Positions 1-64,000 of a stretch of DNA of 64,000 nucleotides are shown here, in pieces. The DNA lies in NCBI GenBank assembly GCA_024275315.1, contig JAJRZK010000028.1, forward strand, positions 1 through 64,000, written 5' to 3'. The notes beneath the pieces are model-generated. The model worked only from the letters and a program-made list of their open reading frames with translations. It searched no databases and had not been told where the DNA came from. Positions within the stretch are counted from its first letter, which is position 1. The number at the start of each line of letters is the position of its first letter. A program made the position numbers and the translations under genes. The stretch comes from Nitrospirota bacterium (GTDB lineage Bacteria; Nitrospinota_A; UBA7883).

Positions 1-16
1 CAGGTCGTTGAAAAAC
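1..16 (+). repeat. Left terminal inverted repeat of the IS
   Basis: CAGGTCGTTGAAAAAC is the exact reverse complement of 1302-1317. Similarity stops after 16 bases. It is the first sequence of the window. Confidence 0.9.
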
Positions 17-130
17 CGACGTTACAAGTGGTTTTCTTCGTGTTTCCGCGATATTTCCCTGTTTCCCGGCCCTTTACCGGCACTTGCCATCCAGCCATGG
101 CGGGCTTAACGCCTCTTCTATTCCTCGTTC

Positions 131-1276
131 TCACATCACCATCCGGCTTATCCGCATAAGGTTATACGCCGCCGCCGTCATCAGACCCTGTTCGCCGAAT
201 CGCGCTAACCCCCGGAACCGCGTCTTACGAAACCCTCCAACCGTCTTCATCCAGCCAAATATCTCCTCCACCCGCTTGCGTATCCGCTGGCTGATCCGAT
301 AACCAACGCTACGCGTCGTCCGCCCGTCCAGACCGGGTGTCTTCCGGCGCTCCACCATCGCCAGGTGCGGCTTGATCTTGCGCTCGCGCAAATCACGAAC
401 GAACTCTCCGGCGTGATATCCCTTGTCGCCACCCAGCGTCCTGGGCGCAACCCCCTTGCGCTTTCTCTTCTTCCTTAACCGGTCCACCATCACAAGAGCC
501 GCGTCACGCTCCACCTTCGTCCCGGCCAGCGTCGATTCAACATCCACCACAAAACCGTTGCGATTCTCCATCAACGCGTGGAATCCGTAACAAAGCTTCG
601 CCTCCTTCCCCTTCCCCTTGCGCATCAGCCGGGAGTCGGGATCCGTGCGGCTGGCGTGGGTTTTGTTGCCCCGCTTCTCGCCACGGAAGTCAACCGAAGG
701 ATTGGAAGGGTCGTCATCGGAAGGGGGCGTGTCTTCATCCTTCGGACGAAAGCTCTTCATCGAAGCCCACGCATCGATCAGCGTACCGTCCACCGTGAAA
801 TGCTCGTCCGACAAAAGATCGGCATCCCGCGCCGCCTCCACAACGCCGTCGAAAAACCGGCGTGTCGCCTCGTGCTCCAATAGCCGGTCGCGGTTCTTGG
901 AAAACACGCTGTGATCGAACGAACGCTCGTCAAGACTCATGTCCAGAAACCAGCGGAACAGGATGTTGTAATCCAGCGTCTCGCAGAACAGACGGTCCGA
1001 GCGCACCGAGTAAAGCGCCATCAGGATCATGCTCTTGAGCAGACGCTCCGGAGGAATCGACGGCCGGCCCGTGTGGCTGTACATCTTGTCGAAGGTCTTC
1101 GACATCCCCTTGAGAATATCGTCCGCGAACGCCTTGACCGGCCTTAATGGATGATCCGCTGGAACCCTTTTCTCCGGTGAAACGTAGCTGAACATGAAAT
1201 CCTGTTTGTCATCCTCGCCCCTCATAACCTGCCTCCCATCGGATGTGTATGCGTTATGAAAGGTTAGATGACTCAT
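131..1276 (-). CDS. IS5-family DDE transposase
   Basis: 381 aa, the normal length for this transposase group, with no frameshift or internal stop. The N-terminal part (about residues 28-130) has the helical DUF772-type domain with the GRPSIPPERLL signature. The catalytic DDE core follows: first Asp in FTVDGTLIDAW, second Asp in LGGDKGYH, and the Glu in a C-terminal R-x3-E-x6-K signature (RKRVEEIFGWMK). It catalyses cut-and-paste movement of the surrounding element by acting on the two 16-bp ends. The intact frame and perfect ends suggest a recently active copy. Family assignment is from motif recognition. Confidence 0.9.
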   Translation of the reverse strand: MSHLTFHNAYTSDGRQVMRGEDDKQDFMFSYVSPEKRVPADHPLRPVKAFADDILKGMSKTFDKMYSHTGRPSIPPERLLKSMILMALYSVRSDRLFCETLDYNILFRWFLDMSLDERSFDHSVFSKNRDRLLEHEATRRFFDGVVEAARDADLLSDEHFTVDGTLIDAWASMKSFRPKDEDTPPSDDDPSNPSVDFRGEKRGNKTHASRTDPDSRLMRKGKGKEAKLCYGFHALMENRNGFVVDVESTLAGTKVERDAALVMVDRLRKKRKRKGVAPRTLGGDKGYHAGEFVRDLRERKIKPHLAMVERRKTPGLDGRTTRSVGYRISQRIRKRVEEIFGWMKTVGGFRKTRFRGLARFGEQGLMTAAAYNLMRISRMVM

Positions 1277-1301
1277 ATCTTAAAACGGCGCCCAAAAAAG
1301 A

Positions 1302-1317
1302 GTTTTTCAACGACCTG
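1302..1317 (-). repeat. Right terminal inverted repeat of the IS
   Basis: GTTTTTCAACGACCTG, the perfect inverse of bases 1-16. It is followed directly by CTAA, whose first three bases are the stop codon (TAG on the minus strand) of the RNase G gene. Confidence 0.9.
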
Positions 1318-2853
1318 CTAATCCACCATCTCCACCAGAAACCGCTCCTGATGTTGCGTATAGTCTGTCTTGACAATCACCCTGATATCCAGTTCCCGCT
1401 CAAGATGGTCCAGGTGCGACGATTCGTCTTCGAACATCAGGTCCGCCACACCCGGAGCGACCGTGCACACTATCTCCCGTTTATCACCCAGTTCCCTGGC
1501 CATGCGCATGATTTCCCGATAAACCTCGTACAGCACTGTCGTGTTCGATTTGATGCTTCCCCTGCCTTCGCAATAGGGGCATGTGGTTGTCTGTATTCTC
1601 GATAACGATTCGCGGGACCTTTTCCTGGTCATTTCCACCAGCCCCAGCTCTGAAATTTTCAGAATGTTGGTGCGGGATCTGTCGCTTTTGAGGGCTTGCT
1701 CCAGCGCAAAGTAGACCTTGTCCTTGCTTTCCTGACGCTCCATGTCAATAAAATCAATTATTATCAGCCCACCTATGTTTCGCAGACGAAGCTGATAGAC
1801 TATCTCCTGCACCGCTTCAAGGTTGGTTTTGAGAATTGTCTCTTCCTGGTCACGTTTTCCGACGAACTTGCCTGTGTTTACGTCTATCGCGGTCAACGCC
1901 TCTGTCTGGTCAATAATTATGTAGCCCCCGGACTTTAGCCACACTTTACGTCCCAGCGCCCGCTCTATCTCGATCTCCAGTCCGTATTTGTCGAAAATTG
2001 GCTCCTTCTGGTCGTACAGCTCGATCCTGTCTGCGATTTCCGGAAGATACGACTTGCAAAAGGCCACCGCGTTTTGATATTCCTCCACATCGTCGATTAT
2101 CACGTTTGTAACATCTCCGGTAAAAAGGTCGCGCATCGATCTGTGGATCAGGTTAAGGTCCTGATATACGACACTGGGCGCCGGCGCCGATTCGTAATAA
2201 TTTTTTATCGAGGTCCAAAGCTTGTCCAGAAACGCTATATCCTGTGACAGATCCTGCGATTCCTTGCCTTCGGCGGCCGTCCTGACAATATAGCCCGAAC
2301 CATTTTTTCTCAATTCCACCAGCATATCCCGAAGCCGCTTTTTCTCCGCATCGTCGGCTATTCTGCGGGATACGCCAACCTGGTTGACGGTCGGCATATA
2401 CACCAGATACCTGCCAGGAAGCGTGATATAGCTGGTAATGCGTGGACCTTTGGTGCCCATGGGGTCCTTGGACACCTGCACCATGATCTGCTGGCCTTCC
2501 TGGAGCATATCTTCTATATGACCATGCCCCTGAAGATGGGACTGGTCATGCTCCATCTGGTTTTCCATGGGTGAATCCGACTCCTCACCGGAATCCAGAT
2601 AATTCGCCATCTGGTTCGGGTCATTGGCGGAGTCTATATCTGACACATACAAAAAACCGGCCTTTTTAAGCCCGATATCCACGAAGGCGACCTGCATACC
2701 CGGCAGTACCTTGCTCACGGTCCCTTTGTAGATGTTCCCGACAATTCCCTGCTCGGATTTGCGCTCGATAAAAAGCTCCGTAATCAGGCGGTTTTCCAGA
2801 AGAGCCACCCGGGTTTCCCGCGATGTGACGTTACAAATTACTAACGATGGCAT
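1318..2853 (-). CDS. rng: Ribonuclease G/E family endoribonuclease
   Basis: 511 aa, close to RNase G (about 490 aa) and without the long C-terminal scaffold of RNase E. It is a single-strand endoribonuclease that acts in rRNA maturation and mRNA turnover. The N-terminus carries a split S1 domain (IVGNIYKGTVSKVLPGMQVAFVDIG, then MVQVSKDPMGTKG). The catalytic region shows the metal-binding aspartates in TAIDVNTGKFVG and IIIDFIDM, followed by the Zn-link CPYCEGRG. The protein ends at the usual RNase G terminus, so the IS that touches its stop codon has probably not truncated it. Anything that once followed it in an operon is now separated by the IS. Confidence 0.93.
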   Translation of the reverse strand: MPSLVICNVTSRETRVALLENRLITELFIERKSEQGIVGNIYKGTVSKVLPGMQVAFVDIGLKKAGFLYVSDIDSANDPNQMANYLDSGEESDSPMENQMEHDQSHLQGHGHIEDMLQEGQQIMVQVSKDPMGTKGPRITSYITLPGRYLVYMPTVNQVGVSRRIADDAEKKRLRDMLVELRKNGSGYIVRTAAEGKESQDLSQDIAFLDKLWTSIKNYYESAPAPSVVYQDLNLIHRSMRDLFTGDVTNVIIDDVEEYQNAVAFCKSYLPEIADRIELYDQKEPIFDKYGLEIEIERALGRKVWLKSGGYIIIDQTEALTAIDVNTGKFVGKRDQEETILKTNLEAVQEIVYQLRLRNIGGLIIIDFIDMERQESKDKVYFALEQALKSDRSRTNILKISELGLVEMTRKRSRESLSRIQTTTCPYCEGRGSIKSNTTVLYEVYREIMRMARELGDKREIVCTVAPGVADLMFEDESSHLDHLERELDIRVIVKTDYTQHQERFLVEMVD

Positions 2854-2979
2854 GTGTTTTTTTACTTAACCCTGTTTTTCAGAATCGGCGTTATAATTTT
2901 GATCTTAGCATATCAGTAAAACGGATTTGATATGTTATCCTCCATGACTGGGTATTATATACATTGAAAGGTTCGGTTG

Positions 2980-3396
2980 ATGGTGTACAGGGGGTCGTTC
3001 AGGGTCAACACAATGGGCTTTGCGGATATTAAAAACGTAACAGCGGAAGTGGCCGGAATCGTATCCGATTCTCGATTGTCAGGCGGAGTGGCGACTGTTT
3101 TCGTGGCGGGGTCCACCGCCGGGTTGACCACAATAGAGTATGAACCTGGAGCGGTGTCTGACCTGAAAGCCGCCATAGAGCGAATAGCCCCTGAAGAAAT
3201 CCACTATAACCATGACGCCAGGTGGGGTGACGGCAACGGGTTTTCCCATGTACGGGCGGCGTTGATTGGCCCGTCGCTCTCGGTTCCGTTCCAAGATTCG
3301 AACCTGTCGCTGGGGACCTGGCAGCAGATAGTGTTGTGCGACTTCGATAACAAAGGTAGAACCAGAAACGTGACTGTACAGGTCATGGGAGTGTAA
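2980..3396 (+). CDS. yjbQ: YjbQ/UPF0047 family protein
   Basis: 138 aa, the usual single-domain size. Family signatures are the segment with HYNHDARWGDGNGFSHVRAALIGPS near residues 73-100 and the LGTWQQIVLCDFDN segment near 110-125. Members bind a metal with conserved His/Asp residues and have been reported to have weak thiamine-phosphate-synthase activity; the true role is unclear. ATG at 2980 is chosen over the TTG just before it because GAAAGG at 2966-2971 is then correctly spaced. Divergent from rng and followed by a terminator-like hairpin that separates it from the flagellar genes. Confidence 0.85.
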   Translation: MVYRGSFRVNTMGFADIKNVTAEVAGIVSDSRLSGGVATVFVAGSTAGLTTIEYEPGAVSDLKAAIERIAPEEIHYNHDARWGDGNGFSHVRAALIGPSLSVPFQDSNLSLGTWQQIVLCDFDNKGRTRNVTVQVMGV

Positions 3397-3494
3397 ACCA
3401 CCTGCCGTTGAACCGGCGGAGTCTGTCTGAAACACGGAAAATCCCCGGAACAACCGGGATATTCAAAGTCGTAGCCGCCCCAGGCCAACCTTCG

Positions 3495-3530
3495 GCGCCC
3501 CGGGCAATATCTTCCCGGGCGCTTCCATGT
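3495..3530 (+). terminator. Rho-independent terminator-like hairpin
   Basis: GCGCCCCGGG (3495-3504) pairs with CCCGGGCGC (3514-3522) through a 9-base loop with one bulged C. A T-rich stretch follows. A second smaller hairpin (ATCCCCGG / CCGGGAT, 3441-3460) precedes it. The position, after yjbQ and before the sigma-54 promoter of the flagellar operon, suits an insulating terminator. Confidence 0.55.
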
Positions 3531-3587
3531 TTTCCTTCTTTGGGCGCCTGTTTTGGCGTAACACCGTCATTTTTTTGAACTTTCAGA

Positions 3588-3604
3588 TTGGCATCGTCCT
3601 TGCT
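3588..3604 (+). promoter_or_regulatory. Sigma-54 promoter for the flgF operon
   Basis: TTGGCATCGTCCTTGCT matches the -24/-12 consensus: GG and GC separated by exactly ten bases, with TTGGCA and TTGCT arms. It lies about 42 bases upstream of the flgF start, giving a short leader. Rod, ring and hook genes are commonly sigma-54 dependent under a FlrC/FleR-type activator. No such activator is in this window and no activator site was identified. Confidence 0.75.
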
Positions 3605-3645
3605 ACACCTATTTGCCGTAATTAAATTTTGACGAAAGGTTGGTA

Positions 3646-4464
3646 ATGTACAGAGGAATGTATGTGGCCGGAACAGGCGCATTCCAGGCTCAGAAACGGC
3701 TGGATACCATCGCCAACAACCTGGCCAACATGAACACGCCGGGGTTTAAATCCGACCAGCTTGTGTTTGAAAGCTATCTGAACAAGCATGTCTCCGGCGC
3801 GCCGAAAGTCTCCACACCGCAAAAACCGATGCCCGGGTATATGCGCCAAAGCGAATATGTGGTTACTTCGCAACAGTACACCGACTTTACACAAGGCCCC
3901 ATCCGCACCACTGGCAACCCGCTGGACGTAGCCCTTAATGGCGACGGTTTTCTTGCCGTTGCGACAAACAACGGAGAGCGCTACACAAGGAACGGCTCCT
4001 TGCAGGTTGGTCCCAACGGGGAGCTGGTAACAGGTGAGGGGCATGTTGTTTTGGACGATACAGACAGCCCGATATATGTAAATGACGGGGCCATAACTAT
4101 AGATGATACCGGAAACATATGGGTGGGCGACCCGTCGCTTGGATCGGACACAGAGTCCAGCGCGTACTATGACGGAGCGTTCGGCGTCCATGTAGGGCGG
4201 CTTAAGATAGTCGACTTTCCCAGACCGTATAAGCTGGAAAAGGAAGGCAACGGGCTTCTCCGGGCCTATGATCCCGGCGAGATTTACACTCCAACAAACG
4301 TAGAGGTGATCCAGAAACACCTGGAAAGCTCTAATGTCAATATGATCAATCAGGTAACCGATATGATCGAGATTCAGAGAATGACCGAAACATACCAGAA
4401 AGCTATCAGGGAAAGCGACAGCATGACATCCAGGCTACTTCAGCAGGTAGGCAGACCAGCTTAA
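3646..4464 (+). CDS. flgF: Flagellar basal-body rod protein FlgF
   Basis: 272 aa. A proximal/distal rod subunit exported by the flagellar type III system. The N-terminus has the rod-protein signature (LDTIANNLANMNTPGFKSD, residues about 19-37), a central LDVALNGDGFLAV segment, and the C-terminal heptad region NVNMINQVTDMIEIQRMTETYQ shared by FlgF, FlgG and FlgE. First gene of the operon and directly upstream of flgG, which favours FlgF over a second FlgG. ATG 3646 is preceded by GAAAGG at 3634-3639; a TTG at 3640 would have no room for a ribosome site. Confidence 0.9.
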   Translation: MYRGMYVAGTGAFQAQKRLDTIANNLANMNTPGFKSDQLVFESYLNKHVSGAPKVSTPQKPMPGYMRQSEYVVTSQQYTDFTQGPIRTTGNPLDVALNGDGFLAVATNNGERYTRNGSLQVGPNGELVTGEGHVVLDDTDSPIYVNDGAITIDDTGNIWVGDPSLGSDTESSAYYDGAFGVHVGRLKIVDFPRPYKLEKEGNGLLRAYDPGEIYTPTNVEVIQKHLESSNVNMINQVTDMIEIQRMTETYQKAIRESDSMTSRLLQQVGRPA

Positions 4465-4502
4465 CCCCTGGTTGGACAACAAAATATGACAGGAGAAAAA
4501 AT

Positions 4503-5291
4503 ATGATTCGTTCCCTCCATACAGGAGCCACAGGAATGGTGGCCCAACAGATGAACGTCGACGTCATAGCCAACAACCTGGCCAACGTCAACACCGCCGG
4601 CTACAAGAAAAGCAGAGCCGACTTTCAGGATTTGCTGTACCAGACCATTAAGGCGCCCGGAACGATTTCACCATCGGGGAACCAGATACCCACAGGCATC
4701 CAGGTCGGGCTTGGTGTCAAGCCGTCATCCGTATCGAAAATGTTCAGCCAGGGCGATATCCGAAACACCCAAAACGAGCTCGACCTCGCCATCGATGGAA
4801 AGGGACTGTTTCAGATCGAAAAACCGGACGGAACAATAGGATATACAAGAGCAGGCAATTTCCAGCTCGACAGCAACGGGCAAATAGTGACCGTGGACGG
4901 TTACCCGCTCTATCCTGTCATGACCATCCCCGATGACGCGACATTGATATCGGTCGATTCCGAAGGCAAGGTCATGGTCCAGCAACCTGGCAACACCGCC
5001 ATGACCGATATCGGACAGATCGAACTGGCCAACTTCGTCAACCCGGCCGGTCTGATCAGCGTGGGTAAAAACCTGTATGACGAATCCGAGGCGTCCGGTC
5101 CCGCCATCACCGGGCTTGCCGGAACCAATGAAATGGGCTCGATCCTTCAGGGATTTCTGGAAATTTCGAACGTATCGGTGGTTGAGGAGCTGACACAGAT
5201 GATCATGGCGCAACGCGGATACGAGGTCAACTCCAAATCGGTGCAGACCTCCGACCAGATGCTCCAGACAGCCACACAACTCAAGCGATAA
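4503..5291 (+). CDS. flgG: Flagellar distal rod protein FlgG
   Basis: 262 aa, the standard FlgG length. Begins MIRSLHTGATGMVAQQMNVD and continues with the ANNLANVNTAGYKKSRADFQDL signature. The central region has LDLAIDGKGLFQIEKPDG. The C-terminus (NVSVVEELTQMIMAQRGYEVNSKSVQTSDQML) is the typical rod/hook coiled coil. FlgG forms the distal rod that passes through the P and L rings made by the genes just downstream. An AGGAGA ribosome site precedes the ATG. Confidence 0.96.
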   Translation: MIRSLHTGATGMVAQQMNVDVIANNLANVNTAGYKKSRADFQDLLYQTIKAPGTISPSGNQIPTGIQVGLGVKPSSVSKMFSQGDIRNTQNELDLAIDGKGLFQIEKPDGTIGYTRAGNFQLDSNGQIVTVDGYPLYPVMTIPDDATLISVDSEGKVMVQQPGNTAMTDIGQIELANFVNPAGLISVGKNLYDESEASGPAITGLAGTNEMGSILQGFLEISNVSVVEELTQMIMAQRGYEVNSKSVQTSDQMLQTATQLKR

Positions 5292-5319
5292 CAGGATTGA
5301 CAACGGCGAGGTGATTGTT

Positions 5320-6063
5320 ATGAAACAGGCGATTTGGTTTTCACTGGTGTTTGCCGCGCTGATACTGGCCACTCCCGCATACGCTACGGGGCATGGCAAA
5401 GCATCGGCGTCGTCCGGCTTTGACCGGGCGAAATTCAACACGTGGATATCCGAGGCGGTCAAGGAGCGGATCATGGAGGAATTATCCGGCCGGGGCAAGA
5501 CCGTGGACTCTATAAGCGTAAAAGTGCCGTCAATGTACACGCCGCCAAAAGACTATGACTCGTTCAATGTAACCCTTCCCCGGCTCGCTCCCAGGGGATA
5601 TAAGATTTTTTCTCTCGTCACGTTCACAAAAAACGGGCGTGTAATTTCGAAGGTCAACATAATCGCCAAGGTTAGCGTTGTCACCGATGTGGTAACGGCT
5701 TCAAGGAACATCGGCAGGGGTACGATAATAACCGAAAAAGATATCAAGGTAATCCGTGGAACATCGCAGCCGTTCAACGAAAACATCATCTCGGATCCGG
5801 CGGACGCCATCGGGAGCAAGTTGGAGCGCAGTGTAAAACAGGGAGCCGGACTGAAGGCGAACATACTGTCCAGGCCAAAAATGATCAACGCCGGCGACAC
5901 GGTCTCCGTAATCGCCGAAACCAAAGCGATAAGAATCACCACGATAGGGGAGGCCAAGCAGGATGGCAACAGGGGTGACTGGATAAAGGTCACAAACATT
6001 GACTCGAAAAAAACTATCAACGCCCGTGTTATCGGCCCTGGCGAAGTTATGGTGGATTTTTAA
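5320..6063 (+). CDS. flgA: Flagellar P-ring chaperone FlgA
   Basis: 247 aa with an N-terminal signal peptide (hydrophobic residues about 5-22 ending AYATG). The C-terminal SAF-like domain has the FlgA features VVTASRNIGRGTIITEKDIKV and the stretch ending INARVIGPGEVMVDF. FlgA is a periplasmic chaperone for assembly of FlgI into the P ring; flgI is two genes downstream. ATG 5320 is preferred because GAGGTG at 5308-5313 is well placed; an upstream GTG at 5311 overlaps that site. Confidence 0.9.
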   Translation: MKQAIWFSLVFAALILATPAYATGHGKASASSGFDRAKFNTWISEAVKERIMEELSGRGKTVDSISVKVPSMYTPPKDYDSFNVTLPRLAPRGYKIFSLVTFTKNGRVISKVNIIAKVSVVTDVVTASRNIGRGTIITEKDIKVIRGTSQPFNENIISDPADAIGSKLERSVKQGAGLKANILSRPKMINAGDTVSVIAETKAIRITTIGEAKQDGNRGDWIKVTNIDSKKTINARVIGPGEVMVDF

Positions 6064-6073
6064 GGACAACATA

Positions 6074-6727
6074 ATGAACTGCTTCAAATTCATACATGGC
6101 GGCCTGGCGGCCGTCCTGGTCGCTACAATTTTCATATTCGGCGCTTGCGCCTCCGCTCCTGAAAGGCCAAAAGTGGAAGTCGAACCCGAAAAGCCGAAGT
6201 ATAACAATGGCTCGCTATGGCCGGGAACGAGCAAAAAGAACATGTTTTTCGCCGACAACAAGGCCAACCGGATCGGAGACATCGTGACCGTGCATGTTGT
6301 TGAAAAAACCACGGCGATAAACAAGGCCAGCACGGTGGATGATCATTCGGTCAAAAACTCCCTCACCCTGGACACCGGTGGAACATCCCCAACGGAAATG
6401 GCGTTAAACGGAGGATCCACGTTCAGCGGCAAGGGGTCTACAGGCAGATCGGACCAGTTCTCCGCCACGGTAAGCTGCGTGGTGAAGGAAGTTCTGGAAA
6501 ACGGCAATATGATCATCGAGGGGCAACGCAGGATGCAGATCAACAACGAGGAGCAATATATCCTGGTCCGGGGTATGATCCGCCCGGATGATATAACCTA
6601 CAACAACGACATCCTTTCTTCCCAAATGGCCAACGCGGACATTCTGTATACAGGCGAGGGGGGAATCGACAGCGGCAGGAAACCAAACTGGATGGGCAGG
6701 GTGTTGCAAAACTTGTGGCCGTTCTGA
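6074..6727 (+). CDS. flgH: Flagellar L-ring lipoprotein FlgH
   Basis: 217 aa. Signal peptide with lipobox (FGAC, Cys near residue 24), then a short Pro/Glu linker and the conserved FlgH body: NGSLWPG, NKANRIGDIVTVHVVEKTTA, FSGKGSTGRSDQFSATVSCVVKEVLENGNMIIEG and VRGMIRPDDI. It forms the L ring in the outer membrane, direct evidence of a diderm envelope. ATG 6074 follows AAGGA and lies 10 bp after flgA, so the two are co-transcribed. Confidence 0.95.
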   Translation: MNCFKFIHGGLAAVLVATIFIFGACASAPERPKVEVEPEKPKYNNGSLWPGTSKKNMFFADNKANRIGDIVTVHVVEKTTAINKASTVDDHSVKNSLTLDTGGTSPTEMALNGGSTFSGKGSTGRSDQFSATVSCVVKEVLENGNMIIEGQRRMQINNEEQYILVRGMIRPDDITYNNDILSSQMANADILYTGEGGIDSGRKPNWMGRVLQNLWPF

Positions 6728-6848
6728 CGATGCGTCCATTTACCAGGCCAGGCTCAACAGCGGACTTTTCAAACAAACAATCTGAAACAGATTTATTTAC
6801 CAGGCTTAGTGGCAAAAACAATGGCACTCGCGGTTCAGGGAGACAAAT

Positions 6849-8033
6849 ATGCTGACAATTAAACTGATCCGGCTTGCTGTCAAAATGGCAATACCGGTAA
6901 TTGCACTGCTCATGTGGCTCGCCGGCTCGGCTTCGGCGACCAGGCTCAAGGACATTTCCTCCGTGCAAGGTGTGCGGGACAACCAGCTTATCGGATACGG
7001 CCTGGTGGTTGGCTTGCAGAATTCCGGCGACAAGTCATACAAGAGCCCGTTTACAATTCAGACCCTCCTGGCGATGCTGGAAAAGCTGGGCACGACAGTC
7101 GACGTCCGACAGATAGTCGATTCGCGTTTTGGAGTGTCTGATGTGCGAAAACTCCGGGATGTGAGGGTGGAAAACGTGGCGGCTGTCATGGTGACAGCGG
7201 ACCTGCCCGCGTTCGCCAGGCAGGGGAGCAGGATAGATGTAGTAGTATCCTCGCTGGGTGACGCAAGAAGCCTGCAGGGGGGCACATTGTTGCTGACACC
7301 TCTTAAAGCCGCCAACGGGGAAGTTTACGCGGTGGCGCAAGGCACCGTCTCCGTCGGGGGGGGGTACGCCGGCCGGTCAAGGAGACTCCGTTACGCGAAA
7401 AATCACCCTACAGTGGCAAGGTTGTCAAACGGCGCCATAGTGGAGAACGAGGTGGGGTTTGACTTCTCCAAACTCAACCAGCTCAACTTTGACCTGTTTC
7501 AACCAGATTTTACAACATCCCAACGAGTCGTGACGGCCATAAATGAATTCCTGGGACAGAGTGTCGCCAAAGCGATTGATTCCGGAACCATACAAGTTAC
7601 AATCCCTGAAAGCTATAAGGACAAAAAAGTGGAGTTCGCGGCGGCGATCGAGTCTATTGAGGTAAATCCCGATGTGACCGCCAGGGTGGTCCTTGACGAG
7701 CGAACAGGAACTATCGTGGTCGGCGAACAGGTCCGAATCGATCGTGTCGCCATATCACACGGCAACCTTACAATTAAAATAAGCGGCAAGACCACTGTCA
7801 GCCAGCCACTGCCACTATCGGCGGGCCAGACTGTCGTCGTACCCAGTTCACTGCTTAACGTCGAGGAAGTAGGCGGCAAATCTGACCACCTGATGATCCT
7901 TGAGCCTGGTGTCAATATAGGGGAAATGGTAAAAGCGCTTAACGCCATGGGTGTTAAGCCAAGGGATTTAATCGCTATTTTTCAGACGCTTAAAGCCGCA
8001 GGGGCGCTCAATGCGAAGCTTGAGATCATTTAG
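6849..8033 (+). CDS. flgI: Flagellar P-ring protein FlgI
   Basis: 394 aa with a cleavable signal sequence (about residues 1-29, ending SASA). Conserved FlgI blocks are visible: RLKDISSVQGVRDNQLIGYGLVVGL, DVRKLRDVRVENVAAVMVTADLPAFARQGSRIDV, and the C-terminal MVKALNAMGVKPRDLIAIFQTLKAAGALNAKL. It assembles the periplasmic P ring around the rod with FlgA as chaperone. A 121-bp gap separates it from flgH; I saw no convincing promoter there. AGGGAGA precedes the ATG. Confidence 0.96.
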   Translation: MLTIKLIRLAVKMAIPVIALLMWLAGSASATRLKDISSVQGVRDNQLIGYGLVVGLQNSGDKSYKSPFTIQTLLAMLEKLGTTVDVRQIVDSRFGVSDVRKLRDVRVENVAAVMVTADLPAFARQGSRIDVVVSSLGDARSLQGGTLLLTPLKAANGEVYAVAQGTVSVGGGYAGRSRRLRYAKNHPTVARLSNGAIVENEVGFDFSKLNQLNFDLFQPDFTTSQRVVTAINEFLGQSVAKAIDSGTIQVTIPESYKDKKVEFAAAIESIEVNPDVTARVVLDERTGTIVVGEQVRIDRVAISHGNLTIKISGKTTVSQPLPLSAGQTVVVPSSLLNVEEVGGKSDHLMILEPGVNIGEMVKALNAMGVKPRDLIAIFQTLKAAGALNAKLEII

Positions 8034-8104
8034 CTTTGCAACCGTCAGATTATTGGCGCCAAACATGCAACAACTAAATAGCAATAACCGGAACTAGGAA
8101 AAAA

Positions 8105-8488
8105 ATGTCAATCAGCAATATCAACAATCTGACACCAGACAAGGGCAGGCAGTATCTGTTGCAAAACCTGGGTTTTGGAGGGGAGCCTGTTTCATCGCTG
8201 ACAGGGGACAAGGGAAAAACAGAGCGTGAGAAGCTGGAAATTCTTTCCCGCGAATTCGAATCTATCTTCTTAAACCAGATGATAAAAACCATGCGTAAGA
8301 CCATAGACAAAAGCAACCTTATAGACGGTGGATCCGCAGAGCGGATTTACACCGATCTGCTTGATGAAACACTGTCAAGAAATATGGCGTTTTCCCAGAA
8401 GGACGGATTGGCGTCCCAGCTTGTCGATCAGTTGTCAGGACAGTTGGAAGACGGGGAGAAACAGAATAATGAAAAGGACGAGGAATAA
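8105..8488 (+). CDS. flgJ: Rod-binding protein, FlgJ N-terminal domain only
   Basis: 127 aa. Contains only the rod-capping domain (about residues 40-105, REKLEILSREFESIFLNQMIKTMRKT, then GGSAERIYTDLLDETLSRNMAFS). The C-terminal muramidase domain of enterobacterial FlgJ is absent, as in many delta- and alphaproteobacteria, so peptidoglycan must be opened by a separate enzyme not seen nearby. It sits between the ring genes and flgN. A stem-loop follows the stop codon. Confidence 0.85.
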   Translation: MSISNINNLTPDKGRQYLLQNLGFGGEPVSSLTGDKGKTEREKLEILSREFESIFLNQMIKTMRKTIDKSNLIDGGSAERIYTDLLDETLSRNMAFSQKDGLASQLVDQLSGQLEDGEKQNNEKDEE

Positions 8489-8493
8489 GGACA

Positions 8494-8529
8494 TTTGTCC
8501 CATTTCACCCTACAGTGAAAACGGGCAAA
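8494..8529 (+). other. Bulged stem-loop in the flgJ-flgN gap
   Basis: TTTCAC (8503-8508) pairs perfectly with GTGAAA (8515-8520) around a 6-base loop. The stem extends through CCC/GGG and TTTG/CAAA with small bulges. There is no T tract, so it is a poor classical terminator. It overlaps the proposed -35 of the flgN promoter and ends where the shared CAAAATCCGATA string begins. Confidence 0.5.
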
Positions 8530-8538
8530 ATCCGATAC
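8511..8538 (+). promoter_or_regulatory. Possible sigma-28 promoter for flgN-flgK-flgL
   Basis: TACA (8511-8514), a 16-base spacer, then TCCGATAC (8531-8538), compared with the FliA consensus TAAA-N15-GCCGATAA. The string CAAAATCCGATA at 8526-8537 recurs exactly upstream of the FlgM-like gene at 59243-59254. Late genes such as flgN, flgK, flgL and flgM are typical FliA targets. The -35 is weak and the spacing one base long. Confidence 0.35.
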
Positions 8539-8584
8539 TGAATTAAAAAGCGGAAATCATGACAAGGCCAGGGAGAAACAAATC

Positions 8585-9091
8585 ATGAGCTTATCCAAGC
8601 ATATCAACGATCTCACGGATATTCTCTCGCGCAACATCGACCTTTATGAAGAAATGGCCGGGGAGCTTATCGAGGAGCAAAACGCCCTGAAAGCTCACTC
8701 GTTCACAGCGATTAACGCCAGCCTCAAGCGGAAAGAGTCGATCACGCTGAAAATCAGGACCCTGGAGGAGACCAGGCTCAGGGTAACAGAGAAAATCCTT
8801 AAACATACAAAACTCGATCCAAAAGAACTCACACTTGTAAAGCTCCAGGAATATGCCTCCACCCCGCTCAAAGACCGTCTCGCTAAAATCCGCATAAACC
8901 TTAAACGAGTCATTGAAAAAACCAACGAGCTTAATTATTTCAACCACGGTTTGATAGAAAAGCTGATAAAGATCAACTACGACTCCGCCATTCGTCTCCA
9001 GAGCCTCATAGAGGCGGACGATACATACGAAAAAGGCGGCAAATCCCCCACCAGCCTGAAGACTGGCCGGGTTGTCAGCCAAACCATGTAA
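8585..9091 (+). CDS. flgN: Flagellar export chaperone FlgN
   Basis: 168 aa, almost entirely predicted alpha-helix. FlgN-like features are the N-terminal LSKHINDLTDILSRNIDLYEEMAGELIEEQNAL segment and heptads through the middle. FlgN binds the hook-filament junction proteins FlgK and FlgL before export, and both are encoded directly downstream. Primary sequence of this family is poorly conserved, so the call rests on helix pattern, size and the flgJ-flgN-flgK order. A GGGAGA ribosome site precedes ATG 8585. Confidence 0.8.
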   Translation: MSLSKHINDLTDILSRNIDLYEEMAGELIEEQNALKAHSFTAINASLKRKESITLKIRTLEETRLRVTEKILKHTKLDPKELTLVKLQEYASTPLKDRLAKIRINLKRVIEKTNELNYFNHGLIEKLIKINYDSAIRLQSLIEADDTYEKGGKSPTSLKTGRVVSQTM

Positions 9092-9102
9092 GGAACAAGA
9101 CA

Positions 9103-10797
9103 ATGCCCAACATCTATGGCGCGATGAACACTGCCAAGATGGCCCTGATCACCCATCAGCTATCACTGGAGGTGACCGGACAAAACATATCGAACGTAAA
9201 CAACCCGAACTTCACCCGTCAGGAGGTTCAGCTAGAGGCGGCCTTCCCCATCAAGCCGGGCGGGTCTCCCGGCCTTATCGGCACCGGTGTCCGGGCCACT
9301 TCCGTAATCCGCCACTACGACAATTTCCTGGAAGGGCAAAGGCTGCTTAACAAATCCACAACCGGATACTGGGACTCCCGCCAGGACCTTCTCAACCGGC
9401 TCGAGGTGGTCTACAACGAATCGAGCGAATATGGCATGAACCATCTGCTAAATAACTTTTTCAAGAGTTTCCAGAGTTTATCTTTCAACCCCAGAGGACT
9501 TACGGAAAGAACGGACACGTTATCCCAGGGCAGAAACATGTCTACCATGCTCAACAAGATAAGTGGCGATATCACAAATCTCAAGATCGACCTGGATACC
9601 AAAATAAAATCATCCCTCAGCGAAATAAATCGCATAACCGGCGAAATAGCGAAAATGAACCAATCCATCCACGAGGCGGAAACATTTAATGTCCACGCGA
9701 ACGACTTCCGGGACAAACGCGAATCGCTAATTCGCGATCTTTCTGAATATGTGGAGATAAACGTAATCGAAGACAGCAACAACCAGTCGACAGTGACACT
9801 GAAAAACGGTCGGACACTGGTCATAGGGCAGACCGCCTTCCAGCTCTCCTCCCAGGGCCGCTCCGATGACGCCACCGCAAGCGACATATTCTGGACCGAT
9901 GCGGATTCCAACACCGTCAACGTAACCAGCGAGTTTGCCAACGGGAAAATGGGCGCCTGGATCGAAATGCGCGACACCAATTTCACGGGCTACAAGGACC
10001 AGCTCGATATCCTGGCTGGCACGATAATCCGCGACGTCAACAACGTCCACTCCCAGGGATACGGCCTGGATGGGAGCACCGGGCGGAATTTTTTCAGCCC
10101 CATGAGAGTGGGAACATCCGTTGGGAGAAACAACACCGGAACCGCAACCTTCGCCGCCAACGCCATTGTCGATCCACAGCTTGTGAGCCTCCACAAGTAC
10201 GAGATCACGGTTCAGGGGGCGGGAACAATAGACATAAAGGACCTAACCACAGGAACCACCACCACGGGGCAACCCTACGCGGCCGGAACCGATATCGCGT
10301 TTTTCCTCAACAAGGGAATCCAGGTCCAGCTAACAGCCGGTGCGGCGGTGGGTGACACATTCAGAGTCCACGCGGGTGAAAACGCCGCAGGTGAAATCGC
10401 CGTGGATTCTGCCATGCTACTGGACACCAGCCGGGTGGCGGCTGGGCTTACCACCGACCAGGGCGACGGTTCCAACGCTTTGGCGCTGGCCCAGCTCCAG
10501 GACAGCCTCAATATGAACAAGCCGACACCAGCGGGATCCGGAACAGCGACCTTCTCCGAATATTACAATTCCATAGTTGGCCAGGTCGGTGTGGCGGGCA
10601 AAACGGCCAACTCCATGTTCAACCAACAAGAAGCCGTGAATTTCGAGCTGGAAAACCGCCATGAACAGATCGCCGGCGTATCGCTGGATGAGGAGATGGT
10701 AAACATGATAAAATTCCAGCATGCTTATCAGGCCAGCGCCAGGATGGTCAGCGTGATCGACCAGTTGTTGCAAACGTTAATCGGACTTGGCAGGTAG
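9103..10797 (+). CDS. flgK: Hook-associated protein 1, FlgK
   Basis: 564 aa. N-terminal coiled coil and signature GAMNTAKMALITHQLSLEVTGQNISNVNNPNFTRQ. The D1-type region includes the EYGMNHLLNNFFKSFQSLSFNP motif and SLIRDLSEYVEINV. The C-terminus (VSLDEEMVNMIKFQHAYQASARMVSVIDQLLQTLI) is diagnostic of FlgK. It forms the first junction layer between hook and filament. It starts 11 bp after flgN. Confidence 0.95.
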   Translation: MPNIYGAMNTAKMALITHQLSLEVTGQNISNVNNPNFTRQEVQLEAAFPIKPGGSPGLIGTGVRATSVIRHYDNFLEGQRLLNKSTTGYWDSRQDLLNRLEVVYNESSEYGMNHLLNNFFKSFQSLSFNPRGLTERTDTLSQGRNMSTMLNKISGDITNLKIDLDTKIKSSLSEINRITGEIAKMNQSIHEAETFNVHANDFRDKRESLIRDLSEYVEINVIEDSNNQSTVTLKNGRTLVIGQTAFQLSSQGRSDDATASDIFWTDADSNTVNVTSEFANGKMGAWIEMRDTNFTGYKDQLDILAGTIIRDVNNVHSQGYGLDGSTGRNFFSPMRVGTSVGRNNTGTATFAANAIVDPQLVSLHKYEITVQGAGTIDIKDLTTGTTTTGQPYAAGTDIAFFLNKGIQVQLTAGAAVGDTFRVHAGENAAGEIAVDSAMLLDTSRVAAGLTTDQGDGSNALALAQLQDSLNMNKPTPAGSGTATFSEYYNSIVGQVGVAGKTANSMFNQQEAVNFELENRHEQIAGVSLDEEMVNMIKFQHAYQASARMVSVIDQLLQTLIGLGR

Positions 10798-10812
10798 ACA
10801 GGGGACAAGGCT

Positions 10813-12360
10813 ATGTTTAGAATCAGCAACCGCATGATGTACAACAACACCCTGATAAACGCCTTCAGGAACAACCAGGGGCTATTGGCCGCCCAGGAGC
10901 AGATTTCATCAGGCAAGAGGATCAACCGGCCCAGCGACGACCCGACCGGAATAATGGAAGTTCTCCAGTTCCGCACAGACATAGGCAAATCCGACCAATA
11001 CCTGGGTGTAATGGAAAACGGCGAATCGTTCCTCAACTCCGCCGATTCCGTACTCGGGGCGGTCCATAACGGGCTTAAAACCGCCAAGGAAAAGGCCCTG
11101 GCCGAAGCCGGAGGGCTGGCCAACTCCGAAACAAGAAGCACCACGGCCATCGTGATAGATAACATGATCAGTCAAATGACCCAGCTCGGCAATACAAGAG
11201 TCGGTGGAAGATATCTGTTCTCCGGGCAGAAATCGGAGTTACCCGCAATCGACGCCAACGGAGGCTATGGCGGTTCCGGCAAGAACCTGCAGGCGGAGAT
11301 ATCACAGGGGGTGACGATCCCGATATCTGTCAGGGCTTCGGAGTTTTTAACCGCCGACATGAATCCGGCCCTGTCGAACAGCACGCTTCTTTCCAGCCTC
11401 AACGGTGGATCCGGGTTGCCGGGCGACGGTGTTCCAGCCGGCCGGTTCACGATCACGGACAGGGTCGGCGGCACGGCCACCATAGACACGTCCGCCATGA
11501 CCACTGTAGGAGAGGTGATAACCGCCATAAACGCGGCGGCGGGAATAAACGTGACAGCTTCCCTGTCGGCCGACGGAACTTCGATGACACTGACCGACAA
11601 CAACACTGCGCCATCCAACCCACCCACCCAGGCCTTTGCCGTCACCGAGGTAGGTGGCGGAACCACAGCGGCCGCGCTGGGGATAGTCGGCGCAAGAAAC
11701 ACCAGCGCCTTCACGGGAACCGATATAGACCCGGCCATAACAGACAGCACCCTCATCGCCGACCTGTATGGAGGAAACGGGATGACGCTCAACGATATCT
11801 CCGTGCTTAACGGAGGCGCGTCGGCCACAGTCACCTTTACAGGCGCCATAACTGTCGGGCAGGTAAGGGCAACCATAAACACGGCGGGCGCGTCCATGGG
11901 ATTGTCCGCCAATATAGACGCCGCGGGCCGAAAGCTGGAGCTGGCGTCGGCGTCGTCGGCGACCGTGTCGTACGCCCTTGATATCGTAACCGGCTCTACC
12001 GCGGAGCTTCTCGGCATCGGAGGGGGAAGAAACATCATCCCTGTGCTCAAAATGTTCTCGGCCGCCTTGAAAGCCAACGACGCCGAGGGTATACTAGGGG
12101 CGGTCGCGCTACTGGAAACAAACATGCAAACCACAAGCTCCGTCAGGGGTGCGGTAGGATCACGGGTAAACCAGATTATCGTGACACGAAACGCAGAGGA
12201 ACAATCGAAATTCGACAACACAAGAATCAAATCGTTTGTCGAGGACGCCGACTACCTTGAAGCGGCGAGCGAGCTTGCCATGTTGCAGACCGCGTACCAG
12301 GCGACATTGAAATCGGCCGCTTCCATAATTCAGCCGAGCCTGTTGGATTTCGTCAGGTAA
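10813..12360 (+). CDS. flgL: Hook-associated protein 3, FlgL, with duplicated insert
   Basis: 515 aa, much longer than the usual roughly 300 aa. Flagellin-like N-terminus (MFRISNRMMYNN, LLAAQEQISSGKRINRPSDDPTGI) and C-terminus (EDADYLEAASELAMLQTAYQATLKSAASIIQPSLLDFVR) are normal. The extra length lies in the middle: two tandem modules of about 120 aa, each starting STLL/I-x2-L-x-GG-x-G (residues about 190 and 310), containing a hook-IN-like AINAAAGINVTASLSADG or TINTAGASMGLSANIDAAG segment, and ending LGI-x-G-x-RN. These should be surface-exposed D2/D3-type domains. FlgL joins FlgK to the filament. Confidence 0.93.
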   Translation: MFRISNRMMYNNTLINAFRNNQGLLAAQEQISSGKRINRPSDDPTGIMEVLQFRTDIGKSDQYLGVMENGESFLNSADSVLGAVHNGLKTAKEKALAEAGGLANSETRSTTAIVIDNMISQMTQLGNTRVGGRYLFSGQKSELPAIDANGGYGGSGKNLQAEISQGVTIPISVRASEFLTADMNPALSNSTLLSSLNGGSGLPGDGVPAGRFTITDRVGGTATIDTSAMTTVGEVITAINAAAGINVTASLSADGTSMTLTDNNTAPSNPPTQAFAVTEVGGGTTAAALGIVGARNTSAFTGTDIDPAITDSTLIADLYGGNGMTLNDISVLNGGASATVTFTGAITVGQVRATINTAGASMGLSANIDAAGRKLELASASSATVSYALDIVTGSTAELLGIGGGRNIIPVLKMFSAALKANDAEGILGAVALLETNMQTTSSVRGAVGSRVNQIIVTRNAEEQSKFDNTRIKSFVEDADYLEAASELAMLQTAYQATLKSAASIIQPSLLDFVR

Positions 12361-12408
12361 TATAGTTAAAGCCAGGCGCTACAACCGCAAAGCCACGGAG
12401 GGTTTTAT

Positions 12409-12654
12409 ATGCTGGTTCTCACTCGCAAGCCGGGCGAGTCTGTCACGATCGGCGATAATATTAAGATTACTATCATAGAAATCAAGGGGCGCCAGGTTCG
12501 CCTGGGAATAGAAGCCCCCCGTGACATGACAATACACCGTGAAGAGGTCTATTCCAGAATTCACGAGGAAAACCAGAGAGCGGCCTTGCGCAAAGCTATC
12601 AACATAGAAAAACTGGCGAAATTGTTCCCAGGCAAGATCTCGGGAGACAAATAA
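12409..12654 (+). CDS. csrA: Carbon storage / translational regulator CsrA
   Basis: 81 aa. Begins [22 protein letters not shown] and contains [22 protein letters not shown], the RNA-binding core. The C-terminal tail is slightly extended, as in species where FliW inhibits CsrA. It binds GGA motifs in mRNA leaders, notably that of flagellin. Lies 48 bp after flgL and 2 bp before fliW. GGAGG precedes the start. Confidence 0.97.
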
Positions 12655-12656
12655 CA

Positions 12657-13103
12657 ATGAAAATCGTGTCTGGCAGATTGGGCGAAATCGAGATCGACGC
12701 GGCGAAAATCATCACATTTCCCGATGGTATAATCGGGTTCCCGGAGTATCTCCGCTACATCGAGCTTGAGTTTATGGAAAACTCCCCGCTTCGTCTTCTT
12801 CAGGCGGTGGACGCTCCGGATTTGGGTTTTATCCTAATAGACCCCGTGCTGTTCCATCCAGGCTACACCGCCGCGGTAACCCAGGATGATATTAAGAGCC
12901 TTAACGCGGACAGCCCGGAACAGTTACTGGTCTGCGCCATAGTCACAATTCCGGACGATCCATATGAGATGACCGCCAACCTGCAAGGTCCTCTGGTCAT
13001 AAATCCCGTCTCCGGCCTGGCCAAGCAGATTATCAACCACGACCAGGCCTATACGACCAAACACAAAATCATAGCCAACAAACCCGCCCCTTCCGCTAAA
13101 TAG
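12657..13103 (+). CDS. fliW: Flagellar assembly factor FliW
   Basis: 148 aa, standard length. Family features: IITFPDGIIGFPEYLRYIELE near residues 18-38, SPLRLLQAVDAPDLGFILIDP, and PLVINPVSGLAKQIINHDQAYTTKH. FliW binds either flagellin or CsrA, so free flagellin levels control CsrA repression of flagellin mRNA. Tight spacing with csrA fits this partner switch. The flagellin gene itself, often next to this pair, is not in the window. Confidence 0.95.
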   Translation: MKIVSGRLGEIEIDAAKIITFPDGIIGFPEYLRYIELEFMENSPLRLLQAVDAPDLGFILIDPVLFHPGYTAAVTQDDIKSLNADSPEQLLVCAIVTIPDDPYEMTANLQGPLVINPVSGLAKQIINHDQAYTTKHKIIANKPAPSAK

Positions 13104-13121
13104 GCGGGGGCGTCCCCGGCC
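13103..13121. terminator. Short GC hairpin between convergent genes
   Basis: GGCGGGG and CCCCGGCC can pair around GCGT with one bulge, between the stop of fliW and the stop of the convergent transferase gene. It may end transcription from both sides, but there is no T run. Confidence 0.3.
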
Positions 13122-14986
13122 TACCCCTCCGTCCGGCCCGTGAACACTCGCAGTAAATGTTCATGCCGCTGTATAATAGTGTAAATCCTTTTTTTGTCAT
13201 CCGGAGAAGTTTCGGGCCATATGTCGTGATTCTGATCCGGGTCGGATGTGACATCGAAATACCTGGGACCTTCCAGATTGGAAAACACAAACCTTTTCGA
13301 CCCGGTAAATATCCCGAAACCCTCGTGGTCCATTTTTTTTACCTGGTTCGTGTTTACCGCGATCACTACCCTGTCATCCTCGATTCGCCGCAGTAATGAC
13401 TTTCCTTCGAGACGGGATGATATCCGGATGTTTTGTTTCGATTGGTTAAGCCCCAGCAGATCTATTATGGTCGGAACCAGGTCGATGTTGGCGGTCAGCT
13501 TGCCGGTGTTGGCCGCCAGGATATTTACCAGCCGGGCGTTGTCCTTGATCCATCCGGGGGGGAAACGTATCAACATCGGGGTTTCTATGCTTTCGTCATA
13601 AAACGAATATAACCGCGGCAAATGATCGGAGCTTTTGGGGCTGTGTGAATGGTCCGAAACGAAGATGAAGACGGTATTGTCCAGTTGGCCCCTGTCCCTG
13701 ACATTTTCATAGATACGCTTAAAAACGCTGTCCAGTATAAACAAACCGTTGTCATAGCGTGAGCCCAGCTTTGGCTGGGCGTCGAGCGACGCGCTGGTCT
13801 GCTGATAGGGGGAATGCAGGGCGTTGGAGTTGAAAATCGCCAGCACCGGCTTGTCCCTGGGGACTTTCTCCATATCTCTTTTGAAAAACTCCACGGCCGC
13901 CAGATCGTCCACTCCCATATCGTTTATCACGGGCGTATCCATATCCTGCGCCGTATGATGATAATCGGGCCCGGGTACCAGGAAGAACTTGTCCAGATCG
14001 TTCCATGTATACCTTTGCGAGCTTACTAGAATGGTCGAATAACCAGCCGCCTTCGCCCAGTCCCAGACCAGGGGAGCCTTGTGCAGGGTTTCGTTGTCCC
14101 TGTAAGTGGCGACACCGGTAAGCATCGAGGGCACGCTGATATCGGTGGCGGTGGAATTGGAAAATGCGTTCTGAAAAATGAAAAAGGAATCTTTCTCTGA
14201 ACCGATCCACCAGTCGAGAAAGGGGGTGGCTCCGCTTTTCCTCCCATAGAAGGACAATCCCGTTTTCGCCCATGACTCGTTTATGACCAGGATAATATTC
14301 AACAGATCATCAATCCGAACAGGGTCAACAGCCATCCTGGAAAACGAGGTGCGCAACCTTTGCCTACCCTTTACTTTATAATCAAAAGCAAGCTTCACGC
14401 TCAGCGTGAATGATGTATCCATCGTCATCATGTATTTTGCGTTGGCGTAACGTATATTGTGAATTCCGGCGATCATCAGCGCTACCACGGCCAGGGCAGT
14501 CACCACTTTTTTAGCCGTCTGAAACCGCGACACCGGTGAAATGTCGTCATGGCGCCGATGTGGCCCGCTCATGGACGTTGTCCAAAGCCTGTAGAAAAAA
14601 GCAAAGGGGATGACCATCCCGATGGCGTATGGGCTCAAGAAGTAGGTCGATACGTAATCCAGCAAGTACCTAGGATCAGAGATGACAAACAATAACATGT
14701 CTGCCGTGATAAACTCCCTGAATTCGCGGTATAACAGCAATGTAGACACCATTAGCAGTGTCTGGAAGGAGCTGATAATCAACGCCAATGGACAAATAGC
14801 CAACGGATGGCAAAAAACGCGCACAATCCGTATGCAATACCAGAAACACAGGCTTAGGATAACACTGAAAACGTATGTGAATAGATCAAAGCTCAATATG
14901 GGCGCCAAGCTGGAATAACAAGCAAGGCTCAGGAGAAAGTTGGCCAGAAAGGTAACCACCCAGGGCTGAGCCAGCCGCTGTCCCAT
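13121..14986 (-). CDS. Membrane phosphoethanolamine-transferase/sulfatase-like protein
   Basis: 621 aa. About five N-terminal membrane helices (residues about 10-30, 35-58, 66-86, 115-133, 160-178) precede a periplasmic alkaline-phosphatase-fold domain. Visible metal/catalytic motifs are INESWA (Glu near 237), NSTATDISVPSML (Thr near 279-281, the nucleophile position of EptA-type enzymes), LHSPYQ (His 391) and FVSDHSHSP (Asp 445, His 446). Relatives transfer phosphoethanolamine to lipid A or other glycans, but the exact substrate cannot be read from sequence. LTA-synthase-like or sulfatase activity is less likely because Thr is at the nucleophile position. It is convergent with fliW and apparently monocistronic. 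Confidence 0.75.
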   Translation of the reverse strand: MGQRLAQPWVVTFLANFLLSLACYSSLAPILSFDLFTYVFSVILSLCFWYCIRIVRVFCHPLAICPLALIISSFQTLLMVSTLLLYREFREFITADMLLFVISDPRYLLDYVSTYFLSPYAIGMVIPFAFFYRLWTTSMSGPHRRHDDISPVSRFQTAKKVVTALAVVALMIAGIHNIRYANAKYMMTMDTSFTLSVKLAFDYKVKGRQRLRTSFSRMAVDPVRIDDLLNIILVINESWAKTGLSFYGRKSGATPFLDWWIGSEKDSFFIFQNAFSNSTATDISVPSMLTGVATYRDNETLHKAPLVWDWAKAAGYSTILVSSQRYTWNDLDKFFLVPGPDYHHTAQDMDTPVINDMGVDDLAAVEFFKRDMEKVPRDKPVLAIFNSNALHSPYQQTSASLDAQPKLGSRYDNGLFILDSVFKRIYENVRDRGQLDNTVFIFVSDHSHSPKSSDHLPRLYSFYDESIETPMLIRFPPGWIKDNARLVNILAANTGKLTANIDLVPTIIDLLGLNQSKQNIRISSRLEGKSLLRRIEDDRVVIAVNTNQVKKMDHEGFGIFTGSKRFVFSNLEGPRYFDVTSDPDQNHDIWPETSPDDKKRIYTIIQRHEHLLRVFTGRTEG

Positions 14987-15129
14987 AAAATAATACTCCC
15001 GGGCTGAATCGATTTTTAACTTGTCAAATCTATAATATAGTAAGTTATATCTCTAAATAGCTTACAGGCGCATTCAGATCAACCGGTAAAGCAATATGGC
15101 ACAAACAAGGATAAAACAGGAGAACTTTT

Positions 15130-15363
15130 ATGAGCGTTTCGGCCGACAAATCGATTGATTGCAAGGGGCTTTCGTGCCCTGAGCCCGTACTCAAGACTAA
15201 AATCGCTATTAACGGCATGGAATCAGGACAAGTCTTGGAGATGCTGTCCACCGATCCCGGTTCTGCCAATGATATCGCCGCATGGGCCAATCGCACCGGT
15301 AACGAGCTTATTGAAACGAGTGAAAATGACGGAGTCTGGCAGTTTTTCATACGGAAATCGTAA
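15130..15363 (+). CDS. TusA-family sulfur carrier
   Basis: 77 aa. Has the family CPxP motif (GLSCPEPV, active Cys16) on the first strand-helix unit and a typical small alpha/beta sandwich pattern. TusA proteins carry persulfide sulfur between enzymes. It lies 46 bp before a DsrE-like gene, a pairing seen in sulfur-trafficking loci. Whether it feeds tRNA thiolation, molybdenum cofactor or sulfur oxidation is unknown; a second TusA-like domain is fused to the sulfite reductase encoded at 17468-19705. Confidence 0.9.
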   Translation: MSVSADKSIDCKGLSCPEPVLKTKIAINGMESGQVLEMLSTDPGSANDIAAWANRTGNELIETSENDGVWQFFIRKS

Positions 15364-15409
15364 TCAGTCGTCTTGTACAGACGCTCCAAAACAAAACAGG
15401 GGTAGATAA

Positions 15410-15886
15410 ATGTCGGATCAAAAACCTAAAAAAATCGCGATAATAGCATTACACGGGTCGTTGGACCTTGCGTATCCACCCCTTATCCTCGCATCTACGG
15501 CCGTGGCGATGGATATGGAAGCCGCTATATTTTTCACCTTTTATGGGCTCGATATCATAAACAAGAACAAAAACAAGTCCCTTGGGGTGGCCCCTCTGGC
15601 CAACCCCGCCGCGCCCATGCCTGTTCCCAATATTGTAGGCGCGATGCCTGGAATGACCATGATGGCCACTGCCATGATGAAAAGCTGGATGAACAAAGCC
15701 AACGTAGCGCCCATCTCAAAATTGCTGGACATGTGTTTTGAAAATGGCGTAAAGATGATCGGGTGCCAGATGACCATGGATGTCATGGGAGTCAAAAAAG
15801 AAGACCTGATGGATGGGGTGGAAATCGGAGGAGCCGCCACTTTTCTGGATTTCGCGGTGGATTCGGACATTTCTCTGTCTTTTTAA
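15410..15886 (+). CDS. DsrE/DsrF/DsrH-like family protein
   Basis: 158 aa. DsrE-like fold with KKIAIIALHGSLDLAYPPLILASTAVAMDMEAAIFFTFYGLDII and a C-terminal VKMIGCQMTMDVMGVKKEDLMDGVEIGGAATFL. A conserved Cys (in IGCQMTMDVMG) is the likely sulfur-binding residue. The mid-region is unusually Met/Ala rich (MPVPNIVGAMPGMTMMATAMMKSWM). Paired with the upstream TusA-like gene, it probably exchanges persulfide sulfur with it, perhaps at the membrane. Confidence 0.88.
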   Translation: MSDQKPKKIAIIALHGSLDLAYPPLILASTAVAMDMEAAIFFTFYGLDIINKNKNKSLGVAPLANPAAPMPVPNIVGAMPGMTMMATAMMKSWMNKANVAPISKLLDMCFENGVKMIGCQMTMDVMGVKKEDLMDGVEIGGAATFLDFAVDSDISLSF

Positions 15887-16085
15887 CACCCATAACATTT
15901 TACACGCACGCGAGGCCTGGGCTGGGGTGGCGGTACATACTGCGGCTGGGCCTCCGCGGCACATTTTCCCGCCCGGACATAATAGCCCTCGCGCCTGGTT
16001 GAATAATCACTCGCCGTCCGTAAACATATTCGTATGAGAAGACTTTGATACGCCTTGGCTCGGATCAGTTTGATAAAATGAAATC

Positions 16086-16607
16086 ATGATACGTTTCGCG
16101 GTTTTACTGACAATCGCCACACTCCTTGCCAGCCCGCAAACCGCCTGGTGCAAAACCGTATACGCCAAGTTGAGCAAAACCAGCATATTATCCGAACCCA
16201 AATCCTCCGCCAGCCTGATCACCTATGTAAAAAAGGGAGAGCCGTTGGCCGTTATCAGGACTGAGGGTCGATATTACCAAGTGCGAACCGGGAAAGGCAA
16301 AACCGGGTTTGTCCTGCGAATCGATGTAACAAATATCGCCAGCGGCCCTGAAAATTCCGGCGGCGGCGAAAACGATTTGGACAAGCTCGTCGATACCATA
16401 GGCTCCGGCAATAGAACCGTATCTATGACAGAGGCCCGCGCCAGCCATTCCATTCGTGGCATGAGGAAAAAAGACACCGGGGAAACAGTTCGGCTAACCG
16501 AATCCCAGGCTGAAGGAGCCGTTCGTGGTATGGAGCGGTTTTCCGTAGATGACGCAGAGCTCGAAAAGTTCCAAAAAGAGGGCAAGGTGGGCGATTATGC
16601 GAAATAA
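16086..16607 (+). CDS. Periplasmic SH3-domain protein
   Basis: 173 aa with a signal peptide (residues 1-22, ending TAWC). Residues about 24-78 form a bacterial SH3 (SH3b) domain: VYAKLSKTSILSEPKSSASLITYVKKGEPL then YYQVRTGKGKTGFVLR. The rest is polar with two related segments (SIRGMRK and AVRGMERF). SH3b domains often bind cell wall. The 3' end overlaps the start of the M48 protease gene by 11 bases, so the two are translated together and may act together in the periplasm. Confidence 0.75.
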   Translation: MIRFAVLLTIATLLASPQTAWCKTVYAKLSKTSILSEPKSSASLITYVKKGEPLAVIRTEGRYYQVRTGKGKTGFVLRIDVTNIASGPENSGGGENDLDKLVDTIGSGNRTVSMTEARASHSIRGMRKKDTGETVRLTESQAEGAVRGMERFSVDDAELEKFQKEGKVGDYAK

Positions 16608-17421
16608 GACGGTGTTAATGGTGTTATCGGCCATCTTGCTGTCCGGCGGCGCCATGGCCATGCAAAAAGACGATGTCAAGGGGAGTTTAGACGCCACTGC
16701 GTCAGGAGTCAGGTCCATGAAGGCCACGCGCCCGCTGACTATTGGTGAAGAGCAAGCTCTCGGACATGAAATCGCCAGGGAAGTGTTCCTGAAATATGGT
16801 CCCAGGGTCAGGGACCATGAGCTTAACATGTACATAAACCTGGTAGGAAAAACCGTCGCCGCAAAATCAGACCGGCCGGATATGAATTATCATTTCGCGA
16901 TCCTGAAAAACCAGGCCGCAAACGCGTTCGCAACTCCCGGGGGTTATATTTTCGTTACCACAGGATTGATCGATAGGCTAAATTCCGAAGCGCAGTTTGC
17001 CGCTTTGCTGGGGCATGAAATCGCCCATGTGGCCAAAATGCATATAGTAGGCACAATCTTGCGATCCAGCATGATCGTGAATACAACCACGCCTCTGGAC
17101 CAGGACACGGAGCAGCTTCGAAAATGGGCCGGCATTGCTTCTGACATCCTTTTTAAAAGCGGGCTCGATAAAAACCTGGAATACGAAGCTGACATGGCCG
17201 CTGTTTCATACGCGACATCGGCGGGATATAACGCAGACGGCTTGCTTGAATTTCTCATCACCTTACAAGCCAGTGACGGGAAAAATGAATCTGTTTTTTC
17301 CCGGACCCACCCCTCCTTGTCCGACAGGATGGCAAGGCTTAAAAAAATGGAATCTCCCCGGGAAAAGCCGGGACGCAATCTTGTGGACCGATTCGCCAGA
17401 TGGGTTGATAAAACGGAGTGA
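16597..17421 (+). CDS. M48-family periplasmic metalloprotease
   Basis: 274 aa. Signal peptide (residues about 1-21), then a peptidase M48 domain with the zinc motif HEIAH (LLGHEIAHVAKMH) and the distal Glu in NLEYEADMAAVSYATSAGY. The segment ANAFATPGGYIFVTTGLIDRL is typical of the BepA/LoiP/YcaL group, outer-membrane-protein quality-control proteases. No TPR domain follows, so it resembles YcaL/LoiP rather than BepA. ATG 16597 is supported by AAGGTGG just upstream; earlier starts lie inside the SH3 gene. Its stop is followed after one base by a long stem-loop. Confidence 0.85.
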   Translation: MRNKTVLMVLSAILLSGGAMAMQKDDVKGSLDATASGVRSMKATRPLTIGEEQALGHEIAREVFLKYGPRVRDHELNMYINLVGKTVAAKSDRPDMNYHFAILKNQAANAFATPGGYIFVTTGLIDRLNSEAQFAALLGHEIAHVAKMHIVGTILRSSMIVNTTTPLDQDTEQLRKWAGIASDILFKSGLDKNLEYEADMAAVSYATSAGYNADGLLEFLITLQASDGKNESVFSRTHPSLSDRMARLKKMESPREKPGRNLVDRFARWVDKTE

Positions 17422-17422
17422 T

Positions 17423-17461
17423 CCGGCGATGGTCCGCCCAGCCAGCGGAACCATTCGCCGG
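17423..17461. terminator. Bidirectional terminator-like stem-loop
   Basis: CCGGCGATGGTCCGC (17423-17437) pairs with GCGGAACCATTCGCCGG (17445-17461) around a 7-base loop: 15 base pairs with two single-base bulges. It fills nearly all the space between the convergent M48 protease and sulfite reductase stop codons, the expected place for a shared terminator. The T tract is short. Confidence 0.6.
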
Positions 17462-17467
17462 TTTGTA

Positions 17468-19705
17468 TCACCCCTTCTCGATAGTCAGCAGATACTGTCC
17501 ATCCACCGGTTTGGTGGATAATATCTTGTGCCCATCGTTGAGCAAGCTCTTCGGGACGTTACGTATTGGCGACCCGTCATCCACCAACGCCTCTATAACA
17601 TCCCCCGACGGAAGATTCTCGAGCGCAAGTTTTATCTTGACGTAGTTGAACGGACAGGCGACACCGCTTAAATCCATTCGCTCAACCTCGCTGGTTTCAT
17701 GTTTTTCTTCTTCCACGTTTGTCTTTGCGTTTATCCTGCTGTACGCCGCAAGACAGGCGTCTATGAATTTCTCCGCCAAGGCCAGCCGCTCCGAGGCCAC
17801 CCCGGCTTCCGGATTTTTCACGTTTCCAAGCCCCTCAAGGACCACCTGGTAGGTTTCCGGGACAAACCCGCGCGAAATAATACGGCTGAAAAACTCTTTG
17901 GATGTTTCCTCGTCCGAAGATGGGTCCACACCATATGTCACCAGTAACGCCCTGGCGCCGGCAATGGCGGCGTTGTGTGAAAACAACATTATGGCCGCGG
18001 CGTCGCTCTCCTGCCTGGCCGCCGCGATGTCACGCCGAGCCTGGGTGAAATATCCATCGATAATATCCAGCGCCGAACCTGCGCACTCCCCGGGACCGAT
18101 ACCTTCCAGGCTGAACTCTTTGTCCGAATCGAAGTCCAGATACGAGTCCCTATCCTTTTCACGCTCCCCGAGGGTAGAGAAATATTCCAGCTTGGCCTCG
18201 AACCTTCCCGCTCCCAGCCTTTTGATGGTCTCCTGGGCGGACTCACCATGTTTTTTTTCCTCACGGATAAAATTGATCACGCTCTCCAGGGCTTCGGGAA
18301 CTCTTTTCGCCGGAATCCTGCTCAAAGCGGTGGCAAACCCGGGGTTGTCTCCCCTTACCGATCCACCTATATAAACCTGGTAATGGGGAACAAGCGTATC
18401 GTTGATCTTCCGGGCCGAACCCTGAAACCCTATGTCGGCCGTATGATGGTTTCCGCACGAGTTGGGGCATCCGCTTATACTCACGCTCAGCTTAAGCCCG
18501 CCATTGTCTCCGGAGACGATTTTCTCCAGCCGTGACGCCAGCGCTTTGGAGTTTGTAATACCCTCGTTACATGTGGAGGCGCCGTTGCAGGAGGTGACAT
18601 AAGACGCTGGCTCATCAGGTAGAGCTTCCAGACCAAGGGTGTTCACCCTCGATCTATAACCCTGTTCATCGGAGGTGCCGAAACCGGACAACAGCAAATC
18701 CGCGTTTTTGGTCGCCCGCAATGAAACATCAGGATTGTCTTCAAGTATATTTGCAAACGAGCGCAACTGGTCCGAGGTCAGGTCTCCGGTGGGAACCTTT
18801 ATGATGATCATGCCACCCGCGTGATTGCCCTGGACTGGAACAAGCTTTGCCAAGTCAATATCCAGCGGCTCCAGATCGTCAAGCGAGGCAAGCTCCCGCC
18901 TGTACAGTTCTCTGAACTTTTCCAGACCGATCTTTTCTATCAGGAACTTAAGACGCGCCCTGCTCCTGTTGACCCTTGTTCCGCGCCTGTTGAACACCTT
19001 TAATATCGCCAGGACCGTGGCGTGCACACGGGCCACGGGCACAAAGCTATCCAGGGCTTTTCCAAGGCGGGGCATGGCCCCCTGTCCGCCGCCGACATAG
19101 ACTTTGAATCCTGGCGCGCCATTCCCAGTGTCCGCCACAAAGGCTATATCGTCCGTCAAACCGCCTCCGCACCTTGAGCCATGGCCGCAGAAGGTTATTT
19201 TCATCTTCCTCGGCAACCCCTTGGCCAACTCGTGCCCCAGAAAATACGAGGATACGCGTGCGGCCAGCGGACGTACGTTCAGTATATTCGCCCCCTCGCC
19301 TCCAAAATGGTCACACACGATAATGTTGCGTATCGTGTTGCCTCCGGCCCCAAGGGTTGTAACACCTCCGGCGTTAAGCAGTTCCAGCAACTCCGCCGCC
19401 AGATCGTGCTTTACGAAGTAAAACTGGACATCCTGACGTGTTGTCAGGTGGACGGAGCCCGTGGAATATTTTTCAGCTCCATCCGCCAGGGTCCGCAAAG
19501 TCCGCGCATTGAACTCCCCTGCGGGAAATTTCGTGCGAACCATATAATATTCGCTCTGGCGCTGGGTGTATAACCCAAGACCCAGCCTTGCCGCCTTGAA
19601 CTTATCACCGTCTCCGTGACCGGATTTCAAATCTTCACCGAGGCTTTTGAACTCTTCAATGGCCATGGCCTTCGGATCGTCAGCTAATATCGCGCTTTGT
19701 TCCAT
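17468..19705 (-). CDS. Sulfite/nitrite reductase fused to a C-terminal TusA domain
   Basis: 745 aa. Residues about 20-510 are a ferredoxin-type sirohaem reductase: two ferrodoxin-like half-domains, TTRQDVQFYFV, and the 4Fe-4S/sirohaem ligands in TSCNGASTCNEG and SGCPNSCGNHH. Residues about 540-665 are helical with no clear redox motif and resemble a HEPN-type bundle. The last 75 residues are a TusA-like domain with CPFN at the active Cys. The neighbouring APS/PAPS reductase and Rrf2 regulator favour assimilatory sulfite reduction over nitrite reduction. The TusA tail may accept or pass on reduced sulfur. ATG 19705 is chosen for its GGAG site; an upstream TTG at 19759 is less likely. Confidence 0.85.
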   Translation of the reverse strand: MEQSAILADDPKAMAIEEFKSLGEDLKSGHGDGDKFKAARLGLGLYTQRQSEYYMVRTKFPAGEFNARTLRTLADGAEKYSTGSVHLTTRQDVQFYFVKHDLAAELLELLNAGGVTTLGAGGNTIRNIIVCDHFGGEGANILNVRPLAARVSSYFLGHELAKGLPRKMKITFCGHGSRCGGGLTDDIAFVADTGNGAPGFKVYVGGGQGAMPRLGKALDSFVPVARVHATVLAILKVFNRRGTRVNRSRARLKFLIEKIGLEKFRELYRRELASLDDLEPLDIDLAKLVPVQGNHAGGMIIIKVPTGDLTSDQLRSFANILEDNPDVSLRATKNADLLLSGFGTSDEQGYRSRVNTLGLEALPDEPASYVTSCNGASTCNEGITNSKALASRLEKIVSGDNGGLKLSVSISGCPNSCGNHHTADIGFQGSARKINDTLVPHYQVYIGGSVRGDNPGFATALSRIPAKRVPEALESVINFIREEKKHGESAQETIKRLGAGRFEAKLEYFSTLGEREKDRDSYLDFDSDKEFSLEGIGPGECAGSALDIIDGYFTQARRDIAAARQESDAAAIMLFSHNAAIAGARALLVTYGVDPSSDEETSKEFFSRIISRGFVPETYQVVLEGLGNVKNPEAGVASERLALAEKFIDACLAAYSRINAKTNVEEEKHETSEVERMDLSGVACPFNYVKIKLALENLPSGDVIEALVDDGSPIRNVPKSLLNDGHKILSTKPVDGQYLLTIEKG

Positions 19706-19759
19706 CACTTTATTCTCCGAGTAGGGGCGTCTGCAATGCGGCCGCCCCTCTTTATTCAA

Positions 19760-20563
19760 TTACCGGTCTTCGATATCCTCTTTATGAATTTCCGAAGACG
19801 CCACCTGTTCCGGATGAATCTTCTCCTCATCGATACTGTCGACATCCACATTGGTATAGGCCTTTAACGGCTGGGTGTGGATGCCGCACTCTCCTCCACA
19901 TTTCGACGTGTTCAGCCATCGCCCCGCCCTCTCGTTGTCACCTGTGGAGATTGTGGTGCATGGCGCGCACCCAAGCGAGCGAAAGCCCCGGGCGTACAGA
20001 GGATTGACTTTCACCTGGTAAAGCGCCAAGTATTGCCATATCTCCCTCTCGTTGAACAGCAGAACAGGATTTAACTTGATAAGACCATGGTCGCGCTGTT
20101 CGATCTCCTTGAAATCTGTCCTGGTGCGCCCTTCGGTGCATCGCAATCCCGTGATCCAGCATTCAACTTCCATTTCCTCCACAGCGCGCCGCACCGGTTC
20201 GACCTTCAGTATCTGGCAACATTTATCCGGGTCGGTTTTGTAAAGTTCGCCCACTTCCCTGTCTGATTTATAAATTTTCAGATTGGGGCTCTCGGCCACC
20301 AGCTCGTTCATGAATTTCACAGTCTCAGGCGGTTTATAGGCGGTAGTCACGATAAACCCCCTGACGTCCGGGTTTACTTTCTTGGCCAAATCCCACACCA
20401 CCAGCGAATCCTTGCCGATGCTGTTGGCCACCACCGCATTGTCACCAAACCTTTCGAACGACCAGGCTAAAAGCTCTTTTGCACGTTCAACCTTTTCCCC
20501 AAAGTGCAGAGAATCCACCAACTCTTTGATATCGGTTTCTTCTTTTTCGAGCACTACGTTCAT
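19760..20563 (-). CDS. cysH: APS/PAPS reductase (CysH type)
   Basis: 267 aa. Has the PP-loop (ANSIGKDSLVVWDL), the substrate region GLRCTEGRTRTDF, and the paired cysteine motifs KCCQILK and GCAPCTT of the 4Fe-4S-containing APS reductase group. The C-terminal RWLNTSKCGGECGIH holds the catalytic Cys. It reduces activated sulfate to sulfite, the substrate of the next gene in the operon. ATG 20563 has AAGGAG at good spacing; more upstream starts do not. Divergent from the Rrf2 gene across a 203-bp AT-rich intergenic region. Confidence 0.92.
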   Translation of the reverse strand: MNVVLEKEETDIKELVDSLHFGEKVERAKELLAWSFERFGDNAVVANSIGKDSLVVWDLAKKVNPDVRGFIVTTAYKPPETVKFMNELVAESPNLKIYKSDREVGELYKTDPDKCCQILKVEPVRRAVEEMEVECWITGLRCTEGRTRTDFKEIEQRDHGLIKLNPVLLFNEREIWQYLALYQVKVNPLYARGFRSLGCAPCTTISTGDNERAGRWLNTSKCGGECGIHTQPLKAYTNVDVDSIDEEKIHPEQVASSEIHKEDIEDR

Positions 20564-20738
20564 TTGCCACCACTCCTTATACCAGTTAATCGATAATTCC
20601 GATAGAAACGATATGAATAATGTAAATATTATCTCCTTCCCCTGTTTTGTCAACAACTATTTGGCGAAATAGAGTAAATGCTTTATTTTTCAATAATATA
20701 AAATGTATAGACTACTGGCTGGACAATTGATATAATAG

Positions 20739-20754
20739 TATCCCAATAGGAATA
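20739..20754. promoter_or_regulatory. Possible Rrf2-type operator beside a TATAAT box
   Basis: TATCCCAATAGGAATA is an imperfect palindrome (12 of 16 positions symmetric). It lies just downstream of a TATAAT at 20731-20736 and 12 bases before the Rrf2 start. A repressor bound here would block transcription of its own gene, as expected for CymR/IscR-like autoregulation. No -35 of good quality was found. Confidence 0.35.
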
Positions 20755-20766
20755 AAGTATATTTAA

Positions 20767-21213
20767 ATGAAGTTTTCCGCAAAGTTTGAATACGCTCTTG
20801 TAGCGCTGCTCTACCTGAAATGTGAACCTGACGAAATGCCCGTCTCGGGCAGGACCCTGTCTGAAAAGCTCAATCTGCCATACCGGTTTTTAGAGCAAAT
20901 CCTTTCCGACCTTAAAAAAGGCGGAATTATCCGAAGCGTCAGAGGAAAGCAGGGGGGCTACAAGCTCAGCGTGGAGCCGGAGCACATTTCTATCTACGAT
21001 GTATACCAGGTTACCGAAGGCAAGTTCGAGCCATGGGACTGCACCCATGGAGAATCCGCCGACGGATGCGGACAAAGCCACAACCTGTGCGTGATAAACC
21101 AGTTCTACACCGACTTTAAGACAACCTTCATCGACCTGTTGAAAAGCTATACACTCGACAGGCTTTGCAATTCCGCCAAGAACCTGAAAAATCTTTCAGC
21201 GAAAGTGGTCTGA
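20767..21213 (+). CDS. Rrf2-family transcriptional regulator with Cys cluster
   Basis: 148 aa. N-terminal winged helix starting MKFSAKFEYALVALLYLK, with recognition-helix region LNLPYRFLEQILSDLKKGGIIRSVRGKQGGYKLS. Three cysteines in a C-x8-C-x6-C arrangement (residues about 96-112) sit where IscR and NsrR bind an Fe-S cluster, though spacing differs from IscR. Divergent position to cysH and sulfite reductase suggests control of sulfate assimilation, perhaps sensing cysteine or Fe-S status as CymR/IscR do. That link is inferred from context. Confidence 0.88.
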   Translation: MKFSAKFEYALVALLYLKCEPDEMPVSGRTLSEKLNLPYRFLEQILSDLKKGGIIRSVRGKQGGYKLSVEPEHISIYDVYQVTEGKFEPWDCTHGESADGCGQSHNLCVINQFYTDFKTTFIDLLKSYTLDRLCNSAKNLKNLSAKVV

Positions 21214-21240
21214 AATCAGTAACTGCACGTTCAGGGTATC

Positions 21241-22641
21241 TTAGAGCAGTTTTCTTTTCTCCACTTTTTCCGACTCATATTTACCTTTTTTTTCCTCATA
21301 TCCATCCCTGCCCATCATCGCATAGGCGTATTGCTTCCCAAACTCCACCCCGGGCTGGTCAAACGCGTCCACCCGGTACAACTCGCCGGCGAAAGCGGTG
21401 GAGACCTCCAGCATGTACAAAAGCTGGCCAATGGTGTGCGCATTGACCTGCGGAATTTTTATCGTCATGTTCGGACGATTGTTAACAGACAGGGCATACT
21501 CGGTTCCTTCTTTTTCTATCGCCATCAACGCGTTAAGGCTGGATCCGCCCAAGTATGATATGCCGGGTATATCGGGAAAAACTTCCGGAATGGCTATTTT
21601 CGTGTCGTGCTCCTCCACCTCCAAAAAGCAGACCAGCTTGTCGAACGGGCCGGCCACATACAACTGCACCTGTGAATGCTGATCGGTGGCCCCCAGCGCT
21701 TTGATGGGGGTCTGCCCCGCGTGGATACGTCTCCCGTCGAAATCCTGCGCCTTGCCCAGCGACTCCGCCCAAAGTTGCCGGAACCAGTCCGCGACATCTT
21801 TCAGCCGATATGAGTATGGCATCATCACCGTCATCGTCTTGCCCCTGGACGTATCCAGCAGATAATGGATGGCGGCGAAAAGATACGCAGGGTTTTCCTT
21901 GAGCAAAGCCGACCTGCAACGCAGATCCATCCGGGCCGCGCCTTCGAGCAACCCCAGTATATCCAGGCCAGCCGCCGCGACAGGAAACAGGCACACGGGA
22001 GTTAGCGCCGTGAACCTGCCCCCCACCCCATCGGGTACCGTGAAGGTTTTCAATTTGTACCGGTCGGCGATTTGGCGCAGTATTCCCTGTTTTGCGTCTG
22101 TGGTAAAGATGAAATGCTTTTTCCATTTACTCCCCAGCTTTTTTTTCAGAAGCTCGAAAACTATCATGAACTGGCTCATAGTTTCCGCTGTCGATCCGCT
22201 TTTCGACACAACGTTGAACAGGGTGTCCTCAAGCTTCAGCGTGGACAACAAGGCTCCAAACTCGTCCGGGTCGATGTTGTCGGCCACATAAACTTTTACA
22301 CCGTTTCGCTTTTTTGCCGGGATGGAATTACGCAGTGGACGCCCCAGCGCGGTAAGCAGAGCCGTAGTCCCCAGCGCAGACCCCCCGATCCCCAGCACCA
22401 CGAGGTTTTTAAAGCTCCCGTTCACCCTTTTCGCCACACGGATCAGCTCTTTGGCCTCCTTGACCTTGTATGGAAGATCATAGAAGGGTCTGACCCCGGA
22501 TTTGCGCTGCTTTACAAGCTGTTTATGAATTGCATTCGCCCGCCGTGAAAGGGCCGCGATATTCTCGTCTTCCAACCCGTTGTTTTCACCGACAACTTCG
22601 GAAAAAATATTCGTATAGTCCAGCCTGATATCTTTCATCAT
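21241..22641 (-). CDS. pgi: Glucose-6-phosphate isomerase
   Basis: 466 aa, typical of shorter bacterial PGI. Signatures: VVLGIGGSALGTTALL, FNVVSKSGSTAETMSQF, the catalytic region VPDGVGGRFTALTPV, and the C-terminal DAFDQPGVEFGKQYAY. It interconverts glucose-6-phosphate and fructose-6-phosphate. ATG 22641 is preceded by GAGGTG. Convergent with the Rrf2 gene (27 bp apart). It is probably the last gene of a minus-strand run that starts at Ppx/GppA. Confidence 0.95.
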   Translation of the reverse strand: MMKDIRLDYTNIFSEVVGENNGLEDENIAALSRRANAIHKQLVKQRKSGVRPFYDLPYKVKEAKELIRVAKRVNGSFKNLVVLGIGGSALGTTALLTALGRPLRNSIPAKKRNGVKVYVADNIDPDEFGALLSTLKLEDTLFNVVSKSGSTAETMSQFMIVFELLKKKLGSKWKKHFIFTTDAKQGILRQIADRYKLKTFTVPDGVGGRFTALTPVCLFPVAAAGLDILGLLEGAARMDLRCRSALLKENPAYLFAAIHYLLDTSRGKTMTVMMPYSYRLKDVADWFRQLWAESLGKAQDFDGRRIHAGQTPIKALGATDQHSQVQLYVAGPFDKLVCFLEVEEHDTKIAIPEVFPDIPGISYLGGSSLNALMAIEKEGTEYALSVNNRPNMTIKIPQVNAHTIGQLLYMLEVSTAFAGELYRVDAFDQPGVEFGKQYAYAMMGRDGYEEKKGKYESEKVEKRKLL

Positions 22642-22692
22642 GTTTGTCACCTCGGGTTTGGTCCGCCTGCCATATAATGGCTATAAATATTA

Positions 22693-23937
22693 TTACGCCG
22701 CTTCACCGCTGTAGATTTTCCGTCCTCCCACCCAGCCCATGGCGGCATGTCCGCGATGTTCTATTATAGCCAACAAGGGATCGGTGTGACGCGATAAACA
22801 GACTTTAACCGCGACCGCGTCGAACACAGCCCCTTTTTTAAGTGTGCCCAACCCCCCGGGCATACCCAACGCCATCGCTCCGCCTTGTGTGGCCAGTTGA
22901 AAAACCCCCGTGGAGCCAAGCTCCGGAAAGGCCCGCAACGCCTCTCTCATTTCCAAGCGCATGTCCAGGTCCGTGTTGGAGGCCAGCGAATCTGTGCCCA
23001 ACCCCACGGGCACACCGAGTTTTATCAGTTTCAACAGTGGATGTGATACTTTTCGTCCGAACCAGCGGTTGGAATTGGGGCAGAAAACCACCTTGGATTT
23101 TCTTCTGACAATCTGGGCCAGGTCACCCCGGGAGGGATGGTTCATATGAATCAGCAGGGCTCCATCCAGAACGCCCGTTCTGGCGGCCAGGTTCACAGGT
23201 GTAAGACGTGGAAAGCCCCCCTTGTTAATACCCAGAGACTTCAAAAGATCACAAAATGGACCTGTGCCCTTTTGCGCAAACTGTGTCTCATCGGCGGTTT
23301 CGCAAATGTGTATAGCCAGTTTTTTACCCGTTTTCCCGGCGTAAACCGCAGATTTTCTCATAAGCTCAGGTGATACGGAATAGACGGCGTGAGGAGAAAC
23401 AGCGTGGGTAACCTTGTCGTTCGACTCGGCTTTGCTTAACCGACCGGCCAGATCCGCCATCCGACTGTCGGCCAAGGAAGGGTCGTAGCCGAGTATTTCA
23501 TGAAACAGGACCGCGCGAAGCCCGGAGCGGATCAGCGCCGGGGCTACATGCCCGCAGGTGGTCACATCTCCAACCGTGGTGGTTCCGGCCTGAAGCATTC
23601 TTGCAATTCCGCTTTCAATGCCGGATTTCACCTGGTTTACCGATGCTTTGCCTCGCATGTCCACCAGGGTTTTGATCCATTGGGTAAAGTCTGACCCAGG
23701 TTTTATCCGCCCCTTTGCATACCCCAGGTCGAGGTGGCAATGAGCGTTTACAAAGCCCGGGTGAACCGTGTGATCCGGGATATTTATGATTTTTTTGGCT
23801 TTTATATCGCCAAGTCTATTTGACGGCCCCACATCAACCACAACCCCGTTATTGACAACGATTGAGCCGTTGTCCACGATGGAGACCGAATCGATTACAA
23901 TATGGCCGGCTGTGATCTTTAGATCATTGGAACGCAT
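22693..23937 (-). CDS. Amidohydrolase, TrzA/MTA-SAH deaminase-like
   Basis: 414 aa. Metal-dependent hydrolase with the expected ligand series: VNAHCHLDLG (HxH), the His in IHICETADETQF, and Asp in GLGTDSLASNTDLDMRLEM. Motif SPHAVYSVSPELM is also typical of the cytosine-deaminase/chlorohydrolase branch that includes MTA/SAH deaminases. It starts 4 bp after mtnP ends, so a role in purine-thioether or 5'-deoxyadenosine salvage is plausible, but futalosine-pathway or guanine deaminases share these motifs. Start chosen at ATG 23937; longer forms overlap mtnP. Confidence 0.8.
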   Translation of the reverse strand: MRSNDLKITAGHIVIDSVSIVDNGSIVVNNGVVVDVGPSNRLGDIKAKKIINIPDHTVHPGFVNAHCHLDLGYAKGRIKPGSDFTQWIKTLVDMRGKASVNQVKSGIESGIARMLQAGTTTVGDVTTCGHVAPALIRSGLRAVLFHEILGYDPSLADSRMADLAGRLSKAESNDKVTHAVSPHAVYSVSPELMRKSAVYAGKTGKKLAIHICETADETQFAQKGTGPFCDLLKSLGINKGGFPRLTPVNLAARTGVLDGALLIHMNHPSRGDLAQIVRRKSKVVFCPNSNRWFGRKVSHPLLKLIKLGVPVGLGTDSLASNTDLDMRLEMREALRAFPELGSTGVFQLATQGGAMALGMPGGLGTLKKGAVFDAVAVKVCLSRHTDPLLAIIEHRGHAAMGWVGGRKIYSGEAA

Positions 23938-23941
23938 TACG

Positions 23942-24811
23942 TCACGGGTCGATCCATGTGTACCACTGGTCGTTGATGTCGCCCCGTTTTTTATAACGCG
24001 ACATCGCATCCTTACAGTCGCACTCCCGCCCATGACCCGCTATGGCGTCAAGGGCTCCGATTATGATTCCCGGCATTTTATCCATCGCCTCGTCCACTCT
24101 CTTTTTCTCTTCGGGATCAAGCATCCCCTCGAAAAGCACCCCATGCTGAAAAACCCTGGGGACAATCCCCTCCGCAAAATTTGTAAGATAGCAAATCGGG
24201 GCATAGCACATCTCCAGCTCTCTTGCCAGAAAAGCTTCCGGGGCAAGAGTCATCCCCACCAGGTCCGCTCCATAGGAATGGTAGAGCCTGATCTCCGCCG
24301 GTGTTTCGAGCCGGGGTCCCTCGGTGCAACAATAAACAGCCTTATCGGCAAAACGCAACCCGGCGGTTTGCATCGAATAGATCAGCGAATGTCGAAGCTC
24401 CACACAAAACGGATGTTTCATCCTGATAAACCCCAGTCCCCCCTTTTCAAAAAATGTCGAGGGACGGTTTCTGGTCTGGTCGATAATATCGTGAGGAACA
24501 ACAAAACCGCCGACTTCATATTCCGGGTTTATAATCCCCGGTCCCGACCAGGAGATGATACGCTCGACCCCCAGTTGCTTAAGCGCCCATATGTTCGCCC
24601 TGTAGTTCACAAACGGGGCGGACACATGATATCCATCAGCGCCGTGGCGAGGCAGGAACAAAAACCTCAACCCGTCCACATTATATTTACGTATGTCGGA
24701 GACACTCCCGAAAGGAGTTTTTTGCGATGGGACTGTTTTGTGTGATCCAAAGCTTTTGACCGATAAAAGAGCGTGCGCCCCGCTTCCTCCTATTACAGCA
24801 AGTTGTGTCAT
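23942..24811 (-). CDS. mtnP: S-methyl-5'-thioadenosine phosphorylase
   Basis: 289 aa. Purine nucleoside phosphorylase fold with LAVIGGSGAHALL at the N-terminus, LFLPRHGADGYHVSAPFVNYRANIWALKQLGVERII, and AVYCCTEGPRLETPAEIRLYHSYGADLVGMTLAPEAFLARELEMCYAPICYLTNFAEG. The STEGPR-type and NMT-type motifs are modified (CTEGPR, GMTLAPE), which fits MTAP/MTIP rather than PNP. It releases adenine (or hypoxanthine) and methylthioribose-1-phosphate in methionine salvage. Co-directional with the amidohydrolase; if that enzyme deaminates MTA, this may act on methylthioinosine. Confidence 0.88.
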   Translation of the reverse strand: MTQLAVIGGSGAHALLSVKSFGSHKTVPSQKTPFGSVSDIRKYNVDGLRFLFLPRHGADGYHVSAPFVNYRANIWALKQLGVERIISWSGPGIINPEYEVGGFVVPHDIIDQTRNRPSTFFEKGGLGFIRMKHPFCVELRHSLIYSMQTAGLRFADKAVYCCTEGPRLETPAEIRLYHSYGADLVGMTLAPEAFLARELEMCYAPICYLTNFAEGIVPRVFQHGVLFEGMLDPEEKKRVDEAMDKMPGIIIGALDAIAGHGRECDCKDAMSRYKKRGDINDQWYTWIDP

Positions 24812-24818
24812 GTATTAT

Positions 24819-25673
24819 TCACCAGTCCTTGCCGGTCGGGGGCGCCTGTCGAAGAGCCTTGGCGCGCATTTTTTCCTTCAGTTTTTTCTCGTCACGCTCT
24901 ATGGCGTTGAATATTCTCAAAGCTTGCTCTGGTGTTATCTCTTTACCCGTGTTCTTGCTTTTGTTGTTCTGATTGTCTGTCCGTTCAGCTTTATCCTTCT
25001 TTTCATCCTCTTTACCCGCTTTCAGCTTTTCATCGCGCTGTTTTTTACTATTTTTCTTGTTGTCCATATTTTCATTTTTGGAGGTCTCCTTCTCACCCTT
25101 CTTTTTTTCCTGGCTTTGCGACTGATCCTTTTCTTCTTTTTGTTTCTTGTCTTTCTGGTCAGGCTTGTGTCGCTGTTCCTGTTTCCGCTTTTCGATATCC
25201 TTGAGCCGGGCCAGGGCAAGCTCAAGGTTGTGCCTGGCGGCGTTGTTTGCCCGATCCTTCTTCAATAGCGACTTGTATTGCTCGACAGATGCGGTTAACA
25301 GCTTCTCCGCTTCTTCCGTTTTTTGCGCTTTCAGGGCGCCAGAACCCTCCTCCAGCAATGAAGCTCCACGGTTGAAAGCGGCGGACAACCGCAGTGATTT
25401 ATCCACCCCTTCCCCCTTCAGGCTCCTGGAGTAAGCGTCGGCTGCGTCTCCAAAACGGCCCAGTTTGTAATATGCGTTCCCCAGGTTGTAATCGATGGAT
25501 TTGTTCTCCGGCTCCCGCTCCTGCGCCTTGAGATACTCCGTCAGCGCATCCTCGTACCGCCCCTGTTTGTAGTTGTCGTTCCCCCGTTTGTTGGCGAAAT
25601 ACGCGGGGTCACCAAACCCTGCCACACCACCGGCCAGAACCAGAATTACGACCAGCCTAGACGCTCGTCTCAT
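24819..25673 (-). CDS. BatC-like TPR protein with Lys/Glu-rich tail
   Basis: 284 aa with a signal sequence (residues about 1-20). Residues about 25-155 contain three to four TPR units (NKRGNDNYKQGRYEDALTEYLKAQEREPENKS and following). Residues about 160-245 are an extremely charged Lys/Glu/Gln/Asp tract. The C-terminus (EQALRIFNAIERDEKKLKEKM ... GKDW) resembles the end of BatC from the Bat (Bacteroides aerotolerance) locus. The usual partners, VWA proteins BatA/BatB, the MoxR ATPase and BatD, are not nearby. Its 5' end overlaps the Ppx/GppA 3' end by 17 bases. Confidence 0.65.
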   Translation of the reverse strand: MRRASRLVVILVLAGGVAGFGDPAYFANKRGNDNYKQGRYEDALTEYLKAQEREPENKSIDYNLGNAYYKLGRFGDAADAYSRSLKGEGVDKSLRLSAAFNRGASLLEEGSGALKAQKTEEAEKLLTASVEQYKSLLKKDRANNAARHNLELALARLKDIEKRKQEQRHKPDQKDKKQKEEKDQSQSQEKKKGEKETSKNENMDNKKNSKKQRDEKLKAGKEDEKKDKAERTDNQNNKSKNTGKEITPEQALRIFNAIERDEKKLKEKMRAKALRQAPPTGKDW

Positions 25674-26589
25674 TTTCCACCATTTCCTTTATCATCCCTT
25701 CGCGAAGGCCATAGTCGGACACGATTAAAAAATCATTGCCGGACCGTTTCAAAGATTCCTGCACTATGGCTATACCCGGGATTATCAGGTCCTCACGACC
25801 TTTGTCAAGCGCCGGTATGAAGCTTCTCTCTTTCAGGGTCATCATGGAAAGCTTGGCGCGCATCACCTCGACCGCTTCGGCCCGAAGCTTGTGGCTGTTT
25901 ATCTTCGCCGGGGAATACTCAACCAGGTTCAGATCGATAGCCGCCAGGGATGTCACCGTCCCGGCGGTGCCAACAAGCGTCTCGCCTCCCCGGGCGCCGA
26001 TAATCTTAAACGCATTGTCCACACTCTGTTCGATCTCGCCACGCATGCGGTTGTATTCTTCCTCGACCACCGGGCTCCTGGACAAATAAGTTTCCGCCAA
26101 ACGCACCACCCCCAGATCCGTGCTGTGCGCTCCGGCCAACGCTCCATCACGACACAGCACATATTCTGTGCTACCACCACCGATATCGAACAGGACAAAA
26201 TCATCCGCCCCGTCTCCTGTCACCAGGCGCGCTCCTCTAAGCGACAGCCTGGCCTCCTTCTCGCCGGATATCACGCGGATTTCATGCCCCGTGGCGGCAC
26301 GGACCATTTCATTTAATGTGTCGGTATTGGACGCTTCCCGTCCCGCGCTGGTGATGAAGATGGAAAGCCTGAATGGGGCGAATCGCTCCGCCTCGCGCAA
26401 CAGGCTGACTATCCCCTCGGTCGTTCGTTTCATCGCCGCGTCGGATAGTTTTCCGTCTTTATGCAGGTCCTGCCCCAACCGGGTGATGACCTGGCCGGAA
26501 TAAACAGGTACGGAACGCTCGCCATCATATTCCACGACCACCAGTCGGACAGTGTTTGTTCCCAGGTCCATTGCGGCGATTCTGCTCAT
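25657..26589 (-). CDS. Exopolyphosphatase, Ppx/GppA family
   Basis: 310 aa, the short form with only the two ASKHA/actin-like ATPase-fold domains and no C-terminal HD domain. Motifs: AAMDLGTNTVRLVVVE, ITSAGREASN, FDIGGGSTEYVL and VGTAGTVTSLAAIDL. It hydrolyses polyphosphate or pppGpp; short forms exist for both activities, so the substrate is uncertain. First gene of the minus-strand run to pgi and divergent from nif3. Confidence 0.9.
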   Translation of the reverse strand: MSRIAAMDLGTNTVRLVVVEYDGERSVPVYSGQVITRLGQDLHKDGKLSDAAMKRTTEGIVSLLREAERFAPFRLSIFITSAGREASNTDTLNEMVRAATGHEIRVISGEKEARLSLRGARLVTGDGADDFVLFDIGGGSTEYVLCRDGALAGAHSTDLGVVRLAETYLSRSPVVEEEYNRMRGEIEQSVDNAFKIIGARGGETLVGTAGTVTSLAAIDLNLVEYSPAKINSHKLRAEAVEVMRAKLSMMTLKERSFIPALDKGREDLIIPGIAIVQESLKRSGNDFLIVSDYGLREGMIKEMVENETSV

Positions 26590-26719
26590 TGCGTTTTTAC
26601 CTTACATCCACATATGCTATCGGGAAATTATAGCAAATTCGCTTGCAAACGGGAGATGCGCCGATTTTCATTGTATAGTACTGTTTTATGGAACATCGAT
26701 AGAATGGAGTGGCGAATAA

Positions 26720-27478
26720 ATGGTGACGCTTGACGACCTTGTGGCTTTCGCCGACGGCTTCCTGGATGTGGAATCAATCAATGATTATTGCCCCAAGGGG
26801 TTGCAGGTGGAGGGCAGGCGGGAAATTTACCGTATCGTCACCGGCGTTTCCGCGTGTATGGAGCTTTTTGTCGAAGCCGAGGCCAGGGGAGCCGACGCCA
26901 TCCTTGTCCATCATGGCATGTTTTGGGATTCCGACCCGAAAGTGGTCAAGGGGAGCTTGAAAGATCGTCTCAAGTTCCTGCTGGAGAGGGACATCTCCCT
27001 TATCGCTTACCACCTGCCGCTGGACCGCCACCCGGAAGTGGGGAACAATATCGAAATAATAAAACGACTCGGCCTTGTAGACGAAAAACCTTTCGGTGGA
27101 TACAGGGGCAAAACCATCAGTTACATGGCCGATGTTCCGGTTGTTACACCCGTGGGCGATTTTATTAAATCAGTCCGCGATCTTATAAACCCGGATCTGC
27201 GCCATTACCCGTTCGGGCCGGACAAAATCCAGACCGTCGCCGTCTGTTCTGGTGGCGCCCCGGAACTGGTGAGAGAAGCGATAGCGCAAAAGGCGGACCT
27301 TTTCCTGACTGGTGAAGAAAGTGAATGGGTATACCATTTGTCAAAAGAGGAGGGGTTGCACTATGTCGCCGCAGGTCATCACGCCACCGAACGATTTGGC
27401 CCGATAGCGCTTGGCGAGAGAATCGAGCGCGAGTTCGACGTGGATGTTGTTTTCGTCGATATACCCAACCCGATCTAG
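26720..27478 (+). CDS. Nif3-like dinuclear metal-centre protein
   Basis: 252 aa. Nif3/YbgI family: INDYCPKGLQVEGRREI, the metal-binding ILVHHGMFWD and LIAYHLPLDRHPEVGNN, and the C-terminal VAAGHHATERFGPIALGE. The His and Asp/Glu residues bind two metal ions in a hexameric toroid. Often annotated GTP cyclohydrolase 1 type 2, but biological function is not established. Length is that of the compact form without the inserted PII-like domain. Transcribed alone. Confidence 0.92.
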   Translation: MVTLDDLVAFADGFLDVESINDYCPKGLQVEGRREIYRIVTGVSACMELFVEAEARGADAILVHHGMFWDSDPKVVKGSLKDRLKFLLERDISLIAYHLPLDRHPEVGNNIEIIKRLGLVDEKPFGGYRGKTISYMADVPVVTPVGDFIKSVRDLINPDLRHYPFGPDKIQTVAVCSGGAPELVREAIAQKADLFLTGEESEWVYHLSKEEGLHYVAAGHHATERFGPIALGERIEREFDVDVVFVDIPNPI

Positions 27479-27605
27479 CGGAACACGTTTTGCCGCAGTA
27501 AAGCCGCCGCCGATTACTGACATGGGGCAGGCCAATGATGTCAATATGCAAGATTAGCCCTTCCCCCGAATCCCAATTGCTACGCACCTTTATTCTAATT
27601 TCAGA

Positions 27606-28346
27606 TCAAGCATCATTTCCTGGAATTGGCCTGAATAGAGAGATCAAGTTGCTTTGGAGAACTGGCTTCGCCTGAGAAAATCCCTGAACGATATCGTTTA
27701 GCTCCGACAGTCTGATGAATATTTCAGGGTCAACAAAACGCTTTATATTTTCCTTCATTATCAGAAGGTCATAATTATCAGATTCAGATATGTCTATTGC
27801 TAAATATGGAGTTGCCTCATGTATAAAGGTATTTCGGTGGTCATCTAAAAAAGTAAACCAATTAGAATTTCCCCCCGCTTCTTCAAGTATTGCCTTTATT
27901 GACAATCCGGCGTTTTTCTCAGGAAGATTTTTTTCTGCATGTTCGTAAAGGCGCTCAAACAGCTTCATCATCAATTCACAGAGAGAATTAAGCTCGAAAA
28001 GAAAAGAATCAATATCAGCAATAAGCTTGTATTTCAAATTATTAATACAATTATATTTTGAATTACTCGGATCAGGAAAAGCATATCCATTTTTGTCTAT
28101 TATAAAAATATGCTTTGGCTGATGTTTTTTCGTAAACTTGAATAATCTCTTTGTTTCTTTATTGATTCGATCAATAACATGCGGAAGGATATTCAGCCTG
28201 ATTGATATCCATAATCCCAACTGACAGATGTCATCTGATAAGTTGTCAATGTCACCTGACCTAGTGGCATCGTTGACAGCTGACCAGATTGGGAGAATCC
28301 ACGGATCTCCCCCAAGTTCGTTCAAATGAATCCATTTTTCAACCAT
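27606..28346 (-). CDS. HEPN-like protein, probable acquired gene
   Basis: 246 aa, not assignable to a named family by eye. It is predicted mostly helical. DDHRNTFIHEATPYL (residues about 175-190) contains R-x4-H, the catalytic signature of HEPN ribonuclease and toxin domains, in a suitable helix context. The gene is clearly more AT-rich, with more Asn, Ile and Lys, than all its neighbours, and is flanked by AT-rich non-coding DNA, suggesting horizontal acquisition. No antitoxin-like partner (such as an MNT nucleotidyltransferase) lies beside it. An Apea/Cthe_2314-like HEPN family member is possible. Confidence 0.5.
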   Translation of the reverse strand: MVEKWIHLNELGGDPWILPIWSAVNDATRSGDIDNLSDDICQLGLWISIRLNILPHVIDRINKETKRLFKFTKKHQPKHIFIIDKNGYAFPDPSNSKYNCINNLKYKLIADIDSFLFELNSLCELMMKLFERLYEHAEKNLPEKNAGLSIKAILEEAGGNSNWFTFLDDHRNTFIHEATPYLAIDISESDNYDLLIMKENIKRFVDPEIFIRLSELNDIVQGFSQAKPVLQSNLISLFRPIPGNDA

Positions 28347-28464
28347 AGTTAATAAATTTCGGTTCTATCATTTATTTTGTGTATATAGTTCGTGCATGAA
28401 AATACTAACATAACCTACCACTACTGTTGAAATATCACATACGCTCCAATCCCGCAAAAAAAGG

Positions 28465-28484
28465 GTCAAATTCTCAGATTTGAC
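28465..28484. repeat. Short inverted repeat in AT-rich gap
   Basis: GTCAAAT and ATTTGAC form a perfect 7-bp inverted repeat around TCTCAG, preceded by AAAAAAAGG. It lies in the 238-bp AT-rich stretch between the HEPN-like gene and gspN. The sequence recalls ends of REP/RAYT-type elements, but no transposase is present. It may be a scar of transfer or a terminator for the T2SS operon. Confidence 0.4.
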
Positions 28485-28584
28485 ATTTAACATATAGCGG
28501 AACCGGCCTTGATATGGGTGGTTATAGGAAAAATCAATAGTCACAACTTTTCCGGATCAGCCATAAATACATAACAAAACCGGG

Positions 28585-29541
28585 CTACCTGATGTCCGGA
28601 TTTGCAAGGGTTCCTTTTATGCGGACGGTGAAACCGCCGTTTCTCGCGTTCGGAAAAAAAAGAAGCAACGGTCCCAGCCTCTCTTTGAGGGAACCTGAAA
28701 CCCTGACAGACAGCTTGAGATCCAGGTTTGTATATTCTGGCGACGAGCCGACATGGATGTTTCCCGACAATGCGATATGGCTTTCCGGCCCGTCGAGGAC
28801 AAACTTTTTTACATCCAGTCTCGACGCGTCATAATCCACTTCCATCGAGCCGGTGTTAAGAATGATATCGGGCAGGCTTAGCAGGGCTGTTTTTTTCACA
28901 ACCAGCCTCCCATCCTCCAAAGCGGCCTGTATACTCCCTGTTCCCATCAGAGGATTGTCCGGTTTTGATGAAAAAGAACCGGCGCCGCTTATGCGGCCGG
29001 AAACCATTCCCCACGGGACAAGGCTCCACCACCCCCCCTTGCCGGGGTCTAGTTTGTCGAATGAAAATTCAACGTCTGTTTTCCCGCCATCACCCACATC
29101 TTGATCAACACGAGCCATGGCCACGCCGCCGAGCCCGATGGCCTCGTATGTGACGCTTTGTTTCCCCGACAAAGCCGCCATTATCGCGGGAGTTATTTTT
29201 ACCCGTTCCAGCGACAGTAACTCCCCGGGAGCTCCCGCCGGTTTGCCGGCAATTTTTACATCCTCCAATACCAGCGCCGGCGGAAACGATAGCGCCGACC
29301 GCGAAACGTCAACTTCAACAGGAAGACTGGAAACCTGGTGTTGCACCAGACGCTCAATGGCCTCGTTCGAAAACCGGACAAACATGAACACGACAAGCGA
29401 CATAACGAAAAATATCGTATAACCGATCGTCATGAACAACACGGGTCTCGACTGCGCAATCGAAATAACCGGCTTTAATGGTCCACCACGTTTCTCCGGT
29501 TCGGGGGTGTGTGGAACACCGGAGGGTGAAGCCTGGGTCAT
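28585..29541 (-). CDS. gspN: Type II secretion protein GspN
   Basis: 318 aa. One N-terminal membrane helix (residues about 36-57) after a polar cytoplasmic tail; the rest is periplasmic beta-rich sequence with AsmA-like character (SALSFPPALVLEDVKIAG ... LLSLERVKI). This matches the GspN type found at the end of T2SS operons in deltaproteobacteria. Function is accessory and poorly known. It is the last gene of the operon and overlaps gspM by 4 bases (ATGA). Confidence 0.82.
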   Translation of the reverse strand: MTQASPSGVPHTPEPEKRGGPLKPVISIAQSRPVLFMTIGYTIFFVMSLVVFMFVRFSNEAIERLVQHQVSSLPVEVDVSRSALSFPPALVLEDVKIAGKPAGAPGELLSLERVKITPAIMAALSGKQSVTYEAIGLGGVAMARVDQDVGDGGKTDVEFSFDKLDPGKGGWWSLVPWGMVSGRISGAGSFSSKPDNPLMGTGSIQAALEDGRLVVKKTALLSLPDIILNTGSMEVDYDASRLDVKKFVLDGPESHIALSGNIHVGSSPEYTNLDLKLSVRVSGSLKERLGPLLLFFPNARNGGFTVRIKGTLANPDIR

Positions 29542-30068
29542 GAAGATACCTCGTATCCGGTTATGGTCATAGACACGCTCAACATCTCCGGGTTTTCGTA
29601 TTCTGTTTTTATAGAGATTCTTTTTATTCGCATATAGTTTTTCGAGTTTCTGACAGATTTCAAAAAGGCCAGTAACCTGGGCAGTGTAACCTTGTCCAGT
29701 TTCAGATCCACGGGGGATTCCTGATAACCCTCTATGACAACCGGGGACTGGGGAATCATCGAAACCACGTTATCCCTGACGCCGGCTTTAAAAGCCAGGC
29801 TCTCTATGGCGGCCAAAGGCGAAAATCCGGGCGGCTGTGATTTCAGTTTTGCGTCCAGACGGTCAAATCTTTTTCGCGCATCCAGATATTTTTCCGCAAG
29901 AGCGGAAACTTCCATAAGCTCGTCTTTCTGGGCGGCGATCTTGCGCTCCATCAAGTCCCGCTTTTCCACAAGCGGCTTGTACACCCCCAGCCAACCAAAC
30001 ACCAGCGCGACGAACACGACGCCGGAGGCGACCATGATTCTTTCCCGCTGGTTCAAATTTTTTAACAT
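29538..30068 (-). CDS. gspM: Type II secretion inner-membrane protein GspM
   Basis: 176 aa. Short cytoplasmic N-terminus (LNQRERIMVASG), one membrane helix (residues about 12-30), then a coiled coil and a ferredoxin-like periplasmic domain. GspM stabilises GspL and links it to the assembly platform. Family sequence is weakly conserved; the call relies on topology and its place after gspL. Confidence 0.8.
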   Translation of the reverse strand: MLKNLNQRERIMVASGVVFVALVFGWLGVYKPLVEKRDLMERKIAAQKDELMEVSALAEKYLDARKRFDRLDAKLKSQPPGFSPLAAIESLAFKAGVRDNVVSMIPQSPVVIEGYQESPVDLKLDKVTLPRLLAFLKSVRNSKNYMRIKRISIKTEYENPEMLSVSMTITGYEVSS

Positions 30069-30117
30069 GATATACCTGCCCTGGAGGCGACGACAAAAAA
30101 GAGAGACAAGCTGTTAA

Positions 30118-31569
30118 TCATGACTTTGTATCAACCTCCAGCCTGAAATTTATCCTTTTCCCCGACAGGTCGGCTTTTGCGTTGCTCACGTTCACCTTTC
30201 CCGTCCATCCAAGCTTGGCGATGTTTTGCTTGAATTGATCGACCTGCTCGTATGTGTCGAGCCGCCCGGAGAGCATGAGCCTCCCCGGTTCGAGTATCAG
30301 ATGATCCACGTCCAACCTGCCCCCTGCCGGAGCGGCCCTGGTAAGGTCCAGAAGGTAGTCCAGAAAAGGATCCGCCTCGCCGAGACCGGCTCCTATAGCC
30401 ATCGATTTTTCTTTCAGGCGGTTCAACTCGTTTTTCAGTTGCTGTACTTCAGAAACGATATTCCTGACCGATGGCAAAGCTTTTTTGAATTCCGCCCGCG
30501 TTTTGTGTTTGAGCGTATCGTACTCCCCGCCAAGTTCAATCCCCCTGTATACCCCGGACAGCGCCACCACCGCCAGCAACAACACCATCAGCGCCGCCGC
30601 GGTAAGCGTTTGGACCCTCGACCCCGCGATCCTGGGTTTGCGCTGAAAAGCCCGCACACGAAGGTTTATCACCGGGACATCGGCAAGCTCCGCTCCCATC
30701 AGCGCCGCCCCCACCACGCTGGCGAACGCCTCTCTGGGTGGAATATCTCCGAAACCCACACCCCCATCCACGGGAGCGCCGTCATCATGAAGTGGAGCTT
30801 TCTCCACCCTGACACCCAGGTTTTCCTCCATGGCGCCCCGTAACAGGGCTGTAGAGGCGCTTCGTACGATCAAGACGGCGTTGGACGCATTTACATCCAC
30901 CACGGCCGATCCAAAAACGATGAACTGGCGTTTTATCTCCCTGACGATGGAGTCGGATCCGTCGTCCAAACCTACGGAAGAGACATGGAAAAAAACAGGA
31001 GCCGTACCTTTCACGAACGTCATCGTCATGCTGTCGGACGCGATATCGATATAAACCTCCACAAAATCATCCAGGTCGCCGCGCAGGGTTCTGGCGATGG
31101 CAAGAGGCCCGGGGATCACCATATCCGGGTCCAGACCGCACGAATCGTATACATCGAGAAAGGATCCCATGTCACGGTTCCTGGCCAGGACAGTAAAAAT
31201 GTTCAGCCCTTCATCGACTTTTTTTATAGGAACATAATCACAGACAAAATCCTCTACATCGAAAGGAACGCTCGCCTCGAGCTCGAAAGGAAGAGCTTCC
31301 AATATCTGGCTTCTTTTCTCCAGGGGTATCACCATGTTTCTGGAAGTAAGCTTCTCCCCGGGGAACACAGCCATCACCCGATCCCTCTCCTGGTCAAAAC
31401 CAAGTTCCGCTAATGCACGCCTCACCATCGCCGGGGTCTTTTCCGGGGAATCGGCCTCAACCGCCCGATGGACCAGCCTGATTATCCTGTGACTGCGCAG
31501 ACGTTTTTCCAAAACGGCGATTTTGAAGTCCTCCTTGCCGATCTCGATCCCGAATACCTTGAAAGCCAT
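30118..31569 (-). CDS. gspL: Type II secretion protein GspL (PilM/PilN-like)
   Basis: 483 aa. The N-terminal 300 residues form an actin-like PilM/GspL cytoplasmic domain (VFGIEIGKEDFKIAVLEKRL; VYIDIASDSMTMTFVKG). A membrane helix at about 320-340 (VQTLTAAALMVLLLAVVALSGV) is followed by a periplasmic PilN-like coiled coil and ferredoxin-like domain. GspL recruits the ATPase GspE to the inner membrane. There is a 49-bp gap to gspM; otherwise genes in this operon nearly touch. Confidence 0.88.
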   Translation of the reverse strand: MAFKVFGIEIGKEDFKIAVLEKRLRSHRIIRLVHRAVEADSPEKTPAMVRRALAELGFDQERDRVMAVFPGEKLTSRNMVIPLEKRSQILEALPFELEASVPFDVEDFVCDYVPIKKVDEGLNIFTVLARNRDMGSFLDVYDSCGLDPDMVIPGPLAIARTLRGDLDDFVEVYIDIASDSMTMTFVKGTAPVFFHVSSVGLDDGSDSIVREIKRQFIVFGSAVVDVNASNAVLIVRSASTALLRGAMEENLGVRVEKAPLHDDGAPVDGGVGFGDIPPREAFASVVGAALMGAELADVPVINLRVRAFQRKPRIAGSRVQTLTAAALMVLLLAVVALSGVYRGIELGGEYDTLKHKTRAEFKKALPSVRNIVSEVQQLKNELNRLKEKSMAIGAGLGEADPFLDYLLDLTRAAPAGGRLDVDHLILEPGRLMLSGRLDTYEQVDQFKQNIAKLGWTGKVNVSNAKADLSGKRINFRLEVDTKS

Positions 31570-31571
31570 CG

Positions 31572-32501
31572 CTAAAACACCTTGTAGTAAATTGTTTGCA
31601 GTGTCGCCGATTTTCTCTTGTACACAGCCAGCACGGTCTTTGTCGTTTCACCAATCGTAGATGTGGAATCCACGGAGAAATAGTCGCTCCTGGTATCGAT
31701 GGCGAGGGCAATGTTAGCGTACACCGCATCGACGCCCGGAACTCTTTTTATTTGCTCACGCTTTGTAAACGGGCTCTTTTCGCGCATCCTGATTATCCCC
31801 TTAACCATCTCTTCGGTCATCGCGTCGTCCAGGGCCATGAGCGTAAGTGGCGTGGCGGTGTTTATGTTTATTTTTTCTGAAGACCAGACCGTGATATGGG
31901 GGCGAAGCTTGGCCATGATTTTCGGGGAAAATCCTTTGACCAGCAGCAGCTCATCGACCGAATCGAACTTTGCGTTTTTCACATGGTAAGGTTTTTTCAG
32001 GGACATGTAATACCCATCCTCCGCCCCCTCGCCGCTCACCTCCTGGTTTGCGTCAATCCAATCGACAACCGCGCCGGCCAAACCCGGGTCCAGATCCAGT
32101 AGCTTCAGCAGTCGTCTGAAAATCCCGTCCCAACGCTCATCCGGATATCCCTTGCTCGTCGTAAGATGGTTCACGTTTACCTTGCCGGATTCATCTCTTA
32201 TGGATACGAAGGCGTAATTATCATCGATTGGAACCGGAATGGCCGTTTGCGCCCACTCCTCGGTCAGCGCGTCACGGGAGATATTCGACTTTGCGTCTTC
32301 CAGCAATATCAACTTGGCTGTCTCCTGCCCCGACCTGGCGGCGAACAGCGCCTTGGTTTCGTCCCGATACACCGCCGCAAGAGCCGAACGCACCCTGGAC
32401 TCGCGCAGAAAATCGAGAACAACAACAGTAAGCAACGACACCACCAGCAGCGTGAGGACAAGCGCCATGCCGTTTCGATCGCCAAGTGGTCGCGTTTTCA
32501 T
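31572..32501 (-). CDS. gspK: Type II secretion minor pseudopilin GspK
   Basis: 309 aa, the largest pseudopilin. The N-terminus RNGMALVLTLLVVSLLTVVVLDFL is a prepilin leader plus hydrophobic helix lacking Glu5, as usual for GspK. The C-terminal helix-hairpin-helix region includes INTATPLTLMALDD and PGVDAVYANIALAID. GspK caps the pseudopilus tip with GspI and GspJ and controls its length. Confidence 0.92.
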   Translation of the reverse strand: MKTRPLGDRNGMALVLTLLVVSLLTVVVLDFLRESRVRSALAAVYRDETKALFAARSGQETAKLILLEDAKSNISRDALTEEWAQTAIPVPIDDNYAFVSIRDESGKVNVNHLTTSKGYPDERWDGIFRRLLKLLDLDPGLAGAVVDWIDANQEVSGEGAEDGYYMSLKKPYHVKNAKFDSVDELLLVKGFSPKIMAKLRPHITVWSSEKININTATPLTLMALDDAMTEEMVKGIIRMREKSPFTKREQIKRVPGVDAVYANIALAIDTRSDYFSVDSTSTIGETTKTVLAVYKRKSATLQTIYYKVF

Positions 32502-33151
32502 GAGGCGCTTCCTATGGGAAGTAACGCGGTTTTAGTGATGGTGTTTCCGTGATCGTCCATGAGGGTAAACTCTAGAGACACATACCTTGGAAGCGCTTTG
32601 GCCACAGTAAAATCAAAACCGCTCTGCCACTCGTTCCCCACCAGATATTCCAGATCGAACGAGACAAGCCTATGGGTGACGTCCAACGCAAATTTCCTGT
32701 CCACATCCGATCCAGGACCGGCTATGTATGGACTTTCGGCGCGCATGAGCGTGTGGAGTTTCGAACCAGGGTTCTTTTTGACATACCATGCTATTTCCGC
32801 CTGGTCAGACCCTGCTCCGACGATAACGAATCTTCTGCCGAAACCGGTGAACCTGACGCTGTCGGCCCGGGGTCCGTCGTGGCCGCTATCCTCGCCGATG
32901 AAAAACCCGCTGGCGTTGTTAGGCAGCAATGACGCCGACGCCAGGTCGTCCGACATCCTCCTGATGATAAACCTCGCCATGTGCGAAACCTGTGATCCGC
33001 TCCTTGCTTCTTCGGCCGCGGATATGACGGAGTTGAACGACCCGAACACGATCGCGGCCACAATGAGCAAAATGGTGACGGAGACCATAAGCTCGAGCAG
33101 GGTAAACGCCCCATTGGTCAACTTCGGTGAATGTCTGTACGTGGCTTTCAT
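32498..33151 (-). CDS. gspJ: Type II secretion minor pseudopilin GspJ
   Basis: 217 aa. Class III leader with the cleavage motif NGA/FTLLELMVS: the -1 residue is Ala instead of the usual Gly, an allowed but less common variant; Glu5 is present. The body is a GspJ pilin fold (IIRRMSDDLASASLLP). Forms the pseudopilus tip with GspI and GspK. Overlaps both neighbours by 4 bases. Confidence 0.9.
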   Translation of the reverse strand: MKATYRHSPKLTNGAFTLLELMVSVTILLIVAAIVFGSFNSVISAAEEARSGSQVSHMARFIIRRMSDDLASASLLPNNASGFFIGEDSGHDGPRADSVRFTGFGRRFVIVGAGSDQAEIAWYVKKNPGSKLHTLMRAESPYIAGPGSDVDRKFALDVTHRLVSFDLEYLVGNEWQSGFDFTVAKALPRYVSLEFTLMDDHGNTITKTALLPIGSAS

Positions 33152-33516
33152 TTTGTTATGTACGATTTCAGGTTTACGACTTCAGGCTTATCCTTGCCGC
33201 CCGCTTCAAACACCCGTATGGTCACTTCAAAGGCTCTATTTACCGGGGTTTCCCTGATTTCCGTCACCCACGTAAACTCGGGATAATCATCTCTTTTTTT
33301 TGGTTCCGACACACCCGGATCCGGCAAGGGTTTTATGTGGTACCGCTCCATCTCCTCGCGAGCGAGGGTGACAGCCCCCGTCAGCTCCATCGCGTTGGCG
33401 CTTACAATCATGGCCCTGGTTTGAGCGGACAACAGCGCCACAAACGATATGGACAGGATTGAAAGCGCGACCACGATTTCCAGCAGGGTAAACCCCTTTT
33501 TTCCCCCCACTCTCAC
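33148..33516 (-). CDS. gspI: Type II secretion minor pseudopilin GspI
   Basis: 122 aa. Leader KKG/FTLLEIVVALSILSISFVALL with Gly at -1 and Glu5. The remainder fits GspI in size and in the conserved turn around FTWVTEIRET. Nucleates the tip complex with GspJ and GspK. Four-base overlap with gspH. Confidence 0.9.
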   Translation of the reverse strand: MRVGGKKGFTLLEIVVALSILSISFVALLSAQTRAMIVSANAMELTGAVTLAREEMERYHIKPLPDPGVSEPKKRDDYPEFTWVTEIRETPVNRAFEVTIRVFEAGGKDKPEVVNLKSYITK

Positions 33517-34142
33517 GCCGCCGACTCCACATTTTTCAGGCGGGCGCCGTTGGCGGCGGTTGTTTGCACCTCATGGTGGCCATCCAGGATTTTTACGTCG
33601 CCGGTAAGGGGATGAACTACCAAAGTCACTTCGTTATGGTTTTTGTCCACAAGATGTATAACTGAAAAGTCGACAAACCCGGAGGGGAAAAAATGGATGA
33701 CCGCCCTGTTTTTCGTCACCTGGCTGTCAGGCGCCACACGCACACTCGCAACTTTTATCTGGTCTGGCAACGTCGTCTCCCCGGCGAAAGGCAGGGATGT
33801 TTTTTCAAACTCGTTATCGGTGTTTAACAGCGACACGTAATACATCCTGTCATCGAGGTCTATGGTCAACCGGTATACGATCTGCGATGTCGCGGCGTGG
33901 TCGTACAAATACGATATGGCGCCCGCCATCCTCCGCGCCGCCGATTTCAGGCGCCACGCGGCAAGGTCCGGCAGACGGGGTATGACCATCGCAGACATGA
34001 TCCCGATTATCACGATGACCACCGCCAGCTCTATGAGTGTGAACCCGAACGAGTTTGTCGCCCTGCCACGCCACAAAGCGCCCGGTGATGCGAAAAATGA
34101 TCCCCGTCTCTCCATCGGCCCGGTTTGGATGTTCACGCTCAT
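33513..34142 (-). CDS. gspH: Type II secretion minor pseudopilin GspH
   Basis: 209 aa. A long N-terminal leader (about 32 residues) precedes [23 protein letters not shown], so either the leader is unusually long or an internal Met (residue 10) is used; the start at 34142 overlaps gspG by 4 bases in the ATGA style seen throughout this operon. Body contains [23 protein letters not shown], typical of GspH. Minor component of the pseudopilus. Confidence 0.87.
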
Positions 34143-34579
34143 TCGATTTCCCAGCTGTTAACGTCCGCGTATTTGCCTTCTCCGCCGGGTTCGCCGTCGG
34201 ATCCGTATGACATGAGGTCATAGTCCCCGCTGGAGCCTGGCGAGAGGTACACATACTCGTTTCCCCACGGGTCTTTCGGTACCTTGGCCAGATAGCCTTT
34301 TTCGCGCCATTTGCGTGGGATATCGCCTGTCGTCGGCTTTTTGACCAGCGCCGCCAGTCCCTGCTCCGTGGATGGATAGCTCCCGTTATCTATCTTGTAC
34401 ATGCTAAGGGCGGTCTCTATGGACTTTATGTCCACCTGCGCCTTGACCCTCCTGGCCTCCTCCGGGCGGCCCATGATCCTGGGAACGATGATGGTGGCCA
34501 GTATGCCCAGTATGACCACGACCACCAGAACTTCTATCAGCGTAAAACCGGCCTTTTTATCATTAAAACGGTTTATCAC
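34139..34579 (-). CDS. gspG: Type II secretion major pseudopilin GspG
   Basis: 146 aa. Leader [33 protein letters not shown] is the GspG hallmark. The C-terminal calcium-binding loop is visible: [10 protein letters not shown], then [14 protein letters not shown] and [15 protein letters not shown]. It polymerises to form the pseudopilus. Starts with GTG preceded by AAGGAG. Separated from gspF by 95 bp containing an attenuator-like hairpin. Confidence 0.97.
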
Positions 34580-34640
34580 CTTTCAACTCCTTAATATCTC
34601 CCGACTTGTTTTTTAAATGCCGCTATAAAAGCCTGCTTAG

Positions 34641-34668
34641 TAAAAAAATGGCGCCGTCCGCATGCGCC
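34641..34668 (-). terminator. Attenuator-like hairpin between gspF and gspG
   Basis: On the minus (coding) strand, GGCGC (34668-34664) pairs with GCGCC (34654-34650) around a 9-base loop and is followed at once by ATTTTTTTA. It begins 6 bases after the gspF stop. This is the standard layout of an intrinsic terminator, yet it lies inside the operon upstream of the major pseudopilin gene. Confidence 0.5.
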
Positions 34669-34674
34669 GCATTA

Positions 34675-35892
34675 TCACCTCATCACCTGGCTCAGATCGA
34701 ATATCGGCAACAGTATGGATATCACTATAAAACCCACAACCGACCACATGACCAGGATCAGTACCGGCTCTATAAGCGATGTCATGGCCGTAACGGCTGT
34801 TTCCACCTCAAAATCGTACGCCTCGGCTATTTTATCGAGCATCTCCTCCAGCGCGCCCGACCGCTCTCCGGCGGATATCATCTGGACGACGATAGGCGGG
34901 AACAGGCCAGATTCGCGTAAAGGATCGGCGATGGTCTGCCCTTCTGTCACCCTTATCACCGCGCCCTTTACCACCTGGGCCAACGCCGCGTTATCCACCG
35001 CTTTTTCCGTTATTTTAAGAGCCTCGATAAGCTCTACGCCGCCTGCCAACAGCACCCCGAGGGCGCTTGCGAATCTTGCTATCGCCGCGGCGCGATATAT
35101 TTTGCCAAACACGGGAAGACGGAGCCTGATCTTGTCTACATTCAACCGCCCGGTTTCGGTATTCATATATTTTCGAACAGCCAGCGACAACACGAAAAAT
35201 CCGCCCGTCAAACCGCCCCACCAGGAGCTGATAAAATCCGATATAGCAAGAAGCGCCAGGGTGGGCAAGGGCAACACCTGGTTCATATCCTCGAAGATCG
35301 CCTGGGTTTTTGGCACTACGTATCCGAGCAGAAAAAAAAGAACCCCGCATCCCACAAAGGTCATTATCACCGGATATATCATCGCCGCCGCTATTTTCGA
35401 CCGGCGCCGAAGCCTGTTCTCGTTGAACTGGGCCAGTCTGCCCAGTGTGCTCTCGAGCGCACCGGAGCTCTCGCCCGCCCGAACGAGGTTTACATACATA
35501 GAATCGAAATATGAGGGGTGAGCCGCCAGTGAATCGGCCAGTGAGGAGCCATAGCTCACCTGTTCACGAATATCGGTGATAACCTTCCTGAACCGAAGAT
35601 TTTCCGCCTGATCCATAAGCGCATCAAGCGATTCGATCAATGTCAACCCGGCCGCCTGAAGCGTGGCGAGCTGGCGCGTGAACCCGGCGATATCCTTAAC
35701 GGTTATTCTGTTAAATATTGTAGATAATGGAGATCTCCGGAGCTCTCTGGCTCCTGTTTCAAGATTTACGCTGGTGGCGAGAATCCCCTGCCTTCGAAGC
35801 TTGACCCTGGCGGCTTTCGGGCTGTCGGCGTCCACGATGCCGGAGGCTCTTTTTCCTTTCCCGCTGAAACCCTTGAATTCGTAAACTGGCAT
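34675..35892 (-). CDS. gspF: Type II secretion inner-membrane platform protein GspF
   Basis: 405 aa. N-terminal MPVYEFKGFSGKGKRASGIVDAD, two repeated T2SF cytoplasmic domains (FTRQLATLQAAGLTLIESLDAL and FASALGVLLAGGVELIEALKI), and three membrane helices (about 170-192, 218-236, 375-398). GspF is the polytopic core of the assembly platform and works with the ATPase GspE to add pseudopilins. Confidence 0.96.
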   Translation of the reverse strand: MPVYEFKGFSGKGKRASGIVDADSPKAARVKLRRQGILATSVNLETGARELRRSPLSTIFNRITVKDIAGFTRQLATLQAAGLTLIESLDALMDQAENLRFRKVITDIREQVSYGSSLADSLAAHPSYFDSMYVNLVRAGESSGALESTLGRLAQFNENRLRRRSKIAAAMIYPVIMTFVGCGVLFFLLGYVVPKTQAIFEDMNQVLPLPTLALLAISDFISSWWGGLTGGFFVLSLAVRKYMNTETGRLNVDKIRLRLPVFGKIYRAAAIARFASALGVLLAGGVELIEALKITEKAVDNAALAQVVKGAVIRVTEGQTIADPLRESGLFPPIVVQMISAGERSGALEEMLDKIAEAYDFEVETAVTAMTSLIEPVLILVMWSVVGFIVISILLPIFDLSQVMR

Positions 35893-35910
35893 GGTCGTCC
35901 TGTTGTCACT

Positions 35911-37530
35911 CTACACTATGTCCGAAGTCACCCTTACCACCTCTTCGAGCGATGTGGTCCCATCCATCACCGCCATGGCTCCGTATTCACGCATTCCCAC
36001 AAAGCCCAACCTTTCAGCTTCACGCTTGATTTGTGGTGAATCAGCTTTCGAGGTAATCAGCGAGCGTATATCGTCGTCTATCGCCAGCACCTCGTAAATG
36101 CCGGTCCGGCCGATATATCCCGTGTTCCTGCAATTCCGGCATCCCACAGGTTTATAACATTGCTCCACTTCGGCAAGCGACCCCGACGCCATTCCCAGCT
36201 TGGCAAAGCTTTCGGCTGAGGGTGTATAAGGCCTCTTGCATGACGGGCACAGCACACGCACCAGCCTCTGAGCCACAACACCCAACAGCGACGAGGAGAT
36301 CAGGAAAGGCTCCACCCCCATGTCCACAAGCCGGGACACCGCGCCCGCGGCGTCGTTGGTGTGGATAGTGGAAAACACCAGGTGGCCGGTAAGGGAAGCC
36401 TGCACCGCTATTTCCGCCGTCTCAAGGTCCCTGATCTCGCCCACCATGATAACGTCGGGGTCCTGGCGTAATATGGATCGCAATCCACTGGCGAATGTCA
36501 GACCCACTTTTACGTTGACAGGAATCTGGCCAACACCGGGGAGTTGATATTCTATGGGATCTTCCACTGTTATGATGTTCTTGTCCGGCGTGTTTATCCT
36601 GGTAAGGGCGGCGTAGAGTGATGTCGTTTTCCCCGATCCTGTCGGGCCGGATACCAGTATTATGCCGTGGGGCGACTGGATAAGGCGTGTCAACTTGTGG
36701 AGGGCGGGTCCTTTCAGGCCTATTCCGTCAAGGTTCAAAAGCATGGCGGTCTTGTCCAGAAGCCTCATCACGACCCTCTCTCCGTGGGCCGTGGGTACTA
36801 CGCTGATCCTGATGTCCACCTCTTTGCCGGCGATCAATATCGAAAGTCTGCCGTCCTGGGGAAGGCGCTTTTCCGCGATATCAAGCCCGGCCATTATTTT
36901 CACCCGTGATATGATAAGGGACTGGAGCCGTTTGGGGGGTTGGACAACGTTTATCAACACACCGTCTATCCTGAACCGCACCGCCAGGTAACGCTCGTAT
37001 GGCTCTATATGGATGTCCGACGCTTTTTCTTTTACCGCCTGTACCAGAACAGAGTTTACAAGCCTGATCACCGGAGCCTCGGCGGAGGTCTCCAACAGGT
37101 CTTCGGGCAGGCCGGACAGCAATGAATCGATATCGTCCTGCTCTGCAATATCGTCTATGATCTCGGTGGCCGAATCGGCCGACAGATCGTACACACGGTT
37201 TATCGCTTCGATCATCACATCGTCATCGGCCACAACGACGCTTACCGGCATGGAGTACAGCACCCGCAAGTCATCCAGGGGTCCGCTGTTCAACGGACGG
37301 GCGGTGGCGACCACGAGCCTTCCGTTGTCGACCTTCAGCGGCAACGTCAGGTTTGATTTTGTAAATTGCAACGACGCTCTTTGCACCAGCTCGTGGTCGA
37401 CCGATTCCGGGTCGATCCAGTCGAGCCACTCAAAGCCCATATCCTCCGCCAGCTTTTTCAGGTCCGCCGGGGCTTTGTTGCCAGGAGGCGAACCTGATCC
37501 ATTCAAGTGTTTATCGGTTTCGGCGGCCAT
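35911..37530 (-). CDS. gspE: Type II secretion ATPase GspE
   Basis: 539 aa. N1/N2 domains bind GspL; the ATPase core has Walker A GPTGSGKTTSL, the Asp box DPIEYQLPGVGQIPVN, Walker B ILRQDPDVIMVGEIRD and the His box TGHLVFSTIHTNDA. A zinc-binding tetracysteine (CPSCK ... CRNCRNTGYIG) is intact. It powers pseudopilus assembly from the cytoplasmic face. Only 3 bp after gspD. Confidence 0.97.
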   Translation of the reverse strand: MAAETDKHLNGSGSPPGNKAPADLKKLAEDMGFEWLDWIDPESVDHELVQRASLQFTKSNLTLPLKVDNGRLVVATARPLNSGPLDDLRVLYSMPVSVVVADDDVMIEAINRVYDLSADSATEIIDDIAEQDDIDSLLSGLPEDLLETSAEAPVIRLVNSVLVQAVKEKASDIHIEPYERYLAVRFRIDGVLINVVQPPKRLQSLIISRVKIMAGLDIAEKRLPQDGRLSILIAGKEVDIRISVVPTAHGERVVMRLLDKTAMLLNLDGIGLKGPALHKLTRLIQSPHGIILVSGPTGSGKTTSLYAALTRINTPDKNIITVEDPIEYQLPGVGQIPVNVKVGLTFASGLRSILRQDPDVIMVGEIRDLETAEIAVQASLTGHLVFSTIHTNDAAGAVSRLVDMGVEPFLISSSLLGVVAQRLVRVLCPSCKRPYTPSAESFAKLGMASGSLAEVEQCYKPVGCRNCRNTGYIGRTGIYEVLAIDDDIRSLITSKADSPQIKREAERLGFVGMREYGAMAVMDGTTSLEEVVRVTSDIV

Positions 37531-37533
37531 GCG

Positions 37534-39624
37534 CTAAAAATCTTCTTCCTGATCAAAAGTGTCGTTTTCACCCCAGGTTGGCTTTTCCTTTTGTTCATAA
37601 CTCTCCTTTTTCCCGGCCTTTTTTGTAACTGCCGAACCGAACTCTGACATCGAAGAAGAAGGGTTCATCCTCAGGATTTTGTTCTGCCGGTCGGTAATCT
37701 CTTTAATGTCGACGTCACTGTTTATTATGTGCGGAGTCAGGAACACCAGTAGGTTGGTTTTTTGTTTCTGTTTGGATACAGACTTGAAAAGCCACCCCAG
37801 CAGGGGCAGGTCTCCCAGGAAAGGCACCTTGTTTTCCACCTCGTTTAAATCGTCGCGGATAAGGCCACCGATCACGATATTCTGGGCGTCGCGGACGACG
37901 ACGGAGGTTTTGATCGATCTTGTAAACGTTATCAGGTCCTTGGCCTTGTCCAACTGCGTGTTCGATATGGACGAGATCTCCTGGTATACGTCGAGCTTTA
38001 CGATATCCGACTCCGATATCTGCGGGGTTATCCGAAGGGTTATGCCTATGTTTTTGCGCTCCACGGTGGTGATCGTGTTGCCACCGCTGGTTTGGGATTC
38101 ACCGGAGATAAACGGAACGTTCTGGGCGACCACTATCTCCGCCTCCTTGTTGTCGGTGGTGAGGATGTTCGGCGTAGACAGTATGTTTATACCCGACTCG
38201 GATTGCAGGGCGTGCACCAGCGCGCCCAGGTTTAGAAACTCGACACCACCAAAGTTTATGATCCCGTCAACGACCCCGATGGTGAGCCCCTGAGGCGCGT
38301 TAAGCGGACTTTCGGCGACCGCGTTTATGTTTCCGAAGTTGGTGCCTCCGATACCCTGCGCCCCGCTGTTGGTAAAATCCGACGTGGTGCGCCATTCAAC
38401 GCCGAACTCACGGGTTTTGTCGCTGGTTATTTCCATTATCAGCGCCTCGACAAAAACCTGCTTTTTGCGCTTGTCGAGTTTTTGTATCACGTCGTACAAG
38501 GTGGCGTAGTCCTCCTTGGATGCGGTGATAACCAGCGCATTGCTCGACTTGTCCGGCGTGACGATCACCCGGCTTTCGAGCTTGACTCCTTTAACTGGCC
38601 CCCCTCTTTTGGGTCCCCGTTTGGGGCGTGTTTTTGTGATATTGTTCAAAACCTTGGCAAGCTCCTCGGCGTCGGCGTTTTTCAGGTAGTAGACGTTGAT
38701 TTTCCCCTGGCCGGGCATGGCAGGAACGTCAAGTTGTGATATCAGCCCACGCAACCGGTCTGTCAGGGTCTTGTTGGCGACTATGATTATGGCGTTGATC
38801 CGTTCATCCGGGATGACCTGCGCCCTGACGCTCCAGCCTGCGCCAGGAGCCGCGGGCGACCTGGAGCCTGGAGGAGGAGCGGGAACACGCCGACCGGCGG
38901 GCTGTGCGCCCTGGGATTTTTCCCCGTAAATCTTCGTGAGCCGGTCCGCCATCTCCTTGGCGCCGGCGTGCTCTAGCCGCACGACGGTTACTATCTCTTC
39001 CTGACCCGGCACGTCCAGCTTTGCGATGATGGACATGACCTTTCCCATGTTCGAAGCGTAATCAACCAATATCAGGGTGTTTGTTCCTTTAAACGACGTA
39101 ATGTAGCTCGATATGGGAATCAGGGGCCTTAACGTGTTTACCAGTTCGTCTGCCTTTACATAGTGCAGCTGTATCAGGCGGGTCATGATCTTGTCTCCAG
39201 GCTGGCTGGGGCCAGACTCGAACGCCCCACGCTGTCTGGCTTCCGTGGCGGGTATGATTTTGGTCACGTCGCCCGCCTTTATCATCGAATAACCATACAC
39301 CTCCAATGTCGACTCGAACACCTTAATCGCTTCTTCTTTGGTGACTTCCCTGGGTGAAATGATGGTCACTTTGCCTTTGACTTTTTCGTCGATGATGATG
39401 TTGCGCCCGGTGAGCTCGGCCATGAATTTTATGAACACCTTGATGTCGGCTTCGTTAAAATCAATAATTACTTTATCACCCTTGATCTTGGAAGCCGAAG
39501 CGCTGTTTGGCTTGGGCCCGGACTGGCCAGCTACAGTTGAAGGCGTGGCGCAAATAACGGCCAGCGATAAAACACAGGGCAATGCAGCCGATATGGTGAA
39601 CTTTATGCCATTGTTTTCGATCAT
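37534..39624 (-). CDS. gspD: Type II secretion outer-membrane secretin GspD
   Basis: 696 aa. Signal peptide (residues about 1-33), N0 domain (VIIDFNEADIKVFIKFMAELTGRNIIIDEKVKGKVTI), N1-N3 domains, then the secretin barrel with VPFLGDLPLLGWLFKS near the C-terminus. A Pro/Ala/Gly-rich linker at about 235-265 interrupts N2-N3. No lipobox is seen, and no pilotin gene is in the window. It forms the 15-mer exit channel through the outer membrane. Overlaps gspC by 4 bases. Confidence 0.96.
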   Translation of the reverse strand: MIENNGIKFTISAALPCVLSLAVICATPSTVAGQSGPKPNSASASKIKGDKVIIDFNEADIKVFIKFMAELTGRNIIIDEKVKGKVTIISPREVTKEEAIKVFESTLEVYGYSMIKAGDVTKIIPATEARQRGAFESGPSQPGDKIMTRLIQLHYVKADELVNTLRPLIPISSYITSFKGTNTLILVDYASNMGKVMSIIAKLDVPGQEEIVTVVRLEHAGAKEMADRLTKIYGEKSQGAQPAGRRVPAPPPGSRSPAAPGAGWSVRAQVIPDERINAIIIVANKTLTDRLRGLISQLDVPAMPGQGKINVYYLKNADAEELAKVLNNITKTRPKRGPKRGGPVKGVKLESRVIVTPDKSSNALVITASKEDYATLYDVIQKLDKRKKQVFVEALIMEITSDKTREFGVEWRTTSDFTNSGAQGIGGTNFGNINAVAESPLNAPQGLTIGVVDGIINFGGVEFLNLGALVHALQSESGINILSTPNILTTDNKEAEIVVAQNVPFISGESQTSGGNTITTVERKNIGITLRITPQISESDIVKLDVYQEISSISNTQLDKAKDLITFTRSIKTSVVVRDAQNIVIGGLIRDDLNEVENKVPFLGDLPLLGWLFKSVSKQKQKTNLLVFLTPHIINSDVDIKEITDRQNKILRMNPSSSMSEFGSAVTKKAGKKESYEQKEKPTWGENDTFDQEEDF

Positions 39625-40529
39625 TGAACTGTAAACCTCAAAGTGATTTTCTTTGATCCTCTCAACATATCCACGGAAAACGATGTCTCGTTGCGCAGAG
39701 CCTGGAAAAGCTCCAGGGCCTTTTCGGCGGAGTTAATCTCCACATCATTGATTTTATTTACAATATCCTTGTTTCTCAGCCCTATTCTATCGAAAATAGA
39801 GCCTTTTTTTATGGCAAACAGCTTGAAACCGCGGGTCAGACCGTCTTTGTCTATGTTCGGCACCGCGCGCACCTGGGTGATGAGCCTGTTCATGTTTTTT
39901 AATTGCGATTCAACGTAGCGTTTTGACAAAGCGTAATCCGACTCGGACAGTTTTGTGATCGGACCGGATGGAAAGCCGGCGGCAAACGACGCACGTTTTA
40001 AGTTTTTATCGACACCGCTATGGGAAAAATCCACCATCAACATTTCCCGTCGGCCGTCATGTAAAAGGATAACGCTGTTGCGCTTTACGGCGATTATTTT
40101 CGCCCCCGCGACAAACTCGTTGAGCCTGTACAATTGTTGCCTGCCGGAATCTTTTTCTTCAATCACGGCGATTTTCAATTGTCCTGAGGAATCGAACGCT
40201 GTGCCGATGAGCCTCAGGTCCAGGGACGTTATGGGAGCGGACCCCGTCGGCTCTTTGCCTGGCGCTGATGGCGCGGTGGTGATATCCCGGGCCGCCTGGG
40301 ACGAGTTGAATATGTTCGATTTGATTATTTCCGAATAGTCTGGTGTATAACGGCCGCCAGGGCGCTCAGGCTCAAACTGCGCCCTTGGTGTGATGGATCC
40401 TGTTGTATCTTTGATGTAGCCGGCCATTATCGAATCCGCCAGGCCGGCGGCAACCCAGCTAATCAAAAGCACCAGCGCCAGGTGAATAGCCATCCATGCG
40501 CTTTTTGGAATTCTGAGTTTATATATCAT
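39621..40529 (-). CDS. gspC: Type II secretion protein GspC
   Basis: 302 aa from ATG 40529; a TTG at 40568 would add 13 residues. Neither has a good ribosome site. One membrane helix (residues about 9-32), an HR domain (about 85-170, TSLDLRLIGTAFDSSGQLKIAVIEEKDS) and a C-terminal PDZ-like domain (GSIFDRIGLRNKDIVNKINDVEINSAEKALELF). It connects the inner-membrane platform with GspD. First gene of the operon. Confidence 0.9.
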   Translation of the reverse strand: MIYKLRIPKSAWMAIHLALVLLISWVAAGLADSIMAGYIKDTTGSITPRAQFEPERPGGRYTPDYSEIIKSNIFNSSQAARDITTAPSAPGKEPTGSAPITSLDLRLIGTAFDSSGQLKIAVIEEKDSGRQQLYRLNEFVAGAKIIAVKRNSVILLHDGRREMLMVDFSHSGVDKNLKRASFAAGFPSGPITKLSESDYALSKRYVESQLKNMNRLITQVRAVPNIDKDGLTRGFKLFAIKKGSIFDRIGLRNKDIVNKINDVEINSAEKALELFQALRNETSFSVDMLRGSKKITLRFTVQ

Positions 40530-40673
40530 ATCCGGTCGCAAATAGTTATTTAGTATTTGATCGGACAAGGTGACGGGATCCGAGAAATAAAATGAAAAAA
40601 AAATTAAACTGCGCAGGCTGTTGAATTATCAGCGTAAACCAGCGGCGCTTCCCGGGAGATTTTGCGGGATTGG

Positions 40674-41690
40674 TTATCTCACCCCGGGAATGAGTTTTGA
40701 GAAATTAAATTTCATGGCCTCCTCGGCTTCTTCCAGGGTGTCTTTGGCCACTTTTCTGGCTTTTATGGAGCCTTCTTTCAGTATGTCATACACTTCCTGG
40801 TTTCTGCCGCTCCAATACGCCCTCCGGTCAAGAATAGGACCGATTTTATGGAGCACGTTTTTCGCCAACATCGTTTTGCAATCCACACACCCTCTCGACG
40901 CCGACCTGCATTCCTTTTCCGTCTCCAGGTTCTGTTCCGGCGAAGAAAAAATCTTGTGAAAATTGAACGCCACGCACTTTTCCGGATCGCCAGGGTCTGT
41001 TTTGCGCACTCGGGCCGGGTCTGTTACGATTTTTTTGATTTTACGAGTCATCTCCTCTCTCGTGTCCGAAAGGTAAATGGCGTTGCTGTATGATTTGCTC
41101 ATTTTTCTTCCATCCAGGCCGGGGAGCTTGGGAACTTCACTCATTTTCCCCTGCGGCTCCACGAAAACCCGTGCGCCGTATATATCATGGAATCTTCGCA
41201 CGATCTCCCTGGCAAGCTCCAAATGAGGGAGCTGATCAATCCCCACCGGCACATAGTCGGCTTTGTAGATGACTATATCCGCCGCCTGGAGAACAGGATA
41301 ACCCAGAAATCCATATGTGTGCAGATCCTTGTTTGCGACCTGCTCCAGCTTCTCTTTATAGCTTGGAACCCGCTCCAGCCATGGGATGGGAGTAATCATG
41401 GAAAACAGGAGATGCAACACGGCGTGCTCCGGAATCAGCGACTGGACAAACAACACGCTCTTTTCAGGATCGAGACCCGCGCTGAGCCAGTTTACACCCA
41501 GGTCGAGCAGGTTGCCGGACAGCTCTTCGGTCTGTTCATAATTGCTCGCCAGGGCGTGCCAGTCGGCGGCGAAGTAATAACAATCATATTCGTCCTGCAT
41601 GCCGACCCAGATGTTCAGCGCCCCCAGGAGATTACCCAGATGCAGGCGGCCTGTTGTCTGCATCCCGGACAGCACACGTTTTTTTACCAT
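40674..41690 (-). CDS. trpS: Tryptophanyl-tRNA synthetase
   Basis: 338 aa, normal bacterial length. Class I signature TGRLHLGNLLGAL (HIGH box variant) near the N-terminus and GRKMSKSYSNAI (KMSKS). VPVGIDQLPHLELAREI is also diagnostic. It charges tRNA-Trp. It follows the site-2 protease gene by 33 bp and precedes gspC by about 145 bp on the same strand. Confidence 0.97.
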   Translation of the reverse strand: MVKKRVLSGMQTTGRLHLGNLLGALNIWVGMQDEYDCYYFAADWHALASNYEQTEELSGNLLDLGVNWLSAGLDPEKSVLFVQSLIPEHAVLHLLFSMITPIPWLERVPSYKEKLEQVANKDLHTYGFLGYPVLQAADIVIYKADYVPVGIDQLPHLELAREIVRRFHDIYGARVFVEPQGKMSEVPKLPGLDGRKMSKSYSNAIYLSDTREEMTRKIKKIVTDPARVRKTDPGDPEKCVAFNFHKIFSSPEQNLETEKECRSASRGCVDCKTMLAKNVLHKIGPILDRRAYWSGRNQEVYDILKEGSIKARKVAKDTLEEAEEAMKFNFSKLIPGVR

Positions 41691-41723
41691 TTACTATGTA
41701 TCCCTACGGTTATAAGCGACCAA

Positions 41724-42425
41724 CTAGAGGAGCAAGTTTAAAATCCCGTTGATCAGCGGGTGGATGGTCCAGTTTATAATGTTTAAAGGATTGTAAAACA
41801 AGATAAAAATCAAGATAGCCAAACCGTATGGCTCTATCGCCGAATACGACCTGGCTTGGGCGTCCGGCAGAAGGCCTGACACGATGCGTCCCCCGTCCGC
41901 CGGTGGAATGGGGATAAGGTTTATGATGGCCAGGACGATGTTGATTACGACCGAAAAATACAGCACATACACTACGGGCACAAAAAATCCACCCGCAAAA
42001 CCTATCGTGCGTTGCTGGAGATTCATGAGCGCTATAACATACGACTCGGGATTGATCCATGCGACCAGTTTCAGCGACAGGGCGGAGAATATCGCCAGAA
42101 CGATATTGGAAAAAGGGCCGGCGGAGGCGACCCATATCATGTCTTTTTTCGGATCACGTAATTGGCCGAAATTCACCGGCACCGGCTTTGCAAAGGCGAA
42201 AAGAAAACCGGACAGCATATAAAAAACCAATGGCATGACTATTGTGCCGAACCAGTGGACATGGGCTATGGGGTTCAGCGTCAGTCGTCCCATGACTTTA
42301 GCCGTGTTATCGCCTTTGAGCCAGGCCACATACCCATGGGACACTTCGTGGAACACGACGGCGAAAATTATCGGCGGCGCCATCAGCAAGATGGTTTGGA
42401 TCATACTTCCCATTGAGCTTTCCAT
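41724..42425 (-). CDS. Site-2 protease family (M50) membrane peptidase
   Basis: 233 aa. The zinc motif HEVSH (FHEVSHGYVAWL) lies in the first membrane helix and the third ligand is in LIPIPPADGGRIVSGLLP. Five to six membrane helices, no PDZ domain: the compact Rip2/YwhC-like type. Proteases of this group cut membrane proteins within the bilayer; the substrate is unknown. Commonly found next to trpS, as here, across many phyla. Several Met codons are possible starts; ATG 42425 follows GGGA. Confidence 0.9.
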   Translation of the reverse strand: MESSMGSMIQTILLMAPPIIFAVVFHEVSHGYVAWLKGDNTAKVMGRLTLNPIAHVHWFGTIVMPLVFYMLSGFLFAFAKPVPVNFGQLRDPKKDMIWVASAGPFSNIVLAIFSALSLKLVAWINPESYVIALMNLQQRTIGFAGGFFVPVVYVLYFSVVINIVLAIINLIPIPPADGGRIVSGLLPDAQARSYSAIEPYGLAILIFILFYNPLNIINWTIHPLINGILNLLL

Positions 42426-42641
42426 AGATCCCAATTTAACATAACTTTTTCTGGATTAAACATGATACTCCAATACGCTCCGCTGAATGAAGCCTGTCAC
42501 CTTGATACGGAATTGAAAAAACAATATAATCGGACTTGGGAAAAATTCGGCTACTTCATTGAAACTTGATCCGCCGGCCCGGGGTTGCGCAACACGGCTG
42601 GCGCTATTATTGTCGTGTAAATAAGTACTTCTATCTATATC

Positions 42642-43415
42642 ATGCTCCGGTTCATTACTGGCAAATTAAATAAAAAAGAAACGATGAGCACAAGCCAGAA
42701 AAACAATTTTTCCATGGTCTTCGGGATTCTGTCCCTGGCCTGTGAGCAAAAGACGCCGGTCATCCTCAGTGTGGATGAAGCCCAGTCTAAGTATCGTTCC
42801 ATGTTTATTGATGTTTACCGGGATGGATTGTTGTATGTCGACACAATTTTTGCAAAAAATAAAAAAACAAACCCGCTGGTTCCCGGCCAAAGTGTCATCA
42901 AGGCATATTTCGATGTCAACGCCATCAGGCAAAGTTTTGAAACTGTTTTTCTGGGTATAGTGGATTACCAAGGGTATGAGACCATGAAGCTAAGGATACC
43001 TTCAAGCATACGTGTGGAGCAACGAAGGGAATATTTCAGGGTCGAGCCGACAATAAATAACCCAGTCCAGATATATTTCAGAGACAAGATTATTTCGGAT
43101 CCGGGCAAATCAAAAAATAAATCGAGCATTCTGGACATCAGCGCAGGCGGGGCCAGCTTTTTCCAACACAGGAGCGTTAAACCGACCATAGTCATGCCGA
43201 TCAGCATAGAGCTTCCCGGTTCCAAGGATTTTATTGAAACCAATTACGAAGTTATCGGGTCGGACGAGCAGAAAATAAGACGACACCCCAAAACCGGGAA
43301 AATGATAAAATACAAAATCAGAGGCAGGTTCGTAGAGATAAGCGAAAAGTCCATTCAGATAATCAGCCGCTATGTCACCACCAGGCAGCGTGAAATTCAA
43401 AAGTTTTTCAAATAA
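42642..43415 (+). CDS. YcgR-like PilZ protein 1
   Basis: 257 aa. Two-domain flagellar-brake layout: an N-terminal YcgR-type domain (about 25-125) and a C-terminal PilZ domain. The cyclic-di-GMP motifs are present: R-x3-R in EQRREYFRVEP and D-x-S-x2-G in LDISAGGASFF. Such proteins bind cyclic-di-GMP and slow or steer the flagellar motor. ATG 42684 is an alternative start; neither has a clear ribosome site. Paralogous to the next gene, with the same fold, size and C-terminus (TTRQREIQKFFK / ASRQREIISVFN). Confidence 0.82.
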   Translation: MLRFITGKLNKKETMSTSQKNNFSMVFGILSLACEQKTPVILSVDEAQSKYRSMFIDVYRDGLLYVDTIFAKNKKTNPLVPGQSVIKAYFDVNAIRQSFETVFLGIVDYQGYETMKLRIPSSIRVEQRREYFRVEPTINNPVQIYFRDKIISDPGKSKNKSSILDISAGGASFFQHRSVKPTIVMPISIELPGSKDFIETNYEVIGSDEQKIRRHPKTGKMIKYKIRGRFVEISEKSIQIISRYVTTRQREIQKFFK

Positions 43416-43528
43416 CCGATAAGCCGGTCCCCTTCTCCCTCCCCCGTTTTTATGGCGATTTTCAATTGCCGCTCCATCTTAGCGCATGGATATGACCAGG
43501 CCCAACAGGTACAGGTCATGTTTTCTTC

Positions 43529-43556
43529 TAAAGTGATTCCAGGCCGGTTTCGATAA
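43529..43556 (+). promoter_or_regulatory. Possible sigma-28 promoter of PilZ protein 2
   Basis: TAAA (43529-43532), 16-base spacer, TTCGATAA (43549-43556), against the FliA consensus TAAA-N15-GCCGATAA. About 78 bases upstream of the start. The spacer length equals that in the proposed flgN and flgM promoters. Confidence 0.35.
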
Positions 43557-43633
43557 GAAGAAAAAGCGTAAAACCGGCTCGTAGTCAGCGAGCATAAACG
43601 ATTTCGGCTGTTAATTGACAGGATGGACAGAAA

Positions 43634-44377
43634 ATGTTTACTTTTCTAGAGAAAAATTCCTGGCGGATAAAAAAGGTGTTGAACACAGGTAAAACAAGGG
43701 ACACATCGTATATCTGGAGCAGGGGTGTAATCTCCGTAGCGGCGGAGAAACGAAGAGAAGCCCTGGTCTCGTTCCCGCATAGTGGTGCAAGGTACCGGTC
43801 ACTTATACTGGGGATGGCCGATGACGCAGATCAATTTTATATCGACGCCTTGTACCCTGGCCAAATAAACGCCCGCATGGTTCCTGGTGAAACGATCCTG
43901 TCGTTCGACATGGATGTAAACAACATCGGATACTCTTTCAACTCGATGTTCCATGGATTAGAAAAATATGATGGATTCGATTCATTGAGGTTCGACATCC
44001 CCCGAAGCATGAAGGAGAAGCAGAGGAGGGATAACTACCGGGTCGAACCGGATCCTGAAAATCCGGCGTTTGTACATCTGCGCGATATCGAAACTTCTGT
44101 AGCGCTGAACATCAGCGGTGGCGGGGTCTGCTTCAAGCTTGGCCGACCCATAGAGCCGGGCTCGGAGATTTCAATAGGGCTTCGGCTCCCGAACTACGAT
44201 GATATTATCCCGACCGGCCTCAAGGTGACCCACTCCTCACAGAACCTCAACCTACATCCAAAAACAAACGCATTCATAATAAGCGGTCGGTTTATGGATA
44301 TCACGGCCAGATACGCCCAGGTGATCTACTATTACATCGCCAGCCGCCAGCGAGAGATCATAAGCGTTTTCAATTGA
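43634..44377 (+). CDS. YcgR-like PilZ protein 2
   Basis: 247 aa. Same layout as the preceding gene: N-terminal YcgR-type domain, then PilZ with KQRRDNYRVEP and LNISGGGVCFKL (Asn replaces the Asp of D-x-S-x2-G, a tolerated variant). Probably arose by tandem duplication. A likely cyclic-di-GMP effector of motility. It is separated from its paralogue by 218 bp with its own promoter-like sequence, so the two copies are probably expressed separately. Confidence 0.82.
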   Translation: MFTFLEKNSWRIKKVLNTGKTRDTSYIWSRGVISVAAEKRREALVSFPHSGARYRSLILGMADDADQFYIDALYPGQINARMVPGETILSFDMDVNNIGYSFNSMFHGLEKYDGFDSLRFDIPRSMKEKQRRDNYRVEPDPENPAFVHLRDIETSVALNISGGGVCFKLGRPIEPGSEISIGLRLPNYDDIIPTGLKVTHSSQNLNLHPKTNAFIISGRFMDITARYAQVIYYYIASRQREIISVFN

Positions 44378-44562
44378 AGCCGCCGATCCTATCGCAACGG
44401 TCCGAAACATGATTTCAGTCTGCGATACCGGCTGATTTTCAGCTTTTTCCTGTGCCGCCACGCTTTCGTAAGGGAGTGTATATCGTAAAATAGCGCCCAA
44501 AACCAGGCTGAGCATGCCCAACAATCCACAAGCTCCCCAGCCTGTCCCATCCGTTAATTGAC

Positions 44563-44589
44563 TTGACGGAAAAAAAAGACTGCTATAGT
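44563..44589 (+). promoter_or_regulatory. Possible sigma-70 promoter for the AhpD-ArsS pair
   Basis: TTGACG (44563-44568) and TATAGT (44584-44589) separated by 15 bases, about 40 bases before the gene at 44628. The spacer is short, so strength is uncertain. Confidence 0.4.
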
Positions 44590-44627
44590 TTGTACGCTAA
44601 ATTAGCCAAGGGAGAGGAGAATTGTTG

Positions 44628-44960
44628 ATGGAAACGTATTACAGCCCGATGGATCTTCCCAAGTTTGAAGAAATAGGCAAAGACGCTCCGGAGCTCGCCA
44701 AAAAATTTTTTGAATATTATGGCCAGGTTTTCGCTGAAGGCGACCTGACCGAAAGAGAAAAAGCTCTTATCGCCCTGGCTGTGGCGCACGCCATACAGTG
44801 CCCGTATTGCATAGACGCATACACCCAGGCGTGTCTTGAAAAAGGCTCCAACCTGTCGGAAATGACAGAAGCCATACACGTTACAACCGCAATTCGGGGT
44901 GGCGCTTCGCTTGTCCACGGATTGCAAATGCGCAAAGTGGCGGAAAAACTTTCGATGTAA
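44628..44960 (+). CDS. AhpD/carboxymuconolactone-decarboxylase-like protein, ArsS-associated
   Basis: 110 aa. Alkylhydroperoxidase D-like helical fold with the redox/proton-relay motif E-x11-CPYC-x3-H-like region: LIALAVAHAIQCPYCIDAYTQACLEKG. A close variant of this protein is regularly encoded beside ArsS, and here arsS starts 10 bp downstream. It may protect or assist arsenosugar synthesis, but no reaction has been assigned to the associated form. ATG 44628 follows GGGAGAGGAGA, a strong ribosome site. Confidence 0.85.
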   Translation: METYYSPMDLPKFEEIGKDAPELAKKFFEYYGQVFAEGDLTEREKALIALAVAHAIQCPYCIDAYTQACLEKGSNLSEMTEAIHVTTAIRGGASLVHGLQMRKVAEKLSM

Positions 44961-44970
44961 CCACGACACA

Positions 44971-45978
44971 ATGACTTCTTCTGTCACGACAGACGTCGGC
45001 ACCGGGCCTGGAACCCCTGACGGACCGCCATCATTCGGGGAGATCCTTGTGGAAAGGGGAATACCCCTGCGTCGCGACAAAACCACAACTTTACAAATAA
45101 ACACAGGGCTGTTGTGCAACCAGGAATGCAGGCATTGCCACCAAAGCGCCGGCCCCGGGCGGCGCGAGGTGATGAGTGTCGAAACCATGGCGCAGGTTGT
45201 CGAGTTTGCGGGAAAATGTCAATTTGAAACGGCGGATATCACGGGCGGAGCCCCGGAGATGAACCCGGGTATAATTGATCTTATCAACAACCTGTCCGGC
45301 AAGGTTTCCAGGTTGATGCTCCGTTCAAACCTCACCGCGGCCACTGGCGAAAAATGGGAAAAACTGACGCGGACATTGCGTGAAAACAACGTGATTATTG
45401 TCGCCTCGTTGCCATCGCTTAACAAAAACCAGACCGACTCGCAACGGGGCAGAAATGTTTTTGATAAAAGTATCAGAACATTAAAAAGCCTTAACGAACT
45501 CGGGTACGGAACGGAGGGTTCCGGGCTTGAGCTCAACCTGGTGTCAAACCCGACCGGCGCATTTCTCGGATCGCCCCAGGGCATGGTGGAGAAAAGATAT
45601 CGCGAGACTTTAAAACATCGTTACAATATCTCGTTCAACAACCTTTTCGCTTTTTCAAATGTTCCTTTGGGCAGATTCAGGAACTGGCTGATCACATCCG
45701 GCAACTATGACGATTACATTCAAAAGCTAGCGGACAGCTTCAACCCATACTCGGTCGAGGGGTTGATGTGCCGGTCCATGGTCTCGGTTTCATGGGATGG
45801 TCACCTTTTTGACTGTGATTTCAACCTGGCGATCGAACTGCCCATGGGACGCAAGAAAACTCACGTATCGGAAATGGACGGCCCGCCAGAGCAAGGGGCG
45901 CAAATAGCCCTTTCGGACCACTGCTACTCATGCACCGCCGGCGCGGGGTTTAGCTGTGGCGGGGCTATTACTTCCTAG
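44971..45978 (+). CDS. arsS: Arsenosugar biosynthesis radical SAM protein ArsS
   Basis: 335 aa. Radical SAM cluster motif C-x3-C-x2-C in NQECRHC, preceded by TTTLQINTGLLC. The ITGGAPEMNP segment and the C-terminal CYSCTAGAGFSCGGAI are typical of ArsS, which is implicated in forming 5'-deoxyarsinoyl-adenosine from dimethylated arsenic. Some homologues carry selenocysteine near the C-terminus; here those positions are Cys and the gene ends with TAG. The methyltransferase ArsM, its usual partner, is not in the window. ATG 44971 matches the family start although its ribosome site is weak. Confidence 0.85.
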   Translation: MTSSVTTDVGTGPGTPDGPPSFGEILVERGIPLRRDKTTTLQINTGLLCNQECRHCHQSAGPGRREVMSVETMAQVVEFAGKCQFETADITGGAPEMNPGIIDLINNLSGKVSRLMLRSNLTAATGEKWEKLTRTLRENNVIIVASLPSLNKNQTDSQRGRNVFDKSIRTLKSLNELGYGTEGSGLELNLVSNPTGAFLGSPQGMVEKRYRETLKHRYNISFNNLFAFSNVPLGRFRNWLITSGNYDDYIQKLADSFNPYSVEGLMCRSMVSVSWDGHLFDCDFNLAIELPMGRKKTHVSEMDGPPEQGAQIALSDHCYSCTAGAGFSCGGAITS

Positions 45979-45997
45979 TTTTCGCCGACGCTCCACA

Positions 45998-46624
45998 TCA
46001 GGTAAAGTATATTTTCACCGCCGACAGTACAAACTCCACCCCCATGGAAATAAGAATCAGGCCCATGATCCTCACCATAATCCTGAGCCCCGTCTCCCCC
46101 AGCAACGCGGCTATGGTTTCGCTTTGTTTTAGAGCCTGGTAGGTTATCCCCAGTACAGCCCCGATCGCCAGCAGAAGCGAAAAAAACTCCACACCGGAAG
46201 AAGCCCTGTTTGCAAAAACTACAACCGATGTTATGGCCGCAGGGCCTGCAAGCATGGGGATCGCCATTGGAATTATTGCAATATCGTCCTTGAATTCGGC
46301 CTCCTCCCGTTCCGGCCCGGAACCTTTCGACGACGGTGACTTCCCTTCCAGCATCTTAAAGGCCAGATGGATGAGAATCAAACCCCCGGCCACCATAAGC
46401 GCCTGAACCGAAATTCCGAAAATCGAAAAAATCATCTCGCCGGCCAAAGCGAAAAAAAGCAGAATGATCATGGACGATCTCACCGCCCGCATCGCCTGCG
46501 CCTGCCTGCGACCGGCGGAGTCGCCCTGCGTTAACGCAAGAAAAATCGCCGCCGCGCCAAACGGGTCGAGCACGGAAAACAAGGTTACAAATGAATTTAG
46601 AAAAAATATTAGTGAATCCGCCAT
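45998..46624 (-). CDS. MarC/NAAT-family membrane protein
   Basis: 208 aa with six membrane helices. Family signatures LFSVLDPFGAAAIFLALTQGDS near the N-terminus, IAIIPMAIPMLAGPAAITSVVVFA in the middle and MVRIMGLILISMGVEFVL at the end. Members are called neutral amino-acid transporters or MarC, but transport function is largely unproven. Convergent with arsS (19 bp apart) and divergent from pdxJ. Confidence 0.88.
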   Translation of the reverse strand: MADSLIFFLNSFVTLFSVLDPFGAAAIFLALTQGDSAGRRQAQAMRAVRSSMIILLFFALAGEMIFSIFGISVQALMVAGGLILIHLAFKMLEGKSPSSKGSGPEREEAEFKDDIAIIPMAIPMLAGPAAITSVVVFANRASSGVEFFSLLLAIGAVLGITYQALKQSETIAALLGETGLRIMVRIMGLILISMGVEFVLSAVKIYFT

Positions 46625-46694
46625 GGGATCTTGTGTATAAGTTAGATTGACCAGTTATGCAAACATTATTGATGTTATCAAAAAGGAAAATAAA

Positions 46695-47414
46695 ATGGCA
46701 CAGCTTTGTGTAAACGTAGACCATGTCGCAACCGTGCGCCAGGCGCGTATGATCTCATCGCCGGACCCGCTGGAAGCGGCGCTGATCGCCGAGACCGCAG
46801 GATGCGCTGGTATCACGGTTCACCTGCGTGAAGACAGGCGCCATATTCAGGATCATGACGTAAAACGTATCCGCAAATCGATAAAAACCAAGCTCAACCT
46901 GGAAATGGCCACAGCGAAAGATATCGTGGAGTTCGCCATAAAAACCAGACCCGACCAGGTCAGCTTTGTGCCGGAACGGCGCATGGAAGTCACCACCGAA
47001 GGTGGGCTGGATGTAACGATCAGGCAAAAAAGGCTCAGGGGCATCATTGAGCGATTTGCCCGCAAGGGGATAATCGTCTCGCTTTTCATCGACCCCGACC
47101 CCGACCAGGTGCGTGCGGCGGTGGATGTGGGCGCCGACGCAGTGGAGTTTAACACCGGACAATACAGCCTGGCCCGAACCAGACGGAAGCTGGCTTCTGA
47201 ATTACATAAAATAGATAAAGCCGCCTCCCTTTCGGCCACCCTTGATCTTGCCACCCACGCCGGCCACGGACTCAACGTTGAAAATGTGCGCCCCGTGGCG
47301 TCTATTGAAGTTATAGACGAACTGAACATAGGCCACAGCATAGTGGGGCGAGCCCTGATAGTGGGATTTCATGCGGCAGTGACAGAAATGATCATGGCGA
47401 TAGGCAAAGCGTAG
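46695..47414 (+). CDS. pdxJ: Pyridoxine 5'-phosphate synthase
   Basis: 239 aa, canonical length. N-terminus QLCVNVDHVATVRQAR, then GITVHLREDRRHIQDHDV, VSFVPERRMEVTTEGGLDV, and the C-terminal NIGHSIVGRALIVGFHAAV. It condenses 1-deoxyxylulose-5-phosphate with 3-amino-2-oxopropyl phosphate to make vitamin B6. ATG 46695 follows AAAAGGA; longer forms lack a ribosome site. Confidence 0.97.
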   Translation: MAQLCVNVDHVATVRQARMISSPDPLEAALIAETAGCAGITVHLREDRRHIQDHDVKRIRKSIKTKLNLEMATAKDIVEFAIKTRPDQVSFVPERRMEVTTEGGLDVTIRQKRLRGIIERFARKGIIVSLFIDPDPDQVRAAVDVGADAVEFNTGQYSLARTRRKLASELHKIDKAASLSATLDLATHAGHGLNVENVRPVASIEVIDELNIGHSIVGRALIVGFHAAVTEMIMAIGKA

Positions 47415-47502
47415 CAGGTCTCGCTTTAAACCGTGTCATAAAATCAGCCGGATCAAATGTGGTACAATTAGTTTTGTTTTTTCTCAGTGTAGCGTCGTAA
47501 AC

Positions 47503-48492
47503 ATGGATCAGAACATGCTTGAATCCCTTCTCAAAGCAGCCGGTGACAAAAACGCGAATGTACGCAAAGCCGCGGCCATTTTACTGGGCGATATGGACAA
47601 CTCCCACGCAAAAGTCGCCCTGGTAAAAATGCTCAAAGACAAAGTATGGCAAGTTAAGGAGACCGCCATATATTCCGTGGGAAAAGCCGGTATTACTGAA
47701 GCGGCGAGCGGGATGCTGAAAATTATCGGCGCTGAAAATGAAAGCGCCGCCAGAAAAGCGATTCTTCAGTGGGCCGTGGCTAAAGGTGAAGAGCAGGACC
47801 AGGGCAAACCCAAAGGTGGCGGATTAATGGCCGCGGACAACAAAAAAACGGCGGGAGACCCTTGGCAAGTCAAAAAAGCCGTTGCGTTGACCTTGTGCAA
47901 AATCAGACCAGACCTGGCGGTGCACCCGCTACTGGCCATGCTGAACACGGAAAACCCCACCGTCCGTGTGGCCGCCATGGTGGGGCTGGCCAACATCCAG
48001 GCTTCGGAGGCTGTGGAACCCTTGTTGGGCTGTTTATCAGACAGAGACATGAACATTCGCAAGGCGGCCGCGACAAGCCTGGGCCGTTTGAGAGCGCAGG
48101 AAGCCACATCGGGCATTTTGAAACTTCTTGATGACAGCAAAGCGGCTGTGCGTGTGGAGGCGGTCATCGCCCTTAACCATATCAAGCCCTCAGAAGCGGT
48201 GGAAGCGCTTTCAAAAGCGGTCACTACAGACAGCAGTTATGAAGTGCGCAAAACCGCCGCGACAGCCCTGGGAAACCAGCGAAACGAGGAAGCGGCGGCG
48301 CCTCTGATAGAAGCGCTCAAAGATGACAACTGGATGGTCAGAAAAGCCGCCATAGACGCGTTGACCAACCTTAAAGCCACAGAGGCTATGGACAACATAG
48401 CCGTTTTCCTCGGCGACGAGCAGGAAGACGTCCGCGCATCAGCCGCCGCCAGTTTGATAATGCTGAGCAAACTGGCTGAACGGAAAAGTTGA
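47503..48492 (+). CDS. HEAT-repeat protein
   Basis: 329 aa formed of about nine to ten HEAT/PBS-lyase-type repeats of roughly 31 residues (for example NPTVRVAAMVGLANIQASEAVEPLLGCL and DMNIRKAAATSLGRLRAQEATSGILKLL). A less regular loop at about 95-115 (KGEEQDQGKPKGGG) splits the first repeats from the rest. No signal peptide. It is probably a cytoplasmic scaffold; the partner is unknown. It is followed by a receiver-TPR gene and fliL, so a link with motility or signalling is possible. Confidence 0.85.
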   Translation: MDQNMLESLLKAAGDKNANVRKAAAILLGDMDNSHAKVALVKMLKDKVWQVKETAIYSVGKAGITEAASGMLKIIGAENESAARKAILQWAVAKGEEQDQGKPKGGGLMAADNKKTAGDPWQVKKAVALTLCKIRPDLAVHPLLAMLNTENPTVRVAAMVGLANIQASEAVEPLLGCLSDRDMNIRKAAATSLGRLRAQEATSGILKLLDDSKAAVRVEAVIALNHIKPSEAVEALSKAVTTDSSYEVRKTAATALGNQRNEEAAAPLIEALKDDNWMVRKAAIDALTNLKATEAMDNIAVFLGDEQEDVRASAAASLIMLSKLAERKS

Positions 48493-48573
48493 TGCTGTTA
48501 AAATACCGTAATGTAAAAGGACCATTTATGACGCGGTGACACTGCAAGCCGGTACGCCACGCAGGAGACCACC

Positions 48574-48581
48574 GCCGATAA
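48574..48581 (+). promoter_or_regulatory. Exact sigma-28 -10 octamer upstream of the receiver-TPR gene
   Basis: GCCGATAA matches the FliA -10 consensus at all eight positions and lies 70 bases before a gene that is 4 bp from fliL. No acceptable -35 is found at N15-N17, so it may be chance. Confidence 0.22.
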
Positions 48582-48651
48582 TTTGGTTTGCTGGATTAAC
48601 AACGTAACACCCGGACAAGAATAAATCTCCGGTCCATATTCAAGTCCATAT

Positions 48652-49833
48652 ATGCTAACAGACTCTCATAAAAACCTGCGTGTACTCGTGGCGGACGACG
48701 CCAACAACATGCGCCGCACAATAAAAAGCATGTTGCGCAGAATCGGATTTTCCGACATCGTCGACGCCAGGGACGGCGAGGGCGCGTGGCATCATTTGAA
48801 CTCATCCAAAATAGGGTTTATCATATGCGACTGGCACATGCCCAAACTGCCTGGGCTGGAGCTTTTGCGCCGGGTTCGGGACAATCCCCTACTTCGGGAT
48901 ATCCCGTTTCTGATGGTAACGGCCGAGGTGTCAGAGACAAGGATCGTTCAAGCGGCGGAGACGGATGTTGATGGCTACCTGTTAAAACCGTTCATCGCAA
49001 GGGTCCTGGAGGAAAAAATCGGCCAAATCATGCATGTGAAGGAAAATCCATCGCCTTTTGAAACGCATATGAAAGCCGGACTGACAATGATGGAAAATGG
49101 AATGAGCGAGCTGGCCTTTGAGGAGTTTAGCAAGGCTCTGGAAATCAAGCCCGATTCGGCCAGGGCGCGGCAGTCTATCGGTGAAGTGTTCATGCGATCG
49201 GGTGACATGGAAAAAGCGGAACAATGGCTCATGGAAGCGGTTCGCTCGAATCCCCAGTATGTCCGTGCGCACGAAAGCCTGGGCGAGCTTTATACAAAAG
49301 AAAAAAAGGATGAAAAAGCCATAAACTGCTATGAGCAGGCTTCCGCGATCAGCCCCCATAACGCAGAGCGTCAGCTTGCCCTGGGCAAACTTTACATAAG
49401 CACAAACTCCGTGGAAAAGGCGGACAAGGCTTTTGCGAGAGCTTTGGAAAACGAGCGGCTGGACGCCGACCTGCACACCCAGATCGGGGAAATATATCTG
49501 ACTGCCGGCAACCCTTCAAAAGCGGCGGCGGCTTTTAAAAGTTCGCTCGGCATATTTGAAAACGTTCATGTCTACAACAGGCTGGGGATCGCTCTTCGAA
49601 AGAAAAAGCGTTTTAAAGAAGCTGTGAATGAATATCGCAAAGCCCTCAAAATCGACCCTGCCGACGAGGTGCTGTATTACAACATCGGCCGGGCCTATTT
49701 TGAGATGAAGGATTTTGACAAGGCTGTTTCATCGCTGAAAAAAGCTCTTGATCTCGACCCCGATTTTTCCGAATGTCATGAATTGCTCGCCAATGCGCAA
49801 GAAAAACTAGACAAGAAACTTTCCGGAACCTGA
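48652..49833 (+). CDS. CheY-like receiver domain with TPR array
   Basis: 393 aa. Residues about 9-130 form a receiver domain: acid pocket DD at 15-16, phospho-acceptor Asp60 (ICDWHMP), Thr in MVTAEV and Lys in LLKPF, so it should be phosphorylatable. The start LRVLVADDANNMRRTIKSMLRRIGF is CheY-like. Residues about 140-390 hold about seven TPRs. There is no DNA-binding output; phosphorylation probably changes a protein interaction through the TPRs. The gap to fliL is 4 bp, which suggests a flagellar or chemotaxis role. No cognate kinase is in the window. Confidence 0.88.
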   Translation: MLTDSHKNLRVLVADDANNMRRTIKSMLRRIGFSDIVDARDGEGAWHHLNSSKIGFIICDWHMPKLPGLELLRRVRDNPLLRDIPFLMVTAEVSETRIVQAAETDVDGYLLKPFIARVLEEKIGQIMHVKENPSPFETHMKAGLTMMENGMSELAFEEFSKALEIKPDSARARQSIGEVFMRSGDMEKAEQWLMEAVRSNPQYVRAHESLGELYTKEKKDEKAINCYEQASAISPHNAERQLALGKLYISTNSVEKADKAFARALENERLDADLHTQIGEIYLTAGNPSKAAAAFKSSLGIFENVHVYNRLGIALRKKKRFKEAVNEYRKALKIDPADEVLYYNIGRAYFEMKDFDKAVSSLKKALDLDPDFSECHELLANAQEKLDKKLSGT

Positions 49834-49837
49834 CCCT

Positions 49838-50461
49838 GTGGCAAAAAAAAAGAGACGAACAGAACTCGACATCGACATGACCATGCCTCCGGCAGAGGAG
49901 GCCAGGCCACCCGAACCTGAACCGGCGCAGGAAGAGCCGGTAAAAGAAATCGCGCCGCCTGAGGAAAAGCCGCAAGCCAAGATCAACAAGATCAAGCTCT
50001 CCATGATCATAAGCGGAGCCCTGGGGCTGGTTTCATTGCTCGGAGCGCTGACATTGGGAGCGTGGGTATATTTCAAAGCGGCTCCTGAAAAGCCCGCTCC
50101 CCCGCCAAAAGTGGAAAAAAAACGCGCTGTTCCCCTGGTCCCGAAGGTGAGAGCTGTCATTCCGCCTTTGTACGAGTTCAGCTCGTTTCTTGTCTCTGTG
50201 GGAAAAAAGAACCATCAATCTCTGGTAAAAATCACCTTCGCCGCAGAATTGAGCGAGGACAATGTCAGTGATGAAATAGCGCGGAACCTGGTGCTGATAA
50301 GGGAGAACATATTCACTCTTTTAAAATCCAAACCCCTGGAAGAATTCAGAGACGAGAAAAAAAAGCGCCATCTGGCTGTCGAAGTGGCGATAATTCTTAA
50401 CGAGTCAATTCAGTCCGGCGCAGTGGTTAAGGTATATATCACGGAGTTGGTAATACAGTAG
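49838..50461 (+). CDS. fliL: Flagellar basal-body-associated protein FliL
   Basis: 207 aa, starting with GTG. A 45-residue cytoplasmic tail, Lys-rich then Pro/Glu-rich, precedes a membrane helix (about 52-73) and a periplasmic FliL domain (YEFSSFLVSVGKKNHQSLVKITFAAELS ... KPLEEFRDEKKKRHLAVEVAIILNESIQSG), ending in VYITELVIQ. FliL surrounds stator units and raises torque. The usual partner fliM is not adjacent; here it pairs with a receiver-TPR gene. The long acidic tail is notable. Confidence 0.85.
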   Translation: MAKKKRRTELDIDMTMPPAEEARPPEPEPAQEEPVKEIAPPEEKPQAKINKIKLSMIISGALGLVSLLGALTLGAWVYFKAAPEKPAPPPKVEKKRAVPLVPKVRAVIPPLYEFSSFLVSVGKKNHQSLVKITFAAELSEDNVSDEIARNLVLIRENIFTLLKSKPLEEFRDEKKKRHLAVEVAIILNESIQSGAVVKVYITELVIQ

Positions 50462-50484
50462 CGGCCAGGAGAAAGCAGACGTAG

Positions 50485-51465
50485 ATGTACGCATACGTTA
50501 TACGACGCCTTGTCATGGTAGGGCCGATGTTGATCGGCATCACATTGATCTCGTTTTTCATCATCCACCTGGCGCCGGGTGATCCGACAGAGCTGGTTAC
50601 AAATTTAAACCCAAACGCTTCACCAGAGTCGTTGCGCAAGCTTCGGGATCTGTATCATCTCGACGAGCCGATAATCGTGCAGTACCTGTTGTGGCTCAAG
50701 AAGGTAGCCGTCATGGATTTTGGCCATTCGTTTTCCATGGACGCAAGACCGGTTATCGACAAAATAGCGGAGCGGATTCCAATCACACTGCTGATCAATA
50801 TCCTTTCGCTCATGGTCATATTTTTCCTCGCCATACCTATAGGCGTGCTTTCGGCCACCCGCCAGCATTCACTTTTCGACAAGGCCGCCTCCCTGTTCGT
50901 GTTTCTGGGGTTTTCCATACCCTCATTCTGGCTGGCACTGCTACTCATGATCGGTCTCGGGGTCAAGCTCGATTGGTTCCCCATCTCCGGCATGGTCTCG
51001 TTCAACCACGACCAGCTTAGCGCCTGGGGCAAGTTCTTGGACTATGCGCACCACCTGACCCTTCCGGTCCTCCTGTCGGGGCTGACGGGACTTGCCGGGC
51101 TTTCCCGCTTTTCAAGACAAAACATGCTGGAGGTTATCCGCCAGGACTATGTGGTCACAGCCAGGGCAAAGGGGCTGTCCGAGGCTGTTGTTATATACAA
51201 ACACTGTCTGAAAAACGCCATGTTGCCCATTGTGACCATCCTGGCTCTTTCCCTGCCCGGACTTATCGGCGGCTCTGTGATTTTCGAGACAATCTACTCC
51301 ATCCCCGGCATGGGCCAGCTTTTCTACCAGTCTGTCATGTCGCGTGATTACCCTGTGATCATGGGTATCCTTGTCATAGGGGCGTTTCTTACACTGCTGG
51401 CCAACCTGCTGGCGGATGTGGCTTATGGTTTTATCGACCCGAGGATAAGCTATGGGCGACGATAA
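50485..51465 (+). CDS. Oligopeptide/dipeptide-type ABC permease, DppB/OppB-like
   Basis: 326 aa. Begins [37 protein letters not shown], the typical DppB start; six membrane helices; EAA loop [23 protein letters not shown]. It forms half of an inner-membrane importer channel for peptides, nickel or similar solutes. Its partner permease overlaps by 14 bases, but no ATPase or binding-protein gene is present in the window. Confidence 0.92.
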
Positions 51466-52315
51466 CCCCCGGACATTCAGCCGGATTTTTATAGAGAGGT
51501 TCCGCAGGGACAAGCTTGCAATCGTCGGCGCGGTGATCGTGGCCCTGCTTTTCATAGTGGCCGTTTTCGCGCCGGTTATCGCACCGCACGATCCATCGCT
51601 GATAAACACGAAAAACCTGCTCGAGCCGCCCACTTTCAATCACCCGTGCGGCACCGACGACCTGGGAAGGGACGTGTTTTCCCGCATGATTTTCGGCGCT
51701 AGAATATCTCTTACGGTAGGGTTCGTAGCGATAGGGATAGCGACTATCATAGGGCTGGTAATCGGCGCTGTAGCCGGCTATTTCGGCGGATGGGTGGATG
51801 ACGCCCTGATGAGGTTTGTGGACCTGATGCTGACTATCCCCACGTTTTTCCTTATCCTCGCTGTAATAGCGTTTTTGGAACCGAACATCTACAACATAAT
51901 GGTGGTAATCGGGCTCACCGGCTGGATGAGCGTGGCCAGGCTTGTCCGTGCCGAGTTTCTGGCCTTGAAGGAGCGTGATTTTGTCATGGCCGCAAAAGCC
52001 ATCGGAGCCTCTGACGGGGCGATAATCTTCCGCCACATACTCCCAAACGCCATGTCTCCCGTGCTGGTTTCCGCAACTTTGGGCATAGCGGGGGCCATAC
52101 TGACAGAATCCGCTCTTTCATTCCTGGGTATCGGCGTCCAGCCACCCACGCCGAGCTGGGGCAACATCCTGACTCTGGGCAAAGACAATATCGAGTTCGC
52201 GTGGTGGCTGTCGGTCTTTCCCGGTTTGGCGATTCTCGTTACCGTGATGGGATACAACCTGCTCGGAGAGGGAATCCGAGACGCGCTGGACCCGCGCCTG
52301 AACAACACCTTGTAA
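51452..52315 (+). CDS. Oligopeptide/dipeptide-type ABC permease, DppC/OppC-like
   Basis: 287 aa. DppC features: [60 protein letters not shown], and EAA loop [21 protein letters not shown]. Six membrane helices. Translationally coupled to the upstream permease. Substrate is unknown. A strong stem-loop follows, marking the end of the transcription unit, so ATPase genes are not simply downstream. Confidence 0.92.
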
Positions 52316-52367
52316 CACGCTGGCCCGAAGCGACAATCACTCGCTTGTCACAGGCCCGCACCGGCAT

Positions 52368-52403
52368 TTTCCCACACATCGCCAATCAGCGATCTGTGGG
52401 AAA
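52368..52403. terminator. Bidirectional terminator between permease and HNH genes
   Basis: TTTCCCACACATCGC (52368-52382) and GCGATCTGTGGGAAA (52389-52403) form a 15-bp stem with one mismatch and a CAATCA loop. GATTTTC follows on the plus strand. It lies between convergent genes and can act in both directions because the stem itself has A/T ends. Confidence 0.75.
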
Positions 52404-52432
52404 GATTTTCTCATCCGCGTGGTATACGGGCC

Positions 52433-52972
52433 CTATCGGGACAGACGCGGCATATACTTGGCCCAGCTTTCGATGTGGCTTCTAGGGGCGTTATCAGGAG
52501 TGGTCGAGGCATAAGCGAGAAACTTTGGCCTGACCGGGCGTTTGACAAGCCTCAAGCCAGATTCCGCCAGGGTCCTGCTCCCTTTTTTCAGGTTGCATTT
52601 TCTGCAAGCTGTCACCACATTTTCCCAGGTGGACACGCCGTTTAGAGACCTGGGAATTACATGATCAATGGTAAGCTCCGCTTTGGAAACACCGCAGTAC
52701 TGGCATGTATAATTATCCCGTTTTAAAACGTTTTTTTTGGAAAACGAAATATAAGATTTGAACGGCGGGCTGATATACCTATTGAGCCTGACAACAGTCG
52801 GCAACCTGTATGATTTTGTGGTTGTTCTTATATAAAAACCGTCGGATTCCACAATCTCGGCTTTTCCAAGCATGGATAAGACCAGCGCACGCCGCGCGCT
52901 CGTGAACTGCATAGGCTCATAAGTGCTGTTCAAAACCAGCGCCCTCAAGTGATCCATCCGAGATTTTCCCAA
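52433..52972 (-). CDS. HNH endonuclease-family protein
   Basis: 179 aa. The C-terminal half has a zinc-bound HNH motif: YTCQYCG (first Cys pair), TIDHVIPRS (catalytic His), TWENVVTACRKCNLKKGSRTL (Asn and second Cys pair). The N-terminal part (ALVLNSTYEPMQFTSARRALVL, then VRLNRYISPPF) is typical of a widespread chromosomal HNH family, sometimes called CRISPR-independent DUF/HNH. Biological role is unknown. There is no adjacent methyltransferase, which argues against a restriction system. Confidence 0.88.
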   Translation of the reverse strand: MGKSRMDHLRALVLNSTYEPMQFTSARRALVLSMLGKAEIVESDGFYIRTTTKSYRLPTVVRLNRYISPPFKSYISFSKKNVLKRDNYTCQYCGVSKAELTIDHVIPRSLNGVSTWENVVTACRKCNLKKGSRTLAESGLRLVKRPVRPKFLAYASTTPDNAPRSHIESWAKYMPRLSR

Positions 52973-53076
52973 CTCGAGTTTCGGCCATTTTATGGGTTGC
53001 GCGGCTATAAGTCAAACAATCCGGAAGCAAGATGGCAGGTGAATGGTATGGCGAAGTTGCAAGTTTAAATCCTTAT

Positions 53077-54192
53077 TCATCCAGGCGCGTATTTCCGCAA
53101 CAGGCTTGCCATCTTATCGCTGAACGAAGCCCTGGAAAATCGCAACGCGTTTTCCCTGATGGTTTCCGGATTAAATTTGTCCTGGTTATTTTCAAACCGG
53201 TCGATGGCCTGGCCAAGACCATACACGGTCTGCTTGTCGAAAAAGACTCCGGTCGGGGCCATCGTAAACTCGTCCCGCAACGGGACAACCGTCTCGAGCG
53301 ATCCGCCCTTACCGTAAGCGATCACCGGGGCGCCGCACGCCATCGCCTCGACCGGTATGATCCCGAAATCCTCCACCCCGGGATAAATCAGCGCCCGCGC
53401 GCTATTGTAAAGCTGGCGAAGCCGCTGAGGGCTGACGGAGCTTTCGAAACTTGTTTTGGGACCGGCCATAGCTTTTAGCCTGGCTTCATCCTCACCAGAG
53501 CCCACGACGGTCAAAGGCGTGTTCCGCTGGTTAAACGTTTCGATGGCCAGGTCCACCCTCTTGTATGGCGCGAACGCGGAGACCACAAGATATGTGTCGC
53601 GGTTTGAACCGGGTTCGATATCAAAAAACTCCGTATCCACCGGAGGATAAACCACATCCGAGCCCACCCTGTATATCCTCTTGATTCTCTCCGCCACGTT
53701 GCGCGAATTGGCGATAAACCTATCCACCCTGGACACCGTCCGCCGGTCCCACTTTCTCAGATGGGGCATGATTTTTTCTATCGCAAAAAGCGTGGGGGCG
53801 GAAAACCTGGACCGGTTAAAATAATCATCATACAAATCCCAAGCGTATCGCATCGGGGTATGGCAATAGCAAATATGAGTGGCGGTATCCGTAAGAGCCC
53901 CCTTGGCCACACAATGGCTGGAGGATATCACAAGGTCATAACCCCTGATATCCAGAGACTCTATCGCCAGCGGCATGATCGGAAGGTACCAGCGGTATCG
54001 GCGCTCCACGTCAGGCAAAGAGCCCAGGAAGGAGGTGTGTATCTTCCGGTTCTCGATAACATCACTTACAGAACCCGGAATATGCAAAAGAGTATAAATA
54101 TCCGCTTCCGGAAAAATATCGCAAAGCGCTTCCAGCACGTTTTCCCCCCCGCGCATCCCCGTGAGCCAGTCATGAACCAGGGCCACTTTCAT
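53077..54192 (-). CDS. Glycosyltransferase family 4 (WbaZ-like)
   Basis: 371 aa. GT-B fold: N-terminal MKVALVHDWLTGMRGGENVLEAL, inter-domain VVYPPVDTEFF, and the C-terminal donor-binding region with RALIYPGVEDFGIIPVEAMACGAPVIAYGKGG (E-x7-E motif). It transfers a sugar from a nucleotide donor, probably in O-antigen or capsule synthesis. Start at ATG 54192 gives an ATGA overlap with the upstream glycosyltransferase; the two form an operon. Confidence 0.9.
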   Translation of the reverse strand: MKVALVHDWLTGMRGGENVLEALCDIFPEADIYTLLHIPGSVSDVIENRKIHTSFLGSLPDVERRYRWYLPIMPLAIESLDIRGYDLVISSSHCVAKGALTDTATHICYCHTPMRYAWDLYDDYFNRSRFSAPTLFAIEKIMPHLRKWDRRTVSRVDRFIANSRNVAERIKRIYRVGSDVVYPPVDTEFFDIEPGSNRDTYLVVSAFAPYKRVDLAIETFNQRNTPLTVVGSGEDEARLKAMAGPKTSFESSVSPQRLRQLYNSARALIYPGVEDFGIIPVEAMACGAPVIAYGKGGSLETVVPLRDEFTMAPTGVFFDKQTVYGLGQAIDRFENNQDKFNPETIRENALRFSRASFSDKMASLLRKYAPG

Positions 54193-55262
54193 CCGGCGAC
54201 GGCCTCGTAACACTCAAGCGTCATACGCGCTGTTTTTTTCCAGGAGAACAATGCGGCCCGCCGTTTCCCCTTTTCCACCATTTCGGCCCTGAACCTCTGG
54301 TCATTACGGATTTTCATCATGGCCGAAACCATCGCGTCCGTATCATCCGGATCGACAAGAAGCGCGGCGTCGCTTGTCACCTCCGGTATAGACGACCTGT
54401 CAGAGGCCACAACCGGCGTATGGCACGCCATAGCCTCCAGCGGCGGCAATCCAAACCCTTCGTGATATGACGGAAACAGCAACGCCTCAGCCCCCGCGTA
54501 AAGGGCCGCCATAGCGGGTTTTTCCACATTGTCCACAAACACCACCCTGTCCATATGATCACGAAACCGCTTTTTATGTTTTTCCCGCACCCTGCCAACA
54601 ACAACAAACCGGGAGTCCAAAGGCAGGCCGACCAGCGCCTTGGCGACAGCGTACAGGTTTTTATGCGGCCGGTCGCTCCCTACGAACAGGAAATACCCGC
54701 GCTTGATGTTCAATCTCCCCAGTTCCTTTTCAATGGTGGCGTCGTCCGGCCTTGTAAAGTCGGAACCGCCACCGTTTGGAATTACCCTGATTTTGGAAGG
54801 TGGCGTCCCGAACTTTTCCACCAGACGCTCTTTTGTGTATTCAGAAACCGTCAGAACATGCTCCGCCCGTGACACGCTCGAGCCTATCATCCAGTAGGCG
54901 TACGCCTTGGAGATCAATCCCACGGAGGAGTCAAGAAGATGGATAATATCGTGAACCGTGACAATGGATTGCCGCTTGATAAACCTTGGTAGCGTGTAGT
55001 GAGGCGAATGAAAAAGATCTATCTTGTATAATTCGGCTTTCGCGGCTAAAGACCAGTGCTCCGACAAGGAGTATTTTCCCGATATCTCCATAACTTTTGT
55101 AAAGTTTCCCCCCGGAAAATCGTATTTGTCCATATCCTCCGGGGCCATAAACAAAAAGTATTCGTTGCGTTTATCTATTTTGCCAAGGTTTTCCAACAGG
55201 TTTTCGATATATCGCCCGATTCCGGTATCCGAGATTTTACGGGCGTCGATTCCTATTTTCAT
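54189..55262 (-). CDS. Glycosyltransferase family 4 (mannosyltransferase-like)
   Basis: 357 aa. N-terminal MKIGIDARKISDTGIGRYIENLL, typical of mannosyl/rhamnosyl GT4 enzymes, then VTVHDIIHLLDSS, YFLFVGSDRPHKNLYAVAKAL and the E-x7-E region AEALLFPSYHEGFGLPPLEAMACHTPVVAS. It acts on a lipid-linked or surface polysaccharide with the overlapping downstream enzyme. A small perfect hairpin (55336-55352) lies in the 211-bp leader region upstream, of unknown meaning. Confidence 0.9.
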   Translation of the reverse strand: MKIGIDARKISDTGIGRYIENLLENLGKIDKRNEYFLFMAPEDMDKYDFPGGNFTKVMEISGKYSLSEHWSLAAKAELYKIDLFHSPHYTLPRFIKRQSIVTVHDIIHLLDSSVGLISKAYAYWMIGSSVSRAEHVLTVSEYTKERLVEKFGTPPSKIRVIPNGGGSDFTRPDDATIEKELGRLNIKRGYFLFVGSDRPHKNLYAVAKALVGLPLDSRFVVVGRVREKHKKRFRDHMDRVVFVDNVEKPAMAALYAGAEALLFPSYHEGFGLPPLEAMACHTPVVASDRSSIPEVTSDAALLVDPDDTDAMVSAMMKIRNDQRFRAEMVEKGKRRAALFSWKKTARMTLECYEAVAG

Positions 55263-55473
55263 TTTGTGTGGTCCGTAAAAGAAGATGGCGCCACTTTATG
55301 TAACTATGGCGGCAAAGTCAATCATCTCAAGCTCGCTCCGGGGTGGCCGGAGAATTTATTCAACATCCAGCCCGTAACCGAATATAATGACTCTCGAGAT
55401 ATAACACCATGCTCGGGCAGAGATGAATAGGGCTGTCAAACACCCACACATGATTAATCGCTTGGATTGTTGA

Positions 55474-56187
55474 ATGAACGACAAGAAAGTCTTATCGATC
55501 GCATGTTATGTTCACGAAAAGTTTGAGCAATCCAGGATGTGGATACACGATCATCTGCCCCGGCAATCCAACCTGAAGGAGAGGAGTGTATATCGCTTTT
55601 TCGGCTCCACCCTGCTGAGACACGACCTGTGGAGCTTTAAATCAGAGCCGCTCGCTCGCGGTTTGGCGCTCGGGTTGTTTGTCGCGTTTACGCCGACCCT
55701 TGGTTTTCAAATGCTGATAGTGTGCGGATTGATATTGTTGTTTCCCGGCAACCTGCCGGTGGCGCTGGCGGCGTGCTGGACAACGAATATATTCACCGCA
55801 CCACCAATATATATGCTGGAATTGAAATTCGGCAGGTGGCTTATAGAGCTGGTTGGAGCGGGAGCTTATCGCACAATGGAGAACAACCCCGCGATATCAC
55901 ATATGTATGATATCGCAGGGGCGATGTGGCTCGGGTCCCTGGTCACCGGCATCATCGCGGGGATGTGCGGTTACCTGGTCATGCACGGACTCGTCGGGGT
56001 TGAAAGAAAGTTGCGTATGATGAAAATATTACAGCATCGTAGCATGAGGTTTACCATGACACGCGCAGACAGCGCCGCAACCCCGAAACTCGATGACGCG
56101 GCCGACCGGACCGGCGGACAGTTCGGGGACGTCAACCACCGGCCTGAGCCTGAGACGGCGGCCAATGTCGAAGACGCCGAACCTTGA
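55474..56187 (+). CDS. DUF2062 membrane protein
   Basis: 237 aa. DUF2062 core: LARGLALGLFVAFTPTLGFQMLIVCGLILLFPGNLPVALAACWTTNIFTAPPIYMLELKFG, with three membrane helices, preceded by a conserved LKERSVYRFFGSTLLRHDLWSF segment. The C-terminal 50 residues are polar. Function is unknown; relatives often sit near glycosyltransferase genes, as here, though on the opposite strand. Confidence 0.85.
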   Translation: MNDKKVLSIACYVHEKFEQSRMWIHDHLPRQSNLKERSVYRFFGSTLLRHDLWSFKSEPLARGLALGLFVAFTPTLGFQMLIVCGLILLFPGNLPVALAACWTTNIFTAPPIYMLELKFGRWLIELVGAGAYRTMENNPAISHMYDIAGAMWLGSLVTGIIAGMCGYLVMHGLVGVERKLRMMKILQHRSMRFTMTRADSAATPKLDDAADRTGGQFGDVNHRPEPETAANVEDAEP

Positions 56188-56321
56188 CGACCTGGCCAGG
56201 ATATTGTATCGAGGCGCTATACTTGCGGGCACAGATGTGGATTTACAATTGCAAGATCATGCTATCGAGGAACTATAATAGCAAACCATTTGACAACCTT
56301 TAAGAACCAGGAGAAAGGCGA

Positions 56322-56873
56322 ATGCCGGAAAAAAACACTAGCACGTTGGAATTTGTCAGGCTTTTTTCCCGTGCTATCAAGGACATTGTGCTCCGCACGA
56401 CAAAAAAAAATATCCGTATCTCCAAGACTGCGATGCGGGTTGACGGGGTGCAGGTGACAGGAGATATCGGAGCTTTCGTGGCGTTCAGCGGCGACTACAA
56501 CGGAATAATGATACTCAACTTTGAAGGAGACGCCGCCTTAGACATTGTCAGCGACTCCCTGCGCAATATGGGACTGCCGGAGGAGGACATTCCGAAACAT
56601 GTCGGCTCGGACGAGGTGCGGCAGAATATAGGCGAGATGGCCAACCAATGCGTGGGAAAAGGCCGATCCCTCGTCCAGGAAAAATTCGACCTGTCCGCCA
56701 AGGCGAACATTCCGGCCGTGGTCCCGATCACGGTTCCGATCGCGCTTTCCATGGTGTCCAAGGAGCCGAAAAACTTCGAATGTGTGCGGGTATCTTTCAC
56801 AACCGAGAAACGGCATAAATTCTACATGGAACTTGCGCTGGAACCGTTTGTGGAGATGCATATTGATGAGTGA
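56322..56873 (+). CDS. DUF3334/CheX-like protein
   Basis: 183 aa. Matches DUF3334 proteins: TGDIGAFVAFSGDYNGIMILNFEGDAALDIVSDSLRNMGLP followed by SDEVRQNIGEMANQCVGKGR. The E-x2-N-type motif (IGEMANQ) is that of the CheC/CheX/FliY phosphatase fold, so it may dephosphorylate a CheY-like receiver or act as a structural relative. An AGGAGAAAGG ribosome site precedes the start. Its stop is followed after about 200 bp by selD. Confidence 0.75.
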   Translation: MPEKNTSTLEFVRLFSRAIKDIVLRTTKKNIRISKTAMRVDGVQVTGDIGAFVAFSGDYNGIMILNFEGDAALDIVSDSLRNMGLPEEDIPKHVGSDEVRQNIGEMANQCVGKGRSLVQEKFDLSAKANIPAVVPITVPIALSMVSKEPKNFECVRVSFTTEKRHKFYMELALEPFVEMHIDE

Positions 56874-57079
56874 AACACCCGCCCCGCCTCCGTCACGCTC
56901 CCTGACAGGTTGGCGCGGTGGAATCAGCGCCGCCCGCATGACCCGTGGCGGGAGCCTTGATGGCCACGTGCGATACAAATTTGGTGTTTATGAATTCAGT
57001 GTCTGACATGGTTTTTGCGGAACCTGTTTGCGGATCCGTATCGTCCCGCTGGGACTCAACTGCACTTGAGCGATTATAT

Positions 57080-58156
57080 ATGCCAGAAAAAATACGTTTG
57101 ACGACATTGGCCACATCGGGCGGTTGAGGCGCTAAATTGGGTCCGGAGGACCTGACCGCGGCCTTGACAGAACTGTTCGATCACGCTGACGCTGACCATG
57201 TTTTGGGGTTTGGTTCCGGCGCAGACATTGGTTTGTTCAAATTTAGTGACGACCTGGCTATTGTTCAAACTCTTGATTTTTTGACCCCTATAGTGGACGA
57301 CCCCTACGAATTCGGGCGTATTGCAGCGGCTAACGCACTTTCCGATATCTACACCGCCGCCGCCCGGCCCGTGACTGCGCTTAATATTCTGGCCTTTCCA
57401 TGTGAGCTGGGAACGGACGTGGCGGCCCGGATCCTCAAAGGCGGAGCCGATACCGTGGCCGAAGCGGGAGCGGTCATCCTAGGTGGTCATACCGTGAACG
57501 ATGTCGAGCCTAAGTATGGGCTGGCGGCGACAGGCGTTGTTGATCCGGCGAGGTTGATTACCAATGAGGGCGCAAAACCGGGCGATGCGCTGGTTCTGAC
57601 AAAAAAAATCGGCACAGGCATCCTTAACAGCGCCATCAAGCTTTCCAACGGGGTTCTGGAATATTACCGTGGCGCTCCGCCGGACATACCAGGCTCCGTC
57701 TTTGGCGAGGCGACAGCGAGCATGATGCGGCTGAACAAATCGGCGTCCGAGGCGATGGTGAATTTCGGGGCGACAGTCTGTACTGATGTAACCGGCTTTG
57801 GCCTGCTGGGTCACGCTCGCACACTTGCGCAAAACTCCGGCGTGGCGATTAGCGTTGAATACTCAAAGATCCCTGTTTACGACGGTGTGGAGGCTTTCGC
57901 CGGACCAGGCACAAAAGGGGGAGGAGAAAGAAACTATGACTGGGTAAAAAGCGTTCTGAACGTGTCACCGGCGGTCGGTATGGATCAGCTGATGACCCTG
58001 TGCGATCCGCAGACATCAGGCGGGTTGCTGATTTGCGTTCCCGAAAAAATGTCTGACAAACTGGTAAAGCGACTGGTAGATAGCGGCGATGAAGCCTCGG
58101 CGATCATCGGTATTGTCGAGAATGGGCGCTCTGGGTCGATCAGGATATTGCCATGA
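57080..58156 (+). CDS. selD: Selenide, water dikinase containing selenocysteine (UGA at 57125)
   Basis: 358 aa if UGA at 57125-57127 is read as selenocysteine (residue 16). Before the UGA the frame reads MPEKIRLTTLATSGG, the family N-terminus; after it GAKLGPEDL continues in the same frame, giving the active-site pattern U-G-x-K (Cys/Sec17 and Lys20 of known SelD). The body has QTLDFLTPIVDDPYEFGRIAAANALSDIYTAAARP and VILGGHTVNDVEPKYG. A SECIS-like hairpin starts 12 bases after the UGA. SelD makes selenophosphate, the selenium donor for Sec and selenouridine. A conventional start at TTG 57137 would delete the catalytic residue. Confidence 0.92.
57125..57152 (+). promoter_or_regulatory. Bacterial SECIS element with recoding UGA
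   Basis: TGA at 57125-57127 is followed 12 bases later by GGTCC-GGA-GGACC (57140-57152), a perfect 5-bp stem with a G-rich triloop. Bacterial SECIS hairpins recognised by SelB have their apical stem about 11 bases after the UGA. The match in position and shape supports recoding. Confidence 0.75.
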
Positions 58157-58163
58157 TCGTAAG

Positions 58164-58502
58164 CTAGAGCCGGGCGAGGGCCTCTTTTTCCGATGGGTAT
58201 ACATCCACCAGCTTGTCCAGCTCCGCCGCTTTTACAGCTTTTGACACCGAACCTTTCAGGCCGCATAGCGCAAATAAATGCTGTTTTATCACCGCTTTTC
58301 TGTAATACACAAGAATAAAACCGATTCCGGCGCTGTCCATTCTGGTTACCGCGGCCAGGTTAATCAGCAATTTCGACTTTTCAGAATCGTTCAACACACC
58401 GTCAAGACCGCTGGCAAGCCCATCGAGCTCGGCGGATATCATTTCGCCCTTCAACTTTATTACAAGCGTTCCACCAGACACCTTTGTTTTGTATTCCACC
58501 AT
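58164..58502 (-). CDS. STAS-domain anti-sigma-factor antagonist
   Basis: 112 aa from ATG 58502. Single STAS domain with LVIKLKGEMISAE and the phosphorylation-site segment LINLAAVTRMDSAGIGFILVYY (Ser in MDSAG intact). Such proteins bind an anti-sigma kinase when unphosphorylated. No RsbW-like kinase or sigma factor is adjacent, so its pathway is unknown. Convergent with selD (7 bp between stops). Confidence 0.88.
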   Translation of the reverse strand: MVEYKTKVSGGTLVIKLKGEMISAELDGLASGLDGVLNDSEKSKLLINLAAVTRMDSAGIGFILVYYRKAVIKQHLFALCGLKGSVSKAVKAAELDKLVDVYPSEKEALARL

Positions 58503-58558
58503 CACCTGACTTTTTTGGTGTTTCTGAAAAAAGCGACACAAACCATCGCAAGCTCCCG

Positions 58559-59071
58559 CTATTGCGGGACCATATAATCAAGCCTATACCTGACATAGTT
58601 ATTCGCCGATTTTTTCAGCCAGCCAATTTCATCCTCCGTAAGGTTCCGCTTGACTTTCCCCGGTGATCCCATCACCAGGGCGCCAGAGCAAACACGGGTT
58701 CCTTCCGTCACCAGCGTTCCGGCGGCGATGATGACATTTGGTTCCAAATGGGCTCCATCCATGACAATCGCGCCCATGCCTATCAAGGCAGGCCCCTCGA
58801 TCCGGCATCCATGCAGAGTCACGTTATGCCCCACGGTAATATCATCACCCAGCACGAGGGGGTGGGTTTTGGCGGTGACATGAAGAACCGACCCGTCCTG
58901 TATGTTGGTGCGCGCCCCGATCCGGATGTAATTGACATCGCCGCGCACCGTGGCGTTGAACCAGACTCCGGATTCCGCCCCTATGTGTACGTCTCCGATT
59001 ATCTGGGAGCTTGCTTCTATGAAGGCGGAACCGTCTATGGTCGGTGATATGCCTTTCCAGGTCTTTATCAT
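58559..59071 (-). CDS. Gamma-carbonic-anhydrase-family protein
   Basis: 170 aa. Left-handed beta-helix hexapeptide repeats throughout (IGDVHIGAESGVWFNATVRGDV ... VIIAAGTLVTEG). The three metal-ligand histidines are present in SVLHVTAKTH, ITVGHNVTLHGC. Close to YrdA/CaiE-type proteins; carbonic anhydrase activity is possible but often absent in this group. C-terminal helix normal. Confidence 0.92.
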   Translation of the reverse strand: MIKTWKGISPTIDGSAFIEASSQIIGDVHIGAESGVWFNATVRGDVNYIRIGARTNIQDGSVLHVTAKTHPLVLGDDITVGHNVTLHGCRIEGPALIGMGAIVMDGAHLEPNVIIAAGTLVTEGTRVCSGALVMGSPGKVKRNLTEDEIGWLKKSANNYVRYRLDYMVPQ

Positions 59072-59227
59072 AATTAATCGTTACAACCAGAACAGGATAA
59101 TTTATTTTTCATATTGAGTTTATCAGCTTTTCCCATATATTTTTCGCATACATACAGACATTCTCCGGTAATTAAGGACAGGGCGCCAACCTTTTGATAA
59201 ACATATGGATACAAGATAACAAAAGTC

Positions 59228-59255
59228 TAATGATATTTTCGTCAAAATCCGATAG
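59228..59255 (+). promoter_or_regulatory. Possible sigma-28 promoter for flgM
   Basis: TAAT (59228-59231), 16-base spacer, TCCGATAG (59248-59255), about 60 bases before the FlgM-like start. The string CAAAATCCGATA (59243-59254) is identical to that upstream of flgN. FliA-dependent flgM expression is the rule in many species. Confidence 0.4.
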
Positions 59256-59314
59256 TAAGACAAGGGCAATATGAAATTGTTCTTTTTGTAACGAAAAGAT
59301 ATGAGACAGACAAG

Positions 59315-59485
59315 ATGAGTGATATCGGTGGTGTAAGGTCGGAAATAGTCGCCCGCCTGAAGAGGGAAATCCAGGAAAAGACTTACCGTGTGAAGTCGAC
59401 CGAGATCGCCGACAAAATCACCCAAAAAATGCGGGAAAACGAAAAATTTATCGCCCCGTTCAAGAAAAACAAGTGGACAGCCTAG
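59315..59485 (+). CDS. flgM: FlgM-like anti-sigma-28 factor, short form
   Basis: 56 aa. The sequence resembles the sigma-binding C-terminal half of FlgM: GVRSEIVARLKREIQEKTY then RVKSTEIADKITQKMREN, matching the family pattern (I-x-x-L-K-x2-I-x3-TY-x-V-x2-x-x-IA-x-K). The disordered N-terminal half is missing, so it would be a minimal inhibitor. FlgM holds FliA inactive until it is exported through the finished hook. Weak ribosome site (GAGACAGACAAG). It is far from the flg locus, where flgM often sits beside flgN. Confidence 0.72.
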   Translation: MSDIGGVRSEIVARLKREIQEKTYRVKSTEIADKITQKMRENEKFIAPFKKNKWTA

Positions 59486-59511
59486 GTATCGCGGGCAACT
59501 GGCCAGTCTTG

Positions 59512-60177
59512 TTATATTCCTTCAAACGTAACCCCTGATCTTGGTTTGAGCGGGACCTCTGTCAACGTCACCGGCAAAGTGTCGCTGAAAATGGGTTTTG
59601 TCCCGATAACCCGTTTACGCAAGGTTTTCTCGTCGTGGATTCCCCGGTGGCGAAGCCTGCTTGCAAGGTCTATCAACAATTCGGCGGTGGTCATCGCGTC
59701 TGAAAGCCCCTCGTGGGGCCTGTTGTTGTTTATCTCCAGGGCGCTTGTGAGCGATTCGAGCCTGTATGAATTCAACCCCGGATACGCGACCCGCCCCAGC
59801 CTCACAGTGCATACATATGGTTGCGCGTTGCCGACACGGCATTCGGGGATTCGCTCCTGCTCCGCGACCAGCATTCCTATGTCAAACGGCGCGTTATGCG
59901 CCACAAAAACCGAGCCGAACGTGAACCCAAGCAACTTTGGCAACACCGACTCAAACCCCGGAGCGCCAAACGCCATCGAGTCTGTGACACCGTGAACATG
60001 GGAGTTTGTTATAGGAACGCACGGGTCGACAATGGTTTCGAAAGTGTCTGTTATGACCCTGTTTTCCACCCTGACAGCGCCTATTTCGCATATGCGTGAC
60101 CGACGGCCCAGGCCTGTCGTCTCCACATCTACGATCGTAAACGCCCCGGAGAAAAAAGTGTCAATAAAGGTTGGCAA
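59512..60177 (-). CDS. DEDDh 3'-5' exonuclease (DnaQ-like)
   Basis: 221 aa. Exo I motif FTIVDVETTGLG (Asp/Glu), Exo II region FVAHNAPFDIGML (Asp), Exo III HEGLSDAMTTAELL (H-x4-D). This is the proofreading-exonuclease fold of DNA polymerase III epsilon, but a stand-alone protein without polymerase-binding tail features that I can identify. A role in repair or RNA/DNA trimming is likely. Begins 9 bp after the downstream-facing acidic gene ends; the two are probably co-transcribed. Confidence 0.9.
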   Translation of the reverse strand: MPTFIDTFFSGAFTIVDVETTGLGRRSRICEIGAVRVENRVITDTFETIVDPCVPITNSHVHGVTDSMAFGAPGFESVLPKLLGFTFGSVFVAHNAPFDIGMLVAEQERIPECRVGNAQPYVCTVRLGRVAYPGLNSYRLESLTSALEINNNRPHEGLSDAMTTAELLIDLASRLRHRGIHDEKTLRKRVIGTKPIFSDTLPVTLTEVPLKPRSGVTFEGI

Positions 60178-60186
60178 ATCCGCTAC

Positions 60187-61167
60187 TTAACTATGGGGCT
60201 GGTCCCAGTCGAATTCGAACCGCTTCGATTCGAACCACACGGAGGGCTCCTGCGGGTCGGGATTGCTTTTTCTCAGCTCGGTCACCAGCAATTCCTCCGG
60301 CACCCTGGCCATTTGCAGATAGAGATCCGCGTACTCGCCCCGGGTTTCCATGTATGTCTCGATCAGGTTGACCGCCTCTTCTCTCGATGAAGCGTTTAAA
60401 AACATGGTGGAATAGAACCCGTGCGGTTTCGCGCCTTTTCCCTGCCCGGGCTTAAACCCCCGTATCTCCACTTTCCAGCAGGTTATGCCCAGCGGGGCGC
60501 CATCCTCATCGATATTTTCATCATCTTCCTCGTCCAGAAACAGTTCAAACCGATCCGCAAGGTCCTCAAACGCTGTCAGATAGTCATCGCCGCAATCGTC
60601 GGAAAGGGGCAATGGCTCGTGATAATGGGGTTCGTCCCAGAAAAATTTCAAATCAAGGACAAACTCGATCCCCAACCGTTCCAGGAGGTTTTCCATCAAA
60701 TCGGGGTCATGATGGTAAACATGAATTGTTTTGTGCTCGTCTAAGAACACCTCCGCGGCGTGACCTTCGGAAAATACGCCGATTCCGAAAAACCCATCAT
60801 CCAAAACCACATCCTCCCAGTCCTCGATCCAATCTATAATCGAATCTATTTTCACGGGTTTTTCGCTGATATAGGTGTCATGCTCGCGATAGTAGTCGTC
60901 CGTATGGATTTGGGTGACAATCAGGGCCTTTTCCTTGAAAAGCCGCATGATCGAGGACAAGGTGGCCAGTATCCTCTCGTGAGACACCGAGATTTGATAA
61001 TAGAAATACTCGCCTTCTTTCATATACTTGGAGTCATACCCCTCTTGTTGCTGAAACGATTTTTCAGGGTATGATCCTGCGGGAAAAGTAAACCCTTTCC
61101 ACTCAAGCCTTCTGGTCACGGCCCTTTTTGCCGGCGCGGCGTTGCGCATTCTCTCTTTCCTGTTCAT
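60187..61167 (-). CDS. Unknown acidic cytoplasmic protein
   Basis: 326 aa, no recognised family. The N-terminal 35 residues are basic (RKERMRNAAPAKRAVTRRLEWKG). Residues about 50-190 look like an alpha/beta domain rich in aromatic and acidic residues (IHTDDYYREHDTYI, IIDWIEDWEDVVLDDGFFGIGVF, TIHVYHHDPDLM). A very acidic linker (FLDEEDDENIDEDG, about 222-236) leads to a second domain. No signal peptide or membrane helix. Gene composition is like its neighbours. Upstream of the exonuclease on the same strand. Confidence 0.7.
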   Translation of the reverse strand: MNRKERMRNAAPAKRAVTRRLEWKGFTFPAGSYPEKSFQQQEGYDSKYMKEGEYFYYQISVSHERILATLSSIMRLFKEKALIVTQIHTDDYYREHDTYISEKPVKIDSIIDWIEDWEDVVLDDGFFGIGVFSEGHAAEVFLDEHKTIHVYHHDPDLMENLLERLGIEFVLDLKFFWDEPHYHEPLPLSDDCGDDYLTAFEDLADRFELFLDEEDDENIDEDGAPLGITCWKVEIRGFKPGQGKGAKPHGFYSTMFLNASSREEAVNLIETYMETRGEYADLYLQMARVPEELLVTELRKSNPDPQEPSVWFESKRFEFDWDQPHS

Positions 61168-61388
61168 ATGTCTATTATCAAAGTATTGCCCGGTTATTAC
61201 AAGGACGAAAACCCCCCTTACGATTTGTTCAAAAGGAGTGTATCATCGTCTAGTTGCACTTGGGCCCGAAGACAAGTACATGGTGTTTGCCAGATCCGGC
61301 CGAAGCCTTGCCGGACGACCGCTTTTTGCCCCTGCGTGGCGCAACCGGGGCGCAGGCGGGAGGCGAGCGCAAAATTAAGGATAAATGA

Positions 61389-62726
61389 ATGAAGTTTCAT
61401 TACAAACATACAGCCACCGCCTGGCTGGGTGTGTCGGTGATTTCCATCATGTTCATGGGAATCTACGCTTTCCTGGTGGCGTTAAGCAGAGCGCCGGGAT
61501 TCAACCTGCTGTTCTCAGACCAAAACTTTTTCAAAACAGCCCTGGTAACCCACGTTGTACTCTCTGTTGTGATCTGGTTCCTGGCGTTCATTCTGTTCGT
61601 CATGTATTACGTCACTTCTGACAAACCGGTGGGAACCATAGATTATATACCTCCGATGGGAGCGGCTACAGGTATAGCTTTGATAGTGATAACACCTTTT
61701 ACAGGCCCCGCGTTTCCGATGCTGAACAACTATGTGCCGGTTCTTCAACGTGGTTTGTATTTTACGGGTCTGGGGCTGTTTTTAGGTTTTACGCTCGCAG
61801 GCGCGGTGGTAAGAGCTAAGGCTCTGGCCGAATCGATGCGGGCCGGATCGCGATACCCCGCAATTGTAACAGCGTCTCTTGCAGGCGCGGGGGTATCGCT
61901 GGCTTTTGGTGTCGCGTGTTTTGTCATTTCGTTAATCAAGCTGTACCCGTTAACGGATGCGAAGAGCGCGCCTATGTTTTACGAGTCGCTCTTCTGGGGA
62001 GGCGGACATGTGTTGCAGTTCGCCAACACGATGGGGCTTATGGCGGTATGGGGCCTGTTGGCCGGCCGTATAGCTTATGACAAAAAGATCGTATCGGACA
62101 AAATCGCATACATAGTCCTGGGGATTATGACCGCGTTTGTGCTGTTTGCTCCGGTGGAATATTTCATAGAGCCTATTTCCACGATGGAGAACAGGTGGTT
62201 TTTTCTCAACCTGAAACGATGGGGAACAGCCTTGGGGCCGATTGTCCTGGGGGTGATGATCCTTGTCGGGATTCGAGGGATAAATATCGACATGGTGGCC
62301 AGGCGCGGGCTTTATCTCTCCATTACCCTGTTTTACCTTGGTGGGCTCATCGCGCTTACGATACACGGCTCCGACACCCGGGTGCCCGCTCATTATCATG
62401 GCGTTATAGGCGCGGTGACATTGTGTTTCATGGCGTTGGCCATCATCACGGCGACAGACAACGGATGGCTCGACGTGGGAGAAAAGTGGCAAAAAGCGCA
62501 GTTGACTCTATACGGGGCCGGACAAACGCTTTTTGTGACGGGACTATTTATCGGTGGCATGGGAGGGCTTCCCCGCAAAACTTTTGGGGCCGCCCAAAAA
62601 CTCGACAGCGCCATAAAATACACAGGCATGAGCGTTATGGGAATTGGCGGTTTGCTGGCTGTGTCCGGGGGCGTTATATTTGTTGTGTTTATGCTCAGGG
62701 CGCTTTGGGGAGGCAGGGGCAAATGA
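61389..62726 (+). CDS. Divergent heme-copper-oxidase-like subunit I
   Basis: 445 aa, about 12 membrane helices. Candidate haem ligands of the oxidase superfamily are visible: His55 (TALVTHVVLSVV, helix II), and His335 and His337 (RVPAHYHGVIGAVTL, helix X). His207 (FWGGGHVLQF, helix VI) fits the first copper/iron-B ligand. The His-His pair expected in helix VII is absent (the region reads FVLFAPVEYFIEPIST). So it is related to cytochrome c oxidase or nitric-oxide reductase but its binuclear centre looks incomplete. It overlaps a cytochrome c gene by 4 bases. AAGGAT at 61377-61382 supports ATG 61389. Confidence 0.72.
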   Translation: MKFHYKHTATAWLGVSVISIMFMGIYAFLVALSRAPGFNLLFSDQNFFKTALVTHVVLSVVIWFLAFILFVMYYVTSDKPVGTIDYIPPMGAATGIALIVITPFTGPAFPMLNNYVPVLQRGLYFTGLGLFLGFTLAGAVVRAKALAESMRAGSRYPAIVTASLAGAGVSLAFGVACFVISLIKLYPLTDAKSAPMFYESLFWGGGHVLQFANTMGLMAVWGLLAGRIAYDKKIVSDKIAYIVLGIMTAFVLFAPVEYFIEPISTMENRWFFLNLKRWGTALGPIVLGVMILVGIRGINIDMVARRGLYLSITLFYLGGLIALTIHGSDTRVPAHYHGVIGAVTLCFMALAIITATDNGWLDVGEKWQKAQLTLYGAGQTLFVTGLFIGGMGGLPRKTFGAAQKLDSAIKYTGMSVMGIGGLLAVSGGVIFVVFMLRALWGGRGK

Positions 62727-63043
62727 GGCTGATCGTTGCGCCTATCCTGGCCTCGCTGATAATGTCGCCTGTCACAGCTCTATCAAAAACATCCCCCCCA
62801 AAAGCTTTTACAAAGTGCGCCAAGTGCCACGGGGCCGTGGGACATGGCGGTACCAGGACAGCGCCGGACCTCGCCACAACCAAAATGACGTTCAAACAAT
62901 TCAAAACCCAGGTGCGGCATGGGTCCGGATGGAAAGGGCGTCCCCCGAAAAATCCCAGGTACAGATGGAAAAAAATGCCGGCGCAAATCGGCGTTGACGA
63001 CACCGATCTGGAAAAAATATACAGCTTCATAAAATCCAGATAA
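62723..63043 (+). CDS. Monohaem c-type cytochrome
   Basis: 106 aa. Signal peptide (residues about 1-21), haem-binding CAKCH (Cys32, Cys35, His36), and a possible axial Met in KKMPAQIG before a final helix DDTDLEKIYSFIKSR. Basic protein (many Lys/Arg). The ATGA overlap with the oxidase-like gene implies coupled translation and a shared electron-transfer complex at the periplasmic face of the inner membrane. Confidence 0.88.
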   Translation: MRLIVAPILASLIMSPVTALSKTSPPKAFTKCAKCHGAVGHGGTRTAPDLATTKMTFKQFKTQVRHGSGWKGRPPKNPRYRWKKMPAQIGVDDTDLEKIYSFIKSR

Positions 63044-63177
63044 ACCGGACGCCATCGATTGGCTTAAATTGTGCGCCCAGGATTAATATGTGTTTAATTT
63101 GAGCGCGGATTTCAGATAAAATCACGTTTGTGGGCGGATAGCCCCCTTTTACAGCAACGCATCAGGCGATTACTAAA

Positions 63178-64000
63178 ATGATGGAAGTTTCGGAGTTTCT
63201 CAAGATCAAGATAGTGGGCGTCAGCCTGTATCAGGCCGGTTTGAGCTTCCTGATTCTCTTTTTAACACTCACGTTAAGAAGAACCATCGTCAGGGGTCTT
63301 GTTCATTTCCTTGAAGGCTACACCAAGCAAACCAAAAGCAAATGGGACAATGAATTGGTAAAAGCTGTCCGGCCTCCACTGGATATTCTGATCCTGGCGT
63401 ATGGAGTCTGGCTCGCTATCAGGGTACTGCCGCAACCGGTGGAGCCTGTCAACCTTAAAGCCATAGTAAACGTGAGCGGGCAGATACTGGTTCTCATCCT
63501 ACTGGCGTGGATGGTGATGCGGCTGGTGAATGTCCTGGACAATCTGGTGAGAGAAAAAGCCGCAGACCCGGAGCATTGGCTGGATATCAGCCTGGCGCCT
63601 TTGATCACCGCGTCGGCGAGAATCCTGGTGATAATAATCTCTGTTATCGTCATCGCACAGAATTTGGGATACTCGGTAAGCGGGCTGGTGGCCTCCCTTG
63701 GGCTCGGCGGCGCCGCTCTGGCTCTGGCTTCTAAAGACACACTGTCGAACCTGTTCGGGTCTTTCATGATCATAGTAGACAAACCCTTCAAGGTGGGCGA
63801 CTGGATCAAAGGGCCGAACTTCGAAGGTGTTATAGAAGAGATCGGCTTCAGATCCACCAGGATCAGGACTTTCGGCAAAACCATAGAAAGCATCCCGAAC
63901 AACATAATCGCGAACGTGATAGTAGAGAACATGGACAGGCGCAAGGACGATGGTCTGAACGTGCGCAGGATAAAGATGACCATAGGGGTGACATACGCCA
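63178..64000 (+). CDS. MscS-family mechanosensitive channel, cut by window end
   Basis: 274 codons visible and still open at base 64000. Four membrane helices, then the MscS pore and beta domain: GLVASLGLGGAALALASKDTLSNLFGSFMIIVDKPFKVGDWI and the following EEIGFRSTRIRTFGKTIESIPNNIIAN. Opens under membrane tension to release solutes. The pore helix has the Gly/Ala packing pattern (GLGGAALALA). Start may be ATG 63178 or the adjacent ATG 63181. Confidence 0.92.
   Translation, partial: MMEVSEFLKIKIVGVSLYQAGLSFLILFLTLTLRRTIVRGLVHFLEGYTKQTKSKWDNELVKAVRPPLDILILAYGVWLAIRVLPQPVEPVNLKAIVNVSGQILVLILLAWMVMRLVNVLDNLVREKAADPEHWLDISLAPLITASARILVIIISVIVIAQNLGYSVSGLVASLGLGGAALALASKDTLSNLFGSFMIIVDKPFKVGDWIKGPNFEGVIEEIGFRSTRIRTFGKTIESIPNNIIANVIVENMDRRKDDGLNVRRIKMTIGVTYA

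Follow-up and report, generated by a model that had tools for sequence, protein, structure and literature searches.

The stretch of DNA analysed here (64,000 nucleotides of a Nitrospirota bacterium contig, JAJRZK010000028.1; hereafter the window) carries a gene of the selenophosphate synthetase (SelD) family with a UGA codon close to its start, which raises the question of whether this codon ends translation, is an error or mutation, or is read as an amino acid, and if so which. The gene forms one forward-strand frame running from the ATG at 57080 to a stop codon at 58154-58156, and the UGA is its single interruption and lies in frame (Table 1). With the UGA written as U, the translation reads MPEKIRLTTLATSGG-U-GAK-LGPEDLTAAL... 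and continues up to this stop. In a profile search of the genome the frame scored 325.6 bits against TIGR00476, for which the curated cut-off is 125 bits, with one TGA within the match; this bears out the claim of a preliminary description of the locus that the UGA splits one SelD frame. The match extends across model positions 1-309 of 311, and an hmmscan of the protein against the same model gave 331.8 bits. No other SelD in the genome passes the cut-off, the solved structures closest to this protein are selenide, water dikinases, and its matches in a contig scan come from mixed phyla at no more than 46% identity. A start at this ATG also gives an N-terminal leader as long as those of the SelDs of relatives. 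The frame and the position of the UGA within it are clearly beyond chance, and from the evidence discussed below we regard it as nearly certain that this gene encodes a selenocysteine (Sec)-containing SelD, its UGA being decoded as Sec with a SelB-bound hairpin downstream. Judged by eye, the neighbors of selD resemble a CheX-type chemotaxis protein (56322-56873, forward strand), a STAS-domain anti-sigma factor antagonist (58164-58541, reverse strand) and a gamma carbonic anhydrase (58559-59071, reverse strand), with no obvious selenium gene among the three.

Table 1. Positions of selD, its predicted recoding elements and the other genes of selenocysteine use in this genome (plain numbers are positions in the window; prefixes denote other loci or contigs)
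Feature	Position	Strand	Description
selD (selenide water dikinase / selenophosphate synthetase)	57080-58156	+	358 aa with UGA read as Sec
UGA codon, predicted Sec	57125-57127	+	catalytic position, residue 16; aligned with the catalytic Cys of PDB SelDs
AAA codon, catalytic Lys	57134-57136	+	residue 19 of the UxxK motif; from translation
Bacterial SECIS-type hairpin (predicted)	57137-57155	+	stem UUGGGUCC / GGACCUGA; MFE fold
selA	C44:31390-32790		555 bits, above curated cut-off
selB	C41:100299-102185		367 bits, above curated cut-off
tRNA-Sec	C13:51278-51368		77.5 bits (gathering 47); ARAGORN tRNA-SeC, anticodon tca (UCA)
fwdB (formylmethanofuran dehydrogenase subunit B)	L135:1189-2550, UGA 1579	+	same gene in L142, contig C49

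Examination of the PDB alignments that cover the N-terminus places residue 16 on the catalytic cysteine and shows Lys19 to be conserved, giving the active-site motif U16-G-A-K19. The preliminary description had put the UGA at the catalytic Cys/Sec site with a lysine three residues on and had proposed an alignment with Sec- and Cys-type SelDs; both the PDB structures and 98 SelDs that we typed agree with this placement, the UGA meeting Sec or Cys in the typed proteins. Of these, 65 have TGA as the active-site codon and 33 have a Cys codon (TGC or TGT), and the UxxK/CxxK motif is present in 98 of 98, although this motif belonged to the filter used for typing. Mechanical ORF calling at this locus yields only a 339-aa product from a TTG at 57137 that lacks the active site, so the earlier warning that automated annotation would start at this codon and lose the active site holds. 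The same ORF call would favor the UGA being a true stop, with a shorter SelD-like protein devoid of the active-site loop starting from this TTG or later. However, such a protein would leave the conserved leader RLTTLATSGG and the catalytic lysine lost or untranslated, the 15 codons upstream of the UGA are conserved as protein in relatives, and in the families compared the ability to make selenophosphate goes together with Sec or Cys at this position (PMC4561486). We accordingly give a genuine stop practically no weight.

In a set of 60 genomes, made up of this one and 59 for comparison, 33 SelD genes scored above the cut-off, 30 of which contain exactly one in-frame TGA. The same SelD codon is TGA in independent assemblies of eight further genomes from the order to which this genome belongs. 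This bears directly on the possibility that the TGA is an error of sequencing or assembly, or that a nonsense mutation has recently made the gene a pseudogene, in which case the true or ancestral codon would be TGC or TGT: TGA is one base away from either, and TGC does occupy this site in one genome of the order (G008). Against it stand the shared TGA, the intact and conserved frame downstream, the complete Sec machinery of the genome, and a SECIS-type hairpin that is found in the Sec forms and missing from the Cys form. Since the Sec-type SelDs of the order share the codon in independent assemblies, a sequencing error is very unlikely, and conservation appears effectively to refute the error or pseudogene explanation as a whole, for which we would allow only a slim residual chance.

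The reading of the UGA as Sec predicts a SECIS element just downstream, and a hairpin indeed follows the codon, composed of GGTCC (57140-57144), a GGA loop whose first base is G (57145-57147) and GGACC (57148-57152). These three elements and the 12 nucleotides between the UGA and GGTCC are as the preliminary description had them. In the folded form the stem is longer, with 57137-57144 paired to 57148-57155, so that the hairpin starts 9-12 nucleotides past the UGA and has 7-8 base pairs with G-U counted, namely five Watson-Crick pairs (GGUCC/GGACC) and three outer pairs including G-U. The isolated hairpin has an MFE of -9.0 kcal/mol and a z-score of -1.6 to -2.1 relative to shuffles. We also recoded the peptide at random, taking synonymous codons from nine of this genome's genes; 4.0% of draws gave a stem of 7 base pairs or longer in the same register, and 1.9% an 8-base-pair stem anywhere nearby. 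Given that random recoding produces comparable stems in 2-4% of draws, the lone sequence does not prove a SECIS element, and the significance earlier implied for it should be toned down; taken by itself the hairpin is only modestly above chance. A search of Rfam around the UGA returned chance matches only and no family that fits the hairpin.

It is the conservation of the hairpin in relatives that makes a SECIS element in selD a convincing prediction. Each of the order's nine Sec-type SelDs, this one included, has a stem of at least 6 base pairs in the same register, which is absent from the single Cys-type SelD of the order (L037, from G008). Among all typed genes, 23 of 65 of the Sec type but 1 of 33 of the Cys type have a stem of 4 base pairs or more in this register. 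Many other, more distant Sec-SelDs have a good hairpin in another register, as expected if these shifts reflect the diversity of bacterial SECIS elements, and the exact SelB contact in this gene is only predicted. The codons GGT CCG are invariant in the nine selD genes of the order, while neighboring synonymous sites vary. Furthermore, in 21 sequences picked for a hairpin in this register, a compensatory U-A to A-U change (GGUCC/GGACC to GGACC/GGUCC) is found in five and a compensatory G-C to A-U change at another pair in one; the covariation score was 0.216, whereas shuffles averaged 0.114 and sliding the register gave 0.01-0.065. Because the set was selected for the hairpin, its share of paired cells is inflated and is not independent evidence; the compensatory changes are less affected by this bias and support the proposed stem. 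The gene L041 preserves the stem by a G-C to G-U change (GGTCC/GGATC).

The genome (2.9 Mb, estimated completeness 100%) was predicted by the preliminary description to encode selA, selB and tRNA-Sec elsewhere. All three are present, each above its curated cut-off and none adjoining selD, so the Sec reading survives its main test, a possible absence of this machinery. Among the eight further genomes of the order that have a Sec-type SelD, selA was found in all but one, G001, a fragmented genome estimated to be 90% complete. We also note a Sec/Cys exchange inside this one order: G008 (87% complete) combines the TGC-bearing SelD, without a hairpin, with no detected selA.

Searches of this genome for further selenoproteins were targeted at particular families, not a genome-wide prediction. 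A search for molybdopterin proteins recovered on contig C49 (G000) a frame with one TGA that encodes FwdB, scoring 497 bits against TIGR03129 (cut-off 327.8) and bearing the motif UHSP; an initial view of SelD as the sole selenoprotein of the genome was dropped once this gene turned up. A frame resembling fwdA lies downstream of it, as judged by eye. FwdB is above the cut-off in 6 of 7 genomes of the family, with TGA at the same place in 6 of 6, and was not found in the other genomes searched of the phylum. When the six genes were compared, 167 positions had an invariant amino acid with degenerate codons, and at only 15 of these was the codon itself the same throughout; codons +9 to +14 past the UGA (CAG CTC GGC GGT GCG CCG), identical in 6 of 6, form the sole run of at least four identical codons in 280, and can pair as GGCG-GUG-CGCC. 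The MFE fold of the first 48 nucleotides past the UGA was no better than shuffles, and the case for a SECIS element in fwdB is therefore built on codon conservation. These frozen codons point to a putative bacterial SECIS within the gene, and we predict that FwdB is a selenoprotein in this genome. As a second predicted selenoprotein gene, fwdB was counted in favor of the Sec reading of selD. FlpD/MvhD and HdrA-type proteins, searched as families, had no TGA inside the match. A formate dehydrogenase alpha-like protein of about 914 aa (approximately L130:646-3390, forward strand) has Cys at the Sec position (RVCHAP) and was rejected as a selenoprotein.

An in-frame UGA by itself does not specify the inserted residue, which leaves room for a general reassignment of UGA to Trp or Gly or for unspecific readthrough. 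However, the genome encodes selA, selB and tRNA-Sec, translation of nine of its genes with table 11 as a control meets no stop before the single terminal one, and both in-frame UGAs found, in SelD and FwdB, fall at active sites where relatives have Sec or Cys; insertion of another amino acid thus has a negligible probability. We infer that Sec is inserted at the UGA of selD and that Sec16 has a catalytic role, which is established for the family. Following the published scheme for SelB, SelD and SelA (PMC13188914, PMC1794560, PMC4561486), the ribosome reaching this UGA would insert Sec instead of terminating, with SelB carrying Sec-tRNA-Sec bound to the hairpin immediately 3' of the codon. Sec16 and Lys19 would then form the active-site, selenium-handling loop of a SelD that makes selenophosphate from selenide and ATP. 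Selenophosphate would in turn be used by SelA to make Sec-tRNA-Sec, so that the loop would close on SelD, which would be needed for its own synthesis.

No match to TIGR03167 at E <= 0.001 was found in the genome for mnmH (MnmH/SelU), and by this marker the selenouridine trait is absent. An origin of FwdB in archaea with transfer to bacteria has been argued by one 2023 study (PMC10100899). We tentatively suggest, as a possibility that we consider rather unlikely to hold in full, that a bacterial family has retained the Sec trait without selenouridine and with no Sec-type formate dehydrogenase in the set of molybdopterin proteins examined, a single self-dependent Sec-SelD mainly serving FwdB; in archaea the SECIS lies in the 3' UTR, and the UGA of fwdB might have acquired a SECIS of bacterial type once the gene had been transferred from there. 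Sec-FwdB is already recorded for both domains in a 2026 review (PMC13188914), and the present instance is for this reason not a new kind. The pairing of a bacterial SECIS with a gene whose origin is archaeal nevertheless merits a closer look. More practically, mechanical gene calling that relies on standard start and stop codons would miss the catalytic N-terminus of SelD and split FwdB.

Among prokaryotic selenoprotein families only one is more widespread than Sec-SelD, and given this wide distribution the selD described here is a further case of low novelty. It leaves existing knowledge of SelD unchanged, but confirms selenocysteine use in the lineage and offers a clean case of a genome whose only SelD requires its own product. 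Cys-type SelDs, such as that of E. coli (PDB 3u0o, as we take it), belong to the same family and align through the active-site loop; they differ in having TGC or TGT in place of TGA, and a hairpin in the corresponding register is absent in 32 of 33. Other members of the PurM superfamily (ThiL, HypE and PurM) show a weak resemblance, the present protein lying far below their cut-offs and far above that of SelD. The closest counterparts are the bacterial Sec-SelDs (COG0709/TIGR00476), those of Desulfovibrio and Clostridium being among the ones included in PMC1794560. With these the gene shares the family, the position of the UGA, the UxxK motif, a hairpin of bacterial type and the presence of selA, selB and selC in the genome (PMC1794560, PMC4561486), and there is no difference of substance, selD simply not lying beside selA, selB or selC here.
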